Below, piece by piece: positions 1 through 64,000 of a stretch of 64,000 nucleotides of DNA. The notes under the pieces were generated by a model. The model was given only the letters and a program-made list of their open reading frames with translations, had not been told where the DNA came from and did no database searches. Position numbers and translations under genes: made by a program. Within the stretch, counting starts at the first letter, position 1. Every line of letters begins with the position of its first letter. Source of the stretch: a bacterium (GTDB lineage Bacteria > DRYD01); the NCBI GenBank assembly GCA_030549815.1, contig JAUQQQ010000003.1:23890-87889 (forward strand), in the 5' to 3' direction.

Positions 1-1413
1 GAAAAAATTTATATTCCTTTTAGTAGCGTAAATAATAACATAGGTGTTTCACCTATATATGACTACGAAAAGGGTAAGATTTATCTTTACCCACAAATAA
101 AAGATATATCTGTTTCAGATGACAGTATAGTAATCAATGGAGCAAAGGAAGTAAAAATACAAAAAAACTTCTATTTAAATAATCCTCTGAGATTTGTTAT
201 TGATTTAAAGGACTGTGTTCTTTCACCTGATATATTTAGACAAAAAATATTATCCTCTAATGAATACATTTACCAGATTAGAGTTTCTCAGTTTAATGAA
301 ATGCCTGCAATTGTTAGAGTTGTAATTGAACTTAAGGAAGGGCAAAAAGTAAAAAATATAGCCAAAATACTACCAAATCAAGTTCAGCTAATCTTTTCCG
401 ATAGAATTCCCGAATTATACGCTAAAATAAATAAATACGATTACAGTAATGCAAATAATGAGGAGCCTGTGAAAATATACCAAATAACGCCTTATGTTTC
501 AGGAAATAGTTTTGCAATATCAATATCACTTGATAAATCTGTGAATTATACCATAAATAAATTGGATAATGGAAGATGGTTCATCGACCTTTATAATACA
601 ATCCTTACAGTTTCTTCTAACGAATTGAAAACTACTTCTAATTTTGTTAAATCTATAAGGTATTCTCAGCATCAAGTAAATCCTTTCCCTATAACCAGAA
701 TAGTTATTGAACCAGAAGAAAATTACAAATTAACTGTTAATTTGGATTCTATATCTAACACTGGAAAGCTTTTGAATTTTGCTGTTAATTATAAAAATGA
801 GCAAAAAAATGTTGAAGATGTAATGGTTGCTTATAATAGGGGGAAGGTTATTGTAATAGATGCTGGCCATGGTGGTGGAGATTCAGGTGCTGTGAATAGA
901 AACCTTGGATTAAAAGAAAAAGATATTACATTAAGAATTGCTCTGTTAACTGCTGAAAAATTAAAATCAATAGGATATAATGTTGTTCTTACAAGGGAAG
1001 GAGATTATGAATTAACTAATAGCCCTGTAGATTCTGAGGAGTTACAGGCGCGGGTAAATGTTGCAAAGAAAAATAATGCAGCTATTTTTGTTTCTATTCA
1101 TATTAATGCTTCCACTTACTCTTTTGCTAATGGTGTTATGACTTTTTATTGTAAAGATATCGATTACAATTTAGCTCAGTACATCCATAATGAACTTGTG
1201 AAAGCTCAAGTATTTGACGATAAAGGTATAAGACAAGCCAATTTTTATGTCCTAAAATATAACTTTATTCCTGCTGTCCTTTTAGAGTTAGGTTTTATCA
1301 GTAATTATAATGATGCTACAAAACTTATGAACCAAGAAAACCTTGTTAAAATATCTAATGCTATCGTAAAAGGAATAAATAATTACTTAAACAAAGCAGC
1401 GCTTGATTACTAA
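1..1413 (+). CDS. N-acetylmuramoyl-L-alanine amidase with AMIN domains (5' end off window)
   Basis: The frame is open from base 1, so the gene begins left of the window; the ATG at 301 is internal. It cleaves the amide between MurNAc and L-Ala in peptidoglycan, outside the cytoplasmic membrane. The visible 470 residues hold a region like the copper-amine-oxidase N-terminal fold, two AMIN-like beta domains (wall targeting; the first ends in VRVVIEL around residue 105-112), and a C-terminal Amidase_3 domain from about residue 282. The zinc ligands of that family are visible: His in DAGHGG (about residue 290), Glu in LKEKD, His in SIHINA, and the catalytic Glu in LLELGF. The signal peptide must lie off the window. 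murC follows after 14 bases, so the two wall genes are probably co-transcribed. The family call is firm; substrate and localisation are inferred. Confidence 0.9.
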   Translation, partial: EKIYIPFSSVNNNIGVSPIYDYEKGKIYLYPQIKDISVSDDSIVINGAKEVKIQKNFYLNNPLRFVIDLKDCVLSPDIFRQKILSSNEYIYQIRVSQFNEMPAIVRVVIELKEGQKVKNIAKILPNQVQLIFSDRIPELYAKINKYDYSNANNEEPVKIYQITPYVSGNSFAISISLDKSVNYTINKLDNGRWFIDLYNTILTVSSNELKTTSNFVKSIRYSQHQVNPFPITRIVIEPEENYKLTVNLDSISNTGKLLNFAVNYKNEQKNVEDVMVAYNRGKVIVIDAGHGGGDSGAVNRNLGLKEKDITLRIALLTAEKLKSIGYNVVLTREGDYELTNSPVDSEELQARVNVAKKNNAAIFVSIHINASTYSFANGVMTFYCKDIDYNLAQYIHNELVKAQVFDDKGIRQANFYVLKYNFIPAVLLELGFISNYNDATKLMNQENLVKISNAIVKGINNYLNKAALDY

Positions 1414-1427
1414 TTGAGAGGTGGAAT

Positions 1428-2903
1428 ATGAAAATATTTTTCAGCGGTGTAGGCGGTATAGGAATGAGTGCTTTGGCACAAATAGCGGCATTAAATGGAC
1501 ATGAAGTTGTGGGTAGCGACATTAAACCATCCTACATAACAGAGAAACTACAGCAAATGGGAATACAAATATTTTTTAAACAAGAAGAAAAAAATATAAC
1601 AGAAGATATAGATTTATTCGTATATTCTTCTGCTATCGATAAAGAGAATCCAGAGTATAAGAAAGCCAATCTATTAAATATTAAATCATTACACAGGTCT
1701 CAGTATTTAGATCAGATTTTATTGGAAAAGGAATTAATAGCAATAACAGGTAGTTCTGGGAAAACTACTACTACTACTTTAACTGGTTTGGCTTTAAATC
1801 AGATGGGTATAAAATCCAATTTAATTACAGGGGGATGGATTAAGGAATTGAATTCCAACGTTATCTGGAATGATTCCAATATGGTGGTTATCGAGGCTGA
1901 CGAATCTGATGGAAGTCTTCTTAATTATCATCCTAATATAGCACTTATAACAGACTTGGCTGTCGATGTTAATCTAAATAGTGGAGAATTTAAGAATGTG
2001 CCTTTGCAAGATCTTAAGAGTAAACTAAAGGAAATTTATAAAAAATTTGTTGAACGTATTATTGATAAAAAAGGGAGGATAATTATTTCTAATGACGAAG
2101 AGCTGTTTAATTTTATCAAAAATAATGGTTTTATAGTTAATGTAGTTTTTGGAGAAAAAACATATGTAGATTATGGTGTTCCTTTTATTTATTTTGATAA
2201 TTTAATACAGTATGAGAAAGATGGGTTTCCTTTTGTTGAATTTACTCTGGGTCTAAGGTTAAAAAATGATGACTTGTATTTGGGAAATGCTAATCTGAAG
2301 TCTATTGGTAGATACAATGCTTTCAATTTTGTGGGTGCTTGTTCTACTCTTTTTTCTTTAACTGAAAACGTTGACTGTTTGAAAAAACTGTGCTCTATTT
2401 CTCCACAATTGAGTTTTACAAAAAGAAGGTTCGAAATTCTATTTAATGATATAGTGAACGGGAATAGGTTGGTTATTGTTGATGATTATGCTCATAATCC
2501 TAAAAAAATAAGCTTCCTTATAGAAAATGTTAATTTTGTTTATAAGGATTACCAGAGGATAGCTATTTTTCAACCACATAGGTATACAAGGACGATGATG
2601 TTCTGGGACAAATTGAAAAATTCTTTCTTCAATCTGGATTACCTTATAATATTACCCATTTATAGTGCTGGTGAAAAACCGATAGAAAACATTAATTCTG
2701 AAAATTTAACAGAAATGATAAAAAAACAAAATACAAGGATAAAGCAAATTCTTTATATTGATGACTTTGATAGGGTTATCCGTTTTTTGAGAAATGTGGT
2801 AGGTAATAAAGATAGCATCGTAATTTTTATAGGTGCTGGAAATATAACGAATTTAGCAAATAATTTTGCCAGTTCTTTTTACAATTTTGTAAAAAAATTT
2901 TAA
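1428..2903 (+). CDS. murC: UDP-N-acetylmuramate--L-alanine ligase (divergent MurC)
   Basis: Cytoplasmic ATP-dependent ligase that adds the first amino acid to UDP-MurNAc. It has the MurC/Mpl architecture: N-terminal Rossmann domain (GVGGIGMSALA at residues 7-17, GSD at 29-31), P-loop GSSGKTTTT at 108-116, EADESDG at 156-162, GRYNAFN in the middle domain, DDYAHNP at 352-358 and FQPHRYTR at 381-388, which is diagnostic for MurC/Mpl. Length (491 residues) is normal. Two usual signatures differ: the P-loop is GSSGKT where MurC has GTHGKT, and the DHLD segment reads DVNL at 180-183, so the usual histidine is absent. DDYAHNP replaces DDYGHHP. The start has a GAGGTGG ribosome site. Mpl, or a ligase for another amino acid, is a possible alternative. 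Confidence 0.82.
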   Translation: MKIFFSGVGGIGMSALAQIAALNGHEVVGSDIKPSYITEKLQQMGIQIFFKQEEKNITEDIDLFVYSSAIDKENPEYKKANLLNIKSLHRSQYLDQILLEKELIAITGSSGKTTTTTLTGLALNQMGIKSNLITGGWIKELNSNVIWNDSNMVVIEADESDGSLLNYHPNIALITDLAVDVNLNSGEFKNVPLQDLKSKLKEIYKKFVERIIDKKGRIIISNDEELFNFIKNNGFIVNVVFGEKTYVDYGVPFIYFDNLIQYEKDGFPFVEFTLGLRLKNDDLYLGNANLKSIGRYNAFNFVGACSTLFSLTENVDCLKKLCSISPQLSFTKRRFEILFNDIVNGNRLVIVDDYAHNPKKISFLIENVNFVYKDYQRIAIFQPHRYTRTMMFWDKLKNSFFNLDYLIILPIYSAGEKPIENINSENLTEMIKKQNTRIKQILYIDDFDRVIRFLRNVVGNKDSIVIFIGAGNITNLANNFASSFYNFVKKF

Positions 2904-2953
2904 CATTTTTTTTAAAATTATTGTTAATTAAAATTTAGTAGGGGGTAGTTATT

Positions 2954-3313
2954 ATGGATAATCAAAACATAAATAGAGATGGGATGATTAACTTATATAC
3001 CCAACAATTATCAAGAGAAACCTTAATTAATAGGCAGTTAGAGCAGACTGAGGAAATTGATGAGATAGACCCTTTAATACTCGCTCACATTAAAAGTGCT
3101 GAAAAATCTCCGTTTTCAAAAGATGTTGCAATCCTTTCTCCCGCAGGACAAAAATTCCTCCAATTCCTCAGGGAAAACTTCCCAATAGACCCATACATAT
3201 TCCTCCATGTAAATTATATTAAAAACGTATCTTTTGGAAAAGCAATAAACGTTATTGCTGATAAAATAACAAAAGGATATAGGATGGTATTTGCTTTAGC
3301 TAACAAAAAATAA
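2954..3313 (+). CDS. Small hypothetical protein
   Basis: 119 residues, not recognised. The first 40 residues are polar and glutamate/glutamine-rich, probably helical; the rest (from about residue 57) looks like a compact mixed alpha/beta domain with the run SPAGQKFLQFLRENFP. There is no signal peptide, membrane segment or metal motif, so it is probably cytoplasmic. A GGGGG ribosome site lies about 9 bases before the ATG. The 50-base gap before it holds a T-rich stretch with TTAACA, possibly a promoter for the following truB-ribF genes. Confidence 0.6.
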   Translation: MDNQNINRDGMINLYTQQLSRETLINRQLEQTEEIDEIDPLILAHIKSAEKSPFSKDVAILSPAGQKFLQFLRENFPIDPYIFLHVNYIKNVSFGKAINVIADKITKGYRMVFALANKK

Positions 3314-3343
3314 AGAATTTAAAAAGGTATAAAGATTTTTTTA

Positions 3344-4369
3344 TTGAATAATATTAATGTGTCTGACCAAGTATATCAAGAAAATTACACTTCCTTAGAT
3401 GGTGCTATTGTCATAAATAAATCCCCTGGGTTTACTTCAACCCAATACTTGGAAAAAGTAAAAACACTAATAAACCAAAAATTGAGAAGGCTTTACAAGG
3501 AGCAAGGTAGAGTAGGAGAATTAATAGAGAAAGCAGGACATACAGGAACTCTCGACCCTAATGCATCGGGTGTTCTCGTTATCTTCCTTAATAACTCTAC
3601 CAAACTTATACCTTTTATTAACAAAAATAAATCATATGTATGTGAGGTAATTATCGGAAAAGAAACTGATACAATCGATTTATCCGGAAATACTCTGAGA
3701 GAGTTAAAAATAGATAGAAGTGAAGCGAATGAAATCATTAAGAAAATTGAAACTTTACTACCTGAATACATTAGAAAATTTTCACAGCATCCACCCGTAT
3801 ATAGTTCTAAAAAAATACAAGGTAAAAGATTATATGAAATAGCGTCTTCCATAAATACAGCCCTCTTTAAGGAAAAAGTAGATACAGTTTATATAAACTC
3901 AATAAAAATCATCGACTACTATTATTTTCTCGAATACCATAGAATTCAACTTGAAATAGATTGTAGTCAGGGAACTTATGTTAGATCTATCATCAAGGAT
4001 ATAAGCGATAAAATAAATGTGCCTCTTACTTTATCTTTCTTAGTTCGTAAAAATTCTAACAACTTTACTTTATCTCAATCCTTAACTATTGAAGAATTAA
4101 AAAATTCATCAAATATAACGGATTATATTATAAAACAAGAGGAAATATTAAACGAGTTTCCTTTTGTAGTAGTTAACGATAGGACAGTTTTCAAGGTAAG
4201 AAATGGACACAGCTTCATAAGCCAAAATGTTATACATATAGAAAAAAAAGGAAAATATAACGATAGGAATATCTTTGTGGTCAAAGACAGAAGAAAAGAA
4301 AATCTTGCAATAGCTCAATCAGATAACCTAATAAATTTCAAAGTTAAAAGAGTTCTAAAACCTTACTGA
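3344..4369 (+). CDS. truB: tRNA pseudouridine(55) synthase
   Basis: Isomerises U55 to pseudouridine in the T-loop of tRNAs. The TruB signature is clear: DGAIVINKSPGFTS near the N terminus, then GHTGTLDPNASGVLVI with the catalytic Asp at about residue 71, and the Y-[VS] segment CSQGTYVRSI around residue 205-215. The 341-residue length is slightly above the usual 290-320, with a C-terminal extension that may be PUA-like. The start is uncertain: TTG at 3344 gives the longest frame, GTG at 3359 is in frame and closer to the conserved domain; neither has a good ribosome site. The stop overlaps the ribF ATG by one base (TGATG), so the two are translationally coupled. Confidence 0.9.
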   Translation: MNNINVSDQVYQENYTSLDGAIVINKSPGFTSTQYLEKVKTLINQKLRRLYKEQGRVGELIEKAGHTGTLDPNASGVLVIFLNNSTKLIPFINKNKSYVCEVIIGKETDTIDLSGNTLRELKIDRSEANEIIKKIETLLPEYIRKFSQHPPVYSSKKIQGKRLYEIASSINTALFKEKVDTVYINSIKIIDYYYFLEYHRIQLEIDCSQGTYVRSIIKDISDKINVPLTLSFLVRKNSNNFTLSQSLTIEELKNSSNITDYIIKQEEILNEFPFVVVNDRTVFKVRNGHSFISQNVIHIEKKGKYNDRNIFVVKDRRKENLAIAQSDNLINFKVKRVLKPY

Positions 4370-5238
4370 TGACAAAATTAATACTCGGTTTTTTTGACGG
4401 AATTCATAAAGGACATCAGGAAGTAATCAAAAACGTTTATTCTCAAGATTCTTATTTGATTACTTTCGATACCAGTCCAAAATTATTTTTCAAAAACGAA
4501 AATAATTCCCTTCTTACAACAAATAACGAAAAAGTAGAAATACTAAAAAAAATTTTCCCTGACCTAAAAGTAGAGTTTCTCATCTTTAAAAATATCTGTG
4601 ATTTATCCCCTGAACAATTTATTAAGTATCTTAAAAATCTATTCGACTTTAAAGTAATTTCTGTTGGATACGACTTTAAATTTGGTAAGAATGCGGAAGG
4701 CAATGTAAATACACTTAAGAAACTATCTAAAAAATATAATTTCGAATTGGTTGTTCAAAAAAAGGTTTTATACAAAAATAGGGCTATCCATAGTTCATTG
4801 ATTAGGAACTACCTTATAAACTATCCTTTAAGAATGGAAGATGTTTTTAATATGTTGGGAAGGTTTTACCAAATTAGTGGAATAGTTATCGAGGGTAAAA
4901 AGATTGGTAGGAAAATAGGTTTTCCTACGGCAAATATCCTGGTTCCACCTTACAAAGTTATACCTTATTTCGGAATTTATAAGGCAAAAGTGAGAATATT
5001 AAATAATGATTTTAAGGATAGAATTTTTGATGGACTTTTATATATTGGTCCCCGACCAGTTATAAATAACTATGAAATATCTGTTGAGGTTTGGATTAAA
5101 GATTTTAACCATGAAGTATACTACCAACCTGTTGTAGTCGATATAATAAAATTTATAAGAAAAGTAAAGAGTTTCAAGAATTTAAACGCGATGGTTAAGC
5201 AAATAGAAAAAGATATAGAAATTGCTTTTGTAGATTAA
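4369..5238 (+). CDS. ribF: Bifunctional riboflavin kinase / FAD synthetase
   Basis: Makes FMN from riboflavin and then FAD from FMN. The N-terminal nucleotidyltransferase domain has GFFDGIHKGH at residues 7-16 (the HxGH-type ATP site). The C-terminal flavokinase domain has GRKIGFPTANI around residues 180-190. Length (289) is typical or slightly short. Gene order truB-ribF is common in bacteria (usually next to rbfA and rpsO, which are not here). The start overlaps the truB stop. A weak stem-loop follows the gene, before the convergent kamD. Confidence 0.93.
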   Translation: MTKLILGFFDGIHKGHQEVIKNVYSQDSYLITFDTSPKLFFKNENNSLLTTNNEKVEILKKIFPDLKVEFLIFKNICDLSPEQFIKYLKNLFDFKVISVGYDFKFGKNAEGNVNTLKKLSKKYNFELVVQKKVLYKNRAIHSSLIRNYLINYPLRMEDVFNMLGRFYQISGIVIEGKKIGRKIGFPTANILVPPYKVIPYFGIYKAKVRILNNDFKDRIFDGLLYIGPRPVINNYEISVEVWIKDFNHEVYYQPVVVDIIKFIRKVKSFKNLNAMVKQIEKDIEIAFVD

Positions 5239-5294
5239 TCGTTTTTCATATGTAGTATAAATCTAATACTGCTTGTGGATTAAGATGTCATTTC

Positions 5295-5338
5295 GAATTG
5301 GGCAAATTCTGTAAGGATAAGGCCAAATTCTTGTTTGT
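5295..5338 (+). terminator. Possible terminator between convergent ribF and kamD
   Basis: GAATTGGGC (5295-5303) and GCCAAATTC (5322-5330) form a 9-pair stem with one G/T position and an 18-base loop, followed by TTGTTTGTC. A smaller AGTAT/ATACT inverted repeat lies at 5254-5270. Weak by ordinary standards. Confidence 0.35.
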
Positions 5339-6901
5339 CTAAATGCTATTCATAGTATTTCCAATAAGTATTTCTTCTACAGAATTGAAATATTTATCTG
5401 ATTTAAGGAATACTCCTTCAAGTCCTTTTCCTCCGTTAAACGGACGTTTTGTATCTGCAAATAAACCTTCTTCTATTGCTTTAAACAACCCTTTTTCTTC
5501 TACAGTTTTTAATAATTCGAAAGCCTTTTGCTGCAAATACTTTGCTCTTTCCTCTATCAACCCTTTATCTTTTATTACTATTTCTTTTGAGAAGTCTTTT
5601 GCAGCGTTGAATGTGTATTTTACTGCTTTTAAACTAAGGTATCTGTCTTGTAGAAGTGGAGTATGTATTGCTTCTGTTAACACTCCTATTAGGTGTATGT
5701 GCTGATCTGTTAGAATTGAAACTAAGTTGAACATGTTATCAATGATATGTGTGTGGAATATATTTCCTGTTACCCATCTTGTTGGTGGCATGTATTTTAA
5801 TGGGCAATTAGGGAAAAGATTTCTTATTAGTAGTGCTTGTGCTAATTCATAAAGGAAAGAGTTTTCAATATCTGGCCTTATTTCATAAGCATGCCCTAAC
5901 CCTATTAAATTATCAGGCATGTTGCATTTTTTAGCAAATTCATAATTGATATAATGTGAAGAGATTATCGTATAACCTTTTTCAAACGCATCTGCTGTTG
6001 TTAGATAATTGTCTTCTCCCGTATTTATTATTATTCCTGCTAATGTTATTATTAATCTTGAAAAATATTGATCTATAAAGGTTCTTTGTGGATTGATGTC
6101 TCTAAAGAGTATTCCATACATACTGTCATTAAGTAGCATATCTAATCTTTCTATTGCTGCTAATGCTGCTATTTCTGGCATACATAATCCTGATGAGTAA
6201 TTTACAAGCATCAGGTATCTTTTTTGTTTTTCCATTTCATTATCTAATGCTTCCCTTATTAACCTGAAGTTTGCTTGGGTAGCAAAAGTCCCTCCATAAC
6301 CTTCTGTTGTAAGTCCTTCCGGAACATAATCGATTAAACTTTGTGCTGATGATCTTATAACAGCGATACAATCTGCTCCCTGTCTTACTGCAGATAAAGC
6401 TTGTAATCTATCTTCGAAAATATTTCCTGTTGCTACGATTACGTATATCCAGGGAGTTGGAGGAAGTCCGTATTTTGATATTAATTCTTCTCTTTTTTCT
6501 TTTTGTTTTAATATTAAATTAATTCCTTCTTGTGCTAACTTGTTTGCTACCTCTTTGTATTTGTAAATTTCTTTTTTTACTTCTTTTATATGCTGGACTG
6601 TTATTTTTTCTATCATTTCTAAGGTTTTATGTATATCTTGATTTGATTTATGGTAAAGAAATGCTGCTAAATAGGATATTCCATCATTTATGATACCTGC
6701 TTGTATTGCTTTATCTACGAGTATATTTGGATATGGTATTCCTTCTTCGTTTGCTCCATTTATCCCCATTATTCTTAATGTTGCTCTTTCTATACTAACA
6801 GTTGATCTTTGTTTAATAAAATCGAAGACATCATTTACTATTTTTTTTGCTGTTTTATGTGAAAGGTGAGCTATATTTTTATCATAATTAATTTTTATCA
6901 T
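5339..6901 (-). CDS. kamD: D-lysine 5,6-aminomutase alpha subunit
   Basis: Large (PLP/adenosylcobalamin-dependent) subunit of the lysine 5,6-aminomutase that moves the terminal amino group of lysine during lysine fermentation. Recognised from near full-length resemblance to KamD: RSSAQSLIDYVPEGLTTEG, SGLCMPEIAALAA, GILFRDINPQRTFIDQYFSR, GEDNYLTTADA, KYMPPTRWVTGNIF and the C-terminal PFNGGKGLEGV. The start is set at 6901, where GGAGGT sits 7 bases before ATG; an upstream in-frame ATG at 6931 has no such site. The product is then 520 residues, normal for KamD. The B12-binding beta subunit (kamE) and the other lysine-fermentation genes are not in this window, and the gene stands alone against its neighbours. 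Confidence 0.88.
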   Translation of the reverse strand: MIKINYDKNIAHLSHKTAKKIVNDVFDFIKQRSTVSIERATLRIMGINGANEEGIPYPNILVDKAIQAGIINDGISYLAAFLYHKSNQDIHKTLEMIEKITVQHIKEVKKEIYKYKEVANKLAQEGINLILKQKEKREELISKYGLPPTPWIYVIVATGNIFEDRLQALSAVRQGADCIAVIRSSAQSLIDYVPEGLTTEGYGGTFATQANFRLIREALDNEMEKQKRYLMLVNYSSGLCMPEIAALAAIERLDMLLNDSMYGILFRDINPQRTFIDQYFSRLIITLAGIIINTGEDNYLTTADAFEKGYTIISSHYINYEFAKKCNMPDNLIGLGHAYEIRPDIENSFLYELAQALLIRNLFPNCPLKYMPPTRWVTGNIFHTHIIDNMFNLVSILTDQHIHLIGVLTEAIHTPLLQDRYLSLKAVKYTFNAAKDFSKEIVIKDKGLIEERAKYLQQKAFELLKTVEEKGLFKAIEEGLFADTKRPFNGGKGLEGVFLKSDKYFNSVEEILIGNTMNSI

Positions 6902-6978
6902 AAATCTAACCTCCATATTACTCTTTTTCAATAAAAATTCTATGCATTTTTTTACTTACCTTGTCTTATATAAACGAA

Positions 6979-7003
6979 AGTAAAAAAAATGTTAAAAAAA
7001 TTA
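6979..7003 (-). promoter_or_regulatory. ACAT/T-tract element upstream of kamD
   Basis: On the minus strand this reads TAATTTTTTTAACATTTTTT followed by TTACT, about 80 bases before the kamD start. It shares the core TTTTTAACATYTTT with elements at 60175-60198, 61820-61840 and 62764-62785, all in front of minus-strand genes. TTAACA could be a -35 box; TATAAG lies downstream. In so AT-rich a genome chance similarity is possible. Confidence 0.35.
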
Positions 7004-7061
7004 GTTTTTTTTAGGAACTGTAAAAAAAAGGTTTAAATAAAAAATAGGGGGGTGTAAGAAA

Positions 7062-8645
7062 ATGAGAAAAGCTTATATTCTTTATCTATGGCTTGCCCTC
7101 TTTACGATGTTTATCTCTTTCTTTTCTATTATCCTTTTTAACTACCTCGGCTCAGATATAAAAATAACAAGAAAATTAGTGAAAGATACACAGTATTACA
7201 GTATTATAAAAAGTGTGGCAATTGTAGCTACTGAAAATTATAGAGTAGGACAGTATACGGGGAATTACAACTTTAGAGGATATAATTTTTTATTCTCTGC
7301 TCGGCGTATTACTCCTACAAGATTACTTGTTGATATTAGTGAAAATAATCAACTGACTGCTAAGGTTATTGTCCAGGACAAACTCTTACTTTCTGACATG
7401 GATGTGTATTTTGTAAGAAAATCTGAAGGATCAACAACTTTAAGTAGTAATACAACTTATAGCAATTTTGTTACTACTACTGATTCTATCCTTGTAGAGG
7501 GAAATGAAAAAATTTTTGACAAAGCTTTTATTGCTTTTCAAACTACTGTTAATGGGCAAGGAGTTGAAGAAAAAAGAGATAAAGACAAAAAATACTATAT
7601 TTTCCATAATTTGGAAGAATTAAAAAAGTATGCTCAGTATGCTGGTTTTGTGCGTTCTGACTTAGATCAGTTTTTAATTAATTCATATACTTTAACTAGG
7701 GATTTTTTAAGAGCAAAAAGTGTAAGTAGCAGAACTTTTCCTGATTTGACTCTTGATCTGACTAAGTATGGATCTGTTTATGTAGCTGACAAAGTAAATC
7801 AGAAAGAAGTACAAAGTGTTAGAATAAAATTCTATCCTAATGATAAAAACCAGCAAATATTTTTTGATGTTTTTTATAGAGAATCTGGGGGGTTGGCATC
7901 AGTTGATGGTGTTGATAGATATAATTATTATCTAATAAATCAACCAACGACGATTGATATAATACCTGTCAATACTGTAACCAATGATCAGAATTTACAA
8001 GATTTTATTGATAACCTATCAGGTAACCCAAATTCACCTTATTCTGTTAATTTACAACCTGAAAATGGTTATGTTTACAAAGTTTTGCTAGTTTATGGGC
8101 AGCAAGGTAATTTAGAAAGAAGCATTGTTTATAAAACAGCAAATGACAAGACTATGATTTTTTCTGATGTTAACGTTGAAATTGGTAGTGATAATCCCAA
8201 TACATTCAATAGTGGAATTATAAATAACCCTGTTCTTCTTGTAACTAGCCAAAATATAAATATTTTAGGACATATTGTTTATCAAGAATTTGGTAGTATA
8301 GAAAACTTTGTAAATTTTGCAGAAAAGAATTCTTTTAATTTCCCATCTGACTCTAAAAGTAGCTTCTATGCTATTGCTAAAAATATAACTGTAAATTCAG
8401 TCTCCTTTACTTCTAATGACTATCTTATTTTAAATGGACATTTTGTTGCATTTTATGATCAAGATAGCACAATGAGTATAACAAATAAATACGTTAAGAA
8501 ACTATATTATTTTGGTACTAACATTGCATATAGCAGGTATAATCCTTATAATGAGAAAGTAATTACTGATTATAGGGAAGGAGATAATATATTCAATGCA
8601 CAATTTTCTACTTGTAGGGTATTAGGTATTTACTTTTTAAAATGA
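7062..8645 (+). CDS. Large membrane-anchored protein of a pilus-like cluster
   Basis: 527 residues. One N-terminal hydrophobic segment (about residues 7-28) follows a short basic start (MRKAY), as in PilX-type or pseudopilin-like proteins, but the canonical prepilin motif G-FTLxE is absent. The rest is a long, Asn/Tyr/Ser-rich, beta-predicted extracytoplasmic region with low cysteine content. It is followed after 3 bases by a GspF/PilC paralogue and then a true prepilin, so a role in assembling or decorating a type IV pilus-like fibre is inferred. A GGGGGGTG ribosome site lies before the ATG. I recognise no named family. Confidence 0.6.
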   Translation: MRKAYILYLWLALFTMFISFFSIILFNYLGSDIKITRKLVKDTQYYSIIKSVAIVATENYRVGQYTGNYNFRGYNFLFSARRITPTRLLVDISENNQLTAKVIVQDKLLLSDMDVYFVRKSEGSTTLSSNTTYSNFVTTTDSILVEGNEKIFDKAFIAFQTTVNGQGVEEKRDKDKKYYIFHNLEELKKYAQYAGFVRSDLDQFLINSYTLTRDFLRAKSVSSRTFPDLTLDLTKYGSVYVADKVNQKEVQSVRIKFYPNDKNQQIFFDVFYRESGGLASVDGVDRYNYYLINQPTTIDIIPVNTVTNDQNLQDFIDNLSGNPNSPYSVNLQPENGYVYKVLLVYGQQGNLERSIVYKTANDKTMIFSDVNVEIGSDNPNTFNSGIINNPVLLVTSQNINILGHIVYQEFGSIENFVNFAEKNSFNFPSDSKSSFYAIAKNITVNSVSFTSNDYLILNGHFVAFYDQDSTMSITNKYVKKLYYFGTNIAYSRYNPYNEKVITDYREGDNIFNAQFSTCRVLGIYFLK

Positions 8646-8648
8646 GTT

Positions 8649-9659
8649 ATGAAATCTTCGGAAAAATTAACATTTATTTTAATATTTAGGTATTTATTGG
8701 AAAGTGGGATACCTTTAATCCATTCATTAAATATCATTGAAAAAACTTTTAGTAAATATGCAAGCAAAATAAATCAAGTGAGAAGGATGGTTAATAATGG
8801 ACAACCTTTGTTTTATTCTTTACAAAAATCTAACCTTTTTAATCAATTTGAAACTTCAATTATAAAGATAGGAGAAAATACTGAGAATTTGCATTATGCA
8901 TTGAAGAAATTAGAGGATTTGCTTGTAAAAAGACAAAATTTATCACAAAACATGATAAAATCTCTTATCTACCCCCTGATTTTCCTTTTTGTTCTTTCTT
9001 TTATAATGATACTATTTAAAAATTTGATAATTCCCGCTTTTACGAATTTGTATGTTGATATGGGTATAACTCCTCCTGCTGCTTTTAAATTCCTTAACTT
9101 TTTGACAACTATTTTTGATATTAAAGTTGTAACATTTTTGGGTATTCTCATAGGTTCATTGCTTTTTATTATTATTAACCTTTTTAAGGCTAATTTAAAA
9201 ACTTTTTACCGATATATTTTTTCTATTCCTGTAATAGGTAAGATATTTTATAATTCGTATGTGTCTTTAGTTTTAAATTTGTGGGCTACAGCTTTGGAAA
9301 GTGGGTTACCTTATTCTTTAACGTTCAAAATATTGGAAGAAGAAACAGTGGAACCTTTTTCTTCTTTTTTCTCTAAGATGTTTGATAGAACAAAAAAAGG
9401 AGAGTTATATGAAATAGTTAATTTTGATAACACTTTTAAGACAATGTATGTAAAGCAAATGAATGCTGCTTTGGAAAGTGGGGAGGTGCCTTTTACTCTT
9501 AGGAAGTTGGCTGAAATGGCTGAAATTGAAGCTAATGCTGCACTCGATACTTTCAACAGAGTTATCGAACCAGCTATGGCCATAATAGCAGGGTTTATAA
9601 CTGCCACCCTTTGCTTATCCATCTTTTCACCCATAATGTACCTTATAAGGAGTATGTAA
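8649..9659 (+). CDS. GspF/PilC-like inner-membrane platform protein (paralogue 1)
   Basis: 336 residues, with two T2SSF-type helical domains separated by membrane segments (about residues 107-130, 157-182 and 307-335). Family features include LRYLLESGIPLIHSL-type start, GENTENLHYALKKL in the first domain and ESGEVPFTLRKLAEMAE in the second, followed by IEPAMAIIAGFI. It lacks the N-terminal cytoplasmic extension of full PilC, such as the 406-residue protein at 44866-46086. It would recruit the assembly ATPase to the pilus base; no ATPase gene lies nearby. Its ATG is 3 bases after the previous stop with little ribosome site, suggesting translational coupling. Confidence 0.82.
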   Translation: MKSSEKLTFILIFRYLLESGIPLIHSLNIIEKTFSKYASKINQVRRMVNNGQPLFYSLQKSNLFNQFETSIIKIGENTENLHYALKKLEDLLVKRQNLSQNMIKSLIYPLIFLFVLSFIMILFKNLIIPAFTNLYVDMGITPPAAFKFLNFLTTIFDIKVVTFLGILIGSLLFIIINLFKANLKTFYRYIFSIPVIGKIFYNSYVSLVLNLWATALESGLPYSLTFKILEEETVEPFSSFFSKMFDRTKKGELYEIVNFDNTFKTMYVKQMNAALESGEVPFTLRKLAEMAEIEANAALDTFNRVIEPAMAIIAGFITATLCLSIFSPIMYLIRSM

Positions 9660-9660
9660 A

Positions 9661-10209
9661 ATGAGAAAGGGTTTTACTTTACCTGAATTAATCGTTGCAA
9701 CAGGACTGGGTATGCTTTTAATCCTTATTATATTCATGTCTACAATAACTATACAAAGAGTTGGTTTCCAACTTTATAAAAAATATAGCATAGCTCTTTC
9801 TTCCAAAACTATGTTAAATAAAATTTCTAAAGAGTTGGCTAAAAATATTTCTCCTATTAGTGGGCAAAATCCCATAAGGCAGGTCACGAATAACTCTGTT
9901 GAGTTTTACTCGGTAAGAATTGTTCCCAATAATCCCAACCCTGTACCTATTATCCAAACTATAACTGTAAATAGAAATAGAGTTAATCATGGTATAAGTT
10001 ACACTATTATAAGTGAAGAGAGAGATTTAAATGGTAATCGTTTGGGACAAAGACAAAGTAGCACTTTCATCGAAGCTGAGAATTCCAATTTATGGTTTGG
10101 AAATCTTCAAAATGTTGCAATTAGAATTTATTTACTAAATCAATTTAATTATAGGGGGCAAAGATATGAATTATACTATAGTGTTGATGTTCCTATTAAT
10201 ATTCAGTGA
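9661..10209 (+). CDS. Type IV prepilin-like protein
   Basis: 182 residues. It starts MRKGFTLPELIVATG, the class III signal: cleavage after Gly4 by prepilin peptidase, Phe as first mature residue with N-methylation, and Glu at position +5. A hydrophobic helix follows to about residue 30. The body is a beta-rich pilin head without the usual C-terminal cysteine pair. Only one base separates it from the upstream GspF-like gene, and AAGGAG precedes the ATG. It could be a major pilin or a minor pseudopilin; the PulJ-like helix followed by a polar head favours a minor one, which is inference. Confidence 0.85.
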   Translation: MRKGFTLPELIVATGLGMLLILIIFMSTITIQRVGFQLYKKYSIALSSKTMLNKISKELAKNISPISGQNPIRQVTNNSVEFYSVRIVPNNPNPVPIIQTITVNRNRVNHGISYTIISEERDLNGNRLGQRQSSTFIEAENSNLWFGNLQNVAIRIYLLNQFNYRGQRYELYYSVDVPINIQ

Positions 10210-10258
10210 AGGTAAAATTGAAAAGGTGTAGAAAAGAAAAAATAGGTAGTGCTGAATA

Positions 10259-10333
10259 CGGGGTGTAGCTCAGACTGGTTAGAGCGCGTGCCTTGGGAGC
10301 ACGAGGTCCGCGGTTCAAGTCCGCGCACCCCGA
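10259..10333 (+). tRNA. tRNA-Pro(TGG)
   Basis: Complete cloverleaf: acceptor CGGGGTG/CACCCCG, D-stem GCTC/GAGC, anticodon stem CGTGC/GCACG with loop CTTGGGA (anticodon TGG at 10294-10296), T-arm CGCGG-TTCAAGT-CCGCG. Discriminator A; CCA is not encoded. It sits 49 bases after the prepilin gene and 9 bases before the ATG of the next coding sequence. Confidence 0.97.
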
Positions 10334-10342
10334 CACTACAAC

Positions 10343-10906
10343 ATGATCATCAAAACAAAATTCATCTCCTCTTCTTTCGATAACAATACATACCCTAAAG
10401 GAATAGCTTGTGTAGAATGTACCATAAAAACTAACGACGCCGAAATATCTTTCCTCTTTGTCAGACAAGCTGATGACAACACGATCGAATCATTTGTCCA
10501 AAACGATAATCTTTGCCAAAAAGAAGCTATACACAAAACCATCAAAATACTTAAGTCTATAGAAAACTATCATTTTGACAACTACGAATTAACCCAAATA
10601 GAAGAATATAAAGATGATTCACATAAGAAAATTTCATATAAGCAAAAAGTTATTGAATTACTGAATTTACTTAATTGGAATATCGACAAACTATCAAAGC
10701 TTGTGCAGAAAAACCTTAAAAAGAAATTAAGTGAATTAAATGAAAATGAATGGATTAAAATCTATGAATACCTTAAAAGTAAATTAATCGTTGAAAATAA
10801 CCAAAGAGATAGTTATTCTCACAAAAATGTAAATTTAGAAACAGCAAAACCTAAACCTATTGAAGAAGAAATAATAAAACCTGAAGAATGGGAAGAAATA
10901 TTGTAA
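10343..10906 (+). CDS. Hypothetical protein directly downstream of tRNA-Pro
   Basis: 187 residues, unrecognised. The first 85 residues look like an alpha/beta domain; residues 95-150 are lysine-rich helices; the tail is acidic and proline-rich (KPKPIEEEIIKPEEWEEIL). No signal peptide, membrane segment or cysteine motif, so probably cytoplasmic. The start codon lies 9 bases after the tRNA-Pro 3' end and there is no ribosome binding site in that gap (CACTACAAC), unlike most genes here. The ABC ATPase gene begins 1 base after its stop, so the two form an operon and may work together. Confidence 0.6.
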   Translation: MIIKTKFISSSFDNNTYPKGIACVECTIKTNDAEISFLFVRQADDNTIESFVQNDNLCQKEAIHKTIKILKSIENYHFDNYELTQIEEYKDDSHKKISYKQKVIELLNLLNWNIDKLSKLVQKNLKKKLSELNENEWIKIYEYLKSKLIVENNQRDSYSHKNVNLETAKPKPIEEEIIKPEEWEEIL

Positions 10907-10907
10907 A

Positions 10908-11639
10908 ATGCTCGAAGTAAAAAATATATATAAAACATACAGGAAAGGTAAACAAATTATAAAGGCACTTAACGGATTAACTTTTACGATTAATAAAAAT
11001 GAATCATTCGCTCTAATTGGACCTAATGGTGCAGGGAAAACCACAACTATAAAATCAATCCTTAATCTTATAAATGTTGATAGTGGACAAATAACTATTA
11101 ATGGTTTGGATGTTAAATTTTATAAAAATAGAAAACTTATAGGATATGCTCCTGAAATACCTTACTACCCCCTACACATACCCGCTATTAAACTCTTGAA
11201 AATATACTTAGATTTATATGACATGAAAATTGATGATCAAAAGATAGACTATTATTTTGAAATGGTGAAGTTGAAGGATTTTAAAAATTATCCACTTTCT
11301 AACTATTCTAAAGGAATGCTTCAAAGGTTTAGTATATTACAAGCGATTATCGTTGAACCAGAATTGTTGATACTCGATGAATTGACAAGCGGACTTGACC
11401 CAATAGGACAGTACGAAATAATACAAATCGTAAAAAATCTCAAAAACAAAAAAACTATACTCTTTACTTCTCATAATTTAGCAGAAGTTGAACAAATATG
11501 TGATAAAGTTATGATTATAAACAGAGGTAGAAGCATATTTTATGGAACAATAGAAGAATTGAAAAATAGATACCAAGCCGATCTTTATAAAATATTTTTT
11601 GATTTGATAATGGAAGATAATCAACACCGCCAGGTATAG
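10908..11639 (+). CDS. ABC transporter ATP-binding protein
   Basis: 243-residue cytoplasmic nucleotide-binding subunit of the CcmA/NatA type (drug, sodium or gliding-type exporters). Visible motifs: Walker A GPNGAGKTT at residue 38, signature YSKGMLQR in place of LSGGQ, Walker B LLILDE with Asp157 and Glu158, and switch histidine in FTSHNLAE. The D-loop reads SGLDP. The YSKGM signature is usual for this subfamily. No permease gene is next to it, so the transported substrate is unknown; the upstream 187-residue protein is the only partner candidate. A CCGCC/GGCGG inverted repeat sits across its stop codon. Confidence 0.88.
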   Translation: MLEVKNIYKTYRKGKQIIKALNGLTFTINKNESFALIGPNGAGKTTTIKSILNLINVDSGQITINGLDVKFYKNRKLIGYAPEIPYYPLHIPAIKLLKIYLDLYDMKIDDQKIDYYFEMVKLKDFKNYPLSNYSKGMLQRFSILQAIIVEPELLILDELTSGLDPIGQYEIIQIVKNLKNKKTILFTSHNLAEVEQICDKVMIINRGRSIFYGTIEELKNRYQADLYKIFFDLIMEDNQHRQV

Positions 11640-11682
11640 GGCGGAATATAAATACTATGACCCAACTAAGATTTTGACTCTT

Positions 11683-13596
11683 ATGGAAATAAATATTGAA
11701 AACATAAAGATTGCTTACTTTCCTACACAAGAAATTATCCAAAATTCCAATCTTTTCAAAATAATGACTGAGGAAAATTTAACTTATGAGCAGTTATACG
11801 AGAAATCAATAAAAGATGAGGAATGGTTTTGGAATAGGTTTTTTAAAGATATTAACTTTAAGTGGTTTAAATATCCTGAAAAAATTGTTGAAAAAAACGG
11901 GATAAATACAAGATGGTTTGTTGGTGGGCTTATCAATATCTCCTCTAATTGTTTAGATACTGATTCGGAAAAGATTGCTATCATTGAAGTTGATGAAGAC
12001 CTTAATGAAAGTTTTTTAACGTATGGAGAACTGGAAAAGAAGGTTAATAAATTGGCAAATTTTTTAACGAATGTTGGTATTGGGTTGAACGATAGGGTTG
12101 CTCTTTACATGCCTTTATCGAAGGAAAGTGTGGTTTGTTTCCTTGCTCTTGCTCGTATTGGTGCTATTGTTGTTCCTCTGTTTTCTGGATTTGGAAAAGA
12201 TGCTATCAATATTAGACTTAAAGCCTCGGAAGCTAAAATGGTAATCTCTTTTTGCTTCAACAAAAGAAGAAACAAGAAAATAGATATGAAAAAAACGCTG
12301 TTGGAAGCAATCGAAGGCACTTCTGTTAAGAAAATACTCTTCATTGGAAAAGATATTGAGAAGATGAGAAATGTGGAAATTTATAGTTATGATGAAGTTG
12401 AAAAATGTTCTCCTTTCATAAAGGTACCTATTTTTGAATCTTCTTTTCCGTTAATGATAATATATACATCTGGCACAACGGGTTTACCAAAGGGTGTTTT
12501 GCACTTTCATTCAGGATTTCCTATCAAAGCTGCTCAAGATATGTTGCATGTCTTTGATCTCAAATCTGATGATATTATAACCTGGATAACGGATATAGGG
12601 TGGATGATGGGACCATGGTTGATATATGGAGCCCTTATAAATAGAGCAACTATATTTATTTACAATGGTTCTCCAGATTATCCCGATGTTGATATAATCT
12701 GGAAGCTTGTAGATAAGTATAAGGTAACGTGTGTAGGGTTGTCTCCTTCCTACATAAGATCAATTGCAACCAAATCAAAAGTAAATGGACTGGATTTAGA
12801 AAGTTTGAGGATGGTTGGATCTACTGGTGAAGTTTGGGATGAATACCATTGGAACTGGACTTTTGAAAATATTTGCAAAGGTAAAAAACCTATAATAAAC
12901 TATTCGGGAGGAACTGAGGTTAGCGGAGGAATATTGGGTAACGTTGTTATTAAACCTATTAAACCTTTGTCTTTTAACAGTCCTGTTTTGGGGATAGATG
13001 CGGTTGTCCTTGACGAAAATGCAAATAAAGTTAAGGGAGAAGTGGGATATCTTTGTATTGCAAATCATAATCCTGGAATGGCTACAACTTTCTGGAATGA
13101 TCATCAAAGGTATATCGAAACTTATTGGTCAAAGTTCGAAAATATTTGGTACCATGGGGATTTAGCTTATATTGATAATGACGGATTCTTTTATATTTTA
13201 GGTAGAGCTGATGATACTTTAAAAATTGCAGGAAAGAGGATAGGACCTGCTGAATATGAAACAGTTATTAATAACGTTGAAGGGGTAAAAGAGTCTGCTG
13301 TTGTTGGAATACCTGATGAAGTTAAAGGTATGGCTCCTCTTGCTTTTGTCGTTGCTTCTGACACATCGATTAAGCAAAAAATATTTGATAAAGTAATAGA
13401 AACACTTGGGAAACCCTTTGCTCTTAAAGATGTCATATTTGTTGATGATTTACCTAAAACAAGAAATTTTAAAATAATGAGAAGAATATTAAGAGACATA
13501 GTTGTTTATGGACATATAAAAGGAGATACGAGTAATTTGGTTAATCCTGAAGTTTGTGAAAAGATAATAAGCCAGTATAAGAAGGTGATATCATGA
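11683..13596 (+). CDS. AMP-dependent acyl-CoA synthetase (acetyl-CoA synthetase family)
   Basis: 637 residues. It activates a carboxylic acid to its acyl-CoA through an acyl-AMP. Domains: ACAS_N-type start (about 30-85), AMP-binding core with YTSGTTGLPKGVLHFH at about residue 263, GWMMGPW, NYSGGTEVSGG, YHGDLAYID and the C-terminal swinging domain with GRADDTLKIAGKRIGPAE and KTRNFKIMRR (the family's catalytic Lys). The start is taken at ATG 11683; a TTG at 11674 is in frame. The substrate cannot be fixed by eye: acetate, propionate or other short acids are all possible, and the sequence is not a canonical Acs (the tail lacks PKTRSGKIMRR exactly). It overlaps leuS by ATGA. Confidence 0.85.
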   Translation: MEINIENIKIAYFPTQEIIQNSNLFKIMTEENLTYEQLYEKSIKDEEWFWNRFFKDINFKWFKYPEKIVEKNGINTRWFVGGLINISSNCLDTDSEKIAIIEVDEDLNESFLTYGELEKKVNKLANFLTNVGIGLNDRVALYMPLSKESVVCFLALARIGAIVVPLFSGFGKDAINIRLKASEAKMVISFCFNKRRNKKIDMKKTLLEAIEGTSVKKILFIGKDIEKMRNVEIYSYDEVEKCSPFIKVPIFESSFPLMIIYTSGTTGLPKGVLHFHSGFPIKAAQDMLHVFDLKSDDIITWITDIGWMMGPWLIYGALINRATIFIYNGSPDYPDVDIIWKLVDKYKVTCVGLSPSYIRSIATKSKVNGLDLESLRMVGSTGEVWDEYHWNWTFENICKGKKPIINYSGGTEVSGGILGNVVIKPIKPLSFNSPVLGIDAVVLDENANKVKGEVGYLCIANHNPGMATTFWNDHQRYIETYWSKFENIWYHGDLAYIDNDGFFYILGRADDTLKIAGKRIGPAEYETVINNVEGVKESAVVGIPDEVKGMAPLAFVVASDTSIKQKIFDKVIETLGKPFALKDVIFVDDLPKTRNFKIMRRILRDIVVYGHIKGDTSNLVNPEVCEKIISQYKKVIS

Positions 13597-16043
13597 AAAT
13601 TGCTGATTTTCAACAGATAGAGGAAAAATGGCAAAAATATTGGGAAGAAAACCAAGTTTATAAAGCTGTCTTTGATAAAACGAAACCCAAATACTATGTT
13701 TTAGAAATGTTTCCATATCCAAGTGGACAATTACATATGGGCCATGCAAGAAATTATTGCATAGGTGACGCTATTGCAAGATACTACTTTTTAAAGGGTT
13801 ATAACGTTCTTCATCCGATAGGATGGGATGCTTTCGGATTACCCGCTGAAAATGCCGCAATAAAAAATAAAATACATCCTAAAGTCTGGACAGAAAACAA
13901 TATTAACACAATGAGAAAACAATTGAAAAGGCTTGGAATATCTTATGATTGGAGTAGAGAAATAAACACTTCAACTCCCCAATATTATAAATTTACCCAG
14001 TGGATGTTTTTGAAATTATTCGAAAATGGATTGGCTTATAGAAAAAAAGGGCTTGTTAACTGGTGCTTCCATTGTAATACCGTCCTTGCTAATGAACAGG
14101 TTATTGATGGAAAATGTTGGAGATGTAATAATCAAGTTGGAAAGAAAGAACTGGAACAATGGTTTATTAGAATAACAAAGTATGCGGATAGTTTATTGGA
14201 GGAACTTGAAAATTTGGATGGTTGGAGTAATTATGTTAAGCAGATGCAAAGAAATTGGATAGGTAAAAGTTTAGGAGCAAGAGTTAAATTTTGGGTTCCC
14301 GATTTTCAGGAATATTTAGAAATTTTTACAACCAGGCCTGATACTCTGCCAGGGGTTACTTTTGTTTGCATTGCTCCTGAACACAGTTTAGTAAAGAAAA
14401 TAGTAGAAAAAACAAACAATAAAGAAATAATTGAATATCTTGAAAAAACTGCTTCTTTAACAACGACTGAGAGAACAAAAGAAAAAACAGGGGTTTTTAC
14501 TTCTTTTTATTGTCAAAATCCTTTGAATGGTAATTTAGTACCGATTTGGATTGCTAATTACGTGCTTGGAGATTATGGAACAGGTGCTGTTATGGCAGTA
14601 CCTGCCCATGATCAACGAGACTATGAATTCGCAAAAACGTATAACTTACCTATAATACCCGTTATAATGCCAGAATATGAGATAGAAAACAAAGCTTATG
14701 AAGAACAAAAAGGAAAGATGTTTAACGTTGGAACGATTGATGGAATATTAGTCGATGGCATGGATTGTAACGATTTTAAGGTTTTTGTTGTTAAATATCT
14801 TGAGAGTAAAGGGTTAGGATATGAAGAAGTTAATTATAAATTGAAGGATTGGTTGATTTCAAGACAGAGGTATTGGGGTGCTCCTATACCGATAATATAC
14901 TGCGATTCTTGTGGTATTGTGCCTGTACCTTATGAGGATCTTCCTGTTCTTTTGCCTGAAAATGTTGAGATAACAGGAAAAGGAGAATCTCCTCTTTCTT
15001 ATTGTCCTGAATTTGTTAATACTACATGTCCTAAATGTGGAGGAAAAGCAAAGAGGGAAACTGATACGATGGATACTTTCATGTGCTCAAGTTGGTATTT
15101 TTGGAGGTATACCAGTCCATATAGGAACGATTTACCTTTTGACAAGGATGAGTTAGATTATTGGATGCCTGTTGATCAGTATATAGGTGGGATTGAACAT
15201 GCTGTTATGCACTTACTGTATTCTCGGTTCTTGAGTCATTTTCTATATGATTTAGGTTTAGTTCCTACTAAAGAGCCATTCAAAAATTTACTTAATCAAG
15301 GGATGGTTTGTAAGGATGGCAAAGCAATGTCCAAATCACTTGGGAATATTGTTTCGATTGAGGAGATCGTAGAGAAATATGGTGCTGATACGGGAAGAGT
15401 TTTTGAGTTATTTGTTGCTCCCCCTGAAAAAGATATAGAATGGTCTGACAAAGGAATAGAGGGAGTTCATAGATTCCTTAACCGGTTTTTTAAATATGTC
15501 AAAAATTTAATAGAATCAAAAAGTGAAGGTGTTTTACAAGAGGAGGATAGAAAGAAAATATTGAATAGAGTTTATAGAATGCTAAGCAAGATAACTGAGG
15601 AATTTGAAAGTAAAAGATATCATTTTAACACTTCTATCGCTGCTTTGATGGAACTACTCAACTTTCTTGAGGAAAATGTTGAGATAGTAAATAATTTAAG
15701 TAAGCAGGATAAGGATGATGTTATCGATATCTTAATAAAAGCTATATCTCCTTTTGCTCCTCATTTGGCTGAAGAATTGTGGAATTTATGGGGTAAAAAG
15801 GGTAGTGTATTTAAAGATAAATGGCCTGAAATAAAGCATGAATACTTAGTTGAAAACAAAATTACTATTCCTATTCAAATAAATGGAAAATTGAGAGGAC
15901 AGCTAGAAATCGATATAGATGCCGATAAAGATACTATCATTCATTACATCCTTAATGAACCAAAGATTTCTAAATATATCCAAAACAAACAAATTAAAAA
16001 TATTATTTTTGTTAAAAATAAGATCATTAATTTGATAGTATAG
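13593..16043 (+). CDS. leuS: Leucyl-tRNA synthetase
   Basis: Charges tRNA-Leu. 816 residues, normal for bacterial LeuRS. HMGH lies at residues 48-51, followed by GWDAFGLPAENAA; the CP1 editing domain holds TTRPDTLPGVTF and GAVMAVPAHDQRDYEFA; the KMSKS loop reads AMSKS at 578-582. Zinc-type cysteine pairs occur at CFHC/CWRC and CDSC/CPKC. The anticodon-binding and C-terminal domains follow, ending in a short LeuRS-type tail (INGKLRGQLEI). It begins inside the acyl-CoA synthetase stop (ATGA), so it is co-expressed with it. Confidence 0.97.
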   Translation: MKIADFQQIEEKWQKYWEENQVYKAVFDKTKPKYYVLEMFPYPSGQLHMGHARNYCIGDAIARYYFLKGYNVLHPIGWDAFGLPAENAAIKNKIHPKVWTENNINTMRKQLKRLGISYDWSREINTSTPQYYKFTQWMFLKLFENGLAYRKKGLVNWCFHCNTVLANEQVIDGKCWRCNNQVGKKELEQWFIRITKYADSLLEELENLDGWSNYVKQMQRNWIGKSLGARVKFWVPDFQEYLEIFTTRPDTLPGVTFVCIAPEHSLVKKIVEKTNNKEIIEYLEKTASLTTTERTKEKTGVFTSFYCQNPLNGNLVPIWIANYVLGDYGTGAVMAVPAHDQRDYEFAKTYNLPIIPVIMPEYEIENKAYEEQKGKMFNVGTIDGILVDGMDCNDFKVFVVKYLESKGLGYEEVNYKLKDWLISRQRYWGAPIPIIYCDSCGIVPVPYEDLPVLLPENVEITGKGESPLSYCPEFVNTTCPKCGGKAKRETDTMDTFMCSSWYFWRYTSPYRNDLPFDKDELDYWMPVDQYIGGIEHAVMHLLYSRFLSHFLYDLGLVPTKEPFKNLLNQGMVCKDGKAMSKSLGNIVSIEEIVEKYGADTGRVFELFVAPPEKDIEWSDKGIEGVHRFLNRFFKYVKNLIESKSEGVLQEEDRKKILNRVYRMLSKITEEFESKRYHFNTSIAALMELLNFLEENVEIVNNLSKQDKDDVIDILIKAISPFAPHLAEELWNLWGKKGSVFKDKWPEIKHEYLVENKITIPIQINGKLRGQLEIDIDADKDTIIHYILNEPKISKYIQNKQIKNIIFVKNKIINLIV

Positions 16044-16059
16044 GAAAGGATGTTTATGG

Positions 16060-17103
16060 GTGGATAGTAATCAACAGGTAGGGAATAAAGTTGATGTGGA
16101 GAATATAGAAAAATTTTTCGAAATTTTAGGAAAATTTTATGTATGTTTTGAAGGTAATAAAGTAATCGATAACAAAAGTGCTTTTACTGATGTTGTTTTG
16201 CCACCTGAATTTTTCACAAGTGTTGTTCATAAACTTAAAGATTATTATTCTAAGAATGTTAATAAAATTACTGATTTCAAAAAAATTGTTATTAATGAAC
16301 AAATTCACGGGAAATCAGTAGACTTAGAATTTGTAGTTATTTCAAAGAAAAATAAGCTTTTCTTTATACTTGTTAATGATAATTATGTAAGGTATGAATT
16401 TTTTAGAACCAGTATTCTTAATACTCTTTCTCACGAACTTAAAACTCCATTAACTATTATAAAGGGGTATATCCAATATGTTATGAAGTCATTTGCTAAT
16501 GAAAGTAGCTTATCAAGCATTATGGCGACTATGTTAAGTGAAACGTATAGACTTGAGGAGATTATTTCTGAATTAATCGAAGTTTCTAAATTCTATTCTG
16601 ATAACGTTATGATTAGAAGAGACGTTTTTTCTGTTAAGAGTTTAATTAATATGGTTGTTAATAAGTTTGAACCTAAGATAAAAGCTAAAGATATAAGGTT
16701 GGAAATAGAAATTGTTAATGAAGATTTTGAGGTTATTGCAGATTTTGAAAAAATTAGATATGTTATTTCTGAATTAATTGAGAATTCCATCAAATACGGC
16801 AAAGATAAGATAGTAATAAGAACATTTGAAGATTTTGATGGATTTTATTTTGAAGTAATTGATAATGGTAGAGGAATGACAAAAGAAGTACAAAAAAATA
16901 TTTTTAATTTATTTGTAAGAACTGATAATGAATTAAATAGGAAAATTTATGGACTTGGAGTTGGTTTGTTTTTGGTAAAAAAAATAGTCGAGGCACATAA
17001 AGGAGAAGTAAGTATTAAATCGAAGGTTAATAAGGGAACTAAAGTTACTATATTTATCCCAAGAAATTTTAACCCTTCTCATAGCTTATTTGCAGGAAAG
17101 TAA
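16060..17103 (+). CDS. Soluble sensor histidine kinase (orphan)
   Basis: 347 residues. After a non-hydrophobic N-terminal region of about 110 residues, possibly PAS-like, come HisKA (SHELKTPLTIIKGY, phospho-acceptor His125) and HATPase_c with N box ELIENSIKYG, G1 DNGRGM and G2 GLGVGLFLVKK. No transmembrane helix is visible, so it senses a cytoplasmic signal or a partner protein. There is no response regulator gene in the window. The start is GTG at 16060, with GGAAAGGA about 9 bases upstream; an ATG at 16056 in another frame stops after three codons. Confidence 0.9.
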   Translation: MDSNQQVGNKVDVENIEKFFEILGKFYVCFEGNKVIDNKSAFTDVVLPPEFFTSVVHKLKDYYSKNVNKITDFKKIVINEQIHGKSVDLEFVVISKKNKLFFILVNDNYVRYEFFRTSILNTLSHELKTPLTIIKGYIQYVMKSFANESSLSSIMATMLSETYRLEEIISELIEVSKFYSDNVMIRRDVFSVKSLINMVVNKFEPKIKAKDIRLEIEIVNEDFEVIADFEKIRYVISELIENSIKYGKDKIVIRTFEDFDGFYFEVIDNGRGMTKEVQKNIFNLFVRTDNELNRKIYGLGVGLFLVKKIVEAHKGEVSIKSKVNKGTKVTIFIPRNFNPSHSLFAGK

Positions 17104-17135
17104 AATATAAACTAAAAATTGTTCAAGGAGGTTAT

Positions 17136-18482
17136 ATGGAGAATTTTGAGTTGTATAAATACAAAGTAGTCCAAAAGATAAATTTCTTATCTTTGGAAGA
17201 AAGAGAGAAAATATTAGAAAATGCGGGATACAATGTTTTTAACATAAGTTCAAAGTATATAACGGTAGATTTACTTACGGACAGTGGGACGAATACAATC
17301 AGCGACTTGCAGTTGTCTATGATGATGCTTTTTGATGAATCTTATGCGGGAGCCGAAAGTTTTGAAAGGTTTCTACAAAGCGCTAAAGATTTTTGCAATA
17401 AGAGATTTATAGTACCGGTTCATCAAGGTAGGGCAGCTGAAAAAATACTCGCTGAAATATTCTGTTCAAAGGGAAGTATTGTTCTAAGTAATACTCATTT
17501 CGATACAGGGTTTGCTATATATAAGTATAAAGAATCAATTCCCGTTAATATACCGACTCCATTCTATGGTGATGAAGCTTTTTTATTCAAGGGTAATATA
17601 GATTTAGATAAACTGGAAAGTTTTTTGAAGAATGAAAATGTTAGTCATGTTGTTATGACTATAACAAACAATGCTCTTGGGGGGCAGCCTGTTGATTTAG
17701 AAAATGTTGCACAAGCTTACGAATTAACAAAAAAGTATGGAAAACCTTTTATTATCGATGGTTGCAGGATTGCTGAAAATGCTATCCTTTATAAAAAATA
17801 CAGAGGAGTTAATAAATCGATAAAGGAAATTATTCATTCTTACACTCATTACTGTGATATTTTTTATATGAGTACAAAGAAGGATGGAATTGCTCATATG
17901 GGTGGGTTTATTGCTTTGGATGATGAAAAGTTTTTGCCCAAGATAAGGCAGTTGGCTATACTTTTTGAGGGGTTTCCTTCTTATGGAGGATTGTCTGGAA
18001 AAGACATGGAGATAATTGCGCAGGGGTTAAGGGAAGTTTTGGATGAGGATTATTTGAATGACAGGATAAACCAGGTTAGTTTTTTGGGTAATTTATTGGA
18101 TAGAATAGGAGTGCCTGTTATTAAGCCGTTTGGAGGGCATGCTGTTTTTGTTGATGCACAGAAATTTATTGAACATATTAAACCTGAAGATTATGTTGCT
18201 CAGAGTTTAGTTGTTGAACTTTATAGGAGGGGTGGGATAAGAGCTGTTGAAGTTGGATATTTAATGTATGGAAAAGATGCCATACGGAATTTAGTAAGAC
18301 TTGCAATACCTAGAAGAACCTATACCTATTCTCATTTACAGTTTGTTGCAAAAATATTTGAAGAGATTAAGGAGAATAAGGACGAATTAGATGGTTTTGA
18401 AGTTGTTTCTGCGGATCCTTTGGTTCCACATTTTACTGCTATCCTTAGGCCAAAAAGGAGAAGTAATATTGAGCGTAGTTGA
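17136..18482 (+). CDS. tnaA: Tryptophanase (or tyrosine phenol-lyase), PLP-dependent beta-eliminating lyase
   Basis: Splits L-tryptophan into indole, pyruvate and ammonia, or L-tyrosine into phenol. 448 residues with the family signatures DSGTNTISDLQ, DESYAGAESF, PVHQGRAAE, DGCRIAENA and MSTKKDGIAHMGG; Lys249 is the expected PLP lysine. The segment GIRAVEVG matches tryptophanases; phenol-lyases have an Arg near this point (RSMERG), here a Val, which favours tryptophan. No tnaB permease or tnaC leader is evident. AAGGAGG lies before the ATG. The pyruvate could feed the PorGDAB enzyme at 49-52 kb. Family firm, substrate inferred. Confidence 0.85.
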   Translation: MENFELYKYKVVQKINFLSLEEREKILENAGYNVFNISSKYITVDLLTDSGTNTISDLQLSMMMLFDESYAGAESFERFLQSAKDFCNKRFIVPVHQGRAAEKILAEIFCSKGSIVLSNTHFDTGFAIYKYKESIPVNIPTPFYGDEAFLFKGNIDLDKLESFLKNENVSHVVMTITNNALGGQPVDLENVAQAYELTKKYGKPFIIDGCRIAENAILYKKYRGVNKSIKEIIHSYTHYCDIFYMSTKKDGIAHMGGFIALDDEKFLPKIRQLAILFEGFPSYGGLSGKDMEIIAQGLREVLDEDYLNDRINQVSFLGNLLDRIGVPVIKPFGGHAVFVDAQKFIEHIKPEDYVAQSLVVELYRRGGIRAVEVGYLMYGKDAIRNLVRLAIPRRTYTYSHLQFVAKIFEEIKENKDELDGFEVVSADPLVPHFTAILRPKRRSNIERS

Positions 18483-18513
18483 TTTGTATTGTACATTATA
18501 AAGTTTTCAGGAG

Positions 18514-20412
18514 TTACCCTATTTTTGCTACGTCTGTTGGTTTTATTTCATTTATTGCTGCATCAATTCTTGGCATAACGATTTTTGTCAGTAAGGATAC
18601 TACTTTTGAAGAGATATTTACAGCAGCTTGAGCGACTGTAGATGCAACATTCTTAAATATCTTGATGATTCGATTATCTTTAGCTTTTGCTTCTATAAGT
18701 TTCTTTACTGTTTCGTTAGATTTTTGAGCCACGCCTTGGATAAGATTTTGTGCTTTTTGTCTTACTTTTTGTTTTATTACAGCCAATTTGGATTTCCATC
18801 CTGGGATGTTTTGGAGTATTCTTTTTTTCAATTGATTTCTATCTATTTTTTTAGCATTTGCTTTGTTTCCTTGTTGTAGTTTAGCTAGTTCTTCATTTTC
18901 TTTTTCTCTTACATAATTGCTTAACTCGTTTCTTATTTGCCGTATTTCGTCTGCTATGCTTACGTTTCCGTCGACTTTAACAGAGCCGCCGACAGGTAGT
19001 TTTGATATATCAATTTCGGCGAAAGCGTTAAATTTTACGTTCCAATTATTAGTGTTTACTCTTGCTTCACTATAGTATCCAAAAGCACCTCCAAATCCTT
19101 CTGAGACACCTAAGCTGAATTCTGCGTTTATATTATCTTGGCCATTACTAAAGGATGTACTAACGCTACCATTTATGCCAGCTCCTAATCTTGCTGCACC
19201 ATAAATACCTCCTTTGGAGACTATTTCATCTCCTTGTCTTGATGTAGCTGATCCTACTTTAAGATTAGCTTCTGCATAAGCGGAGACAGAGACACTTCCG
19301 CCAAGTTTTGTAGATGAATTTCCATTTTTAATTTCTAATTCAGCTTGTTTTTTCTTTTCGGCGTTAGCAGACCCGCCTAATTCTGCGTAGTATTTATCTT
19401 TTTCTTTGATTATGTTGCCTTGACCTTGGAAGCCTGCGCTATAACTGTCTTTTAATTTACCACCTATGGATTTATCTCCTTGTTTATACTCTCCTTTAAT
19501 TTCATTTTCAAAACTTACGTTAGCATTAATTTGGGTACCTCGATTATATCTTTCTTTACTGATATACTCATATTTTTCGTGATTAAGATTAGCATCAAAA
19601 TTAGTTTCAAAGCCTCCGGAAACTTCGCCTTTGCCAACTTTCCTATAAAAGTTTACACCTGTTTTTCCATTAACGTTACCTTCGATTTCATTACTTCTGT
19701 AGAAATGCTCATCATCAACTTTTATTCTTGATCTTGAATTAAATCCAGCCTCAATGCTGGAATTTTGTTTAAATCCTGTGCTTCCATCTTTTGAATGGAC
19801 TTCAAATTCAGAGTTAAAGCCTGCCTTTCCATATGTTCTGTCATCAATTTCTGCTCCATTGTCTGAGTACTTAGCATGGATTTTTCTACTATATTCGAAG
19901 CTTGCTTCTCTGTGCTCTTTACCTTTTAGATATTCATTTTCGAATTCATTTTCGCTTTCGTAATTTCTTTTAATTCCTTCTTTCCATTCAAAATGTCTTG
20001 GGTCATTATTTTCCAAACTACCTGAATCCTTTTCGTATTCTTTATTGACAGAATTACTGTTGTAGTTATTGTTTTGATAGGTGTGGTTGGGGTAGTTGTC
20101 TTGATAGGTATAGTTGGGGTAGTTGTTTTGATAGGCGTAGTTAGGGTAGTTGTTTTGGTAAGTGTAGTCAGGGTAGTTGATGTTACCATAATCTGTATAG
20201 TACGGCAGAAAATTAGGAGCTATTGCTTGAGCTTCTTCTAAACTTAGACAAAGTAAAAATATCAGATAAATTAATTGTTGAATGCTATTTCTTATCATTC
20301 TCATTCTTTCTTCATCATTAACACAGTGACAAGAATTAATGTTTGTAACGTTGGTAACTTGGCTATTGTAAATCAGTATGTTTATATTAACCATATTATT
20401 GCCTATATACAT
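18514..20412 (-). CDS. Large secreted repeat-containing surface protein, unknown family
   Basis: 632 residues, not recognised. The start at 20412 has GGAGG 9 bases upstream. About 38 polar residues precede a hydrophobic export-type segment (about residues 45-57) ending at an AQA-like cleavage site, so the n-region is unusually long. Four 9-residue repeats of the form YPNYxYQNN follow (about residues 80-115), then a charged region and roughly 330 residues of Gly/Ser/Asn-rich beta-type sequence with alternating polar residues (for example GGSVSVSAYAEANLKVGSA), like outer-surface beta-solenoid proteins. The last 130 residues are lysine-rich amphipathic helix. Probably exported; a structural, adhesive or effector-like role is open. 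It stands alone between convergent tnaA and divergent hemQ. Confidence 0.7.
   Translation of the reverse strand: MYIGNNMVNINILIYNSQVTNVTNINSCHCVNDEERMRMIRNSIQQLIYLIFLLCLSLEEAQAIAPNFLPYYTDYGNINYPDYTYQNNYPNYAYQNNYPNYTYQDNYPNHTYQNNNYNSNSVNKEYEKDSGSLENNDPRHFEWKEGIKRNYESENEFENEYLKGKEHREASFEYSRKIHAKYSDNGAEIDDRTYGKAGFNSEFEVHSKDGSTGFKQNSSIEAGFNSRSRIKVDDEHFYRSNEIEGNVNGKTGVNFYRKVGKGEVSGGFETNFDANLNHEKYEYISKERYNRGTQINANVSFENEIKGEYKQGDKSIGGKLKDSYSAGFQGQGNIIKEKDKYYAELGGSANAEKKKQAELEIKNGNSSTKLGGSVSVSAYAEANLKVGSATSRQGDEIVSKGGIYGAARLGAGINGSVSTSFSNGQDNINAEFSLGVSEGFGGAFGYYSEARVNTNNWNVKFNAFAEIDISKLPVGGSVKVDGNVSIADEIRQIRNELSNYVREKENEELAKLQQGNKANAKKIDRNQLKKRILQNIPGWKSKLAVIKQKVRQKAQNLIQGVAQKSNETVKKLIEAKAKDNRIIKIFKNVASTVAQAAVNISSKVVSLLTKIVMPRIDAAINEIKPTDVAKIG
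20068..20175 (-). repeat. Four in-frame 27-bp tandem repeats
   Basis: Each unit encodes nine residues of the pattern YP(D/N)(Y/H)(T/A)YQ(N/D)N. The units differ by point changes, so they are not a very recent expansion. They lie just after the export signal of the secreted protein at 18514-20412. Confidence 0.9.
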
Positions 20413-20628
20413 ACCTTTTATCCTCCTTTTCTGTTTCTCCTTAATATAAAATGTACAAGAAAAACATAAATTAAAGAATAGGTAAAAAAAATTTACATTT
20501 TTTTTACATTTTTTTTTAATATTTTTTACAAAAATTTAATATTTCTAAAAATTTTTTAAATTTTTCTACTAACTCTTAAGCAAGGATGGGGTTGGTTTTT
20601 TTAGAATAATAAAATAAAGGGTGGTTTA
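20413..20628. promoter_or_regulatory. Divergent intergenic region with phased T-tracts
   Basis: 216 bases between the minus-strand secreted protein and plus-strand hemQ. It holds TTTACATTTTTTTTACATTT and further T-runs at roughly helical spacing (20498-20545 on the plus strand), as in curved promoter DNA. No coding sequence or hairpin terminator is seen. Promoters for both genes should lie here. Confidence 0.45.
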
Positions 20629-21276
20629 ATGAGAACTTTTGTTTTCTATTTTATTTTGGAAATAAAAAAATTTGATTCATTGAAAAAGGTTGTTGATGAA
20701 ATAAATAGTATTAATTTTGTTGAAAAAAGTTTATGGGTTTATCAGGTTTTCCCATTTAAAACTGCTGATATTCTTTTGTGGTTTAGTTTCGATTTTGAAA
20801 ATGAAGATATTTTGCCATCCATGCTAAGTAAAGTTTCTAGTATTTTTTATAAAGAAGGCGTAGTTCTAAGGGACGTTTTATGGGGGTTTACTAAGCCTTC
20901 TATCTATTCAAAAACCCAAAAATCTATGCAAGAAATAGATCCTTTCAGTAAAGATAGGAAAAAATATTTGATAGTTTATCCATTTGTTAAGACTGCTGAC
21001 TGGTATTTATTGAAACAAGACACGAGGCAAGGGATGATGAATGAACACATCAGAATAGGTAGACAGTATCCTTCTATTTTACAACTTTTACTTTATTGTT
21101 TTGGTTTATCCGATAATGAGTTTGTTGTATCTTACGAAACTGATTCAATTGTTGAATTTGAAAAATTGGTTTATGATTTAAGATCATCTGAAGCAAGGAA
21201 ATACACTCTAAGAGATACACCTATATATACTGGAGTTTTTAGAAAATTAGATGAATTTAAGGATATTTTGTTATGA
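20629..21276 (+). CDS. hemQ: Chlorite dismutase family / HemQ-type coproheme decarboxylase
   Basis: 215 residues. In HemQ the enzyme converts coproheme III to haem b, the last step of the coproporphyrin-dependent haem pathway. The C-terminal half shows the family pattern: YPFVKTADWYLL (about residue 122), MMNEHIRIGR with the proximal haem ligand His140, FVVSYETD and the diagnostic YTLRDTPIYTG near residue 200. The family also contains true chlorite dismutases, but the HemQ-like Tyr-containing segment and absence of a signal peptide favour haem synthesis. No other hem genes are adjacent. It overlaps the prenyl transferase start (ATGA), so the two are coupled. Confidence 0.82.
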   Translation: MRTFVFYFILEIKKFDSLKKVVDEINSINFVEKSLWVYQVFPFKTADILLWFSFDFENEDILPSMLSKVSSIFYKEGVVLRDVLWGFTKPSIYSKTQKSMQEIDPFSKDRKKYLIVYPFVKTADWYLLKQDTRQGMMNEHIRIGRQYPSILQLLLYCFGLSDNEFVVSYETDSIVEFEKLVYDLRSSEARKYTLRDTPIYTGVFRKLDEFKDILL

Positions 21277-22085
21277 AGAGATTAGAGGAGTTTAGTAGTT
21301 ATTTCAAGCCATTTGTTTTGGAGGAGCTTAGGAGAAGGTTGGGAGGATTAGGAGAAATTTTTGATATTTGTTCTTATACGTTTTCAACAGGTGGAAAATT
21401 TTTTCGCCCGTTTCTGCTTTCTGAAGTTGCTGCTTTTTTAAATAAAGACGTAGATTTTAATAAAATTTTCCCCTTCTGTTTAGCTATTGAGCTGATTCAT
21501 AATTATTCGTTAATACATGATGATTTACCATCGATGGATAATGCTGATTATAGGAGAGGACATTTGACTGTGCATAAGAAATTTGGTGAGGCTGAAGCCG
21601 TGTTGGCTGGTGATATGCTTCTGACTATCGCTTTCGAAGTATTATCCGAGGGTAAGGATTTTGAGGAAAGAAAAATAATTAAAATTATTAAAAAAGTTGC
21701 ACAATATTCTTCTTATAGGTACTTGATAACGGGGCAGTATTTGGATATATGGTTGCAGAAAGGTAAAGTAGAAAAAAATGTAGATAACATAAGGTTGATA
21801 AATTTTTATAAAACTGCGGGGTTAATTTTATTGTCTGTTGAAATACCTATTATTCTTTTTGATCCTTCCTATTCGATTAAGTTTTCGTTGATAAAGTATG
21901 GATATTTTTTAGGATTATTATTTCAAATAACGGATGATATATTGGATAATGATGGTTTGGCTAAGGTTATGAGTGTTGATGAACTGAAGAATTTGGCTTC
22001 TTCTATTTTCATGAAGATTGGAAGATTAGGTTTAGATGAAAGGCTTTTATCTATCGCGGAGTATATATATAGAAGAGATAAGTAG
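21273..22085 (+). CDS. ispA: Polyprenyl diphosphate synthase (farnesyl/geranylgeranyl type)
   Basis: Condenses isopentenyl diphosphate with allylic diphosphates. 270 residues, slightly short for IspA. First Asp-rich motif DDLPSMDNADYRRG at residue 83, second TDDILDNDG at residue 221, both magnesium sites. The insertion of two residues in the first motif (DDxxxxD) is the usual bacterial form for FPP/GGPP synthases. The chain length cannot be read with confidence. It sits between hemQ and sdhB, so it may supply prenyl chains for quinones or haem. Confidence 0.87.
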   Translation: MKRLEEFSSYFKPFVLEELRRRLGGLGEIFDICSYTFSTGGKFFRPFLLSEVAAFLNKDVDFNKIFPFCLAIELIHNYSLIHDDLPSMDNADYRRGHLTVHKKFGEAEAVLAGDMLLTIAFEVLSEGKDFEERKIIKIIKKVAQYSSYRYLITGQYLDIWLQKGKVEKNVDNIRLINFYKTAGLILLSVEIPIILFDPSYSIKFSLIKYGYFLGLLFQITDDILDNDGLAKVMSVDELKNLASSIFMKIGRLGLDERLLSIAEYIYRRDK

Positions 22086-22103
22086 GGAAAGGGAGAGTTG
22101 AGT

Positions 22104-22844
22104 ATGAAAAAAATTAGGTGCAGGATAAAGAGACAGGATGGACCTAATCAGAAACCATATTGGCAAGAATTCGAGGTTGATTATGAAGAAAATATGAATG
22201 TTATAATTTTGCTTATGAAGATTAGACAAAATCCTGTTGATGTTAATGGTAATGTTGTTAGTCCTATAACTTGGGAAGCAAGTTGTTTAGAGCAAGTTTG
22301 TGGAAGTTGTAGTATGGTTATTAATGGTATTCCACAGCAAGCTTGTGCTGCTCTTGTTGATAAATTATCTCAACCTATAACGATAGAACCATTATCTAAG
22401 TTTCCTGTTGTAAGAGATCTGGTTGTTGATAGGGGTAGGATGTTTGAAACGTTAAAGAAAGTCAGGGCTTGGATTGATATAGATGGGACTCATGATATGG
22501 GCCCAGGACCAAAGTACGACCAAAAAACTCAACAAATAAGGTATGCTTTATCAAGATGTATGACCTGTGGTGTATGTTTAGAAGCTTGTCCGCAATACAA
22601 TGATATAACTAATTTTGCAGGGCCGTTTGCTATAGCTCAAACACATCTATTTAATTTGCACCCCACAGGAAGAATGTTTAAGGAAGAAAGGTTAAAATAC
22701 ATGGCTGGTAAAGAAGGGATAGCAAATTGTTCTAATGCACAACTTTGTGTTCAAGTTTGCCCTAAAGAGCTTCCTTTAACCGAAGCTATTGCTGAGGTTA
22801 ACGCTGAAATAACGAAGTATCTTTTGCAGTTAATAAGTAGATGA
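22104..22844 (+). CDS. sdhB: Succinate dehydrogenase/fumarate reductase iron-sulfur subunit
   Basis: 246 residues. Electron-transfer subunit between the SdhA flavin and the membrane quinone site. The plant-type [2Fe-2S] cysteines are in CLEQVCGSCS with a later Cys in QQAC; the C-terminal bacterial ferredoxin domain has CMTCGVCLEACP and CSNAQLCVQVCP. The sequence closely follows the Bacillus-type SdhB (RQDGP near the start, FPVVRDLVVDR, IDGTHDMGPGP). The start is ATG 22104, 8 bases after GGGAG; an in-frame TTG at 22098 is too close to it. The flavoprotein sdhA lies 29 kb away at 52212, and no cytochrome b anchor gene is found here. Confidence 0.94.
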   Translation: MKKIRCRIKRQDGPNQKPYWQEFEVDYEENMNVIILLMKIRQNPVDVNGNVVSPITWEASCLEQVCGSCSMVINGIPQQACAALVDKLSQPITIEPLSKFPVVRDLVVDRGRMFETLKKVRAWIDIDGTHDMGPGPKYDQKTQQIRYALSRCMTCGVCLEACPQYNDITNFAGPFAIAQTHLFNLHPTGRMFKEERLKYMAGKEGIANCSNAQLCVQVCPKELPLTEAIAEVNAEITKYLLQLISR

Positions 22845-23191
22845 GTTCTTATCCTACTGATAATTTTGTTTTGTTAATACAGAAGTTGAAGGAGCCTTTT
22901 GATAAGATGGCTATATACATGTCCCACGCCCCATTTTTTAATATAATGAAATTGAATTTTGAGATTTTGGCAGAGCAAGTTGCTTCAAGATACCTAAAAG
23001 ACAGAGCTGTTTATGGCGGTAATTTACCACCAGAACTTGAACAACAGTATTGCACTATACTTTTGGAATCTCTGAAAGAAGGTAATTTAAAAGTTTTGGA
23101 TTATATAGCATGGCTTGAAGACGTTATTTATTATATGGAAAATGAACAACCTTTGCCGTTTGATTTGGAAGAATTCTTTAAATGGGAGTAA
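22841..23191 (+). CDS. Hypothetical protein between sdhB and argS
   Basis: 116 residues, not recognised; acidic, helical and without hydrophobic segments, so it is not the missing Sdh membrane anchor. Aromatic- and Asp-rich C terminus (PFDLEEFFKWE). The start overlaps the sdhB stop by ATGA and argS starts 4 bases after its stop, so it is translated from the same message. It could be a small accessory of SdhB, but only position supports this. Confidence 0.65.
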   Translation: MSSYPTDNFVLLIQKLKEPFDKMAIYMSHAPFFNIMKLNFEILAEQVASRYLKDRAVYGGNLPPELEQQYCTILLESLKEGNLKVLDYIAWLEDVIYYMENEQPLPFDLEEFFKWE

Positions 23192-23195
23192 AGTT

Positions 23196-24752
23196 ATGTA
23201 TAGTATAAAAAGTTATTTATTAGAAAAAGTGCGGAATTTAGTGAATGATGTTAGAGTTGATGTTAATAGATCTCCTTTAAAACCGTTTGATTATGCTACT
23301 AATTTGCTTCATATTTATAAGGATTTTAAAGAAGAAAATGTGATTGATTATTTTAGGAATATTGAGATGGTTGAGGATGTAAAAGTTGTTAATCGTTTTG
23401 TAAATATTAAGCTAAATAGGCAGAAAGTTTTTGAAGTAGTTTTGAGGAATTATTTTTCTGATTTATGGAGGAATTATGATTTAGGTAAAGGGAGAAAGGT
23501 TTTAATAGAATTTGTAAGTGCTAATCCTACGGGACCATTGAATGCTGTTAATGGTAGATCTGCTACTTTTGGTAATACTTTGGCTAATGTTATGAAGTAT
23601 TTTGGATATCATGTTTTTAAAGAGTATTATGTTAATGATGTTGGGGAGCAAATTGAAAAGTTGGTTGATAGTTTTATAGAAAGGATAAAGGAAGCAAGAG
23701 GATTGGATTTTAAAATTCCGGAAGGTGGATACGAAGGTGAGTATCTAAAGGATTTGGCAAGAGATTTTGTGGATAAGAATTATAGTCGAGAAAAATTGAA
23801 AGAGTTTTTGATAGAACATTTTGTTAATTCTCATAGAACTACTTTGGAAAGGTTTGGAGTGGTTTTTGATAATTGGTTTAAACAAAGTAGCTTAAATAAT
23901 TTGGAGGAAACGATTCAAATATTAAAAGATAAAGGATTAATTTATGAACACGATGGAGCTTTATATTTCAAGAGTACTTTATTTGGAGATGACAAAGATA
24001 GGGTGGTTAAGAAAACTGTTGGTAGAGTTGATTACACTTATTTTGCATATGATATTGAGTATATAAAGAACAAATTTTTAAGGGGTTTTGATGAGATTAT
24101 TACTATTTTGGGGCCTGATCATCATGGGTATATTAACAGATTGCTTGCTGCTACCAAAGCTTTGGGATACGATAATCATAAGATAATTATTTTGCAAATC
24201 GTTAATGTAATTGAAAAGGATAAATTATTAAAAATGTCAAAACGAAAAGGTGTATTGGTTTTGTTGGATGAATTAATGGATAAAGTGAATCCGATGTTTC
24301 TAAGATACTTTTTTTTATCTAGATTAAAGGATTCTCCTTTAGATTTGGATATAGAACTAATAAACAGGTTAACATTGGATAATCCTTTGTATTATGTTTT
24401 TTATGTTTATGCTCGGATTAATGGGGTTTTAAATAATTATGGTAAAGAGTTGCCTAATTTTGAGGATGTTTTGGGTGTTGATTTGTGGGATGATGAGTTC
24501 GAGTTATTTTTATCTATTTGTGAGTTTAGGGATGCTCTTTTATCTGCGTTGAATGATCCGTATTATTTAACGTTGTGGGCTCATAATTTTGCTAAAATTT
24601 TTCACCGGTTTTATAATAATCACAGAATAATATGTTCGAAAGAATTGGGAGTAGAAAGGGAAAAATTGAGATTAGTTTTGTTGTTAATTTCGAAAGGAGT
24701 TTTGGAAAGATGGGGAGAATTATTAAATATAGAATTACCTGAAAAAATGTAG
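23196..24752 (+). CDS. argS: Arginyl-tRNA synthetase with altered HIGH motif
   Basis: Charges tRNA-Arg. 518 residues, somewhat short: the N-terminal Add-1 domain is reduced. The catalytic core reads [16 protein letters not shown], so the class I HIGH motif is N-A-V-N at residues 116-119 where HxGH is expected; the rest is canonical ([38 protein letters not shown]). The C-terminal DALR anticodon domain is present (ARINGVL to RWGELL). The start is ATG 23196, after GGGAG; an upstream in-frame ATG at 23115 lies inside the previous gene. Function is still expected to be ArgRS. Confidence 0.93.
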
Positions 24753-24765
24753 AAGGGGTGTTGAT

Positions 24766-24978
24766 ATGCCTAAAAAAAAGAAATGTCCTCTGTGTGAACA
24801 AAAAATGGATGAGATCGATTACAAAAAAGTGGAATTATTGAATAATTTCATTAGTGATAAATTTAAGATTTTGCCCAGGAGGAATACAAAAACCTGTTCT
24901 TGGCATCAAAGAAGAGTTGCAAGAGCTGTAAAAAGAGCAAGAATCGTTGCTCTGTTACCTTTTGTACCTGCTGTATAA
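24766..24978 (+). CDS. rpsR: Small ribosomal subunit protein bS18
   Basis: 70 residues. Typical S18: basic core with [25 protein letters not shown] and LLPFV. An N-terminal CPLC pair plus later Cys residues match the zinc-binding S18 form. The usual partners rpsF, ssb and rplI are not adjacent; it is placed between argS and an unknown membrane protein. A GGGGTG ribosome site lies before the ATG. Confidence 0.96.
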
Positions 24979-24990
24979 GAGGAGTTTATA

Positions 24991-25761
24991 ATGATTAGAA
25001 ATTTATTAATTTTATCGTTGGTATTGATGGTTATAAGTTGGCTTTCTTATTTTTTTGTTTCTTTTATAGACTTTAAAGTTTATTCATTAGTTGTAGATGT
25101 AGGTTCTGAAACGATTGCCCAAAAGATTTATAGAGATCTTCAGGATTATGTTAAATCTATGGATGAAAATTCAAGAAAATACATAGAATTATCTAAAATT
25201 AAACAAGAAAAAAAGGTAGTAGTTAATGAAGATTATTCGAAAATGGTATTGGCTGTAAGAGAAAAAAAAGAGTTCTTAGGTGGGAAATTAAAACCAAGAA
25301 TGATACAAAAAGGATATAGTATTAGTGTTATTCCTCATGAAGATGGTGTGTATTTTGCTTATTTAAGTAACTCTATTTTTGTTCCTCGTTCTCAATTAAC
25401 GGAAAATGAATTAAAGACTATTAATGAAAAGTATATTGAATTTTTGCAAAAAGATCAGATTATAGATTATATTAATTTTTTGAATTCGTATTTTACAAAG
25501 AGTGATTCAGAGAGAATAGCGAAAAACCAATTCTTTATTTCCAAGAATTTCCTTATTAATTTTACTCTTTCTCCCTTTACAACTTCTAAAGTTTTGAATA
25601 TAGCAACTTTTACAGTTGATAATATCTCTAAAAAGGAGTATTTAGTTAATATGGAAAAGATAATTGATAAATATAAAAAGGATTCTGTTTATTTGAAAGT
25701 TAATGAGGAGGAAAGGTTAATAAATTTGAAACATTTAAGTAAAAAAGAAAAAAAGAAATAG
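24991..25761 (+). CDS. Membrane-anchored hypothetical protein
   Basis: 256 residues. One N-terminal hydrophobic segment (about residues 4-30) anchors it; the remainder is lysine-rich, alpha/beta and probably extracytoplasmic, ending in KHLSKKEKKK. No lipobox, enzyme motif or known family seen. GAGGAG lies before the ATG, and glmS begins 2 bases after the stop, so it is in the rpsR-glmS transcript. Confidence 0.65.
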   Translation: MIRNLLILSLVLMVISWLSYFFVSFIDFKVYSLVVDVGSETIAQKIYRDLQDYVKSMDENSRKYIELSKIKQEKKVVVNEDYSKMVLAVREKKEFLGGKLKPRMIQKGYSISVIPHEDGVYFAYLSNSIFVPRSQLTENELKTINEKYIEFLQKDQIIDYINFLNSYFTKSDSERIAKNQFFISKNFLINFTLSPFTTSKVLNIATFTVDNISKKEYLVNMEKIIDKYKKDSVYLKVNEEERLINLKHLSKKEKKK

Positions 25762-25763
25762 AG

Positions 25764-27572
25764 ATGTGTGGAATAGTGGGCTATAAAGGTAATTTTATTA
25801 ATGTAAAAGTTATTCTGGATACTTTGAAGCTTTTGGAGTATAGAGGTTATGATTCTGCTGGTCTTGCTTTTTGTAGTGAAGGTAATTTGTTTGTTAGGAA
25901 AAGCAAAGGAAAAATTGATAATTTATATGAAATGGTTGATAGTTTGCAGACTGATTTAGTTGTTGCTCATACTAGATGGGCTACTCATGGGATACCCAAT
26001 GATATTAATGCTCATCCTCATACATCTGGTCCTTTGGCTCTCGTTCATAATGGTATAATTGAGAATTATAGGGAAATAAAGGAAAGGTTAAAGGATTATG
26101 ATTTTAAATCAGATACCGACAGTGAGGTGATTGTTCATTTAATACATTCTTTTTATAAAGGTAATCTTTTTGATGCCGTTTTGGATGCGGTTAAAATTTT
26201 AAAAGGTGCTTTTGCTTTCGTTGTTATCGATAATAATACTAAAGATTTGGTTGCTGTTAAAATGGAAAGCCCTATTGTTATTGGATTATTAGATAGTGGT
26301 TTTTTGATTTCTTCCGATATTCCTTCTATTATAAAGTGGACAAGGAAGATAATTTCTTTAGAAAATGGTGATGTTTTTTATGTTCATAGTAATGAATTTA
26401 AGATATACAATTTTTTAGAGCAGAAGTTTGTTAGTAGAAATGTTGAAATTATAGAGTGGGATATTAGCGTTGCTGAGAAAAGTGGATATAAGCACTTTAT
26501 GTTAAAGGAAATCAATGAACAAGGTAAGGTTATTAGAGACACCCTTTTTGGCAGAATTGATGAGGAAAGTTTAAAAGTTGTATTGGATGATAAAGTTAGG
26601 GAATTTTTGGATAGTTTGAATATTGATAATATAATTTATATTGCTTGTGGAACGAGTTATCACGCTGGATTGATTGGGAGTTATTATTCAAACGAATTGG
26701 CAGGAATAAATTCTACTGCTTTTTATGCATCAGAATACAGGTATATAGAAAAAAAATATTTTACCTCGAAGAATAATACTTTGTATATTTTTATAAGTCA
26801 ATCGGGAGAAACTGCTGATACTTTGTTTGTCGCACGAGAACTAAAGCAAATGGGTGAAAATATTGTTACTATTCCCAATGTTATTGGTAGTAGTATGTAT
26901 AGGGAGTTTTTGTCTTTTCCTACGAGGGCGGGAATAGAAATAGGTGTTGCTGCTACTAAAACTTTTACTGCTCAACTTGTTAATATATTACTTTTAAATT
27001 TGTATTTAGCACAAAAGAAAGGGTTTGATGTTAGTCATGTAATTCAGGAATTGCTATTTATTCATGAGGTTGTTGATGGGATATTAGAAAACTATGAATA
27101 CATTTTTGATATTGCTGAAAAATATGTTGATTACCAGCATTTTATGTATTTAGGTAGGCATTTGATGTATCCTGTGGCTATGGAGGGAGCTTTGAAATTG
27201 AAGGAAATTTCTTATATACATGCTGAAGCTTATGCAGCGGGAGAGATGAAGCATGGACCTATTGCTCTTATCGATAATAAAATGCCTACACTTTATGTTT
27301 TGCCTTTTAACAAAATGATAAATAAGAATATTTCAAATATACAGGAGGTCAAAGCAAGGAGAGGAAAAGTTTTAGCTTTGGTTGATAAAAAAAGTAAAGA
27401 ATTTGTCAAAGATTTGGTTGATGATTTATTGGAAACAAAGTATGTAAATGAATATCTGCAACCTTTTGTTACTGTTATACCTTTGCAAATATTTGCTTAC
27501 AGTGTAGCTGACTTTAAAGGGCTTAATGTCGATCAGCCAAGAAATTTAGCAAAAAGTGTTACTGTAGAATAA
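25764..27572 (+). CDS. glmS: Glutamine--fructose-6-phosphate aminotransferase (isomerising)
   Basis: Makes glucosamine-6-phosphate, the entry to peptidoglycan and lipopolysaccharide precursors. 602 residues, normal. MCGIVGY at the start gives the nucleophile Cys2 of the glutaminase domain; GYDSAGLA, TRWATHG and HNGIIENY are also typical. Two SIS domains follow, with CGTSYHAG, SQSGETADT and the C-terminal AVADFKG-like segment and KSVTVE end. No glmS ribozyme fold is evident upstream; the gene starts 2 bases after its neighbour. Confidence 0.97.
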   Translation: MCGIVGYKGNFINVKVILDTLKLLEYRGYDSAGLAFCSEGNLFVRKSKGKIDNLYEMVDSLQTDLVVAHTRWATHGIPNDINAHPHTSGPLALVHNGIIENYREIKERLKDYDFKSDTDSEVIVHLIHSFYKGNLFDAVLDAVKILKGAFAFVVIDNNTKDLVAVKMESPIVIGLLDSGFLISSDIPSIIKWTRKIISLENGDVFYVHSNEFKIYNFLEQKFVSRNVEIIEWDISVAEKSGYKHFMLKEINEQGKVIRDTLFGRIDEESLKVVLDDKVREFLDSLNIDNIIYIACGTSYHAGLIGSYYSNELAGINSTAFYASEYRYIEKKYFTSKNNTLYIFISQSGETADTLFVARELKQMGENIVTIPNVIGSSMYREFLSFPTRAGIEIGVAATKTFTAQLVNILLLNLYLAQKKGFDVSHVIQELLFIHEVVDGILENYEYIFDIAEKYVDYQHFMYLGRHLMYPVAMEGALKLKEISYIHAEAYAAGEMKHGPIALIDNKMPTLYVLPFNKMINKNISNIQEVKARRGKVLALVDKKSKEFVKDLVDDLLETKYVNEYLQPFVTVIPLQIFAYSVADFKGLNVDQPRNLAKSVTVE

Positions 27573-27574
27573 AG

Positions 27575-28099
27575 ATGATATTTGAGGATTTTAATGATTT
27601 TTTAAAGGATACAGAAGTAGAAGCAGAAAGATATAAGAGGTATAGAACCCCTTTAACTATTGTAGTTTTTTCTATAAAATTTAATTCAAAAGATTGGGAA
27701 ATAAATTATCTGCATAAGATTATGTTTGACTTAAGAGTAAAATTAGAACAAAAGATAAGAAAGACTGATAGTATTTCAAGGTATAGAAATTCTCTTTTTG
27801 TTAGTTTAAAGAATTTAGCAGTCGATAAATCTGTTGGATTTATAAATCGATTTTTTGAAAGTATTGATAAAGATATAAAAGAGAGTTACAAAAAATTTAT
27901 TAATGAAAGAGAAATGGTTTTAGTTGATGTTATTATAAATGTTTATTTGATTTCTCTTTCTGAAAATGTGGAAGAAAAGAATGTGATATTTATCAATGAT
28001 TTTAGTGTTAATTCTTTTTTAGAATTGATTAATAGTATTGATGATGAGAAGGTTTTTGAAAAGTGGGATTTGAGAATACCCATCATTGAGAGGATATAA
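27575..28099 (+). CDS. Degenerate GGDEF-like protein
   Basis: 174 residues. The start resembles a diguanylate cyclase fold: ERYKRYRTPLTIVVFSI matches the usual beta-1 region, and RKTDSISRYRNSLFVSL aligns with the RxxDxxxRxGGDEFxxxL segment, but the GG(D/E)EF catalytic loop is replaced by RNSLF. It should not make cyclic-di-GMP; it could bind a nucleotide or act as a scaffold. No signal peptide. A second degenerate GGDEF protein lies at 54367-55113. It sits 2 bases after glmS. Confidence 0.55.
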   Translation: MIFEDFNDFLKDTEVEAERYKRYRTPLTIVVFSIKFNSKDWEINYLHKIMFDLRVKLEQKIRKTDSISRYRNSLFVSLKNLAVDKSVGFINRFFESIDKDIKESYKKFINEREMVLVDVIINVYLISLSENVEEKNVIFINDFSVNSFLELINSIDDEKVFEKWDLRIPIIERI

Positions 28100-28111
28100 A
28101 GGGAGGCGTTT

Positions 28112-29227
28112 ATGATAAAACAAGAGCAGGAAATAAAACAGATTAAAGAGTTATTGGTTAAGTTAATAAAATTCAAAACGGTTGAAAAAAATAGGGATGA
28201 ATTAAAAAATATCATTGATTTTTGTCATTCTTACTTAAAGGAAAATAGTTACCTCTGTTTTGATATTTTTGAGGTTAACGGTAAATGGAATTTAATAGCT
28301 GATTATGGTGTTGATGTTTTGGTTTATTTTGTTGTTCATTTGGATGTGGTTGATGCTGAAGACGAGCAGTTTGAGCCTGTAGAGAAGGATGGAAAAATAT
28401 TTGGTCGCGGAGCTTTGGATATGAAGGGACCTGGAAGTGTTGTGATTAGTTTATTTAGAAATCTCAATGATAGAAAATATCCGATTGGTTTGATTTTAAC
28501 TACTGATGAAGAAGTTGGCAGTAAAGATGGGGTAAAGTATATTGTTGAGAATAAAAAAATTGCGGCAAAGATGGCTATTATTCCTGATGGTGGTGAGAAT
28601 TTTAAGATTATAACCAAGGGTAAAGGTGCTTTTCATTTCATTGTTAAGTCGAAAGGAAAGAGTGCTCATGGAAGCACTCCTTGGAATGGGATTAATGCTA
28701 TAGATAAGATAATCGATTTTTATCATTCATTAAAGGAAATATTGTTATCAGAATTGGAATTGTTATCAGATTTAGATCGAGCTAATAGATGGCACAATAC
28801 TGTAAATTTGGGTAAGATTGAAGGTGGAACTAAGGTTAATATAGTACCTGACTTTGCTTACGCTCATATAGATGTTAGATTTACTGAAAAGTATAGATTA
28901 GAAGAAATAGTTAATGTTGTTAATTTTCTGTGCAAAAAATATGATTTGGAATTAGAAATTTTATCTACTGGCCAACCTGTTATATCGGATACTAATTCCG
29001 AATATTTCCAAAAATTTATACATTCTTATAGGAAAGTTATAGGTAATGAGGTTTTTGATGTTGAGCATGGAGCTACTGATGGAAGGTTTTTTGCTCAAAT
29101 TAACATACCTGTGGTTACTATTTACCCTATTGGTGGAGGAATTCATTCAGATAACGAATGGGTTGATATTAATTCTCTTAAAAAGTTGTATGATTTGTTT
29201 TTTGATTTTATAGTTAATTTGAAATGA
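28112..29227 (+). CDS. M20 family metallopeptidase / deacylase
   Basis: 371 residues, ArgE/DapE/ACY1 type with two zinc ions. Ligands visible: His in VVHLDVVD, bridging Asp in RGALDMKG, catalytic Glu pair in TTDEEVGS, Asp in IIPDGGE, and the C-terminal His in GGGIHSDNEWVD. The dimerisation domain lies between (KGKSAHGSTPWNGINA). The substrate (a dipeptide, acetylated amino acid or succinyl-diaminopimelate) cannot be told from sequence. Position beside glmS and an LCP protein hints at wall or peptide metabolism. GGGAGG precedes the ATG. Confidence 0.88.
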   Translation: MIKQEQEIKQIKELLVKLIKFKTVEKNRDELKNIIDFCHSYLKENSYLCFDIFEVNGKWNLIADYGVDVLVYFVVHLDVVDAEDEQFEPVEKDGKIFGRGALDMKGPGSVVISLFRNLNDRKYPIGLILTTDEEVGSKDGVKYIVENKKIAAKMAIIPDGGENFKIITKGKGAFHFIVKSKGKSAHGSTPWNGINAIDKIIDFYHSLKEILLSELELLSDLDRANRWHNTVNLGKIEGGTKVNIVPDFAYAHIDVRFTEKYRLEEIVNVVNFLCKKYDLELEILSTGQPVISDTNSEYFQKFIHSYRKVIGNEVFDVEHGATDGRFFAQINIPVVTIYPIGGGIHSDNEWVDINSLKKLYDLFFDFIVNLK

Positions 29228-30504
29228 GGAAAATTGTTTTTGGTATTGCGGGAATTTTATTAATTGCATTTATTGTTTTTTTGTTTTTGGGTAAAAAAAA
29301 TAATAATGGCAATGTAGTTAATATTTTTTCAGGAGTTTTTAATAATGAGAAGAAAGAAGATAAGGTTAAAGAAAAAGATGAATTGATAAAGAAAATTGGT
29401 TCTGATAAGTTAGTTTTTTTGGTTTTGGGTTTGGACTATAATTGGGTTGAGGGGCATAAGCCTACAAGTAAAGGAGCACGAAGTGATACTATCATTCTTG
29501 TAGTTATGGACTTATATAATCAAGAAGTGAGATTAATGTCGATTCCGCGGGATTTGAGAGTTTATTATGAAGATCAAGGTTATTATGATAAAATAAATGC
29601 TGCGATAGTTATCGGTGGCCCACAACTTACAAAGAAAATAATCTCTAATTTACTCTCTGTTCATATCGACTATGTTTTCGTTATTAAACAACAAGCAATA
29701 AAAAATATTGTTGATGCTGTCGGAGGAGTTTATATAGATGTTGAAAAAGACATGTATTATGAAGATAAATGGGGAAATTTAAAAATAGATTTGAAAAAAG
29801 GTAGGCAATTGCTTAATGGAGATCAAGTTATTGGATACATGAGATTTAGGATGGATGAAGAAGGGGATTTGGGAAGGATAAGAAGACAAAACCAAGCAAT
29901 AATAGAAATAATGAATCAATTACCTTCTAAGATTAATTCTTCTAATATTTTAAAAATTTTGGAAAGTGTTCTACCTTATATTCAAACTGATTTAACTAAG
30001 GAGAAAATAATGTTGTTGGTTGATTTTATGTCTAATTTTAGTTTTTCTTATAGGTCGTATAAATTGCCTGTTAATCCTATTGAAATAGAAGGTGTTAGTT
30101 ATGTTGAGTTAGGTGATTATAAGGATGTTGTTACTGCATGGTATAAAGGATATCAAAAATTGGCTATTTTGAACGCATGCCATGAAGACAATAATTTGAG
30201 AGTTTTTGATACTTACATAAGAGGCTCAAAATTCTATTTGAATTCAAATGATTATTTGGATGATTATATTGAATACAGTATTATATTGCAAAAGAGTGAA
30301 GAGAAAAGCTCTCTTTACTATAGGCTACCTTTTGGTAAAGCAATGACTTTAAAGGAGTTTATCTTCAATAGATACATATATACTGCTTCACAGATTTACC
30401 TTAAAAAAAGTTATCTTTATGAAAATGAAATCAAAAAGATCAAAGATAATTTCATGAGTAACGATGTTGTTTTAATACTTGGGGAGGATAGTGTAGGAAA
30501 ATGA
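29224..30504 (+). CDS. LytR-CpsA-Psr (LCP) family glycopolymer transferase
   Basis: 426 residues. Membrane-anchored enzyme type that attaches polymers to peptidoglycan. An N-terminal helix (about 3-22) is followed by a lysine/glutamate linker and the LCP domain: VLGLDYN, GARSDTIIL, MSIPRDLRVYY, IDYVFVIKQQ, NIVDAVGGVYIDV and YMRFRMDEEGDLGRIRRQ with the Arg/Asp diphosphate-binding residues. A C-terminal region of about 150 residues has no clear family. It overlaps the M20 gene and rsfS by ATGA on both sides, and LCP next to rsfS is a familiar arrangement in Gram-positive lines. Confidence 0.9.
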   Translation: MRKIVFGIAGILLIAFIVFLFLGKKNNNGNVVNIFSGVFNNEKKEDKVKEKDELIKKIGSDKLVFLVLGLDYNWVEGHKPTSKGARSDTIILVVMDLYNQEVRLMSIPRDLRVYYEDQGYYDKINAAIVIGGPQLTKKIISNLLSVHIDYVFVIKQQAIKNIVDAVGGVYIDVEKDMYYEDKWGNLKIDLKKGRQLLNGDQVIGYMRFRMDEEGDLGRIRRQNQAIIEIMNQLPSKINSSNILKILESVLPYIQTDLTKEKIMLLVDFMSNFSFSYRSYKLPVNPIEIEGVSYVELGDYKDVVTAWYKGYQKLAILNACHEDNNLRVFDTYIRGSKFYLNSNDYLDDYIEYSIILQKSEEKSSLYYRLPFGKAMTLKEFIFNRYIYTASQIYLKKSYLYENEIKKIKDNFMSNDVVLILGEDSVGK

Positions 30505-30818
30505 AAAAAACTTTATCACTTGATGAGTTAATAAATGAGTTGAAAAATATGGATGTGTTTAATATAACTGTTATTAATACTCCCGATTATTTAACGGATT
30601 ATTTTGTTATTGGTTCGGTTGATAATGTCATAACATTAAAGGCAATTGTTGACAAATTCAGATATTTAGTTGTTAGGATTCATGGGGAAGTAGAAAGTGG
30701 ATGGGTAATATTGGATTTTGATGATTTCTGGTGTCATCTATTTTTACCCAATGTAAGAGAATATTACAATATAGAAAGGTTATGGAGTTTAAGAAGTGTA
30801 ATGAGGGACGAAAAATGA
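30501..30818 (+). CDS. rsfS: Ribosome silencing factor
   Basis: 105 residues, the usual RsfS size. It binds uL14 and keeps the subunits apart when nutrients are low. Family features: TDYFVIGSVDNVITLKAIVDK, GEVESGWVILDFDDFWCHLF and YYNIERLW. ATGA overlaps with the LCP gene before it and the TPR-type gene after it. Confidence 0.92.
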   Translation: MKKTLSLDELINELKNMDVFNITVINTPDYLTDYFVIGSVDNVITLKAIVDKFRYLVVRIHGEVESGWVILDFDDFWCHLFLPNVREYYNIERLWSLRSVMRDEK

Positions 30819-31858
30819 GAATAGTATCAACATTTTTAAGTTTAATGTTTTTGATGTTTATTTTTGCTGAATTTGTTTTGGGTGCGGAAGTTAGTATAAA
30901 TGCGCAGTTGATTAGTCCTAATCAGAATTCTGTAATTACCAGACATCCGCAGATCATTATAAAATATCCTTCTGATGTTACTCCTATTATTAGTTTTGAT
31001 TCTTTGAGATTTATTGTTAATAATGTTGATTACACAAATTACATGAGGATCGATTTAAACACTCCCGAGGCAGTTTTATTCTTTTATTCTTCTAAGCCTT
31101 TGAATTTGGGGGTTAATAAGATTGTTGTTAGGGGAAAGTTAATAAATGATGATACTTTTGAGAACGTTTTTACGATTAATGTAAATCCTCGCCTTTCGAA
31201 GGAAGTTGCTTATTATCTTGATCTGCTAAATAAAACTTCTTCTAATGTAAAAAAATCTACCTATTATTATAATTTGGGTGTTTATTATGAGAAGAATGGG
31301 TATATGTTAGATGCTATTGGTTATTATAACGAAGCTTATAAAGCTGACAATACAAATAAAGAAGCTAAAGAAGCTTATGAAAGATTAATATCTCTGTTTC
31401 CTAACAAAGCTTTGAAACTTTTAAACATAACTCTTGATGTTAGCCTAATTAATGTTAATGTTTTATCTTCTAATAATATTTACATTTTTCGGTGCATTGT
31501 TGAAAATTATAGGGATAGAAAATTAGAGTTTAATTTGAACAATTTCCTAATAAGCACAAGGAATAGTTATTATCAACCGATAAAAAATCCTTATGAATAT
31601 TTGAGAAATTTAGTCAAAAAAAATATATTAACAATAGACGATTTTGCTATATCTAACTATCTTTTAAGCAAAGATGTGTATTATTTTGAATATCCGGATA
31701 TTTTTGTTGTTGATTCTTATCAACAGCTAAAAGTTGACTTAATGTTTCATTTTAGTGAAAAGCCTAAGAATTTACTGTTTCAATTTTTTAAGCCTCTTGA
31801 GGTAAATGGTAGGAAAAAAGAGTTACCTGTTTATTTTAAGTTACCTTTTACTTTGTAA
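30815..31858 (+). CDS. Secreted TPR-containing protein
   Basis: 347 residues from ATG 30815, which overlaps the rsfS stop; an upstream in-frame ATG at 30731 would lie inside rsfS. Signal peptide with hydrophobic core around residues 5-22, cleaved near LGA-EV. Residues 24-120 look like an Ig-type beta domain (LISPNQNSVITRHPQIII); residues 145-190 form a TPR pair (YYNLGVYYEKNGYMLDAIGYY); a beta-rich C-terminal domain follows. Probably periplasmic scaffold; the partner is unknown. Confidence 0.72.
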   Translation: MRIVSTFLSLMFLMFIFAEFVLGAEVSINAQLISPNQNSVITRHPQIIIKYPSDVTPIISFDSLRFIVNNVDYTNYMRIDLNTPEAVLFFYSSKPLNLGVNKIVVRGKLINDDTFENVFTINVNPRLSKEVAYYLDLLNKTSSNVKKSTYYYNLGVYYEKNGYMLDAIGYYNEAYKADNTNKEAKEAYERLISLFPNKALKLLNITLDVSLINVNVLSSNNIYIFRCIVENYRDRKLEFNLNNFLISTRNSYYQPIKNPYEYLRNLVKKNILTIDDFAISNYLLSKDVYYFEYPDIFVVDSYQQLKVDLMFHFSEKPKNLLFQFFKPLEVNGRKKELPVYFKLPFTL

Positions 31859-31874
31859 AAGGAGGTGAGAGATA

Positions 31875-32579
31875 ATGATGTTAAAGAAGCCAATTCTTGT
31901 TTTGTTGTCTTGTTTTTTTACTATATCAACAATTTTTGCTAATACTAATGTTTTGAATATTGTTTATAACTCTGATGGTTTTGCTGTTGCTAATGTTTTT
32001 AACTCTTCTACCTCTTATGATATAATGTTTATTTATGGTAAAAAGGGTAGATTAATATATACTGACATGATTGAGAGTATTATATCTGTAAAGAAAGTTG
32101 ATTTTGTTAATGAATTGCTTATGATAGGTTATACTAATGTTAATAAGTCTTATGATAATCTATTAATAAGGGTGGATGAAAAAGGAAAAGTGTTAGATGC
32201 ACTTGTTGTTGGTGATTATTATTACCAGGAAATCCCAAAATTGTTATTTAGGATAAATAATATTTATATTGTTGTGGGATTAAGAGGGTATAGGAGTTAT
32301 GATAGTATGTATGCTTTGTTTTTTGATGGATATTTAAGAGTTACTGATTGTTTAGTTTTTGATTTTGGACAGGAAGTGGGAATAACTTATTCTGATTTTG
32401 TGGGGCAACCTTCTCCTATTGGCATAAAAGTCTTATTGAAAACTAAAGATGGGCAGGATTACGATGTAGAAATAATGGCTGATGGTAAATATAATCTTTC
32501 AAGTAAAAATATTAATGTAAAGAATATTAAACCTTCTATTTCAAAATATTATTACCAAGAAAAGGAAATAGATTTGTAA
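31875..32579 (+). CDS. Secreted hypothetical protein
   Basis: 234 residues. Signal peptide with core around residues 8-20 and cleavage near IFA-NT. The mature part is beta-rich with recurring strands ([27 protein letters not shown]), reminiscent of a small beta-propeller-like or sheet protein, but no family was recognised. AAAGGAGGTG lies before the ATG, and the next gene also follows an AAGGAGG, so expression may be strong. Confidence 0.65.
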
Positions 32580-32713
32580 GAAGGAGGAAAAGGTATATGA
32601 AAGAATTTATTTTATGGAGCTTGTTATGTATGAATATGGATAAACCAATCGAGTTGCTTGCTGAAAAATACAATAAGCAGATGCAAGTAGTTGCTGTAAA
32701 AGGAGGTGTTGGT

Positions 32714-33364
32714 ATGCAAAAGTATCCATATAAATTACCCCAATTAACCTATAGTTATGATGCTTTAGAACCACATATAGATGCATTGACGATGGAAATA
32801 CATTATACTAAACATCATGGTAGCTATGTAAATAATCTAAATGCCGCTTTGGAAAAATATCCTTACTTGCAAAATTATACTTTGATTGATTTATTGACTA
32901 ATCTTTCTGCTATTCCATCAGATATAGTTGATAGTGTAAGGAACAATGGTGGAGGACATTTAAATCATACGATTTGGTGGGAAATACTTACTCCTGGTGG
33001 AAGTAAAACCCCTGTTGGAGAATTAGCAAACGATATTAATTCAACTTTTGGGAATTTTGAGAACTTCAAGGAACAGTTTAATAAAGCTGCGATGAGTAGG
33101 TTTGGATCTGGATGGGCTTGGTTGGTAGTGGATAATTTCGGCAAATTGCATATAATTTCTACTCCAAATCAGGATAATCCTGTAATGCAGAATTTTCACC
33201 CTGTATTTGGTGTTGATGTTTGGGAGCATTCTTATTATTTGAAATACCAAAACAGGAGAGCGGATTATCTTAATGCGGTTTGGAATGTGTTAAATTGGGA
33301 TGTAATTGAAAAGAGGTATCAAGAGATTAAGAAGAATCTATTGAAGGTAGGAAGTGGAGTGTAG
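32714..33364 (+). CDS. sod: Superoxide dismutase (Fe/Mn type)
   Basis: Converts superoxide to oxygen and hydrogen peroxide. From ATG 32714 the product is 216 residues, the normal length, starting [23 protein letters not shown]. Metal ligands: His in [12 protein letters not shown], His in [11 protein letters not shown], Asp and His in [13 protein letters not shown]. The ATG has AAAAGGAGGTG 7 bases upstream. A longer in-frame start at 32597, also behind AAGGAGG, would add 39 residues without a signal peptide. Iron or manganese use cannot be read safely. It is next to a thioredoxin-fold protein, a plausible oxidative-stress pair. Confidence 0.93.
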
Positions 33365-33377
33365 GAGGTGTTGATTT

Positions 33378-33929
33378 ATGGCAGCTGAATCTGTCAAAGT
33401 CCCACTTAATACAGAGATACCATACTTTAAACTTAAGGATCCTTTTGGTAGAGAATACAGTGTTGATGAATTATTTGGTAGCAAAGGGTTAGTTGTTATA
33501 TTTACTTGTAATCATTGTCCATATGCACAGGCAATCTGGCCAAGATCTATAGAGTTATATCACAAAGTAAAGGATAAAGGAATAAATTTTGTTGCTATAA
33601 ATCCTAATGCAGCTAATCCTAACTATCCTGAGGATAGTGTAGAAAAGATGAAAGAATACATTGAAAAATTGAAAATACCATTTCCTTATTTAGTTGATGA
33701 AACTCAGGAGGTAGCAAAAAAGTTCAATGCTCAATGCACACCGGATATTTATTTGTATGACTCTAATAAGAAGTTATATTATCATGGAAGGTTTGATGAT
33801 AATTGGAAAGATAAGGATGCAGTTAAATCAAAAGATTTGGAAAGAGAAATAATGCACTTATTGGAAGGTAAGGAACCTTGTCAGGAATGGTATCCTTCCA
33901 TAGGTTGCTCAATTAAGTGGAAAAGTTAA
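33378..33929 (+). CDS. Thioredoxin-fold (AhpC/TSA-related) protein
   Basis: 183 residues. Redoxin domain with CNHCPYA (Cys at about residues 49 and 52) in place of the peroxiredoxin Cys or thioredoxin CGPC. The pattern VAINPNAANPNYPEDS, PYLVDETQEVAKKFNAQCTPD and YHGRFDDN matches a widespread family of uncharacterised thioredoxin-like proteins. No signal peptide, so cytoplasmic. GGAGGTG ribosome site, 13 bases after sod; likely in the same oxidative-stress operon. Confidence 0.85.
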   Translation: MAAESVKVPLNTEIPYFKLKDPFGREYSVDELFGSKGLVVIFTCNHCPYAQAIWPRSIELYHKVKDKGINFVAINPNAANPNYPEDSVEKMKEYIEKLKIPFPYLVDETQEVAKKFNAQCTPDIYLYDSNKKLYYHGRFDDNWKDKDAVKSKDLEREIMHLLEGKEPCQEWYPSIGCSIKWKS

Positions 33930-33945
33930 ATAAAGGAGGATTGTT

Positions 33946-34557
33946 GTGAGGAATTTATTTAAAATTTTATATAGAATGCTGCTATTAATAGTTTTTATTT
34001 TTATAATGATGCTAATTCAATTATGGGCTTTTGATTGTAAATATTTCTCCTTTGAATTACCAGGAAATCAAAATGTTAAGGTTGGAGATAATGGTGTTTA
34101 TGTCGAAGGTCCTGAAGGAAAAGTTTATGTGGATGATCAGGGAGTAAGAGTTGAAAATAAAGGGAATACAAATTGGGTTTTAATGGATAATAGAGATAGA
34201 ACAAAAAAAGAAGGAGATTACTATGTTTTTTATAGGCATTCTGAATATTTGGTTAATTTGAAAGTTACTTATTATACTCCTTATAATCAATTTTATAGTG
34301 ATTATCAGACATTTATAAATAATGTTAAATCAAAGGAAAAAAATGTTAATGTAAGTAAAAGTTCTATACCTAATGATTATAATAGAACTGTTTATAAAGT
34401 AGTTGTTTACAAAGATAATGGGATTAAAAATGTGTTTTATACAGTTTCTTCTGATTACGGGTTTTATATTATAGAGTTTTCTGGGAAAGAAGATAGTGTT
34501 AATAAACTTTCAGAAGATTTGAAATATGTTATAGATACTTTTGTTCCGAAGTATTAG
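33946..34557 (+). CDS. Membrane-anchored or secreted hypothetical protein
   Basis: 203 residues from GTG 33946, with AAAGGAGG about 6 bases upstream. N-terminal hydrophobic stretch (about residues 11-28) acts as anchor or signal. Next comes a short-strand beta repeat (GDNGVYVEGPEGKVYVDDQG), then an alpha/beta domain resembling those that fold around YYTPYNQFYSDY and VFYTVSSDYGFYIIEFSG. No family recognised. Last gene before the flagellar export pair. Confidence 0.62.
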   Translation: MRNLFKILYRMLLLIVFIFIMMLIQLWAFDCKYFSFELPGNQNVKVGDNGVYVEGPEGKVYVDDQGVRVENKGNTNWVLMDNRDRTKKEGDYYVFYRHSEYLVNLKVTYYTPYNQFYSDYQTFINNVKSKEKNVNVSKSSIPNDYNRTVYKVVVYKDNGIKNVFYTVSSDYGFYIIEFSGKEDSVNKLSEDLKYVIDTFVPKY

Positions 34558-34690
34558 TATAATTTTTAGTATAATTTTGTAAAAAAATTGTTAAAATTAA
34601 ATAAAATTTAAATTCTTCCACTGTTTATTGTTTATATATATAGGGAAGGGAGATGGATTTTTATAAAATTTATTATAGGGGGTGTTTTGT
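34558..34690 (+). promoter_or_regulatory. AT-rich gap upstream of flhB
   Basis: 133 bases, one of the few real gaps in the 33-kb gene train. It includes TTGTAAAAAAATTGTTAAAA at 34578-34597 and TTTATATATATAGGG further on, so a promoter for the flagellar genes is likely. No sigma-28 or sigma-54 box is clearly recognisable. Confidence 0.35.
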
Positions 34691-35782
34691 ATGTCTGAAG
34701 ATTCCGATAAAACTGAAGAGCCGACAGAGCATAAGTTGCAAGAGGCCCGCAAAAAGGGTCAAGTCCTGAAAAGTCAAGATGTAGTAATGTTTGTGGGAAT
34801 GGTAGCTACTTTTGCTGTCCTTTTTGCTTATTCTAAAGTCATGGCTTCAAAAGTCGCAGAATTCGCAAGAGATTTGTATATGGGTGAAGTTTTTAGGAAT
34901 GCTGTTAATGCCGATAATCTCCTTGCTTTTTTAGCTTCTGTCTTTATTAAATCTCTTATTCTTTTTGCTTTAGTTCTAATGCCTATTGCTATTGTTGCTA
35001 TGTTGGCTGGTTTAATTGGTAATTTAGCTCAGATAGGTTTTCTTTTCACTTTTGAGCCACTATCCCCTAAATTCAGTAAGATTAATCCTGTTGAAGGTTT
35101 TAAAAGAATATTTTCAAGGAAATCAGTTGTCGAGTTGGTTAAAAACGCACTAAAAATTGGTGTTATTTCATATTTAGTCTATTTAATCATCAAAGGTAAC
35201 GAAAAACTGTTTATTGATTTTTCACGAACTTGGGATTTTATTCCTTTTTTGGTAGAGTTTAGGAAAATCATAGAAAAGATGGTTTGGCAGGTCATTGGTG
35301 TTTTTGTTTTACTTGCTGCTTTCGATTACATGATTCAAAGAAAATTTTTTATGAAAGATATGAGGATGTCTTTTAAGGAATTAAAGGATGAATATAAGGA
35401 GTTAGAGGGTGATCCTCATGTTAAGAGTAAGAGGAGGCATATGGCTCAGCAGCTGGCTATGGGAGGGGGTATTGGTAGGGTCCAAGATGCAACCGCTGTT
35501 GTTACAAATCCTGTGCATTATGCCGTAGCTTTGAAATATGAGCATGGTAAGATGCAGGCACCACAGGTGGTTGCTAAAGGTGAAAGATACTTTGCTGAAT
35601 TGATAAAAACTATTGCAGAAAAAAGCGATATACCTATCGTTGAAAATGTTGAATTAGCTCAATTATTGTATTCCAAATGTAAGGTTGGAGATTATATTCC
35701 TACAGAGCTTTATCAGGCAACTGCTGAAGTTTTAGCTTTTGTTTATAAAATGAAAAAGAAGAAAAAAATAATAGGAAGGTAG
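34691..35782 (+). CDS. flhB: Flagellar export apparatus protein FlhB
   Basis: Inner-membrane switch of the flagellar type III export gate. 363 residues from ATG 34691 behind GGGGGGTG (GTG 34682 is also in frame). SEDSDKTEEPTEHKLQEARKKGQ is typical of the FlhB start; four membrane helices follow between about residues 28 and 210; the cytoplasmic domain carries the autocleavage site as NPVH at 273-276, where nearly all members have NPTH. The following HYAVALKYEHGKMQAPQVVAKG is canonical. flhA follows after 7 bases. Confidence 0.97.
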   Translation: MSEDSDKTEEPTEHKLQEARKKGQVLKSQDVVMFVGMVATFAVLFAYSKVMASKVAEFARDLYMGEVFRNAVNADNLLAFLASVFIKSLILFALVLMPIAIVAMLAGLIGNLAQIGFLFTFEPLSPKFSKINPVEGFKRIFSRKSVVELVKNALKIGVISYLVYLIIKGNEKLFIDFSRTWDFIPFLVEFRKIIEKMVWQVIGVFVLLAAFDYMIQRKFFMKDMRMSFKELKDEYKELEGDPHVKSKRRHMAQQLAMGGGIGRVQDATAVVTNPVHYAVALKYEHGKMQAPQVVAKGERYFAELIKTIAEKSDIPIVENVELAQLLYSKCKVGDYIPTELYQATAEVLAFVYKMKKKKKIIGR

Positions 35783-35789
35783 GGGATTT

Positions 35790-37946
35790 ATGTTAGGTGT
35801 TGGGCAATCTATAAATGTAGGTGGACAGAAAATTCCTTTGGATGTTTTTATCCCCATAGCTATCTTGTTGGCTGTCTTATTAATTATAGTCGAGTTACCG
35901 CCTTTTCTTTTGGATACTTTGCTTATTACTGATCTAATTGTCTCTATATTAATTATATTAATGGCTGTTTATGTTAAAAGCCCATTAGATTTTGCTGTAT
36001 TCCCTACGTTGGTATTGGTTGAAACCATATTTCGTTTGGGTATAAATATTGCTGCTACGAGGTTGATATTGGCAAGGGGTCATATAAAGGATCCAAGAAG
36101 TGGCGAACCTATAGGTGCGGGTCACGTAATTCCTACTTTTGCAAAGTTTGTAGCAGGTGGAAATCTTGTTATAGGTTTTGTTTTGTTTTTGATGATAGTT
36201 GTGGTTCAGTTTATAGTGATAACCCAGGGTGCTGAGCGTATTGCTCAAGTTGCTGCGAGGTTTACTTTGGATGCTATGCCAGGTAAGCAAATGGCTATCG
36301 ATGGAGAATTGCATGCAGGTCTTATAACTCCTGAAGAGGCAAGAAGAAGAAGAAGAGAAATAGAGAGAGAAACCGATTTCTATGGTGCGATGGATGGTGT
36401 TGGAAAGTTCGTTAAAGGCGATACTATCGCTAATATAATTATTCTTGCTATTAGTATTATTGGTGGTATATTGATGGGATTTACTTATTTTAGATCATAT
36501 TTTGAAGGATCAGAAAAGGGGATGATAATTGATATTTTGGAGACTTATACTATTTTAACGATTGGTAATGGTTTGGTCTCTATATTGCCTTCATTTTTGG
36601 TATCTACTGCAATGGGTATAATAGTTTCTCGTGCTGCTTCTGAATCTAATCTTGGCGAGGATGTGATAAGTCAATTAACTGGTCAGCCGAGAGCTTTACA
36701 GATTGCTGCGGGGGCTTCCGCTACTCTTGCTTTACTTTCTTTGTTAGGTATGGGATTACCTATACTTCCTTTGCTTGGTTTTGCTGGTTTATTCTTTTTC
36801 TTATCTATGAGAGCAAAACAACAAGAAGTGCAGAAGGAAATAGTTAAAGAAGAAGTTAAAAAGGAGCAAAGGAAAGAGGAACAAAGAAAACCTGAGAATG
36901 CCATGGTTTATACTACCGTTGAAACTCTTTCTCTTGAGTTGGGAAGAATGCTTTTGGGATTGGTTGATGAGCAACAAGGAAGGAAATTATTAGAAAGGAT
37001 TCCTTCTGTTAGGATTAGTATTGCAAAAGAAGTTGGTATAGTGATGCCTGGGGTCCACGTAACTGACAACATGGATTTGAAGCCAACCTCTTATGTTGTT
37101 AAGATTAAGGGAGTTAAAGTAGGTCAAGGAGAAGCTCATATAAATAAGTTTTTAGCAATAGGTCCTGAAAATGTCATAAGGCAACTTAACGGGAATGTAA
37201 CAATCGAGCCTGCGTTTGGTATGCCTGCTGTTTGGATAGAACCTCAGGATAAGCCTCAAGCTGAAAGGTTGGGATGCATGTTGTTTGATGCCGTATCTGT
37301 TATTGCTTCACACTTAACTGAGATAGTAAAAAATAATGCAGCTGATATTCTGGGAAGACAAGAAACTAGTATTTTGGTTGAAAATTTAAAGAAGACTCAT
37401 CCTGCTGTTGTTAAAGATGTTATACCTGAACAAATAAGTATAGGTGAATTGCAAAGGGTTTTACAAAACTTGCTAAGGGAAAGAATACCAGTAAGAGATT
37501 TGATAACGATAATAGAGTCATTGGTTGATGCTGTAAGATATACTCGGGATATTGCAGAATTAACTGAATTTGTTAGAATAGGTTTAGCAAATTCTATATC
37601 TTACATGTTAGCAAAGGATAGTGTTATATATGCTGCTGCTGTTGATCCTCAGGTAGAGCAAGTAATTTTAAATAGTTTGCAAAAGAATGAGTTTGGAACA
37701 TTCCCTGTTTTGGATCCAAACATTAGTCAAGCAATATTAATGTCTGTAGCAGAGTTTATGAGATTTGCAACTAATAATGGATATCAACCTGTAATAATAA
37801 CATCTCCCACGGTAAGAAGACATTTCAGGAAAATAATAGAGAGAAATTTCGGACAAATCTTTGTTATATCATTTGCTGAAGTTGCTTCTAATTACCAAAT
37901 TAAAAATATCTACCTTATTAAGGTTGAAGTTCCAAGTGAAGTATGA
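35790..37946 (+). CDS. flhA: Flagellar export gate protein FlhA
   Basis: Main membrane component of the export gate and docking platform for chaperone-substrate complexes. 718 residues, normal. N-terminal half with eight predicted helices and the FHIPEP signature (RFTLDAMPGKQMAIDGELHAGLITPEEARRRR is split here as RFTLDAMPGKQMAIDG and AGLITPEEARRRRREI). A charged linker (about 345-375) leads into the cytoplasmic domain with ERIPSVRISIAKE and QDKPQAERLGC. The stop overlaps the next start by ATGA. Confidence 0.97.
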   Translation: MLGVGQSINVGGQKIPLDVFIPIAILLAVLLIIVELPPFLLDTLLITDLIVSILIILMAVYVKSPLDFAVFPTLVLVETIFRLGINIAATRLILARGHIKDPRSGEPIGAGHVIPTFAKFVAGGNLVIGFVLFLMIVVVQFIVITQGAERIAQVAARFTLDAMPGKQMAIDGELHAGLITPEEARRRRREIERETDFYGAMDGVGKFVKGDTIANIIILAISIIGGILMGFTYFRSYFEGSEKGMIIDILETYTILTIGNGLVSILPSFLVSTAMGIIVSRAASESNLGEDVISQLTGQPRALQIAAGASATLALLSLLGMGLPILPLLGFAGLFFFLSMRAKQQEVQKEIVKEEVKKEQRKEEQRKPENAMVYTTVETLSLELGRMLLGLVDEQQGRKLLERIPSVRISIAKEVGIVMPGVHVTDNMDLKPTSYVVKIKGVKVGQGEAHINKFLAIGPENVIRQLNGNVTIEPAFGMPAVWIEPQDKPQAERLGCMLFDAVSVIASHLTEIVKNNAADILGRQETSILVENLKKTHPAVVKDVIPEQISIGELQRVLQNLLRERIPVRDLITIIESLVDAVRYTRDIAELTEFVRIGLANSISYMLAKDSVIYAAAVDPQVEQVILNSLQKNEFGTFPVLDPNISQAILMSVAEFMRFATNNGYQPVIITSPTVRRHFRKIIERNFGQIFVISFAEVASNYQIKNIYLIKVEVPSEV

Positions 37947-38230
37947 GAGAATACATAATTTATGTAAAAAATATAAGTGAAACTATAAAAGAGATAGTTA
38001 AAAGAGAAGAAAATGCTGATATTGCTAATCCTCTTTTTTTAAGGGTTTATACAAATAGGAAAATAAAAGGGAAAAAAAATGCTATAAGGTTTTTGTATTA
38101 TTTTGCTAAAAAGAAGTGTTATAAAATTATAGAAAAAGATTTAGTAGAGATTGGAAACTACGAAATCCACAAGCGATTGCTTTTTTTTTTGGAACCTAAA
38201 TTATCGTTATTTTTCTCTTATTTTTGTTAA
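37943..38230 (+). CDS. Small protein, possibly the N-terminal part of the RNB exonuclease
   Basis: 95 residues, basic, alpha/beta (MREYIIYVKNISETIKEIVK), starting within the flhA stop. The frame crosses a run of ten T at 38181-38190 and ends 13 codons later. Losing one T, or gaining two, would join it to the RNB reading frame. The C-terminal part after the T-run (LEPKLSLFFSYFC) looks like out-of-frame sequence. It may be an independent gene of unknown function or the first part of the next gene. Confidence 0.5.
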   Translation: MREYIIYVKNISETIKEIVKREENADIANPLFLRVYTNRKIKGKKNAIRFLYYFAKKKCYKIIEKDLVEIGNYEIHKRLLFFLEPKLSLFFSYFC

Positions 38231-38246
38231 AGGTACTCAGAAGATT

Positions 38247-39548
38247 ATGAAATTATTTGAAAAAGTGTATTCTATATATTTGATTTTATTAAAAAGTTTC
38301 AGTATTTATCAGAGTATGAATGAAAATTTGAAAAAGAAAGAAGTAGATGATTTAGCTTTGGAAGTTATGCAAAGTAATCTTGTTTATTGTATAAAATCGA
38401 GAAAATTTTTTGATGGTGTAGATTTTTATACAGTAGATAACGAGGATACGATTGAGTTTGATGATGCAATTGGAGTTAAAAATAACGGAAATAATTATGA
38501 AGTTTTTGTAGCTATTTGTGATTTATCTGAAGTATGGAATATACATATGGACAAATTTGTTTTGGATTTCCCACAAAGTTTATATACTGTAGATAAGAAG
38601 CATTTTATGTTGCCTATGCGGTTTATTGAGGAAGTTTCGCTTTTTCAAAAAGCAAAGAGACCAGTATTTTTGTTTAGATATTGCTTGGATAGAGACATGG
38701 AGATAAGGAATGTTGATTTTGAGCCTGTTTGTATAGCAGTTGCTAAAAATTTAAATTTTAAACAAGGTGAAAATTTTCTTAAATATAATTCTTTTCTTTT
38801 GAGGTTTTGTAATAATTTGCTTAGTAAAAGAATTTCCAACGGTGCAATTTATTTCGATGAATTTAAGGGAATAAAATTTGTAATTCAGGAATTAATGATA
38901 TTTACTAATCATATTTGTGCAAAATTTTTACATAAAGCAAATATTCCTTTTATATCTCGGGTTTTTAGTATTCCTGATGAATTAAAGGAATTTTGTGGTA
39001 ATTACTATGATTTGAAAGATACAAATAACAAGATTTTAAAATTTAGGATTCTTAATCTACTAAGTTCAGCGAAGTATGATGTTAATCCTTCTCAGCATAA
39101 TTTCTTAGGATTGGATAAATATACTCATGTTACAAGTCCTATCAGAAGGTATATAGATGTTATTAATCAAAAGCAGTTAATATCTTTTTCTTATAACTTT
39201 GATGAGTTTTTTACTGAATATGAGCTTAGAGAATTACTCTATATTATAAATCCTTATTTAAGAAAATACAACTGTTTAGTTAGGAATTATAACAAAAAAC
39301 AAAAGATATTAAATTTTGCTTCATCACTTTTAAATTCAAATAGAACGAAATTCATTTTTCCCTACTATATAGTTGATGATCAAGTTTTTATTATTTTGGA
39401 TGAAATTGATGAAGAATTAAAAGTAGGTAATATTGAATTTTTAGAGAATAAAGTAATTGATAAAGAGAGAATTTGGTTGAAAAAAAGTGAGATAATGAAT
39501 TTAGTTAATAATTTTATAGAAGGAAATGTTAAGGAGGGTGGAATATGA
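38247..39548 (+). CDS. RNB-domain 3'-5' exoribonuclease (RNase II/R family)
   Basis: Degrades RNA processively. 433 residues from ATG 38247; the open frame extends upstream to 38151 across a T10 run. The RNB core is clear: EDTIEFDDAIGV at residues 66-77 with the metal-binding acidic residues, then LGLDKYTHVTSPIRRYIDVINQ near the end of the domain, with the catalytic Arg in SPIRRY. The cold-shock and S1 domains of classical RNase R are missing, so the protein is a minimal form. The ribosome site before 38247 is poor. The stop overlaps the start of the lipoprotein gene. Confidence 0.8.
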   Translation: MKLFEKVYSIYLILLKSFSIYQSMNENLKKKEVDDLALEVMQSNLVYCIKSRKFFDGVDFYTVDNEDTIEFDDAIGVKNNGNNYEVFVAICDLSEVWNIHMDKFVLDFPQSLYTVDKKHFMLPMRFIEEVSLFQKAKRPVFLFRYCLDRDMEIRNVDFEPVCIAVAKNLNFKQGENFLKYNSFLLRFCNNLLSKRISNGAIYFDEFKGIKFVIQELMIFTNHICAKFLHKANIPFISRVFSIPDELKEFCGNYYDLKDTNNKILKFRILNLLSSAKYDVNPSQHNFLGLDKYTHVTSPIRRYIDVINQKQLISFSYNFDEFFTEYELRELLYIINPYLRKYNCLVRNYNKKQKILNFASSLLNSNRTKFIFPYYIVDDQVFIILDEIDEELKVGNIEFLENKVIDKERIWLKKSEIMNLVNNFIEGNVKEGGI

Positions 39549-41080
39549 GATATCATAAGTTGGTCGTGGTTTTTATATTATTTTTAGTTGTTAGTAGCGT
39601 TTATTTGTTTTTAAATTCTTGTGGGTTGAAAGGGTTGACATCTGTAGGAGTAATTGGTGGACCTGGTGGTGGACAACCTCCTATGTTTGCTGTATCTTCT
39701 TTTAAAATGACAGGTAACTTAGTTCAACCTAATGAATTTTCTTTTGGATATTATAACAATAATTTTGATCCTTTTGTTTTTGCTAATTTGCAAGGAAACT
39801 CTCTTGTTAATTTTAGTTTTTCTGCTAACTTTAATAATCAAATTGCAGGTAAAAAGGTTATTATTTTGGGTACAGGCTTTAAGTATCTTACTTCTGGTAA
39901 TCCTCCTACGAGGGACGTTTTTTGGGTTGGAAAGATAGTTAATAATCCTGTTAGTATCATTAATTTTACAGTTGCTGCTAATAATTATAAAACTGTAGGG
40001 GGAAGGAATTTTATTGCCAGATTCAACCAAGGAGCTTTTGATAGTAATTTCGACAGTATTACACTTAAAAAGATTGATGGAACTGATTACAATCAGAATA
40101 CAGATTTAGATAACGTTAATGAAGATTTTAGATCTGTAGCTTTTAAGCCTAATTCAAATTATACTGATTTTGCAGGAGCTATGGTTGGTAGGAACGTTGC
40201 TTTTTATTCTTCGGTTTCTAATGGAAACTTTACGGATTGGCAAAATGCCCTTGCTAATACCGTTAGTAATAATAATAAACCTTCTGATTTTATAGGATTT
40301 GATGTTATTCAAGGAGGATTAAATCCTATATCTTTTACGATGATTGGGTCAGATATAGGTGAAACAAAGGGGGAACTGAGAGTTTTTCAAGTAGCTTCTA
40401 ATTCTTGGACTGTTAATTATCTTGATGCTCTTTCTTCTTATATTGGTCCTAATGTTTATCCCCTTTATTCTTCGGATTATGTAAGTAATGGCGCAAGTCC
40501 TGATGTTATAGCTGCTGCTTTGATTGTTGGAAAGAATTTGATAATTTACTGGGGTGACAATAATAATAATGGAGTTGTTGATCCGTTTCCTGCTGATAAT
40601 TTTGCTTTTTATCTTGATAACAATGTAACATTTTATGGTGGCACTATTTTGAAAGATTCTAATAATAAAAGGATAGTTGTAGTTGGTTATGATGATACAA
40701 ATCAAGAGGCTGTTATATATAGGGGGGTTGCCCAGGATGGACCGGATCCTGATCCGTTTTTTGATACTCCGCCTACTAAAGTTAATATTAGTGGTTTAGG
40801 GTTGAATTTAAAGGATAGTATGTTTTTTGATGTAAATAGTGTTAATAATACGGTTGTTGTAGTTGGTGTTGATTTAAGTAATTGTCCTATTAAGCCTTAT
40901 CCACAGCCTGCTCCTGTGAATTTACCTAAATTAACAAAATCCTTAATTTTTATCAATAATGCGAATCCTAATCTTGATAATGATATTCAGCAAACTTTTG
41001 CTAACATGACGGGTTTGATTTTAATAAGCAATGATGGGGGAAATAGTTTTAGTATAATGAGCAATCCTGTGATAAGATAG
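39545..41080 (+). CDS. Probable lipoprotein
   Basis: 511 residues. Hydrophobic signal (about residues 6-23) ends in FLNSC, an acceptable lipobox, so Cys26 would be lipidated. A Gly/Pro stretch (GGPGGGQPP) follows, then about 450 residues of Asn-rich beta sequence with few charged residues. Acidic clusters such as DNNNNGVVDPFPADN resemble calcium-binding loops. No catalytic motif recognised. It is next to a GspF paralogue, which suggests a surface or export role. Confidence 0.68.
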   Translation: MRYHKLVVVFILFLVVSSVYLFLNSCGLKGLTSVGVIGGPGGGQPPMFAVSSFKMTGNLVQPNEFSFGYYNNNFDPFVFANLQGNSLVNFSFSANFNNQIAGKKVIILGTGFKYLTSGNPPTRDVFWVGKIVNNPVSIINFTVAANNYKTVGGRNFIARFNQGAFDSNFDSITLKKIDGTDYNQNTDLDNVNEDFRSVAFKPNSNYTDFAGAMVGRNVAFYSSVSNGNFTDWQNALANTVSNNNKPSDFIGFDVIQGGLNPISFTMIGSDIGETKGELRVFQVASNSWTVNYLDALSSYIGPNVYPLYSSDYVSNGASPDVIAAALIVGKNLIIYWGDNNNNGVVDPFPADNFAFYLDNNVTFYGGTILKDSNNKRIVVVGYDDTNQEAVIYRGVAQDGPDPDPFFDTPPTKVNISGLGLNLKDSMFFDVNSVNNTVVVVGVDLSNCPIKPYPQPAPVNLPKLTKSLIFINNANPNLDNDIQQTFANMTGLILISNDGGNSFSIMSNPVIR

Positions 41081-41084
41081 AGTT

Positions 41085-42137
41085 ATGTTAAATTTTTTTT
41101 CATTGAATAATGATCGGGAGAAAGCGCGGTTTTTTTTAATGATGAATGTTGCTTTGCGTGCGGGCCTTCCTCTTTATCAAACTCTTAACATAATGAAGGA
41201 TAGTTTACCTGTTCAGTGGAGAGATGTAGTTAGTGTAATAGCAGAAAATTTAAGGAGGGGTTATTCTTTATCCCAAACTATGAGTAATTTTAAAAATGTT
41301 TTTGAACCATTAACTTTAAAATTAATCAATGTTGGAGAGAATACAGGAAAGCTTGATGAAATATGCGTATATTTATTTGAATTTTATGAAAATAAAGGTA
41401 AAGTTGTAAATAAATTGTTTTCTTCTTTAAGTTATCCTATTTTTATCGTAACTTTTGCTTTTGTAATTGCTTATGTGGTTTTAAATTTTGTTTTCCCGGT
41501 TGTTATTAATATGTATAGTGACCTAAATATGAAGTTGCCTGCTATGACACAGTTTTTGAAATTTTTTGTGGATATAGTCAATCTAAGAAATTTATTGATA
41601 TTTTTGGTTATTTTTGTATTGTTTGCAGGTTTTGTTTATTTTTATGTTGGTAAGGAAAAGTTGGTAGGGATGGTTTTGGATTTCTTTTCTTCTTTACCAA
41701 TAATTTCTGATATTTATAAAAAGTATGTGGTTTCTAACTTTTTGTATGCTTTAGTTTTGTGTTTGAAAAGTGGTTTAATTATGTCCGATGGGATAAAGTT
41801 TTCTTTGGCTTTATTACCTGAAAGAGTTTATAATAAATATTTTTCTGATGTTTATAAGAGGATTTTGGAAGGAGAACAATTGTCAAGTATTTTAATTGAG
41901 AAGCCGCTTTTTAATAAGATAATAGTTAATTTTATTGCAAGTTATGAAGAAACTGCAAAAACCGAGATAATAGATAAATTGATAGGGTATTTAAATTTTG
42001 ATATAAATATTGCAATAGATAGGATACTTGTGTTAATTGAGCCTGTATTGATAACGGGTGTTTCTATTTTTGTATTTTTTATTGCTGCTTCTATTTTATT
42101 ACCTATTATTGGTATTTCGGTTCAGTTTACACAGTGA
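41085..42137 (+). CDS. GspF/PilC-like inner-membrane protein (paralogue 2)
   Basis: 350 residues. Two T2SSF domains and three membrane helices. Visible family segments: ALRAGLPLYQTLNIM, GENTGKLDEICVYL, SYPIFIVTFAFVIAYVVL and ESFEET-like SYEETAKTEIIDKL in the second domain. Like the protein at 8649-9659 it lacks the N-terminal cytoplasmic part of PilC. No pilin or ATPase gene is beside it, but a lipoprotein precedes it. It overlaps the glycosyltransferase by GTGA. Confidence 0.83.
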   Translation: MLNFFSLNNDREKARFFLMMNVALRAGLPLYQTLNIMKDSLPVQWRDVVSVIAENLRRGYSLSQTMSNFKNVFEPLTLKLINVGENTGKLDEICVYLFEFYENKGKVVNKLFSSLSYPIFIVTFAFVIAYVVLNFVFPVVINMYSDLNMKLPAMTQFLKFFVDIVNLRNLLIFLVIFVLFAGFVYFYVGKEKLVGMVLDFFSSLPIISDIYKKYVVSNFLYALVLCLKSGLIMSDGIKFSLALLPERVYNKYFSDVYKRILEGEQLSSILIEKPLFNKIIVNFIASYEETAKTEIIDKLIGYLNFDINIAIDRILVLIEPVLITGVSIFVFFIAASILLPIIGISVQFTQ

Positions 42138-43285
42138 ATGTTTTGGTATTTTTTGCTATAGACGATAATAAAAGATTAGGTCCAAATGTAGTTTTTTATA
42201 ATATCTTTAAAAACCTTTGGGGGAGTGGCCCTGATTCCGTGGGAAGGGGCTCCTTTTCCAACAAAAATGATGAATTTAAATTCGTTATCGTATATAGGAA
42301 AGGTTATATCGAAAACGAAAAAAAGGATTTTGTGGATTATTTTTACGTTAATTTTTACGATTACTTTCATTTTGTTATTGAAGTTTCAAAGATATACAGT
42401 TTGTTAAGAAGGAAATATAAAGGTTGGAGGATAAAATTTTTTTATCCTAAACCTATGCTGTTACCTTTTAATGTTGATCAGTATGCTTTTCTTTATGATT
42501 TACCAATGGAAAAAATTTTTTTAGGAAAAAGTATTAATGATTTAAAGAAAGAGTTTGTTTTTAAAAAATTAGTCTGGAAAAATATGAAAAAATTGTTTAC
42601 TATATCTTATTCTTCTTTTTGTGATATAAAAGGGATTACAGGATTGGACAATTTGGATTGGTTTTATTTAGGTGTTGATAGAGATGTTTTTAGAGTTATT
42701 CCTGATTACAAGGATTATTTAAGACGGATTTTTGAAGAAAGAGGTATTTTTTTCAATTGGGATTATTTTTTTGCCCCTGTTGGTAAGATTTGGTTTAGAA
42801 AGAATGTTTTGAATTTGGTTAAAGCGTTTAATAATTTTAGAAAGCATATTAGGAGTAATGTGAAATTAGTAATGACGGCTAATAATTTAAATGATAAAAA
42901 TGAATATATAGATAGTGTTAAATCCAATTCTAATGAGGATATTGTATTTTTAAGTGGTTTAAATACGGAGGAAATGGTGTATTTGTATAATGGTTGTTTA
43001 GCTGTAATTTTTCCTTCTCTTTATGAAGGGTTTGGGCTACCTATTCTTGAAGCATTGGCTTGTAAGAAAAATGTCCTTTTTTCTGATATTAAGGTTTTTA
43101 AAGAAATATACCCCGATAACAAGTGGATTTTTAATCCCTTATCGGTAGAGGATATATCTAACTGCTTGTTGAATTTTTACAATGAGAAGGGTTTTCTTGA
43201 AAATAGGAGAATTTTAGATAAAGATATAGATAAATTTAGTTGGAGATCAGTTGTTGAAAATATAATAATGAAGGTAAAGGAGTAG
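42134..43285 (+). CDS. Glycosyltransferase family 4-type protein
   Basis: 383 residues, GT-B fold. The C-terminal nucleotide-sugar-binding half has the typical pattern PSLYEGFGLPILEALACKK with the Glu-x7-Glu motif; the N-terminal half is divergent. Start codon GTG 42134 overlaps the GspF stop. The acceptor is unknown; the neighbourhood (lipoprotein, export platform) makes a surface glycan or glycosylated surface protein plausible. No other sugar-transfer genes are adjacent. Confidence 0.82.
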   Translation: MNVLVFFAIDDNKRLGPNVVFYNIFKNLWGSGPDSVGRGSFSNKNDEFKFVIVYRKGYIENEKKDFVDYFYVNFYDYFHFVIEVSKIYSLLRRKYKGWRIKFFYPKPMLLPFNVDQYAFLYDLPMEKIFLGKSINDLKKEFVFKKLVWKNMKKLFTISYSSFCDIKGITGLDNLDWFYLGVDRDVFRVIPDYKDYLRRIFEERGIFFNWDYFFAPVGKIWFRKNVLNLVKAFNNFRKHIRSNVKLVMTANNLNDKNEYIDSVKSNSNEDIVFLSGLNTEEMVYLYNGCLAVIFPSLYEGFGLPILEALACKKNVLFSDIKVFKEIYPDNKWIFNPLSVEDISNCLLNFYNEKGFLENRRILDKDIDKFSWRSVVENIIMKVKE

Positions 43286-43293
43286 TGGTGGAT

Positions 43294-43722
43294 ATGGATA
43301 AAAGAACGAAGGAATTTCCAAAGCAGGAAGAAAAATGGTATGTTATTAATGCAGAAAACAAAGTGTTGGGAAGACTTGCTTCCAGAATAGCCTATATTTT
43401 GATGGGAAAACATAAGGTAACTTATAGCTCTTCATACATTGGAGGAGATTATGTTGTTGTTTTGAATGCATCTAAAATTAAATTGACTGGGAAGAAGTTA
43501 GTAAGGAAAAAGTATTATAAGCACTCAGGACATTTAGGGAATCTTAAAGAATATTCCGCCGAATTTATGCTTGAAAATAAACCAGAAGAATTATTGAGAT
43601 TAGTTGTCTCTAAAATGCTTCCTAAAAATAAATTAAGAAGTAGGATGCTTAAGAGATTGAAAATATACAGAAATGAAGAACACAAGCATATAGCACAAAA
43701 ATTGGAAACTCTGGAGGTGTAA
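43294..43722 (+). CDS. rplM: Large ribosomal subunit protein uL13
   Basis: 142 residues from ATG 43294, with a GGAG site 11 bases upstream; GTG at 43285 or 43288 is in frame and cannot be excluded. Typical L13: WYVINAENKVLGRLASRIA, LMGKHKVTY, GDYVVVLNASKIKLTGKK, YKHSGHLGNLK and MLPKNKLRSRMLKRLKIY. Followed by rpsI after 1 base, the usual pair. Confidence 0.97.
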   Translation: MDKRTKEFPKQEEKWYVINAENKVLGRLASRIAYILMGKHKVTYSSSYIGGDYVVVLNASKIKLTGKKLVRKKYYKHSGHLGNLKEYSAEFMLENKPEELLRLVVSKMLPKNKLRSRMLKRLKIYRNEEHKHIAQKLETLEV

Positions 43723-43723
43723 A

Positions 43724-44107
43724 ATGTATTACGCTACAGGTAGGAGAAAGGAAAGCACTGCAAGAGTATATCTAAAGCCAGGTAAAGGGGAAATATTTAT
43801 AAATGATAAACCTGTGGATGAGTATTTTAAAATGAGGGAGGTTTATAGAATAAAAGTTAGAAAACCTTTAGAGGTGCTGGGAGTATTGAGTAAGTATAGG
43901 GTTGACTCTTATGTTAAAGGAGGGGGAACTACAGGACAAGCTGAGGCTATAAGCCTTGGAATTGCCAGATGTTTGGCCCAGATATCCGAAGAATACAAAA
44001 AAGTCCTGCGAAAATATGATCTATTAACAAGAGACCCAAGAGAAGTCGAAAGAAAACACTATAATAAGCATAAAGCAAGAAAAGCTCATCAATGGCACAA
44101 GAGGTAA
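43724..44107 (+). CDS. rpsI: Small ribosomal subunit protein uS9
   Basis: 127 residues. ATGRRKESTARVYLKPG at the start, VKGGGTTGQAEAISLGIAR in the middle, and a tail RDPREVERKHYNKHKARKAHQWHKR. The tail normally ends RRxxQFSKR; here the Ser and some Arg are replaced by His/Asn, but the terminal Lys-Arg that reaches the P-site tRNA is kept. Operon with rplM. Confidence 0.96.
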   Translation: MYYATGRRKESTARVYLKPGKGEIFINDKPVDEYFKMREVYRIKVRKPLEVLGVLSKYRVDSYVKGGGTTGQAEAISLGIARCLAQISEEYKKVLRKYDLLTRDPREVERKHYNKHKARKAHQWHKR

Positions 44108-44115
44108 TCAATCGT

Positions 44116-44850
44116 ATGAAAAAATCAAAATTGTTCTTAATAATAACAATCTGTTGTATTCTCTTGTTTATTATTGTCCAAATTTTTGCTGGCAACAAAT
44201 CCTCTAATGTCCAAAATTTTAACCAAAATACTATTTCTTCAAATACCAGTAGAGTTTATTTAAATAATCCGGTTTATATAGAAAATTACCTTAAAGTTTG
44301 GGAATTTTTGTATACTTTTAAGGACAACAAAGTGGTGGCCTATGAATTGAGAAGAAAATTAGAAAAACAAGATCTTTTTACTCTTATTTCTAATAAAGAA
44401 GTTCTAAAAGGGATATTTAAATCGATTAAATATACACAGGATCAAGAGGAAAAAATAAAACAGCTCTTTGGAGATAAAGAATTATTTCTGCAGTATATCA
44501 CTGATTTTTATGTTTATCTTGTTGTTTCTCAATTAGATGAACAAAGAATAAATGAAATAAAAAAGCAGATTGATTTCTTAAAAAATAAGATATACAAAGT
44601 TGATCCCGAAACGATACAAAAGATAAAAGACAAAAAAGATCCAGAATTAGATAAAATTTTGCAAGAAGTTGAGCAAAATCTATACCAGCCAAATTTGTCC
44701 GAGCAAAAGAAACAAATGTTGTTGACACAGATACAAAAAATGAACTATATTTTACTTTTGTATGAAGAATTTAAGAAAGATGAAATTTTCAATTGGTTTG
44801 TTGAAAATAGAAAAAGAATACTTGATAGTCTGAGTTTTAAGGAAAAATAA
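44116..44850 (+). CDS. Membrane-anchored coiled-coil-like hypothetical protein
   Basis: 244 residues from ATG 44116 (GAGGT about 10 bases upstream); an in-frame ATG at 44092 lies within rpsI. One N-terminal membrane helix (about residues 6-25). The rest is almost entirely polar helix, rich in Lys, Glu and Gln, with long stretches that could form coiled coil (QRINEIKKQIDFLKNKI). It lies just before pilC; a periplasmic or cytoplasmic-side accessory role in pilus assembly is possible but unproven. Confidence 0.62.
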   Translation: MKKSKLFLIITICCILLFIIVQIFAGNKSSNVQNFNQNTISSNTSRVYLNNPVYIENYLKVWEFLYTFKDNKVVAYELRRKLEKQDLFTLISNKEVLKGIFKSIKYTQDQEEKIKQLFGDKELFLQYITDFYVYLVVSQLDEQRINEIKKQIDFLKNKIYKVDPETIQKIKDKKDPELDKILQEVEQNLYQPNLSEQKKQMLLTQIQKMNYILLLYEEFKKDEIFNWFVENRKRILDSLSFKEK

Positions 44851-44865
44851 GGGTGGTGATAAGTA

Positions 44866-46086
44866 ATGCCAACTTTTGTATACAGAGTTAAGACACCAGA
44901 TGGTAAGGATAAGCAAGGTGAGATAGTTGCAAAAAATGAAATGGATGCAAAAACTCAATTGATAAGGCAAAATTATAAGATTATATCTTTGCAGGTCAAA
45001 GGTGAAGCTGGCACTGTCAAAAAAATTGGAGCCCTTTTTAAACCAAAAGTTAATCAGCAATCGTTAACTATATTTTCGAGGCAATTTGCAACGATGATTA
45101 ATGCGGGTTTGTCTTTGGTTAGAGCTCTTGATATTTTGGCTGAACAAACGGAGGATAAAATTCTAAAAGCTGCTATTGCTGATGTAAAGAAAGAAGTTGA
45201 AGGAGGTAAAGCACTGTCTGCTGCTCTATCTAAGCATAGACATATATTCAGTGATCTTTATATTAGTATGGTTAAAGCTGGTGAAATCGGTGGTATGCTT
45301 GATGAAGTGTTGGATAGATTAGCTAACTTTATGGAAAAAGATTTTCAATTGAAGAAGAAAGTGCAATCTGCTATGACTTATCCTGCTATAATCTTGGTTT
45401 TGGCTATTGGTATAGTTATTTTCTTGGTCACTTATATCTTGCCTACTTTTGTTAATCTATTCAGAGAAATGGATGTTGAATTGCCTTTTATAACTCAAGT
45501 ATTGATAACTGTAGTTGAAGCTCTTAGGCAGCCTCTAATCGTTGCTTCTCTTATAGTTTTAGCAATAGTTGCTGTGTTTGGTATTAACGTATACTATCAA
45601 ACTCCTGTTGGAAAAAGACAAATAGATTTAATAATGCTTAATATACCAGTTTTTGGATTACTTAATAAGAAAGTTGCGATAAGTAGGTTTGCAAGGACGT
45701 TGGGAACTCTGTTATCATCTGGTGTTGCTCTTATGGCTGCGTTAGAAATAGTTTCCCAGGTTGCAGGTAATGCTGTTATCTCTAATGCTATCGATAACGT
45801 TAGAACAAAATTAAGAGAAGGTGAGAATTTATCGGGACCATTAACTGAAACGGGAATTTTTCCACCTATGGTTACTCAAATGATTGCAGTTGGTGAGGAA
45901 ACAGGTAACCTTGATACTATGTTAAATAAAATAGCAGATTTCTATGATACTGAAGTAGAATATACTTTGTCTTCTTTGACTTCATTGATCGAGCCTATAA
46001 TGATTGTTGGTATGGGTGGAATGGTAGGTTTTATAGTTTTGGCTGTGTTCTTGCCACTTTACCAACTTATTACTGCAAGCTTTTAA
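44866..46086 (+). CDS. pilC: Type IV pilus inner-membrane platform protein PilC
   Basis: 406 residues, full-length PilC/GspF. N-terminal domain with VYRVKTPDGKDKQGEI, then FSRQFATMINAGLSLVRALDIL, first domain GEIGGMLDEVLDRLA, SAMTYPAIILVLAIGIV helix, and second domain KLREGENLSGPLTETGIFPPMVTQMIAVGEETGNLDTML (read in parts) with IEPIMIVGMGG helix near the end. It positions the PilB/PilT ATPases; these are not in the window. A GGTGGTGA site lies before the ATG. tRNA-Thr follows after 8 bases. Confidence 0.94.
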   Translation: MPTFVYRVKTPDGKDKQGEIVAKNEMDAKTQLIRQNYKIISLQVKGEAGTVKKIGALFKPKVNQQSLTIFSRQFATMINAGLSLVRALDILAEQTEDKILKAAIADVKKEVEGGKALSAALSKHRHIFSDLYISMVKAGEIGGMLDEVLDRLANFMEKDFQLKKKVQSAMTYPAIILVLAIGIVIFLVTYILPTFVNLFREMDVELPFITQVLITVVEALRQPLIVASLIVLAIVAVFGINVYYQTPVGKRQIDLIMLNIPVFGLLNKKVAISRFARTLGTLLSSGVALMAALEIVSQVAGNAVISNAIDNVRTKLREGENLSGPLTETGIFPPMVTQMIAVGEETGNLDTMLNKIADFYDTEVEYTLSSLTSLIEPIMIVGMGGMVGFIVLAVFLPLYQLITASF

Positions 46087-46094
46087 TTTTATTT

Positions 46095-46166
46095 GCCCAC
46101 GTAGCTCAGTGGAAGAGCGCATCCTTGGTAAGGATGAGGTCACCGGTTCGATCCCGGTCGTGGGCT
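46095..46166 (+). tRNA. tRNA-Thr(GGT)
   Basis: Complete cloverleaf: acceptor GCCCACG/CGTGGGC, D-stem GCTC/GAGC, anticodon stem CATCC/GGATG with loop TTGGTAA (anticodon GGT at 46127-46129), T-arm ACCGG-TTCGATC-CCGGT. Discriminator T; CCA not encoded. It is wedged between pilC (8 bases upstream) and topA (10 bases downstream). Confidence 0.97.
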
Positions 46167-46176
46167 ATTTTTTATC

Positions 46177-47853
46177 ATGTTAATCAATAAAAGAATACTA
46201 TTTATTCTCGAATCCCCATCTAAAATGAAAACAATCTCTTCTATTTTGAAAAAAATGAATGTTAAAAATTTTAGGATTGTTTCTACAATGGGACATATTA
46301 AGGATTTACCTAAGGATAGATTCGGGTTAAAAATAGAAAACGGAAAAATTATCCCTCATTTTGTTTTTTTACCTTATAAAAAGAAAGTTTTGGAAAGAAT
46401 AGAAAAAATGTTGAATAATGTTGATGTTGTAATTTTGGCTACTGATCCAGATAGGGAAGGTGAAGCAATTTCTTTCCACGTTTTTAATGAATTAAAGAAA
46501 AAATTTTATAATGTCGATTTCAAAAGAGCTTTTATTAATGAAATTACTTTTGATGGCCTGAAAAGAGGAATTGAAAATTTGGGGTTTATAAATTATTCTA
46601 TGGTACAAAGCCAGTTTGCTCGTAGGATTATTGATAGAATAATCGGTTATAAAATCAGTCCAATTTTATGGAGAAATTTTAAAATGAGAGGATTAAGTGC
46701 AGGAAGAGTTCAAACCGCTACTCTTAAACTAATCTATGACAAAGAAAAAGAAATAGAAAATTTTAAACCACAGAAATTTTATACTATAAAGATTAAGTTT
46801 AAAGTTGAGGATAGAATTTTTGAAGGATATTTGTATGAGAATGATCAGGTATTAAAATTTTTTGATAAGGATAAATTGTCGGAATTTAAAGAAAAAGTTT
46901 TAGAAAAAATTGTTGGTAAAAATTTGAAGTTTGATTTATTTGAAAATGAGAGAGAAATTATTCCGCCTGACCCTTTGAAGACTTCTACTTTGCAGCAGGA
47001 AGCCGCTAAATTGGGAATAAGTAATAGTGAAACAATGAAAATTGCTCAAAAATTATACGAAGGAGTATTTGTAGATAATGAAAAAATAGGTTTAATAACT
47101 TATCACCGCACAGATAGTATTAGGATAAGCCAGTATGGTATAGATTTGGCAAAAAAAATCTTGGGTAATGTTTTCATCCACAAAAGGAAAAACAAATCAA
47201 TGTTTGATGCACATGAGGCTATAAGAATAACAACTGATATAGATTTAGAAAAAGTGAAAAAATTTTTAGATAGAAAAGAATTTTTAGTATATCAGTTGAT
47301 TTATAATAGATTTTTGGCTTCTCTTTCTCCTGTTTGCAGATATTTACATTTTCAATTGGTTTGTCCTATATTTAAGGATATTTGTTTAAAGTATGAAAGT
47401 GCATTAATATTGGACAAGGGTTTTACTAAATTTTTACCTGAGTATTTGAATTTGAAGATATTTAAGAATGAAGTGTTGAATACGAAAGCTAAGTTATTGG
47501 AGGTTTTGGGGTATAGTATAGAGGAGGAGCAAACAAAGCCGCCTGCTCGTTATACTCTATCTTCTATTGTAAAGAAAATGGAAGAGGTTGGTATTGGTCG
47601 ACCTTCTACTTACGCTTCTACTGTGGAAATACTAAAAAAGAGAAAATATATAGAAGTAAAGAAAGGAAGTATTTTTATTACTGATTTGGGAAAAAAAGTT
47701 ATCGAATTTTTATTTAATTTGTATCCTTCTTTTTTTAGTGTTGATTTTACTGCTCATCTTGAGGATGTTTTGGATAAAATTGAAAATACTCAATACGAGG
47801 AATCTCAGAGTTTGGCTAATAAAAAAATCTGGGAAATATACTCTGTTTTATAA
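46177..47853 (+). CDS. topA: DNA topoisomerase I without C-terminal zinc domains
   Basis: Relaxes negative supercoils. 558 residues, about 100-300 shorter than usual because no zinc-ribbon C-terminal domains follow the core. Toprim domain: ILFILESPSKMKTI at the start, ATDPDREGEAIS; then IGYKISPILW, LSAGRVQTATLKLI, and the active-site Tyr in ITYHRTDS. KKMEEVGIGRPSTYAS closes the core. The ATG is fixed by the N-terminal match and lies 10 bases after tRNA-Thr, with no ribosome binding site. The sequence is otherwise intact; no frameshift is seen at the end. Confidence 0.93.
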   Translation: MLINKRILFILESPSKMKTISSILKKMNVKNFRIVSTMGHIKDLPKDRFGLKIENGKIIPHFVFLPYKKKVLERIEKMLNNVDVVILATDPDREGEAISFHVFNELKKKFYNVDFKRAFINEITFDGLKRGIENLGFINYSMVQSQFARRIIDRIIGYKISPILWRNFKMRGLSAGRVQTATLKLIYDKEKEIENFKPQKFYTIKIKFKVEDRIFEGYLYENDQVLKFFDKDKLSEFKEKVLEKIVGKNLKFDLFENEREIIPPDPLKTSTLQQEAAKLGISNSETMKIAQKLYEGVFVDNEKIGLITYHRTDSIRISQYGIDLAKKILGNVFIHKRKNKSMFDAHEAIRITTDIDLEKVKKFLDRKEFLVYQLIYNRFLASLSPVCRYLHFQLVCPIFKDICLKYESALILDKGFTKFLPEYLNLKIFKNEVLNTKAKLLEVLGYSIEEEQTKPPARYTLSSIVKKMEEVGIGRPSTYASTVEILKKRKYIEVKKGSIFITDLGKKVIEFLFNLYPSFFSVDFTAHLEDVLDKIENTQYEESQSLANKKIWEIYSVL

Positions 47854-47858
47854 CTATA

Positions 47859-48938
47859 ATGAAATTGTTATTATTGACAAATGGTTATGGTGAGGATACT
47901 ATCGCTAAATACATTATCGATAATTTGTATGAATTGGGTGTTAAGGATATTGAAGTTTTCCCGCTTGTAACGAAGGGGGATGTTTTTGAAAATGTAAAAA
48001 TAGTTGGACCAGTTAGGGTTTTCCCAAGCTCTGGCATAAGTGGATTTTTAAATTTTTTTAACTTTATAAAAGATATTAAGGCTGGTTTATTTGGGCACAT
48101 CAAGCAACAAATTAAATTTTTAAAATCCTTGAATGATGATTTATATTTTGTTGCGGTTGGAGATGTTTATCCCATTTTATTGCTTTATTTTTCAGGAAAA
48201 ATACGAAAATCTTTTTTTGTTGCTACTGCTAAATCTATAAAAACTGAGCCTTTTAATTTTTTGGAGATTAGTTTAATGAAAAATATGATAGCCAATTTTG
48301 TCAGAGATGAAATGACTTTGAAGTGGATAGTAAGCAGGTATGGTTTGGGGAATGTTTATTTTGAAGGTAATCCGGTTTTGGATTTACCAAGAGTTGAGGT
48401 TGATGATGAAAAGTTTTTAAATGTTTTGAAATATTATAAGAACATTATTATTTTGCCTGGTAGGAAGGATGTGGCTGTTGAGAATTTGAGGAATTTGATA
48501 GCTTTTGTTCCACATTTAATTGAAAAGGGCTTTTGTTTTACGGTTGTTGTACCTCATTTTTATCCTTTGGATGAGATAGTAAGATTGGTTAAGGAATTTG
48601 AGAATGTTTTTATTTTTGATTCTAAGTATTATCGTTTTTTGTTAGAAAATAGTTTTTTGGTTTGGGGTTTTGGGGGATCCGCTAATGAGCAGGCTGCTGG
48701 TTTTGGATTGCCTGTTATTAGCTTGTATTCCAAATCTTGGTATAGACAAAGACAAAAGAAATTACTAAGGGATTCTCTGATTTTGGTTAGGAATTGGGAA
48801 GAGTTTTATACCCAAACTATGAGCTTAGTAAATGACGTTAATCGATATGTTTATTTAAGTAATGTCGGAAGGAGAGAGATGGGCAATTTGGGAGGAGCAA
48901 GGAATATTGCAAGATTTATTCAAAATTTTTGTCAATAG
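47859..48938 (+). CDS. Lipid-A-disaccharide synthase-related glycosyltransferase
   Basis: 359 residues, GT-B type. Resembles the LpxB-related family found in cyanobacteria and some other lines: LTNGYGEDTIAKYI at the start, FPLVTKGDVFENVKIVGP, FVAVGDVYPILL and VWGFGGSANEQAAGFGLPVISLY near the end. True LpxB acts on UDP-diacylglucosamine; this related family's substrate is not established. No lpxA/C/D genes are nearby. It starts 5 bases after topA. Confidence 0.78.
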   Translation: MKLLLLTNGYGEDTIAKYIIDNLYELGVKDIEVFPLVTKGDVFENVKIVGPVRVFPSSGISGFLNFFNFIKDIKAGLFGHIKQQIKFLKSLNDDLYFVAVGDVYPILLLYFSGKIRKSFFVATAKSIKTEPFNFLEISLMKNMIANFVRDEMTLKWIVSRYGLGNVYFEGNPVLDLPRVEVDDEKFLNVLKYYKNIIILPGRKDVAVENLRNLIAFVPHLIEKGFCFTVVVPHFYPLDEIVRLVKEFENVFIFDSKYYRFLLENSFLVWGFGGSANEQAAGFGLPVISLYSKSWYRQRQKKLLRDSLILVRNWEEFYTQTMSLVNDVNRYVYLSNVGRREMGNLGGARNIARFIQNFCQ

Positions 48939-48988
48939 AGGAGAAATGAATACTTTTGTATAAATAAGAATTGAGGAGGATTTAATGT

Positions 48989-49549
48989 ATGATAGAGATA
49001 AAGTTTTTGGGAAGAGGTGGCCAAGGAGCAGTTACTGCTGCTAATTTGATCGTCCAAGCCGCTTTTAAGGAAGGAAAGTTTGGATTGGCTTACCCTTCTT
49101 TTGGAGCTGAAAGAAGAGGTGCGGTTTTAAATGCTTATGCAAGGATTGATAATAAACCTATTAATGTTCATCAACAAATATACGAGCCCGATGTTGTTGT
49201 TGTCCTTGATAGAAAAGTTATCCAAATGACTAATGTTGTTGAAGGATTAAAGGAGAATGGAATCGTTATTATCAATACTGACAAAATACCTGAAGATTTA
49301 GTTTTTAATGGAAGATTATTTATAGTTGATGCAACGAGGATTTGTTTAGATTTGAATTTGGTTATCTCTGGTTGGCCGGTTGTTAATACAGCTATTCTTG
49401 GAGCTTTATCTAAGGCAACTGATATTGTAAAGATAGATACTCTTGTTCAGGTTATTCAAGAAAATTGGAAAGGTGAGATTGGTAAGAAAAATGCTGATGC
49501 TTGTTTAAAGGCTTATAATGAAACATATGAGGTTGTGAGAGTTATTTAA
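48989..49549 (+). CDS. porG: Pyruvate:ferredoxin oxidoreductase gamma subunit
   Basis: 186 residues. FLGRGGQGAVTAANLIVQAA at the start and AYPSFGAERRGAVLNAYARID are typical of the 2-oxoacid oxidoreductase gamma domain. First gene of a four-subunit set (gamma, delta, alpha, beta) with gaps of 13, 15 and 3 bases. The ATG at 48989 has GAGGAGGA 8 bases upstream; an overlapping ATG at 48985 is out of frame. Confidence 0.94.
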   Translation: MIEIKFLGRGGQGAVTAANLIVQAAFKEGKFGLAYPSFGAERRGAVLNAYARIDNKPINVHQQIYEPDVVVVLDRKVIQMTNVVEGLKENGIVIINTDKIPEDLVFNGRLFIVDATRICLDLNLVISGWPVVNTAILGALSKATDIVKIDTLVQVIQENWKGEIGKKNADACLKAYNETYEVVRVI

Positions 49550-49562
49550 AGGGGGATAGTTT

Positions 49563-49814
49563 ATGAAGGTATTAATTCCTAAATCTAAACCTGCGAAAGG
49601 GGCTGTTGGTAAGACAGGGCTATGGAGAACTTCTAAACCTGTTGTAAATCATAACAAATGTATAAAATGTGTTATCTGTTGGGCTTTTTGTCCTGAAACT
49701 ACTATATTGAGATTTGAAGATAACTCTGTTGATATAGATTACGAGTATTGTAAGGGATGTGGGGTTTGTGCTAATGAGTGCCCTGTTAATGCTATCGAGA
49801 TGGTAGAAGATTAA
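49563..49814 (+). CDS. porD: Pyruvate:ferredoxin oxidoreductase delta subunit (2x[4Fe-4S])
   Basis: 83 residues. Two ferredoxin cluster motifs: CIKCVICWAFCPE and CKGCGVCANECP. It shuttles electrons from the TPP-bound intermediate to external ferredoxin. GTGGRKTGLWRT-like start (GAVGKTGLWRTSKPV) is characteristic of PorD. GGGGG site before the ATG. Confidence 0.95.
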   Translation: MKVLIPKSKPAKGAVGKTGLWRTSKPVVNHNKCIKCVICWAFCPETTILRFEDNSVDIDYEYCKGCGVCANECPVNAIEMVED

Positions 49815-49829
49815 AAGGAGGTTGGCTTT

Positions 49830-51065
49830 ATGAGTATTATTGAAGATAAAAAAAGTTTGTCTAATGTTAAAGTGGTTACTGCTAATGAGGCAGTTGCTCT
49901 TGCTGTTAAATGTGCTAAAGTTGATGTTGGTGGTGCTTATCCTATTAGTCCTCAAACGAGTATAATGGAATATTTGACAAAGTATATTGAAACTGAGAAT
50001 ATACCAATGGAGATAGTTAGAGTTGAGTCTGAACACAGTGCTATGGCGGTTGCAATGGGTGCTGCTGCTGTCGGTGCAAGAGCTTTTACTGCAACAGCGT
50101 CACAGGGATTGCTTTATATGGCTGAAATGGTCTATTGGGTGGGTAGTAGTAGGTTACCTGTTGTTATGGCAATAACAAGTAGAGCGATGGGAGCTCCTTG
50201 GATATTGGGTAATGAACATACCGACGTTTTATTACCCAGGGAGTGGGGCTGGATGGTACTATTTCCCGAAGACAACCAAGAGGTTTTTGATACTATAATC
50301 CAAGCTTATAAATTGGCTGATACTACTCTTGTTCCTGTTGTTGTTGGTTTAGATGGATTTATTCTTAGTCACACAACTATGCCAATATCTATCCCTGATC
50401 AGAGTATAATCGATAATTTTATACCCAAGAATACTCCAAAACCATATGCTTTGAATACTGAGGATCCTTTTACTCATGGCAATGCTGTTCATTCTAATCT
50501 CTATTTAGAATTCCGGCATAATATATTTAAGACGATAGAAGATTCAGAGGATTTAGTAGACGAGATAGATAAGGAATGGAGTAAATTAACGGGTAGAAGT
50601 TATGGTGGAGTTATAGAGGAATTTTTACTTGATGATGCTGAGGTTGCTGTTTTAGTTATGGGTGCTTCATCTGGAGACGCAAAAGAGGCAGCTAAGAAGG
50701 TAAGAGAAAAATATGGAATTAAGGCTGGTGTTATTAGGTTAAGAAGTATAAGACCTTTCCCTGTAAAGAGGTTATCGAAGATTGCTCAAAAGGTTAAAGC
50801 GATAGGTGTTTTTGATAGAAATATGTCTCCTGGATTAGGTGGAATGATTGCTACTGAAGTCAAATTTGCTCTTTATGATTTAAAGAATAGGCCTATTGTT
50901 CAGTCTTATATCGGTGGCTTGGGTGGTAAGGATGTTAAAATAGCTGATTTTGAAAATATTTTAGTTGAATTAAAAGAGATGGTTGATGGGAAGAGGGAGG
51001 TAGAGAAAGTCAAGTGGGTTGGCTTGGATTTAGCTGCTATCGAGAAGTTTTTGGAGGAGGTGTAG
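49830..51065 (+). CDS. porA: Pyruvate:ferredoxin oxidoreductase alpha subunit
   Basis: 411 residues. VTANEAVALAVKCAKVDV, AYPISPQTSIMEYL, VESEHSAMAVAMGAAAVGARAFTATASQGL and LGNEHTDVLLPREWGW identify PorA. The alpha subunit forms the pyrimidine-binding half of the thiamine diphosphate site. The C-terminal domain (GVIRLRSIRPFPVKRL) is complete. Pyruvate is the likeliest substrate, judged also from PorB. Confidence 0.95.
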   Translation: MSIIEDKKSLSNVKVVTANEAVALAVKCAKVDVGGAYPISPQTSIMEYLTKYIETENIPMEIVRVESEHSAMAVAMGAAAVGARAFTATASQGLLYMAEMVYWVGSSRLPVVMAITSRAMGAPWILGNEHTDVLLPREWGWMVLFPEDNQEVFDTIIQAYKLADTTLVPVVVGLDGFILSHTTMPISIPDQSIIDNFIPKNTPKPYALNTEDPFTHGNAVHSNLYLEFRHNIFKTIEDSEDLVDEIDKEWSKLTGRSYGGVIEEFLLDDAEVAVLVMGASSGDAKEAAKKVREKYGIKAGVIRLRSIRPFPVKRLSKIAQKVKAIGVFDRNMSPGLGGMIATEVKFALYDLKNRPIVQSYIGGLGGKDVKIADFENILVELKEMVDGKREVEKVKWVGLDLAAIEKFLEEV

Positions 51066-51068
51066 TAT

Positions 51069-51968
51069 ATGACTTCTATTAAGCAGTTACCATATGAGGA
51101 GTATTTTTTAGCAGGTAATGGTAGTTGTCCTGGTTGTGGATTGACCATAGGATTGAGGAATGTTTTGAAGGCTTTGGGTAAGAATGTTTATATGGTTGTT
51201 CCTGCGTCGTGTAGTAGTGTTGTTCAGTCTCCGTTTCCTAATTCTTCGGCTACAGTTCCTCTTTTAAATACTCCTTTTGCAGCTTCTGCTGCAGCAGCAT
51301 CAGGTATGGTAAGAGCTTTGAAGATTATGGGTAAAGATGCGGTTGTTATGGTTTGGGCAGGAGATGGGGGAACTTTCGATATAGGTTTGGCTACTGTTAG
51401 TGGTGCTGCGGAAAGAAATGAAGATTTACTTTACATATGTTATGATAATGAAGCTTATATGAATACGGGTGGTCATAGGTCAAGTGCAACACCTCTCGGT
51501 ACTTTTACTGGCACAACTCCAACTGGCAAAAGAGAAAATAAAAAAAATGTCCCATTGATAATGGCAGCTCATGGAATACCATATGTTGCTACTGCAAGTA
51601 TAGCATTTGTTACAGATCTTTATGATAAAATTATGAAAGCAAAGGATATGAAAGGATTTAGGTATATACAAATATATTCTCCGTGTACTCCAGGTTGGTT
51701 GTTGCCCACTGAAAAGAGCGTTGAATCTGCTAAATTAGCTGTTCAAACTGGTATATATCCACTTTTTGAAATAGAGGGTGGAATTTTTAAGATTAGTGCT
51801 CCCAGTAAAGCTTATTTAAAGAAAGAAAAGAGAAAACCTTTACATGATTACTTTAAAATTCAAGGAAGGTTTAAACACTTGAAAGAGGAACATATAAAAT
51901 TAATAGAGCAATGGATTGATCAGATGAATGAGGAGTATGCTGCATTAGATGGTAAGAAAATATTTTAG
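51069..51968 (+). CDS. porB: Pyruvate:ferredoxin oxidoreductase beta subunit
   Basis: 299 residues. Binds thiamine diphosphate: CPGCGLTIGLRNVL with a cluster-ligand Cys pair, and GDGGTFDIGLATVSGAAERNEDLLYICYDNEAYMNTGG (in parts: GDGGTFDIGL, YDNEAYMNTGG). The YDNEAYMNTG form is usual for pyruvate enzymes. The TPP motif G-D-G ... N ends at YDNEAY. Completes the porGDAB set. Acetyl-CoA made here would feed fermentation or biosynthesis. Confidence 0.95.
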   Translation: MTSIKQLPYEEYFLAGNGSCPGCGLTIGLRNVLKALGKNVYMVVPASCSSVVQSPFPNSSATVPLLNTPFAASAAAASGMVRALKIMGKDAVVMVWAGDGGTFDIGLATVSGAAERNEDLLYICYDNEAYMNTGGHRSSATPLGTFTGTTPTGKRENKKNVPLIMAAHGIPYVATASIAFVTDLYDKIMKAKDMKGFRYIQIYSPCTPGWLLPTEKSVESAKLAVQTGIYPLFEIEGGIFKISAPSKAYLKKEKRKPLHDYFKIQGRFKHLKEEHIKLIEQWIDQMNEEYAALDGKKIF

Positions 51969-51970
51969 GT

Positions 51971-52195
51971 ATGGAGAATTTTTTGATGGACTTTGAGAAA
52001 GAGTTTGAGATAATAGAGGATGGATTGAGTTGTCCCAGATGTGGTGGGATGGTCGTCGAAAGCACTGATTTTGAAGTAATGTTTTTTTACGAACATGTTC
52101 GAGAGTATTCTTGTATAATTTGTGGATACAGATTTTGGATAGATTTAGATGAAATTGTGTCAAAAATTACTATAATAAAGAGGAAGGATAATTGA
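51971..52195 (+). CDS. Small zinc-ribbon protein
   Basis: 74 residues with two CxxC knuckles (CPRCGG at residues 21-26, CIICGY about 28 residues later), a typical rubredoxin-like zinc ribbon. No other domain. It starts 2 bases after porB and is followed, after 16 bases, by sdhA. It may assist metal or cluster chemistry of these enzymes or be a regulator; nothing in the sequence decides. Confidence 0.72.
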   Translation: MENFLMDFEKEFEIIEDGLSCPRCGGMVVESTDFEVMFFYEHVREYSCIICGYRFWIDLDEIVSKITIIKRKDN

Positions 52196-52211
52196 AGGGA
52201 GGTGTTGTGGT

Positions 52212-54050
52212 ATGGCTGATGTTATAATAGTTGGTGGAGGTTTAGCAGGTTTGATGGCAGCTTTGAGGCTTGGAGAAAAGGGACATAGAGTAAAGTTATT
52301 CTCTGTTGTTCCTGTTAAGAGGTCTCATAGTGTTTGTGCTCAAGGTGGAATAAATGCTGCTATAAATGCAAAAGGGGAAGGTGATAGTCCTTTTCTTCAT
52401 TTTTATGAAACTATATATGGTGGTGATTTTTTGGCTAATCAGCCTCCTGTTTTGGGGATGACAGAATTGGCTCCAAAGATAGTTTATCTTTTTGATAGGA
52501 TGGGTGTTCCTTTTAATAGGACTCCAGAAGGGAATATTGATTTCAGAAGATTTGGTGGCACTCTTTTTCATAGGACGGCTTTTGCAGGTGCTACAACAGG
52601 ACAGCAGCTGTTGTACGCTCTCGATGAACAGGTTAGGAAACTTGAAAAAGATGGAATTGTCCAAAAATTTGAGCCTTTTCAATTGCTTAGACTGATTATC
52701 GATAATGGTGTTTGTAAGGGTATAGTTGCGATGAATCTTTACAATGGAGAGATAAAGCCTTATACTGCTGATGCTGTTATTCTTGCTACTGGTGGTTTGG
52801 GTTATATGTTCAAGCATAATACGAATAGTATAATAAACACTGGCTCAGCGGGCAGTATAGCTTATCAACAGGGTGCTTATTGGGGTAATCCTGAATTTAT
52901 CCAGGTTCATCCTACTGCTATGAAAGGAAAAGATAAGAATAGGTTAATCTCCGAAAGTGTGAGGGGTGAAGGTGGTAGGGTTTGGGCTTATGATAGTGAA
53001 GGCAGGAAAAGGTATTTCTTGGAAGAATGGTATCCTGGCTATGGTAATTTGGTTCCAAGGGACATAGCAAGTAGGGCGATTTATAGAGCAGTTTATGAGT
53101 TAGGTTATCATACTGCTGATGGGGAGCCGATGGTTTATTTGGATATCACTGATCTTGTTAAGGAGAAGGGTAGGGACTATGTAAAAGCAAAGTTAGGCGG
53201 TGTTTTGGAGATATATGAAAAGTTTGCGGGTGTTGATCCTTACGTTAATCCTATGAAGATATTTCCTTCAGTTCATTATTCAATGGGTGGTTTGTGGGTC
53301 GATTATAATCAAATGACGAGTATTCCTGGATTGTTTGCTATAGGTGAGCAGGATTATGAGTATCATGGTGCTAATAGGTTGGGAGCTAATTCCTTGCTTT
53401 CTTGTCTCTATGCTGGTTTCATTATGCCCCCTATCATAGAAAATTATGTTAAGAACGCTAATACTATAGTTTCTGAAAGTTCCATTAAGGAGCACTTGTC
53501 TTATGCTATGGAGGAAATAGAGAAAATAAAAAATATGAAAGGAGATATAAATCCTTATGTTTTAGCTGAAGAATTTAGAAGTGTAATGTCTGAGAAAGTT
53601 ACTGTTATTAGAAATAAAGAAGGTTTAGAATACGCATATAATTTTGTCAAAGAATGTTTGGATAAGTATAATTACATTAATTCTTATATTTCAGGTGATG
53701 TTTATCCTGTAGTTTCAATATCTTATATCAAGCAGCTGAAGGATATGTTTGTATTGGCTTTAGCGATAATAAAGGGTGCTTTGGAAAGGAAGGAAAGTAG
53801 AGGGGCTCATTATAGGGCGGATTATCCCGATAGGGACGATGCAAATTATTTGAAGACTACTAAGGCTAAATTTAATGCCAATACTTTGGAACCTGAGATT
53901 TCGTATTGGGATGTAGACACTTGTATTATACCACCACTTCAACGAGAATACAAAAGTTCTCATAAGGAAAAAATTGCTAAGGCAATGGAATTATATGAAA
54001 AAGCAAAAGATAAGATTGATGAATTAAAGAAGGAAGTTATTAAGGTTTAA
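52212..54050 (+). CDS. sdhA: Succinate dehydrogenase/fumarate reductase flavoprotein subunit
   Basis: 612 residues. Oxidises succinate or reduces fumarate with covalently bound FAD. FAD site GGGLAGLMAALRLGEKG; the His of the covalent flavin link sits in RSHSVCAQGGINAA; substrate residues in HRTAFAGATTG, FIQVHPTAM and RLISESVRGEGG; HYSMGGLWVD and GANRLGANSLLSC near the C-terminal capping region. Its partner sdhB is at 22104-22844, and no anchor gene lies in the window. An ATG after GGAGGTG, 16 bases after the zinc ribbon gene. A weak hairpin follows. Confidence 0.96.
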   Translation: MADVIIVGGGLAGLMAALRLGEKGHRVKLFSVVPVKRSHSVCAQGGINAAINAKGEGDSPFLHFYETIYGGDFLANQPPVLGMTELAPKIVYLFDRMGVPFNRTPEGNIDFRRFGGTLFHRTAFAGATTGQQLLYALDEQVRKLEKDGIVQKFEPFQLLRLIIDNGVCKGIVAMNLYNGEIKPYTADAVILATGGLGYMFKHNTNSIINTGSAGSIAYQQGAYWGNPEFIQVHPTAMKGKDKNRLISESVRGEGGRVWAYDSEGRKRYFLEEWYPGYGNLVPRDIASRAIYRAVYELGYHTADGEPMVYLDITDLVKEKGRDYVKAKLGGVLEIYEKFAGVDPYVNPMKIFPSVHYSMGGLWVDYNQMTSIPGLFAIGEQDYEYHGANRLGANSLLSCLYAGFIMPPIIENYVKNANTIVSESSIKEHLSYAMEEIEKIKNMKGDINPYVLAEEFRSVMSEKVTVIRNKEGLEYAYNFVKECLDKYNYINSYISGDVYPVVSISYIKQLKDMFVLALAIIKGALERKESRGAHYRADYPDRDDANYLKTTKAKFNANTLEPEISYWDVDTCIIPPLQREYKSSHKEKIAKAMELYEKAKDKIDELKKEVIKV

Positions 54051-54366
54051 CTAAAACCAGGTTTTAAATTTTTAAACTATAAATTTTATAAATTATAAAA
54101 ATGCTTATTCACGACAAAGTTGTTCTCTGAAATTAGACATAAACTAATAGAGATTTAAAAAATTGAGTATCCAAAATATCTATTAATACTAAGCATTAAG
54201 GAAACTAAGGAAGCTAAACAGGCACTTGTCAAGAAAGAAGAGATTCTAAAAACAAAGATTGTAAGAATGAGGGTAAGGCAGGGGCAATAGTTTATTTTTG
54301 AAAATATTTTAAAATTTGCTGAAAGTGTATTGATATTTATTGTGTACCAATAGGGACAAGAGAAAG
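54051..54366. other. Intergenic region between sdhA and the minus-strand sensor gene
   Basis: 316 bases. It begins with a short hairpin, TAAAAC-CAG-GTTTTA (54052-54066), followed by AT-rich sequence that could terminate the long plus-strand train. A plus-strand frame of about 42 codons (54159-54287) without a start codon, rich in Lys and Glu, might be the remnant of a lost gene; I do not recognise it. Confidence 0.4.
54052..54066 (+). terminator. Weak hairpin after sdhA
   Basis: Six-pair stem TAAAAC/GTTTTA with a 3-base loop, followed by AATTTTTAAACT. Low G/C, so weak. Confidence 0.3.
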
Positions 54367-55113
54367 TCAAATTATGGTTATAAAATTTTGTTTAATTTTC
54401 TTTTCATATTCCATTGTAAATAGCAGCTTTTGAATAGTTTTTTCCAATTCTTCTAATATTTTTTCGGGATTGTTTAATGATGGTTTTATCTCAGTGCATA
54501 CCATTGATACTGTCAATATAAAAGGGTGTTCTTTTGTAAAATAATCAATTATTGATTTTTGTATTCTTTCCATTATTTTTTCTATTTTATTTCTATCTAC
54601 TTCCACTAATGATATTAAGAAGGAATTGGGATTGTATTTACTTATTATATCGATATTATTTCTTATTTTGCTTTTTATTATTTCTGCAATTTTTTTTGAA
54701 ATTTTTATTGCTTCATCATAAGAAAGTATTTTTATAATGTTATCGAATTTATCTATTTCTGTAATTATTAAAGCAATGCTTTTCTTTTTTCTTTTGGTAA
54801 TGAAGTATATTGTTTCATATTTCAGAAAAAATCCCTTAAAATTTAATAAATTTGTTTCATTGTCTATAAAGGATTGATTAGTGGGTTCAAAGACGATTGC
54901 TTGTTTGTTATTATCTATGTTTATTCTTAATACGTTATATAATTTATTATCGATTATTGTTTGATTTGATTTTATGTCTTCAAAATCTATTCTTAGTTTA
55001 TTAAGTATTTGTTCGGCTTTTTGGTTTGTCCATTCGTATTCTTTTGTTTTGTTATTAATTATAACAACTGGTATGTCTATTAGGTATAGTATTTTTTCGA
55101 AATTTTCTTTCAT
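54367..55113 (-). CDS. PAS-like plus degenerate GGDEF protein
   Basis: 248 residues. N-terminal PAS-like domain (about 1-80: IDIPVVIINNKTKEYEWTNQKAEQ). Then a GGDEF-type fold: KSIALIITEIDKFDNI for the first strand, and ISKYNPNSFLISLVEVD at the place of RxGGDEFxxLL. The catalytic motif is lost (YNPNSF), and the inhibitory RxxD site is not evident, so it should not synthesise cyclic-di-GMP. Possible role as nucleotide sensor or anchor. It starts inside the stop of the upstream M48 gene (ATGA), so they are co-expressed. Confidence 0.62.
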   Translation of the reverse strand: MKENFEKILYLIDIPVVIINNKTKEYEWTNQKAEQILNKLRIDFEDIKSNQTIIDNKLYNVLRINIDNNKQAIVFEPTNQSFIDNETNLLNFKGFFLKYETIYFITKRKKKSIALIITEIDKFDNIIKILSYDEAIKISKKIAEIIKSKIRNNIDIISKYNPNSFLISLVEVDRNKIEKIMERIQKSIIDYFTKEHPFILTVSMVCTEIKPSLNNPEKILEELEKTIQKLLFTMEYEKKIKQNFITII

Positions 55114-55646
55114 ATTGAATTATATCCGTTTGTTACTGCTTGGACTCTTTCTTGTGTTGATGGGTGGGATCGTAGGTATGGATGTGTGTAATCCATTGCT
55201 TGGTTAAATCTTATGAGTAAATCTAAAAATGGTTGTAGGGGAAGGTTATACATTTTTAAAGCTCTTCCTGCGTAATAATCTGCTTCTAATTCTTTTTGTT
55301 GATTGAATAAGTTGGTTTCATATACGTTATTACCTGACATCCATTGTTGGAGAAAGACTTGGGGGATGTGTCCTAAGACTTCGTGTGCCCATTCGTGTGC
55401 TAGGACTCCGAATATTGCTTCGTAATTCTCATTTTGAACAAATGAGGGATCTATGAATACTAATCCTTGCCCTGTTGCCATTGCTCCCAATGGTGTGGGA
55501 TATATTTGAACCATTATGTTTGCACCATATATGTAATTTAGTTTATTTGTTATATCCTGTAGCTGTTCTTGGGTTATTGCTGAAAAGGATACTTTGAGGA
55601 TAATTAGTAAAACTACTAAAAAATTTAAAACCTTTCTTATTAGCAT
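55110..55646 (-). CDS. Secreted M48-type zinc metallopeptidase
   Basis: 178 residues. Signal peptide (core about residues 7-22), then a compact peptidase: catalytic LAHEWAHEVLGH (HExxH) at about residue 82 and the third ligand Glu in KELEADYYAGRAL. SHPSTQERV near the end is the family's His-Pro-containing motif. Similar to the short periplasmic M48 proteins (BepA/LoiP-like) but without TPR domains. Expected in protein quality control of the envelope. It lies beside an HtrA protease, which fits. Confidence 0.85.
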   Translation of the reverse strand: MLIRKVLNFLVVLLIILKVSFSAITQEQLQDITNKLNYIYGANIMVQIYPTPLGAMATGQGLVFIDPSFVQNENYEAIFGVLAHEWAHEVLGHIPQVFLQQWMSGNNVYETNLFNQQKELEADYYAGRALKMYNLPLQPFLDLLIRFNQAMDYTHPYLRSHPSTQERVQAVTNGYNSI

Positions 55647-55688
55647 TCCTATTTTATAGTTAGCTATTTTTGTTAAATTTTCCTACTT

Positions 55689-56834
55689 CTACCTACTTTC
55701 TAATTTAACTTCTTTTGTTATTTTTTTATTTAGCCTTATTATATGTATTTTAATGATATCTCCAGGCTTGTATTTTTCTAAGATCTTGTTGTAATCTACT
55801 GTATTAGTTATAATGTCGTTGTTTATAGCAGTTATAATATCACTTTTTTTTATTTCTGCTTTATATGCTGGACTATCAACTTCCACTTCATTAACGATTA
55901 CTCCACTTACGTTTGATAGACCTAAGAATCTTATTATTTCTGGTGTTAAATCTGATACTTGCACACCCAAGTATGGGCGTACTACTTTACCATATTTTTC
56001 CAAATCTGATATAACTTTTTTTACTTTGTTTGATGGTATTGCGAAACCGAGGCCTTGTGCTGTTATTACGACTGCTGTATTAACGCCAACAACCTTTGCA
56101 TTTAGGTCTATTAGTGGGCCTCCGGAGTTACCAGGATTTATTGGAGCATCTGTTTGTATTAGATCTTCTAAATACAATCCTTGAACCTCTAAGCTTCTAT
56201 TTTTTGCAGATATGACACCTACGGTTGCACTGTAATCAAATCCATAAGGATTACCGACGGCTATTACCCATTCTCCTATTTTTATACTGTCTGAATCTTC
56301 AAATTCAAGAGGTTGGAAATTATCTGTTGTATCTAATTTTAGTAAGGCTAAATCTGTATATTTATCTGCTCCTACTACTGTTGCTGTGTATTTTTTAGGG
56401 TTACCAGGGAAAGTTATGTATATTTCTTGTGCTTTTTCAATGACGTGATTGTTTGTTATCAGGAATTTTTTATTGTTATCTATGATGAAACCGGAGCCTA
56501 AGCCTTGATTTTTAAACATTTTTTCCCAGTCTTTCCCAAAAAAGTATTTGAATACGTCATCCCATTCTTTTGACCAAGGAGTACCACTATTTACCACTAT
56601 ATCTATTCTTGCTACACTGTTTCTAACTTTTTCGATAACCTTAACAAATGTTTTGTCATCTGCATCTTTTATTACAACGTTTTGTTGATATATAACTTTT
56701 TGTGATTGTTGTTGATTTTTTGATATGTTTTTATCTTTTATTAGGTTGTATGTTGTAAATGAACCTATTATTCCTCCTATTATTGATCCGATTAAAATAG
56801 ACAGGACCATTACTAAGAATAAATTTTTATTCAT
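55689..56834 (-). CDS. HtrA/DegP-type serine protease
   Basis: 381 residues. Membrane anchor near the N terminus (about 6-28), linker, then an S1C protease domain with the catalytic triad His (TNNHVIE), Asp (TDLALLKLD) and Ser (NPGNSGGPLID). One PDZ domain follows (about 290-375: VVRPYLGVQVSDL, SPAYKAEIKKSDIITAIN). Single PDZ is the DegS/HtrA form; it degrades or senses misfolded envelope proteins. GGGAGG lies before the ATG. Confidence 0.93.
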   Translation of the reverse strand: MNKNLFLVMVLSILIGSIIGGIIGSFTTYNLIKDKNISKNQQQSQKVIYQQNVVIKDADDKTFVKVIEKVRNSVARIDIVVNSGTPWSKEWDDVFKYFFGKDWEKMFKNQGLGSGFIIDNNKKFLITNNHVIEKAQEIYITFPGNPKKYTATVVGADKYTDLALLKLDTTDNFQPLEFEDSDSIKIGEWVIAVGNPYGFDYSATVGVISAKNRSLEVQGLYLEDLIQTDAPINPGNSGGPLIDLNAKVVGVNTAVVITAQGLGFAIPSNKVKKVISDLEKYGKVVRPYLGVQVSDLTPEIIRFLGLSNVSGVIVNEVEVDSPAYKAEIKKSDIITAINNDIITNTVDYNKILEKYKPGDIIKIHIIRLNKKITKEVKLESR

Positions 56835-56935
56835 TTTTTTCCTCCCTTTTCTATTTTTTCATTTCTTTATTTTTTTCACTTTTTCCTTCTTTAATAAAGG
56901 GAAGAGGATAGAAATTAAAAAAAATATCAATAGAA

Positions 56936-59098
56936 ATGGGAAAAAATAGGTTAAGAGAGATTATTTTTGTTTTTATAATGATATTATCGACCTCATTCTT
57001 AGTGCTTAATTTTATCAATGATTCTTTATTGATTGAAAAAGATAGGAACCTTTACTATTTAAAGAAATTTTTTGTTGATTTATTAGGTTGGAATTTTATG
57101 TTTTTACCAGTTTTCTTTGTTTTTTTAAGCATTTATCTTATAAAGGAAGGAGAGCGAAATTTTTGGATCCATTTAATTAGTAGTATATCGATATTTTTAG
57201 GTTTGGTTTTATTATTTCCTGATCCATTAAGTAAAACTAATTTTCTTGCTTTGTCATTCAGAAATTTTTTTGGTGAAATATTTAGTTTTTTCATCATATT
57301 AATCATGATATTTATACCTTTATTCTACATTTTTGATATTTCATTGCCTGATATTTTAGAGACAAAAATACCAAATTTTTTGAACTTTCTTTTACAAAAA
57401 TTATTAAAAATAGTTGGTTTTTTACTTAAGTTTTCTCTCTTTGTTTTAGATAAGTTAGGAGAAACGATAATAAAACCTTTTATTAAAACCAAGAAAGTTG
57501 TAAAAGTTGAAAGAAATCAAAATGAAAAACAGTCAGAAGTAGATAATGTAAAACAAAAAAAGAATCTAAAGAATGGTAAAAAAGAAGAAAACAACTTACA
57601 AATAAAGAAAAGGAAGCTTTATTTAGAAGTTGAAATATCTCGAGATGATTTAGAAAAAAATAGTTTGTGTAAGGTTGATAATTATTATATACCTTCTCCT
57701 TTTTTTCTGCAATCGTTTGTTTCAAGTATTTATCCCCGTCCCAAAAGTAGTAGCACTAAAGATTATAGTGAGATATTAGAGGAGACATTAAAAAACTTCG
57801 GTATTCAGAGTAAGGTTATAGATGTTCAAGTTGGGCCGTCTATTACCCGATATGAACTTCAGGTAGAAAAAGGTGTAAAAGTTTCGCAAATTTTGAGACT
57901 AAAAAATGATATAGCACTTGCCTTGGCAGCTATAGCTGTCAGGATAGAAGCTCCAATACCAGGAAAGTCTGCCATAGGTATTGAAATACCAAACGAGAAA
58001 CCTGTGCCTGTTTACTTGTCCGATATCTTAACTTCAGACGAATTCTTGAAAACTACCTATGAAATTCCCTTGGCTTTAGGGAAAGATATATCGGGTAATA
58101 TTGTGATTTGCGACCTTACTAAAACACCACACCTTCTAATCGCAGGAGCAACAGGTTCTGGAAAAACAGTTTGTATCAATTCTATCATTTGTAGTATGCT
58201 TTTTAAATTCCCACCTACTAAACTTCAGCTGCTTCTTATCGATCCTAAAATGGTTGAATTAATTCTTTATGAAGGAATACCACACATAATAGACATTGTA
58301 ACTGATGTAAAAAAAGCTCCCAATGCTCTTTTACAGATGGTTAAATTAATGGAAGATAGGTATAAATTATTTAGTAGTAGAAAGGTTAGAAATATACAGG
58401 AATATAATTCTTTGGAAGATGTTGAAAAATTGCCTTACATTGTGATAGTTATAGATGAGCTTGCTGATTTGATGATGACATCTTCTAATGCTGTAGAGGG
58501 GCATATTGCACGACTAACTCAATTGGCAAGAGCTGCAGGAATACACCTTATAATAGCTACCCAAAGGCCTTCTGCTAATGTCATAACAGGAGTTATAAAA
58601 GCTAATATTCCCTCACGTATTGCTTTCGCAGTTGCAAGCCAGATAGATTCGAGAGTTATACTTGATATAAGTGGGGCGGAGAACCTGATAGGAAGAGGAG
58701 ATATGTTATACATGCCTATAGGATCTACAAGACCTATGAGAGCTCAAGGGTGCTTTGTGGGGCTTAAAGAAATAGAATTGATTGTGAAATACTGGCAAAT
58801 GCAACCTAAACCTGATAATATAACCGTTATAGATCTGGAAACACCCATGAACCTTAATTTTGAAGAAACTGAAGAAGATCCAGAATTGCTAAAACAAGCT
58901 GCTAAAATAATCTTGGAAGATAAAAAAGCGTCAACAACTATGTTACAGAGAAAAATGAGGATTGGATTTGCAAAAGCAGGTAGAATTATGGATATTTTAG
59001 AAAAAATGAATATAGTTGGCCCTCAAGAGGGAAGCAAACCAAGAAAAATACTTATCCAAAGTATTGAAGATATAGAAAGAATTTTTGGTAAAAAATAA
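56936..59098 (+). CDS. ftsK: DNA translocase FtsK/SpoIIIE
   Basis: 720 residues. N-terminal membrane domain with four helices (to about residue 185), charged linker (185-225), then the RecA-like motor: Walker A AGATGSGKTVCINS, Walker B VIVIDELADLMM, LTQLARAAGIHLIIATQRPSANVITG, RVILDISGAENLIGRGDMLY. The C-terminal gamma winged helix is present (TTMLQRKMRIGFAKAGRIMD), which reads the KOPS-type polar sequences. It clears DNA from the division septum. The start codon ATG 56936 has no strong ribosome site. Confidence 0.96.
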   Translation: MGKNRLREIIFVFIMILSTSFLVLNFINDSLLIEKDRNLYYLKKFFVDLLGWNFMFLPVFFVFLSIYLIKEGERNFWIHLISSISIFLGLVLLFPDPLSKTNFLALSFRNFFGEIFSFFIILIMIFIPLFYIFDISLPDILETKIPNFLNFLLQKLLKIVGFLLKFSLFVLDKLGETIIKPFIKTKKVVKVERNQNEKQSEVDNVKQKKNLKNGKKEENNLQIKKRKLYLEVEISRDDLEKNSLCKVDNYYIPSPFFLQSFVSSIYPRPKSSSTKDYSEILEETLKNFGIQSKVIDVQVGPSITRYELQVEKGVKVSQILRLKNDIALALAAIAVRIEAPIPGKSAIGIEIPNEKPVPVYLSDILTSDEFLKTTYEIPLALGKDISGNIVICDLTKTPHLLIAGATGSGKTVCINSIICSMLFKFPPTKLQLLLIDPKMVELILYEGIPHIIDIVTDVKKAPNALLQMVKLMEDRYKLFSSRKVRNIQEYNSLEDVEKLPYIVIVIDELADLMMTSSNAVEGHIARLTQLARAAGIHLIIATQRPSANVITGVIKANIPSRIAFAVASQIDSRVILDISGAENLIGRGDMLYMPIGSTRPMRAQGCFVGLKEIELIVKYWQMQPKPDNITVIDLETPMNLNFEETEEDPELLKQAAKIILEDKKASTTMLQRKMRIGFAKAGRIMDILEKMNIVGPQEGSKPRKILIQSIEDIERIFGKK

Positions 59099-59112
59099 AG
59101 ACGAAAATAAAT

Positions 59113-59138
59113 AAGGAGGGCTTAAATGGCCCCCCCTT
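59113..59138. terminator. Bidirectional hairpin between ftsK and the secreted protein
   Basis: AAGGAGGGC and GCCCCCCTT pair with one mismatch around the loop TTAAATG, followed by TTATCTTT on the plus strand. It lies between convergent genes. Confidence 0.6.
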
Positions 59139-59165
59139 TATCTTTGGGTTAAAACTATTTTTTTC

Positions 59166-60137
59166 TTACTTCCTTATTGACTTAACTTCTATAGCTGCGG
59201 GCCACCAGTCCCACATCAAATGCTTTTTCCCATCACTTGTTTCGTAAAATGATACATACTTACCATTGTGATTAACGGATAACCTTGTTATTCCAAATTT
59301 TTCAATTGGTTGTAGTTCTCCTTCATCTACTTTTGCGTTAGTGTTTTTATCAACCCATACTTTGAACCCTTTTAGCTCATTTCCTTCGACAAATCCATTT
59401 TTGTCTTTATCGTAAAGTCTTAGTTTTTCATATCCGTCAGAGAATCCTCCGGCGGTTCCGAATAAATCTAACGCGGATGAAACAGTTTTGCTTTCAGGAG
59501 CTACTAATAAACCATCATTTGGTCCAACCATCCATTCTACTAAATCTTTAACTCCATCTCCTGTTATATCGAACATTACAACGTTTTGTTGGAAGAATTT
59601 GGGAGCATGTGGAAGCCAATACCCATATGCTACATCTATTGTCCTTGATTTATCCAAATCTAAAACTATCGGAGAGTAATCATAAACTTGGAGAACTAAT
59701 TGATAATCTATTCCTTCTGTTATATGTTTGTTTTCTTTGATTATTATGTCTCCTTCTTCATACACGAAATTTTCTATTCTCGTTGATATTATGTCTTGGG
59801 GCATCGAGTTTCCTAAATATTGTTGTCCCGTTACATCGATATAATGCCATACTCCATTGCTCAAATCTGTTATAGTGTCTAAGTAAGCCAATTCACTTGC
59901 TGTTAAATTGCTCCATGAACCTGCTTGAACCTCATCCCAGTCATTTTGTAAGAAAGTAGGGCCTAGTGTGTATGCTGCTTGTCCTGCAACTACTTTGTGG
60001 ACTTGGACATTGTTTATGTAAGTATCTACTATTTTTACTTGTTGAGTATCAGGATTTATATTTCCTTGTTTTATACCTGCTAAGCTTATAGAGATGATTA
60101 ATGCGGTAACTGTCAAAATCATTAATATTCTTTTCAT
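59166..60137 (-). CDS. Secreted EF-hand-like (calcium-binding) protein
   Basis: 323 residues. Signal peptide MKRILMILTVTALIISISLAG, cleaved near SLA-GI. After a novel N-terminal domain of about 150 residues comes SPIVLDLDKSRTIDV, MFDITGDGVKDLVEWM, LYDKDKNGFVEGNEL and WVDKNTNAKVDEGEL, a series of Dx[DN]xDG-type loops like those in dockerin, RTX-associated and thrombospondin-3-type proteins; they likely bind calcium. A FGTAGGFSDG loop is typical of such proteins. GGAGGTGATG-type ribosome site. Its promoter shares an element with the glycine-zipper genes. Confidence 0.75.
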   Translation of the reverse strand: MKRILMILTVTALIISISLAGIKQGNINPDTQQVKIVDTYINNVQVHKVVAGQAAYTLGPTFLQNDWDEVQAGSWSNLTASELAYLDTITDLSNGVWHYIDVTGQQYLGNSMPQDIISTRIENFVYEEGDIIIKENKHITEGIDYQLVLQVYDYSPIVLDLDKSRTIDVAYGYWLPHAPKFFQQNVVMFDITGDGVKDLVEWMVGPNDGLLVAPESKTVSSALDLFGTAGGFSDGYEKLRLYDKDKNGFVEGNELKGFKVWVDKNTNAKVDEGELQPIEKFGITRLSVNHNGKYVSFYETSDGKKHLMWDWWPAAIEVKSIRK

Positions 60138-60174
60138 TTTTCATCACCTCCACTTATATTTATAAAAAAAAACA

Positions 60175-60198
60175 AGTAAAGATGTTAAAAAAATGTTG
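60175..60198 (-). promoter_or_regulatory. ACAT/T-tract element upstream of the secreted EF-hand protein
   Basis: On the minus strand: AACATTTTTTTAACATCTTT then ACTTG. TTAACA is followed by TATAAA 18 bases later, a plausible -35/-10 pair; the ribosome site lies just after it. Shared core with elements at 61820-61840, 62764-62785 and 6979-7003. Confidence 0.5.
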
Positions 60199-60204
60199 CA
60201 AAAA

Positions 60205-60888
60205 TTATGAAATTTTTTGAGTTATATGAGAAATTATTTTTTTGACTGTTTGTTGCAAATCTAAACTATCTGTATTAATGAGGATAAAGTCGGCAGGAAG
60301 GTTATCTGGTTTAGGTAGGGGGGATATTTTCCTGTTCATATCTTCCTCATCTCTTTTTCTGATTTTTTCCAATATTTCTTCATACTTTATATTTTTTTTG
60401 CCTTCGGATAGATATTGTAGGTATCTTCGTTGGGCTCGTATTTGAATGCTTGCATAAATGTAAAACTTGAAATCAGCTTCCTTAAAAATTACGGTTCCAC
60501 AGTCTCTGCCTGTTAGAATAAATCCAGCTTTCCTATCCTTTTTTATCTCAAATACTTTTTCTCTTATACCTTTGTTTATCAATTCTCTTATTTCTGAAAG
60601 TTGTGAGATTTTTGAAGTGTGGATTGCTATTTCTTCCGTATAAAGAAAACTGTATTTTTTTTGGAATTGATCTATGGGTTCAGAAATATTTTCGAAGTTT
60701 TCTAACGTTATTATCGAATTGATTTCTATTTTTTGTTTATTCAAATGGTAAAATGAGAACATTCTATAAATTATCCCGGTATCAATAAAATAAAAGGGGT
60801 AATGAAATAATTTTTGTAATTCAATAGAAAGAAGTATTGCGACAGATGTTTTTCCAACTCCTGCAGGACCATCTATAGTGATTATCAT
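60205..60888 (-). CDS. cmk: Cytidylate kinase
   Basis: Phosphorylates CMP/dCMP. 227 residues. P-loop GPAGVGKTS at residues 7-15, DTGIIYRMFSFYH, GRDCGTVIFKEADFKFYI (about 128) and RRYLQYLSEGKK in the lid. The N terminus is fixed by homology, so the start at 60888 stands; it lies only 7 bases after a strong hairpin and has no clean ribosome site. Bacterial CMKs often are near rpsA; not here. Confidence 0.94.
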   Translation of the reverse strand: MIITIDGPAGVGKTSVAILLSIELQKLFHYPFYFIDTGIIYRMFSFYHLNKQKIEINSIITLENFENISEPIDQFQKKYSFLYTEEIAIHTSKISQLSEIRELINKGIREKVFEIKKDRKAGFILTGRDCGTVIFKEADFKFYIYASIQIRAQRRYLQYLSEGKKNIKYEEILEKIRKRDEEDMNRKISPLPKPDNLPADFILINTDSLDLQQTVKKIISHITQKIS

Positions 60889-60895
60889 CTATTGT

Positions 60896-60936
60896 AAATA
60901 AGGGCCTTTTGCCTATTTGGCAAAGGCCCCTTATTT
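60896..60936 (-). terminator. Strong hairpin terminator before cmk
   Basis: An 18-base inverted repeat with a few mismatches, AAATAAGGGCCTTTTGCC against GGCAAAGGCCCCTTATTT, with the 5-base loop TATTT. It lies after the first glycine-zipper gene on the minus strand, and its 3' arm ends 7 bases before the cmk start. It could act both as terminator and as attenuator of cmk. Confidence 0.85.
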
Positions 60937-60944
60937 AGTGATAA

Positions 60945-61751
60945 TTAATTTTTTTCAGGAGTAGGGGCCCCTTCTTTTGGGGTAGGGACCTCTTCTTGTG
61001 GAGTGGGGGACCCTTCCATAGAGTTTTCTTTCTTTTGTTTTTCTAATTGGGATAATTTATTAACTACAGCGCCTAAAACTCCGCCGATAACTCCACCTAC
61101 AGCTGCTCCCATTAATCCACCTAATATCATATGTTGTGCATAACTGACTCCTGTTTCAAATTTTACAACAGGTTTTTGATATGTGTCTATGACCTTGTAA
61201 TCTATTTTGGGATAAAATCTAACCCAATATCCGTCGATATCTTCGTAACATCTTTCTACAGTTTTATATTCTTCATCATAATAGTCATATTCTTCTGTTG
61301 TGTAACAATCTGTATCACTATCTTCCCATATTGATTGAGAGTATCCATTGAATGTAGGTTCTTTTACTTCTTTTGTTTCGTAATTAACCAAAGGTTTACC
61401 ATGTCCTTGGAAGGTTTGTTGGTATTCTTTGTAAATTACATTACCGTTTTTATCTTTTAGAGGCACTTTTTCGTATACGGGTTCTGTTGGGGTAGTATTT
61501 ACTGAGTTCAAAGGCCAAGAAGGCACATATTGGTTTTTAGGTATTTTTCCTATTTCTTTAGTTTCATAAACAGGTTCTTTAATATTTAAAGTGACACTTT
61601 CAACAGGTAAAGCTTTAACTTTTTTATTTGCTTCTATGGCTCCGAGGATTATGCCTGTGGCTCCACCAACGCCAGCCCCAATTGTTGCTCCTTTCAAGAT
61701 GGAATCACCTAATTTGGGTTTATCAGAGTAAAGGTTACTTTTTATTTGCAT
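60945..61751 (-). CDS. Glycine-zipper protein, paralogue 1 (unknown family)
   Basis: 268 residues, no signal peptide. Two glycine-zipper hydrophobic segments flank the protein: ILKGATIGAGVGGATGIIL (about 18-36) and ILGGLMGAAVGGVIGGVLG (about 210-228), each followed by a lysine cluster (AIEANKKVK, KLSQLEKQKK). The 170-residue middle has repeated patterns VYETKEIGKIPK and VYEKVPLKDKNGNVIYKE, and a Cys pair in DCYTTEE and ERCYED. The C-terminal tail repeats PTPxEE three times. Ribosome site GGAGGTGAAAGG before the ATG. 60-bp start region is nearly identical to paralogue 2. No known family assigned; resembles glycine-zipper 2TM proteins. Confidence 0.7.
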   Translation of the reverse strand: MQIKSNLYSDKPKLGDSILKGATIGAGVGGATGIILGAIEANKKVKALPVESVTLNIKEPVYETKEIGKIPKNQYVPSWPLNSVNTTPTEPVYEKVPLKDKNGNVIYKEYQQTFQGHGKPLVNYETKEVKEPTFNGYSQSIWEDSDTDCYTTEEYDYYDEEYKTVERCYEDIDGYWVRFYPKIDYKVIDTYQKPVVKFETGVSYAQHMILGGLMGAAVGGVIGGVLGAVVNKLSQLEKQKKENSMEGSPTPQEEVPTPKEGAPTPEKN

Positions 61752-61994
61752 ATCCTTTCACCTCCCTATCTTTTAATCAATAAAAATTATTAAATAAAGG
61801 GGAGAAAAAGGTGGTATAAAAATGTTAAAAAGATGTAAAAAATAGGGATTAAAGAAGAGTGGAATCAAGAAAAGTTTTAAAATATGTAAAAAGGGATTTT
61901 TGTGGTTTCTATGTATAGAAACAGAAAGATCCTTTATTCGTATTATTAGTAACAGCATTAGTTATTTGCTATTATTTGATTTGAGAATTTTCTT
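61752..61994 (-). promoter_or_regulatory. Upstream region of glycine-zipper paralogue 1 with inverted repeat
   Basis: 243 bases. Contains the ACAT/T-tract element and, at 61905-61922, a perfect palindrome GTTTCTAT-GT-ATAGAAAC (8-base arms). The palindrome could be an operator or, on the minus strand, the end of the paralogue 2 message. Other T-tracts lie at roughly helical spacing. Confidence 0.4.
61820..61840 (-). promoter_or_regulatory. ACAT/T-tract element upstream of glycine-zipper paralogue 1
   Basis: On the minus strand: TTTACATCTTTTTAACATTT then TTATACC. Two ACAT units are 11 bases apart, so they face the same side of the helix. Matches the element of paralogue 2. Confidence 0.5.
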
Positions 61995-62699
61995 TTATTT
62001 TTCTAATTGGGATAATTTATGAACGATAGTACCAACGACACCGCCAATGATTCCACCTGCAGCTGCCCCTACTAAGCCTCCTAATATCATATGTCCTCCG
62101 TAACTAACCCCTGTTTGAAATTTAACAACTGGTTTTCCATACGTATCTATAACTTTATAGTCTATATCAGGATAAAATTTAATCCAATATCCTACAACAT
62201 ATTTTTGGCATACTTCTTCTTCTCCATTTGTATAGCAATTTGTTTTAGTATCTTCGAACACTTCGTAATCGTATCCATTAAATATTGGTTCAAATACTGC
62301 TCCTCCTCGTGGATCGTATTGAACAACTGGTTTACCATGTCCTTGGAAGGTTTGTTGGTGTTCTTTGTAAATTACATTACCGTTTTCATCTTTTAAAGGA
62401 ACTTTTTCATATACAGGTTTTGTAGGAATATCATAAATATCTTTCCATCCATTCCATCCGGGCCAGTCTTTCACATACTTATCTTCTGGTATTTTTCCTA
62501 TTTCTTTTGTTTCATAAAGAGGTTCTTTAAAAGTTACAGTAACGCTTTCGATCGGTAAGGAGTTTACTTTTTTATCTGCTTCCATATATCCTACAACCAT
62601 ACCAGTAAATGCTCCAATACCAGCCCCAATTGTTGCTCCTTTCAAGATGGAATCACCTAATTTGGGTTTGTCAGAGTAAAGGTTGCTTTTTATTTGCAT
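61995..62699 (-). CDS. Glycine-zipper protein, paralogue 2 (unknown family)
   Basis: 234 residues, same architecture as 60945-61751 without its proline-rich tail. First 23 residues identical (MQIKSNLYSDKPKLGDSILKG...). Zippers at GATIGAGIGAFTGMVVG and ILGGLVGAAAGGIIGGVVG. The middle keeps VYEKVPLKDENGNVIYKE, QTFQGHGKPVV and the two Cys residues (NCYTNGEEEVCQ). YWIKFYPDIDYKVIDTYGKPVVKFQTGVSYG is conserved in both (quoted in parts: YPDIDYKVIDTYGKPVV). Probably inserts in the membrane by the two zippers, with the middle on one side; orientation is unknown. Confidence 0.7.
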   Translation of the reverse strand: MQIKSNLYSDKPKLGDSILKGATIGAGIGAFTGMVVGYMEADKKVNSLPIESVTVTFKEPLYETKEIGKIPEDKYVKDWPGWNGWKDIYDIPTKPVYEKVPLKDENGNVIYKEHQQTFQGHGKPVVQYDPRGGAVFEPIFNGYDYEVFEDTKTNCYTNGEEEVCQKYVVGYWIKFYPDIDYKVIDTYGKPVVKFQTGVSYGGHMILGGLVGAAAGGIIGGVVGTIVHKLSQLEK

Positions 62700-62763
62700 A
62701 TCCTTTCACCCCCCTATTTTTTTATCAATTAAAGATATTAAAAAAAAGAGAAAAAAGTGCTGT

Positions 62764-62785
62764 AAAAATGTTAAAAAAATGTAAA
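62764..62785 (-). promoter_or_regulatory. ACAT/T-tract element upstream of glycine-zipper paralogue 2
   Basis: On the minus strand: TTTACATTTTTTTAACATTT then TTACAG. Two ACAT units spaced 11-12 bases. Further T-tracts extend upstream to 62825, likely giving curved DNA. Confidence 0.5.
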
Positions 62786-62924
62786 AAAAACAAATTAAAT
62801 GTAAAAAAAGAAAATAAAAAAGTAAAGATTAAAACGGATCTTACCCAAAATATTGGTAGTTTAGCTTATTGTAATTAATGTATAAGTAGGTTTTTTACTG
62901 TGAAGATAAAAGATGCAGGTTGTT

Positions 62925-63563
62925 TTATTTTTTTCTAATAACAACAACTTGATCAGTTTTTTGAATATCTTTGAAAATTTTTACTTCCCTATTATTGTAA
63001 ATAATACCTATGATAATTCCTGCTGGTATGTTGAATTGTCCTGCAGTTTGGACTTCGCTGTATAGTTCAAATTTTGATTCTTTTAGAGGATAAAAATAGA
63101 TTTTTGAAGAGGTTTTTATAAATCCAAGTATTTCATCGTCATTTGAAATTACTTTTGCAGGTATTTGAAAGGAATTAGAGTATATGTATCTTACTCTTGT
63201 TATTTTTGGTGTGACCTGTTCTACTATTCCTAAAAAATTATCTTCATTTGCTACTACATCAAATGGCTTAGTGTCCTTTATTGTCCAAATATAAAAATAC
63301 TCGTTTGTGTAAGATATGACAGTGGTTATTCCAATTATATCTACTGAATAAAGATAATTGGAAATTCTTGAATTGTATAGAGGGTTACTGTATATTATTT
63401 TTTTGATTAATTTTTCGTAATTTTCTGTGTTTATTTGTGGTTTATTTTGCAATGTTATGGTAGAAAGTATTGTCAAAGAAGGTGAAAAGAGGTTATACTT
63501 CATTCCTACTAATTCGTAAATAAAGAAAAGGAGAAGAAATAGGATGTATTTTTGTTTATTCAT
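62925..63563 (-). CDS. mreC: MreC-like rod-shape protein
   Basis: 212 residues, shorter than the usual 270-330. One N-terminal membrane segment (about 6-20), then a helix and the MreC beta domain: GIVEQVTPKITRVRYIYSNSFQIPAKVI and the C-terminal YSEVQTAGQFNIPAGIIIGII, which match the two barrels. No mreB or mreD is next to it, though mreC is usually in their operon. The function as a scaffold for the elongation machinery is inferred from this fold. The start is followed by a basic KQK. Confidence 0.68.
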   Translation of the reverse strand: MNKQKYILFLLLFFIYELVGMKYNLFSPSLTILSTITLQNKPQINTENYEKLIKKIIYSNPLYNSRISNYLYSVDIIGITTVISYTNEYFYIWTIKDTKPFDVVANEDNFLGIVEQVTPKITRVRYIYSNSFQIPAKVISNDDEILGFIKTSSKIYFYPLKESKFELYSEVQTAGQFNIPAGIIIGIIYNNREVKIFKDIQKTDQVVVIRKK

Positions 63564-63650
63564 TCCTATTAGATAATTTTTATCTTTTCCGCTTTTTACC
63601 CTTTGATTATTTTTATTGGGAAAGGATTTTGTTTGGGAATTAGATAATAA

Positions 63651-63656
63651 TATAAT
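63651..63656 (+). promoter_or_regulatory. Predicted -10 box for the metal ATPase gene
   Basis: A perfect TATAAT at 63651-63656, with TTTGTT 17 bases upstream (63628-63633). The start codon ATG 63673 lies 17 bases later behind AGGTG, so the 5' leader would be very short. Confidence 0.55.
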
Positions 63657-63672
63657 GAAAGTAGGTGTTGTT

Positions 63673-64000
63673 ATGTCTGAAAAATTAGTTTCTGAAAATT
63701 TAGTTTCTGAAAATAGTGCTGGTTCTACACAAATGATATTTGTTATTCATGGAATGGATTGTATTAGCTGTGCAAAGGGTATAAAAAATTACTTACATAG
63801 AAAATTAAATGAATATATCGACTTTGTTGATATAGATTTTCAATCGGGAAAAATGTTCGTTAAAATCAAAAAGTATATTGATCCAAAAATAATAATAAAT
63901 GAAGTAAAAAATATTGGTTATGGAGCAGAGTTAGAAAAAAATGTTGATAATTATAGTAGAAATGAAAAAAAAGAATACATAAATGTTTTTTTAGCAATTA
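63673..64000 (+). CDS. Heavy-metal-binding N terminus, probably of a P1B-type ATPase (3' end off window)
   Basis: 109 residues visible before the right edge. HMA domain with the metal-binding motif GMDCISCAKGI (Cys-x2-Cys at about residues 32 and 35). Residues 4-14 contain a repeat, KLVSEN-LVSEN. After the domain comes a polar linker and the first residues of a hydrophobic stretch (YINVFLAI), as in copper- or cadmium/zinc-exporting ATPases. The start is set at 63673 rather than 63655, because AGGTG precedes it. The metal cannot be told from the visible part. Confidence 0.75.
   Translation, partial: MSEKLVSENLVSENSAGSTQMIFVIHGMDCISCAKGIKNYLHRKLNEYIDFVDIDFQSGKMFVKIKKYIDPKIIINEVKNIGYGAELEKNVDNYSRNEKKEYINVFLAI

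What the first reader, a model, noticed from the sequence alone, without database searches (positions are those of the whole stretch)
60945..62699. Two adjacent paralogues with paired glycine zippers and a conserved Cys pair, not fitting a family I know
Seen: both proteins have the same layout, an N-terminal glycine zipper, a 160-170-residue polar middle with conserved PVYEKVPLKD and FQGHGKP motifs and two cysteines, and a C-terminal glycine zipper. They have no signal peptide or lipobox. DNA identity is very high in the first 75 bp and again around the FQGHGKP segment, but low elsewhere, which suggests gene conversion or strong constraint on parts of the sequence. Known: glycine zippers mediate tight helix packing in membranes and pores (17-kDa antigen and 2TM families). 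Inferred: the pair may form a membrane hairpin with the loop on one side, acting as a pore, a channel or an envelope-stress component. It is the best candidate here for an undescribed envelope system.
Basis: partly seen in the sequence, partly recalled or inferred. Interest (0 to 1): 0.72.

Follow-up and report, generated by a model that had tools for sequence, protein, structure and literature searches.

The report
Glycine-zipper pair in a secretion regulon
Two neighbouring genes in a hot-spring bacterium (phylum Calescibacterota) encode a previously undescribed kind of membrane protein, and they share a DNA control site with the organism's flagellum-type export machine and with a set of enzymes that look as if that machine secretes them, which would mean a flagellum reused as a secretion device.

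Summary
B (60945-61751) and A (61995-62699) are 69% identical paralogues: two glycine-zipper helices flank a ~155-residue middle that AlphaFold2 models as all-beta. They belong to a family found only in Calescibacterota (6 of 7 genomes).

The new lead lies outside the coordinates. A 17-bp direct repeat, TTWACA-N5-TTWACA, lies about 70 bp upstream of both start codons. The same repeat heads flhBA, fliHIJ, fliF and the transglycosylase-fliK-flgFG operon. It also heads genes for subtilases, clostripains, carboxypeptidases, a phosphatase, a PLD-like enzyme, a nuclease and arginine deiminases; these lack a Sec signal and tend to have Asn-rich N-termini. Rod and export genes are present, but I found no hook protein or flagellin.

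Best reading: A and B belong to a flagellar type III secretion regulon and are probably exported membrane-inserting proteins. Co-regulation is well supported. Export, oligomer and pore are inference. A resident inner-membrane two-helix protein is the main rival.

The parts
61995..62699 (-). Gene A, 234 aa: disordered N-terminal motif, zipper helix 1, beta domain, zipper helix 2
60945..61751 (-). Gene B, 268 aa: paralogue of A with a 30-residue Pro/Glu-rich C-terminal extension
62676..62699 (-). A residues 1-8 MQIKSNLY: N-terminal motif M-x-[IL]-[KN]-x-N-L-[FY], also found on otherwise different zipper proteins of the phylum; pLDDT < 50
61728..61751 (-). B residues 1-8, same N-terminal motif
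62577..62648 (-). A zipper helix 1 (residues 18-41), invariant G25/G29/G33/G37
62019..62093 (-). A zipper helix 2 (residues 203-227), invariant G211/G215/G219/G220
61629..61700 (-). B zipper helix 1 (residues 18-41)
61059..61133 (-). B zipper helix 2 (residues 207-231)
62208..62237 (-). A: segment from C155 to C164; the Cys pair is missing from two family members
62769..62785 (-). TTTACATTTTTTTAACA direct repeat, 69 bp upstream of A
61823..61839 (-). TTTACATCTTTTTAACA direct repeat, 71 bp upstream of B
34578..34594 (-). Same direct repeat in reverse orientation, 96 bp upstream of flhB
34682..35782 (+). flhB, type III export gate component (more likely start 34691)
35790..37946 (+). flhA, type III export gate component (PF00771, E 7.8e-227)
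20492..20508 (+). Fourth copy of the repeat, in the divergent intergenic region between 18514-20412 (-) and 20629-21276 (+)

Best explanation
A and B are members of a Calescibacterota-specific family of two-helix membrane proteins: a short disordered N-terminal motif, a glycine-zipper helix, an all-beta domain and a second glycine-zipper helix. Shown: the genes carry a specific direct-repeat control site shared with the operons of a flagellar-type III secretion system and with a set of signal-peptide-less enzymes. Inferred: the N-terminal motif is a type III export signal; the weakly hydrophobic zipper helices escape inner-membrane targeting; after export the protein inserts both helices into an outer or target membrane and oligomerises through the zippers, with the beta domain projecting on one side, as a surface anchor, pore or translocon for the co-regulated enzymes.
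For: Architecture. Family confined to one phylum. Control element: four copies in the window against 0.28 expected, none of 100 shuffles reaching four. It is 69-71 bp from both start codons and conserved upstream of members in G005 and the distant G006. Five of 8 family genes carry it in the same orientation against 5 of 67 other genes in sampled loci (Fisher p = 7e-4), and the non-family genes that carry it are flagellar genes or mostly export-candidate genes. The element heads flhBA, [100-aa protein]-fliHIJ, fliF and transglycosylase-fliK-flgFG. Its other targets include S8, C11, M14, acid phosphatase, PLD, EEP nuclease and arginine deiminase genes without hydrophobic N-termini. N-terminal Asn 0.129 against 0.072 (p = 2e-4). 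Zipper helices score less hydrophobic (TM1 1.8 to 4.2, TM2 -0.1 to 1.6) than the strongest segments of FlhA, FtsK or HtrA (-3.9 to -2.9), in line with the intermediate hydrophobicity reported for type III-exported membrane proteins (PMC6110835). Flagellar type III export of an enzyme has precedent in YplA, whose signal lies in the first 20 residues (PMC2764114).
Against: Secretion itself was not shown, and no export-signal predictor was available. The regulon also includes pilin-like and Sec-type proteins, so the element does not by itself mark export. Rod proteins, which are certain substrates, lack the N-terminal motif. The element is exact for only some members: two have a 21-22-bp spacing and one has a single half-site, and the zipper proteins on G000 C18 and G005 C122 have a single half-site. 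A is slightly positive at both tails and acidic in the loop, which would also suit a resident inner-membrane protein. Asn enrichment is partly protein-wide.
Confidence: 0.45

Rival explanations
1. A and B are resident inner-membrane proteins, N and C termini in the cytoplasm and beta domain in the periplasm. The zippers hold a homo-oligomer that acts as a channel or a scaffold for the secretion machine. They share its regulator but are not exported.
For: Two membrane-compatible helices flank a beta domain. Charges of A fit a periplasmic loop (tails about +1, loop -6; B's extended C-tail is about neutral). Weak but repeated Foldseek hits to the TM-beta-TM chloride channel PAC/ASOR/TMEM206 from two different family members.
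Against: Helices are weakly hydrophobic for inner-membrane anchors. PAC hits have E of 0.0066 or worse and TM-scores of about 0.15-0.2, so no homology is shown. A resident protein does not explain the conserved disordered N-terminal motif shared with otherwise different zipper proteins.
Confidence: 0.33
2. A and B are ordinary glycine-zipper envelope proteins of unknown role. The direct repeat is the site of a broad OmpR/PhoB-type regulator whose regulon happens to include flagellar, pilus and hydrolase genes, for example a starvation response.
For: The repeat has the form of OmpR-family sites (11-bp direct repeats, like the B. subtilis PhoP box; own knowledge). Several targets are scavenging enzymes, and pilus-like and Sec-type genes are also targets.
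Against: The regulator itself was not identified. A plain starvation regulon would be expected to use Sec signals for its subtilases and clostripains, but these have none. Four separate flagellar operons share the site.
Confidence: 0.17
3. A and B form an antagonistic pore or bacteriocin-like toxin aimed at competing cells.
For: Weak zipper-only hits to bacteriocin models. Duplication and decayed copies would suit diversifying weapons.
Against: No immunity partner, double-glycine leader or transporter gene recognised nearby; strong conservation of the beta domain across the phylum.
Confidence: 0.05

Closest known systems
Glycine-zipper 2TM / Omp / YMGG families (PF05433, PF13488, PF13441), including SlyB and the 17-kDa antigen
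   Same: Gly every fourth residue in membrane-length helices; A just passes the PF13488 cut-off.
   Different: No lipobox, zippers about 155 residues apart instead of an adjacent hairpin, beta domain between the zippers; B fails every cut-off.
Type III-exported membrane proteins (translocators of the SipB/AopB type, SseF, chlamydial Inc proteins)
   Same: Few, moderately hydrophobic membrane segments, no Sec signal, disordered N-terminus, genes co-regulated with a type III system.
   Different: No sequence relationship found; beta domain between the helices; machine is flagellar, not an injectisome; export untested.
YplA-type flagellar export of an exoenzyme (Yersinia)
   Same: Enzymes without a Sec signal associated with the flagellar export apparatus.
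   Different: A whole set of enzymes in a thermophile phylum where no hook protein or flagellin was detected.
PAC/ASOR/TMEM206 proton-activated chloride channel
   Same: Topology TM - beta domain - TM; top Foldseek hits for two family members.
   Different: Not significant by E-value or TM-score; no sequence match.
Buchnera flagellar basal bodies without filament
   Same: Export gate and rod genes retained without flagellin; proposed to act as a secretion machine (PMC8109811).
   Different: Buchnera is an endosymbiont that keeps hook genes in many lineages; here there is a regulon of candidate substrates.

Membership tests
Glycine-zipper 2TM/Omp families | Sequence match above the curated cut-off | tested here: inconclusive
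   A: PF13488 26.4 bits (cut-off 25); B 19.8; PF05433 14.9 and 7.8 (cut-off 24.2)
Glycine-zipper 2TM/Omp families | Signal peptide with lipobox | tested here: not met
   N-terminus MQIKSNLYSDKPKLGDSILK, no hydrophobic stretch before residue 17, no N-terminal Cys
Glycine-zipper 2TM/Omp families | Two zippers in one adjacent hairpin | tested here: not met
   Helices 14-47 and 200-233 with a beta domain between
Type III secretion substrate | No Sec signal; short disordered N-terminus | tested here: met
   pLDDT < 50 for residues 1-10; no signal peptide
Type III secretion substrate | Co-regulated with the export machine | tested here: met
   Shared direct repeat with flhBA, fliHIJ, fliF and transglycosylase-fliK-flgFG; sequence evidence only, no expression data
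Type III secretion substrate | Membrane segments of intermediate hydrophobicity | tested here: met
   Unweighted 19-residue sums are higher (less hydrophobic) than those of the strongest resident anchors (criterion from PMC6110835); approximate scale, no length or position correction
Type III secretion substrate | Export dependent on FlhA/FlhB | not testable with these tools
   Needs an export assay
Type III secretion substrate | Cognate chaperone | not tested
   Not searched systematically; none recognised next to A or B
PAC/TMEM206 channel | TM - beta ectodomain - TM fold | tested here: inconclusive
   Top Foldseek hits but E 0.038 and 0.0066, TM-scores about 0.15-0.2
PAC/TMEM206 channel | Sequence homology to a solved member | tested here: not met
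   Profile search of PDB sequences gives no PAC chain up to E 10
Anti-phage defence protein | Match to a PADLOC model | tested here: not met
   No match at E <= 1

The most novel reading that the evidence does not exclude
Calescibacterota have turned a flagellum without hook or filament into a dedicated secretion machine. One regulator site controls the machine, about twenty or more signal-peptide-less enzymes and other proteins, and a phylum-specific family of glycine-zipper proteins, of which A and B are the exported membrane-inserting (translocon or surface-anchor) components.
Probability: 0.25. Interest if true: 0.9.

Novelty: new variant of a known kind. Interest (0 to 1): 0.68.

Why it matters
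If right, a deep-branching thermophile phylum uses the flagellar export gate to secrete exoenzymes. That would be a non-pathogenic case of a flagellum reworked into a secretion system, bearing on how injectisomes arose. It also supplies a practical key, a 17-bp control site and an N-terminal motif, for listing candidate substrates. If only the co-regulation holds, it still gives a first functional context to a protein family that has none, and it questions the published inference that these bacteria swim with flagella.

Tried and rejected
Gene-neighbour logic (HtrA, M48, cmk, MreC-like): not conserved. Cys pair as a defining disulfide: lost in two of eight members. Viral origin: none of the viral-contig candidates encodes a relative; PHROG hits are weak and probably zipper-driven. 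Defence function: no PADLOC match. Solved homologues: none. Significant structural relatives: none in PDB or the viral library. Flagellin-like N-terminal motif: no flagellin found, and the rod proteins do not carry the motif. Wider search: no relative outside this phylum among 386 genomes spread over the domain, nor in two scans of 85,462 species genomes.

Full report
WHAT IS THERE. The two genes are real and at the stated coordinates. Each starts after a strong ribosome-binding site, and their upstream regions resemble each other for about 100 bp. Proteins A (61995-62699, 234 aa) and B (60945-61751, 268 aa) are 69% identical. Codon identity is concentrated in codons 1-25 and 105-129 (41 of 44 conserved residues share the codon, 70 of 110 elsewhere, p = 1.2e-4).

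FAMILY. The window belongs to the Candidatus Calescibacterium lineage: relatives fetched by name include 'Candidatus Calescibacterium sp. isolate SKYB25', which matches a genome of the same genus. Full-length members occur in 6 of 7 genomes of the phylum; the missing one is the least complete (71%). No member was found elsewhere at the sensitivity used. Eight members share the layout: motif, zipper, beta domain, zipper. The zipper glycines and the elements KxPxY, IGxIP, KDxxGxVxY, TFxxxGKP, VxEP, GxW and IDTY are invariant. The Cys pair is not. More distant proteins keep the N-terminal motif M-x-[IL]-[KN]-x-N-L-[FY] and glycine-rich helices with a different middle: G000 C18, G003 C122 (three in tandem, at least one apparently broken), G005 C122, G002 C8 and C33. 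Several copies on G002 C8, G003 C44 and G004 C45 carry stops or frameshifts.

STRUCTURE. AlphaFold2 with eight sequences gives helix 14-47, beta domain 50-195 and helix 200-233, mean pLDDT 81. The member from the most distant genome (G006) gives the same layout. pTM is 0.52-0.54, so the relative placement of helices and domain is not known. Searches of solved structures and of viral models find nothing significant. PAC/ASOR/TMEM206 chains top both PDB lists (E 0.038 and 0.0066; TM-scores about 0.2 or lower); that is a resemblance of layout only.

NEIGHBOURHOOD. The genes flanking A and B are not shared by other genomes, so gene order says nothing. The upstream DNA does. One search found TTWACA half-sites 10-11 bp apart, about 60-105 bp upstream of five of the eight family genes, including the distant G006. 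In the window the exact 17-mer pattern occurs four times, against 0.28 expected, and none of 100 shuffles reached four. Two copies head A and B, one heads flhB-flhA (34578-34594), and one lies in a divergent intergenic region at 20492.

THE REGULON. Pattern counts exceed the reversed-pattern control: G000 72 against 35, G002 47 against 12, G003 56 against 11 (tighter pattern in G000, 55 against 28). In G000 most copies read TTWACATTTTTTTWACA and lie 45-110 bp before an ORF with a Shine-Dalgarno sequence, in either orientation. Operons headed by it include flhBA, a 100-aa protein followed by fliH, fliI and fliJ (L252), fliF (in G004, L263), and a transglycosylase-fliK-flgF-flgG operon (exact before the transglycosylase in G004, L264; a 12-bp-period variant in G000). 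Single genes headed by it encode S8 subtilases, C11 clostripains, M14 carboxypeptidases, an acid phosphatase, a PLD-like enzyme, an EEP nuclease, arginine deiminases, EF-hand and coiled-coil proteins, as well as pilin-like and a few Sec-type proteins. The enzymes have no hydrophobic N-terminus; in the subtilases, most clostripains and the carboxypeptidase the catalytic domain starts only at residue 50-134, after a polar leader. Among proteins without a hydrophobic N-terminus, regulon members have more Asn in the first 30 residues (0.129 against 0.072, p = 2e-4) and fewer hydrophobic residues (p = 1e-4). A weaker Asn excess also exists further in, so this is supporting evidence only. In a mixed background of 67 other genes with at least 100 bp upstream, the nine carrying the element in either orientation are flagellar, clostripain-like or of unknown function, several of the last kind without a Sec signal. 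That background includes the flagellar loci, which makes the comparison conservative. The eight family genes are related, so the Fisher p of 7e-4 overstates independence.

THE MACHINE. FlhA is in all seven genomes, and four rod-protein hits (FlgB, FlgC, FlgF/FlgG type) are found in each of the five better genomes. A fifth, FlgE-like protein was not seen, and flagellin (PF00669) gave no hit over its cut-off in any genome while controls rang as expected. A FliK-like protein is present (below its Pfam cut-off), which speaks for some rod- or needle-length control. The 2016 paper on this group lists flagellar genes and infers motility (PMC4791363); the missing hook and flagellin question that. Incomplete assemblies and divergent sequences remain possible reasons.

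HOW IT MOST LIKELY WORKS. Shown: architecture (predicted), phylum restriction, shared control site. Inferred: the N-terminal motif is an export signal, supported by its disorder, by its reuse on otherwise different proteins and by regulon membership; rod proteins lack it, so it is not a universal signal. The zipper helices are weakly hydrophobic, in line with what is reported for type III-exported membrane proteins, which must avoid the inner-membrane pathway (PMC6110835). Export of an enzyme by a flagellar system is established for YplA (PMC2764114), and filament-less basal bodies as secretion devices have been proposed for Buchnera (PMC8109811). After export, the zippers would drive helix packing and oligomerisation in an outer or target membrane with the beta domain exposed. 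The rival, a resident inner-membrane two-helix oligomer with a periplasmic beta domain, fits the charge pattern of A and is nearly as likely.

VERDICT. The best reason for interest is the regulon that links the pair to a possibly filament-less flagellar secretion system.

Noticed in passing
L250, L251, L252; window 34682-37946: Export gate, ATPase complex and rod genes are present in the phylum, but no hook protein or flagellin was detected in seven genomes, at odds with the motility inferred in PMC4791363.
   Followed up: partly
L216, L217, L218, L221, L232, L234, L236, L239, L242, L247 (G000); L253, L259, L262, L266 (G004): Subtilases, clostripains or clostripain-like proteins, carboxypeptidases, acid phosphatase, PLD, nuclease and arginine deiminases without Sec signals, all downstream of the same 17-bp direct repeat.
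   Followed up: partly
L215:1145-1420(-), L257:1599-1889(+), L252:18185-18484(-): Small (92-100 aa) proteins, probably helical, headed by the repeat, with a W-x-KAL sequence near the C-terminus; one precedes fliHIJ. They could be needle- or filament-like subunits.
   Followed up: no
L118:3193-5091; L012; L013; L011: Tandem and decayed copies of zipper proteins with the N-terminal motif, suggesting frequent duplication and loss.
   Followed up: partly
L204, L244, L210:893-1435(-), L220, L229: Pilin-like genes carry the same repeat, so the regulon may join pilus and flagellar export functions.
   Followed up: no
L251:13447-14546: Two adjacent related proteins (MDMSVNNVERGSKITFKG..., MNEVKITNKIKLESKITFKG...) with Gly/Ala-rich stretches; the repeat is upstream of the first: possibly a second family of membrane-inserting regulon members.
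   Followed up: no
window 18514-20412 (-): Large repetitive protein (632 aa), possibly Sec-exported from an internal start, with the repeat 79 bp upstream; the proteins in L237 and L199 look related to it by eye.
   Followed up: no
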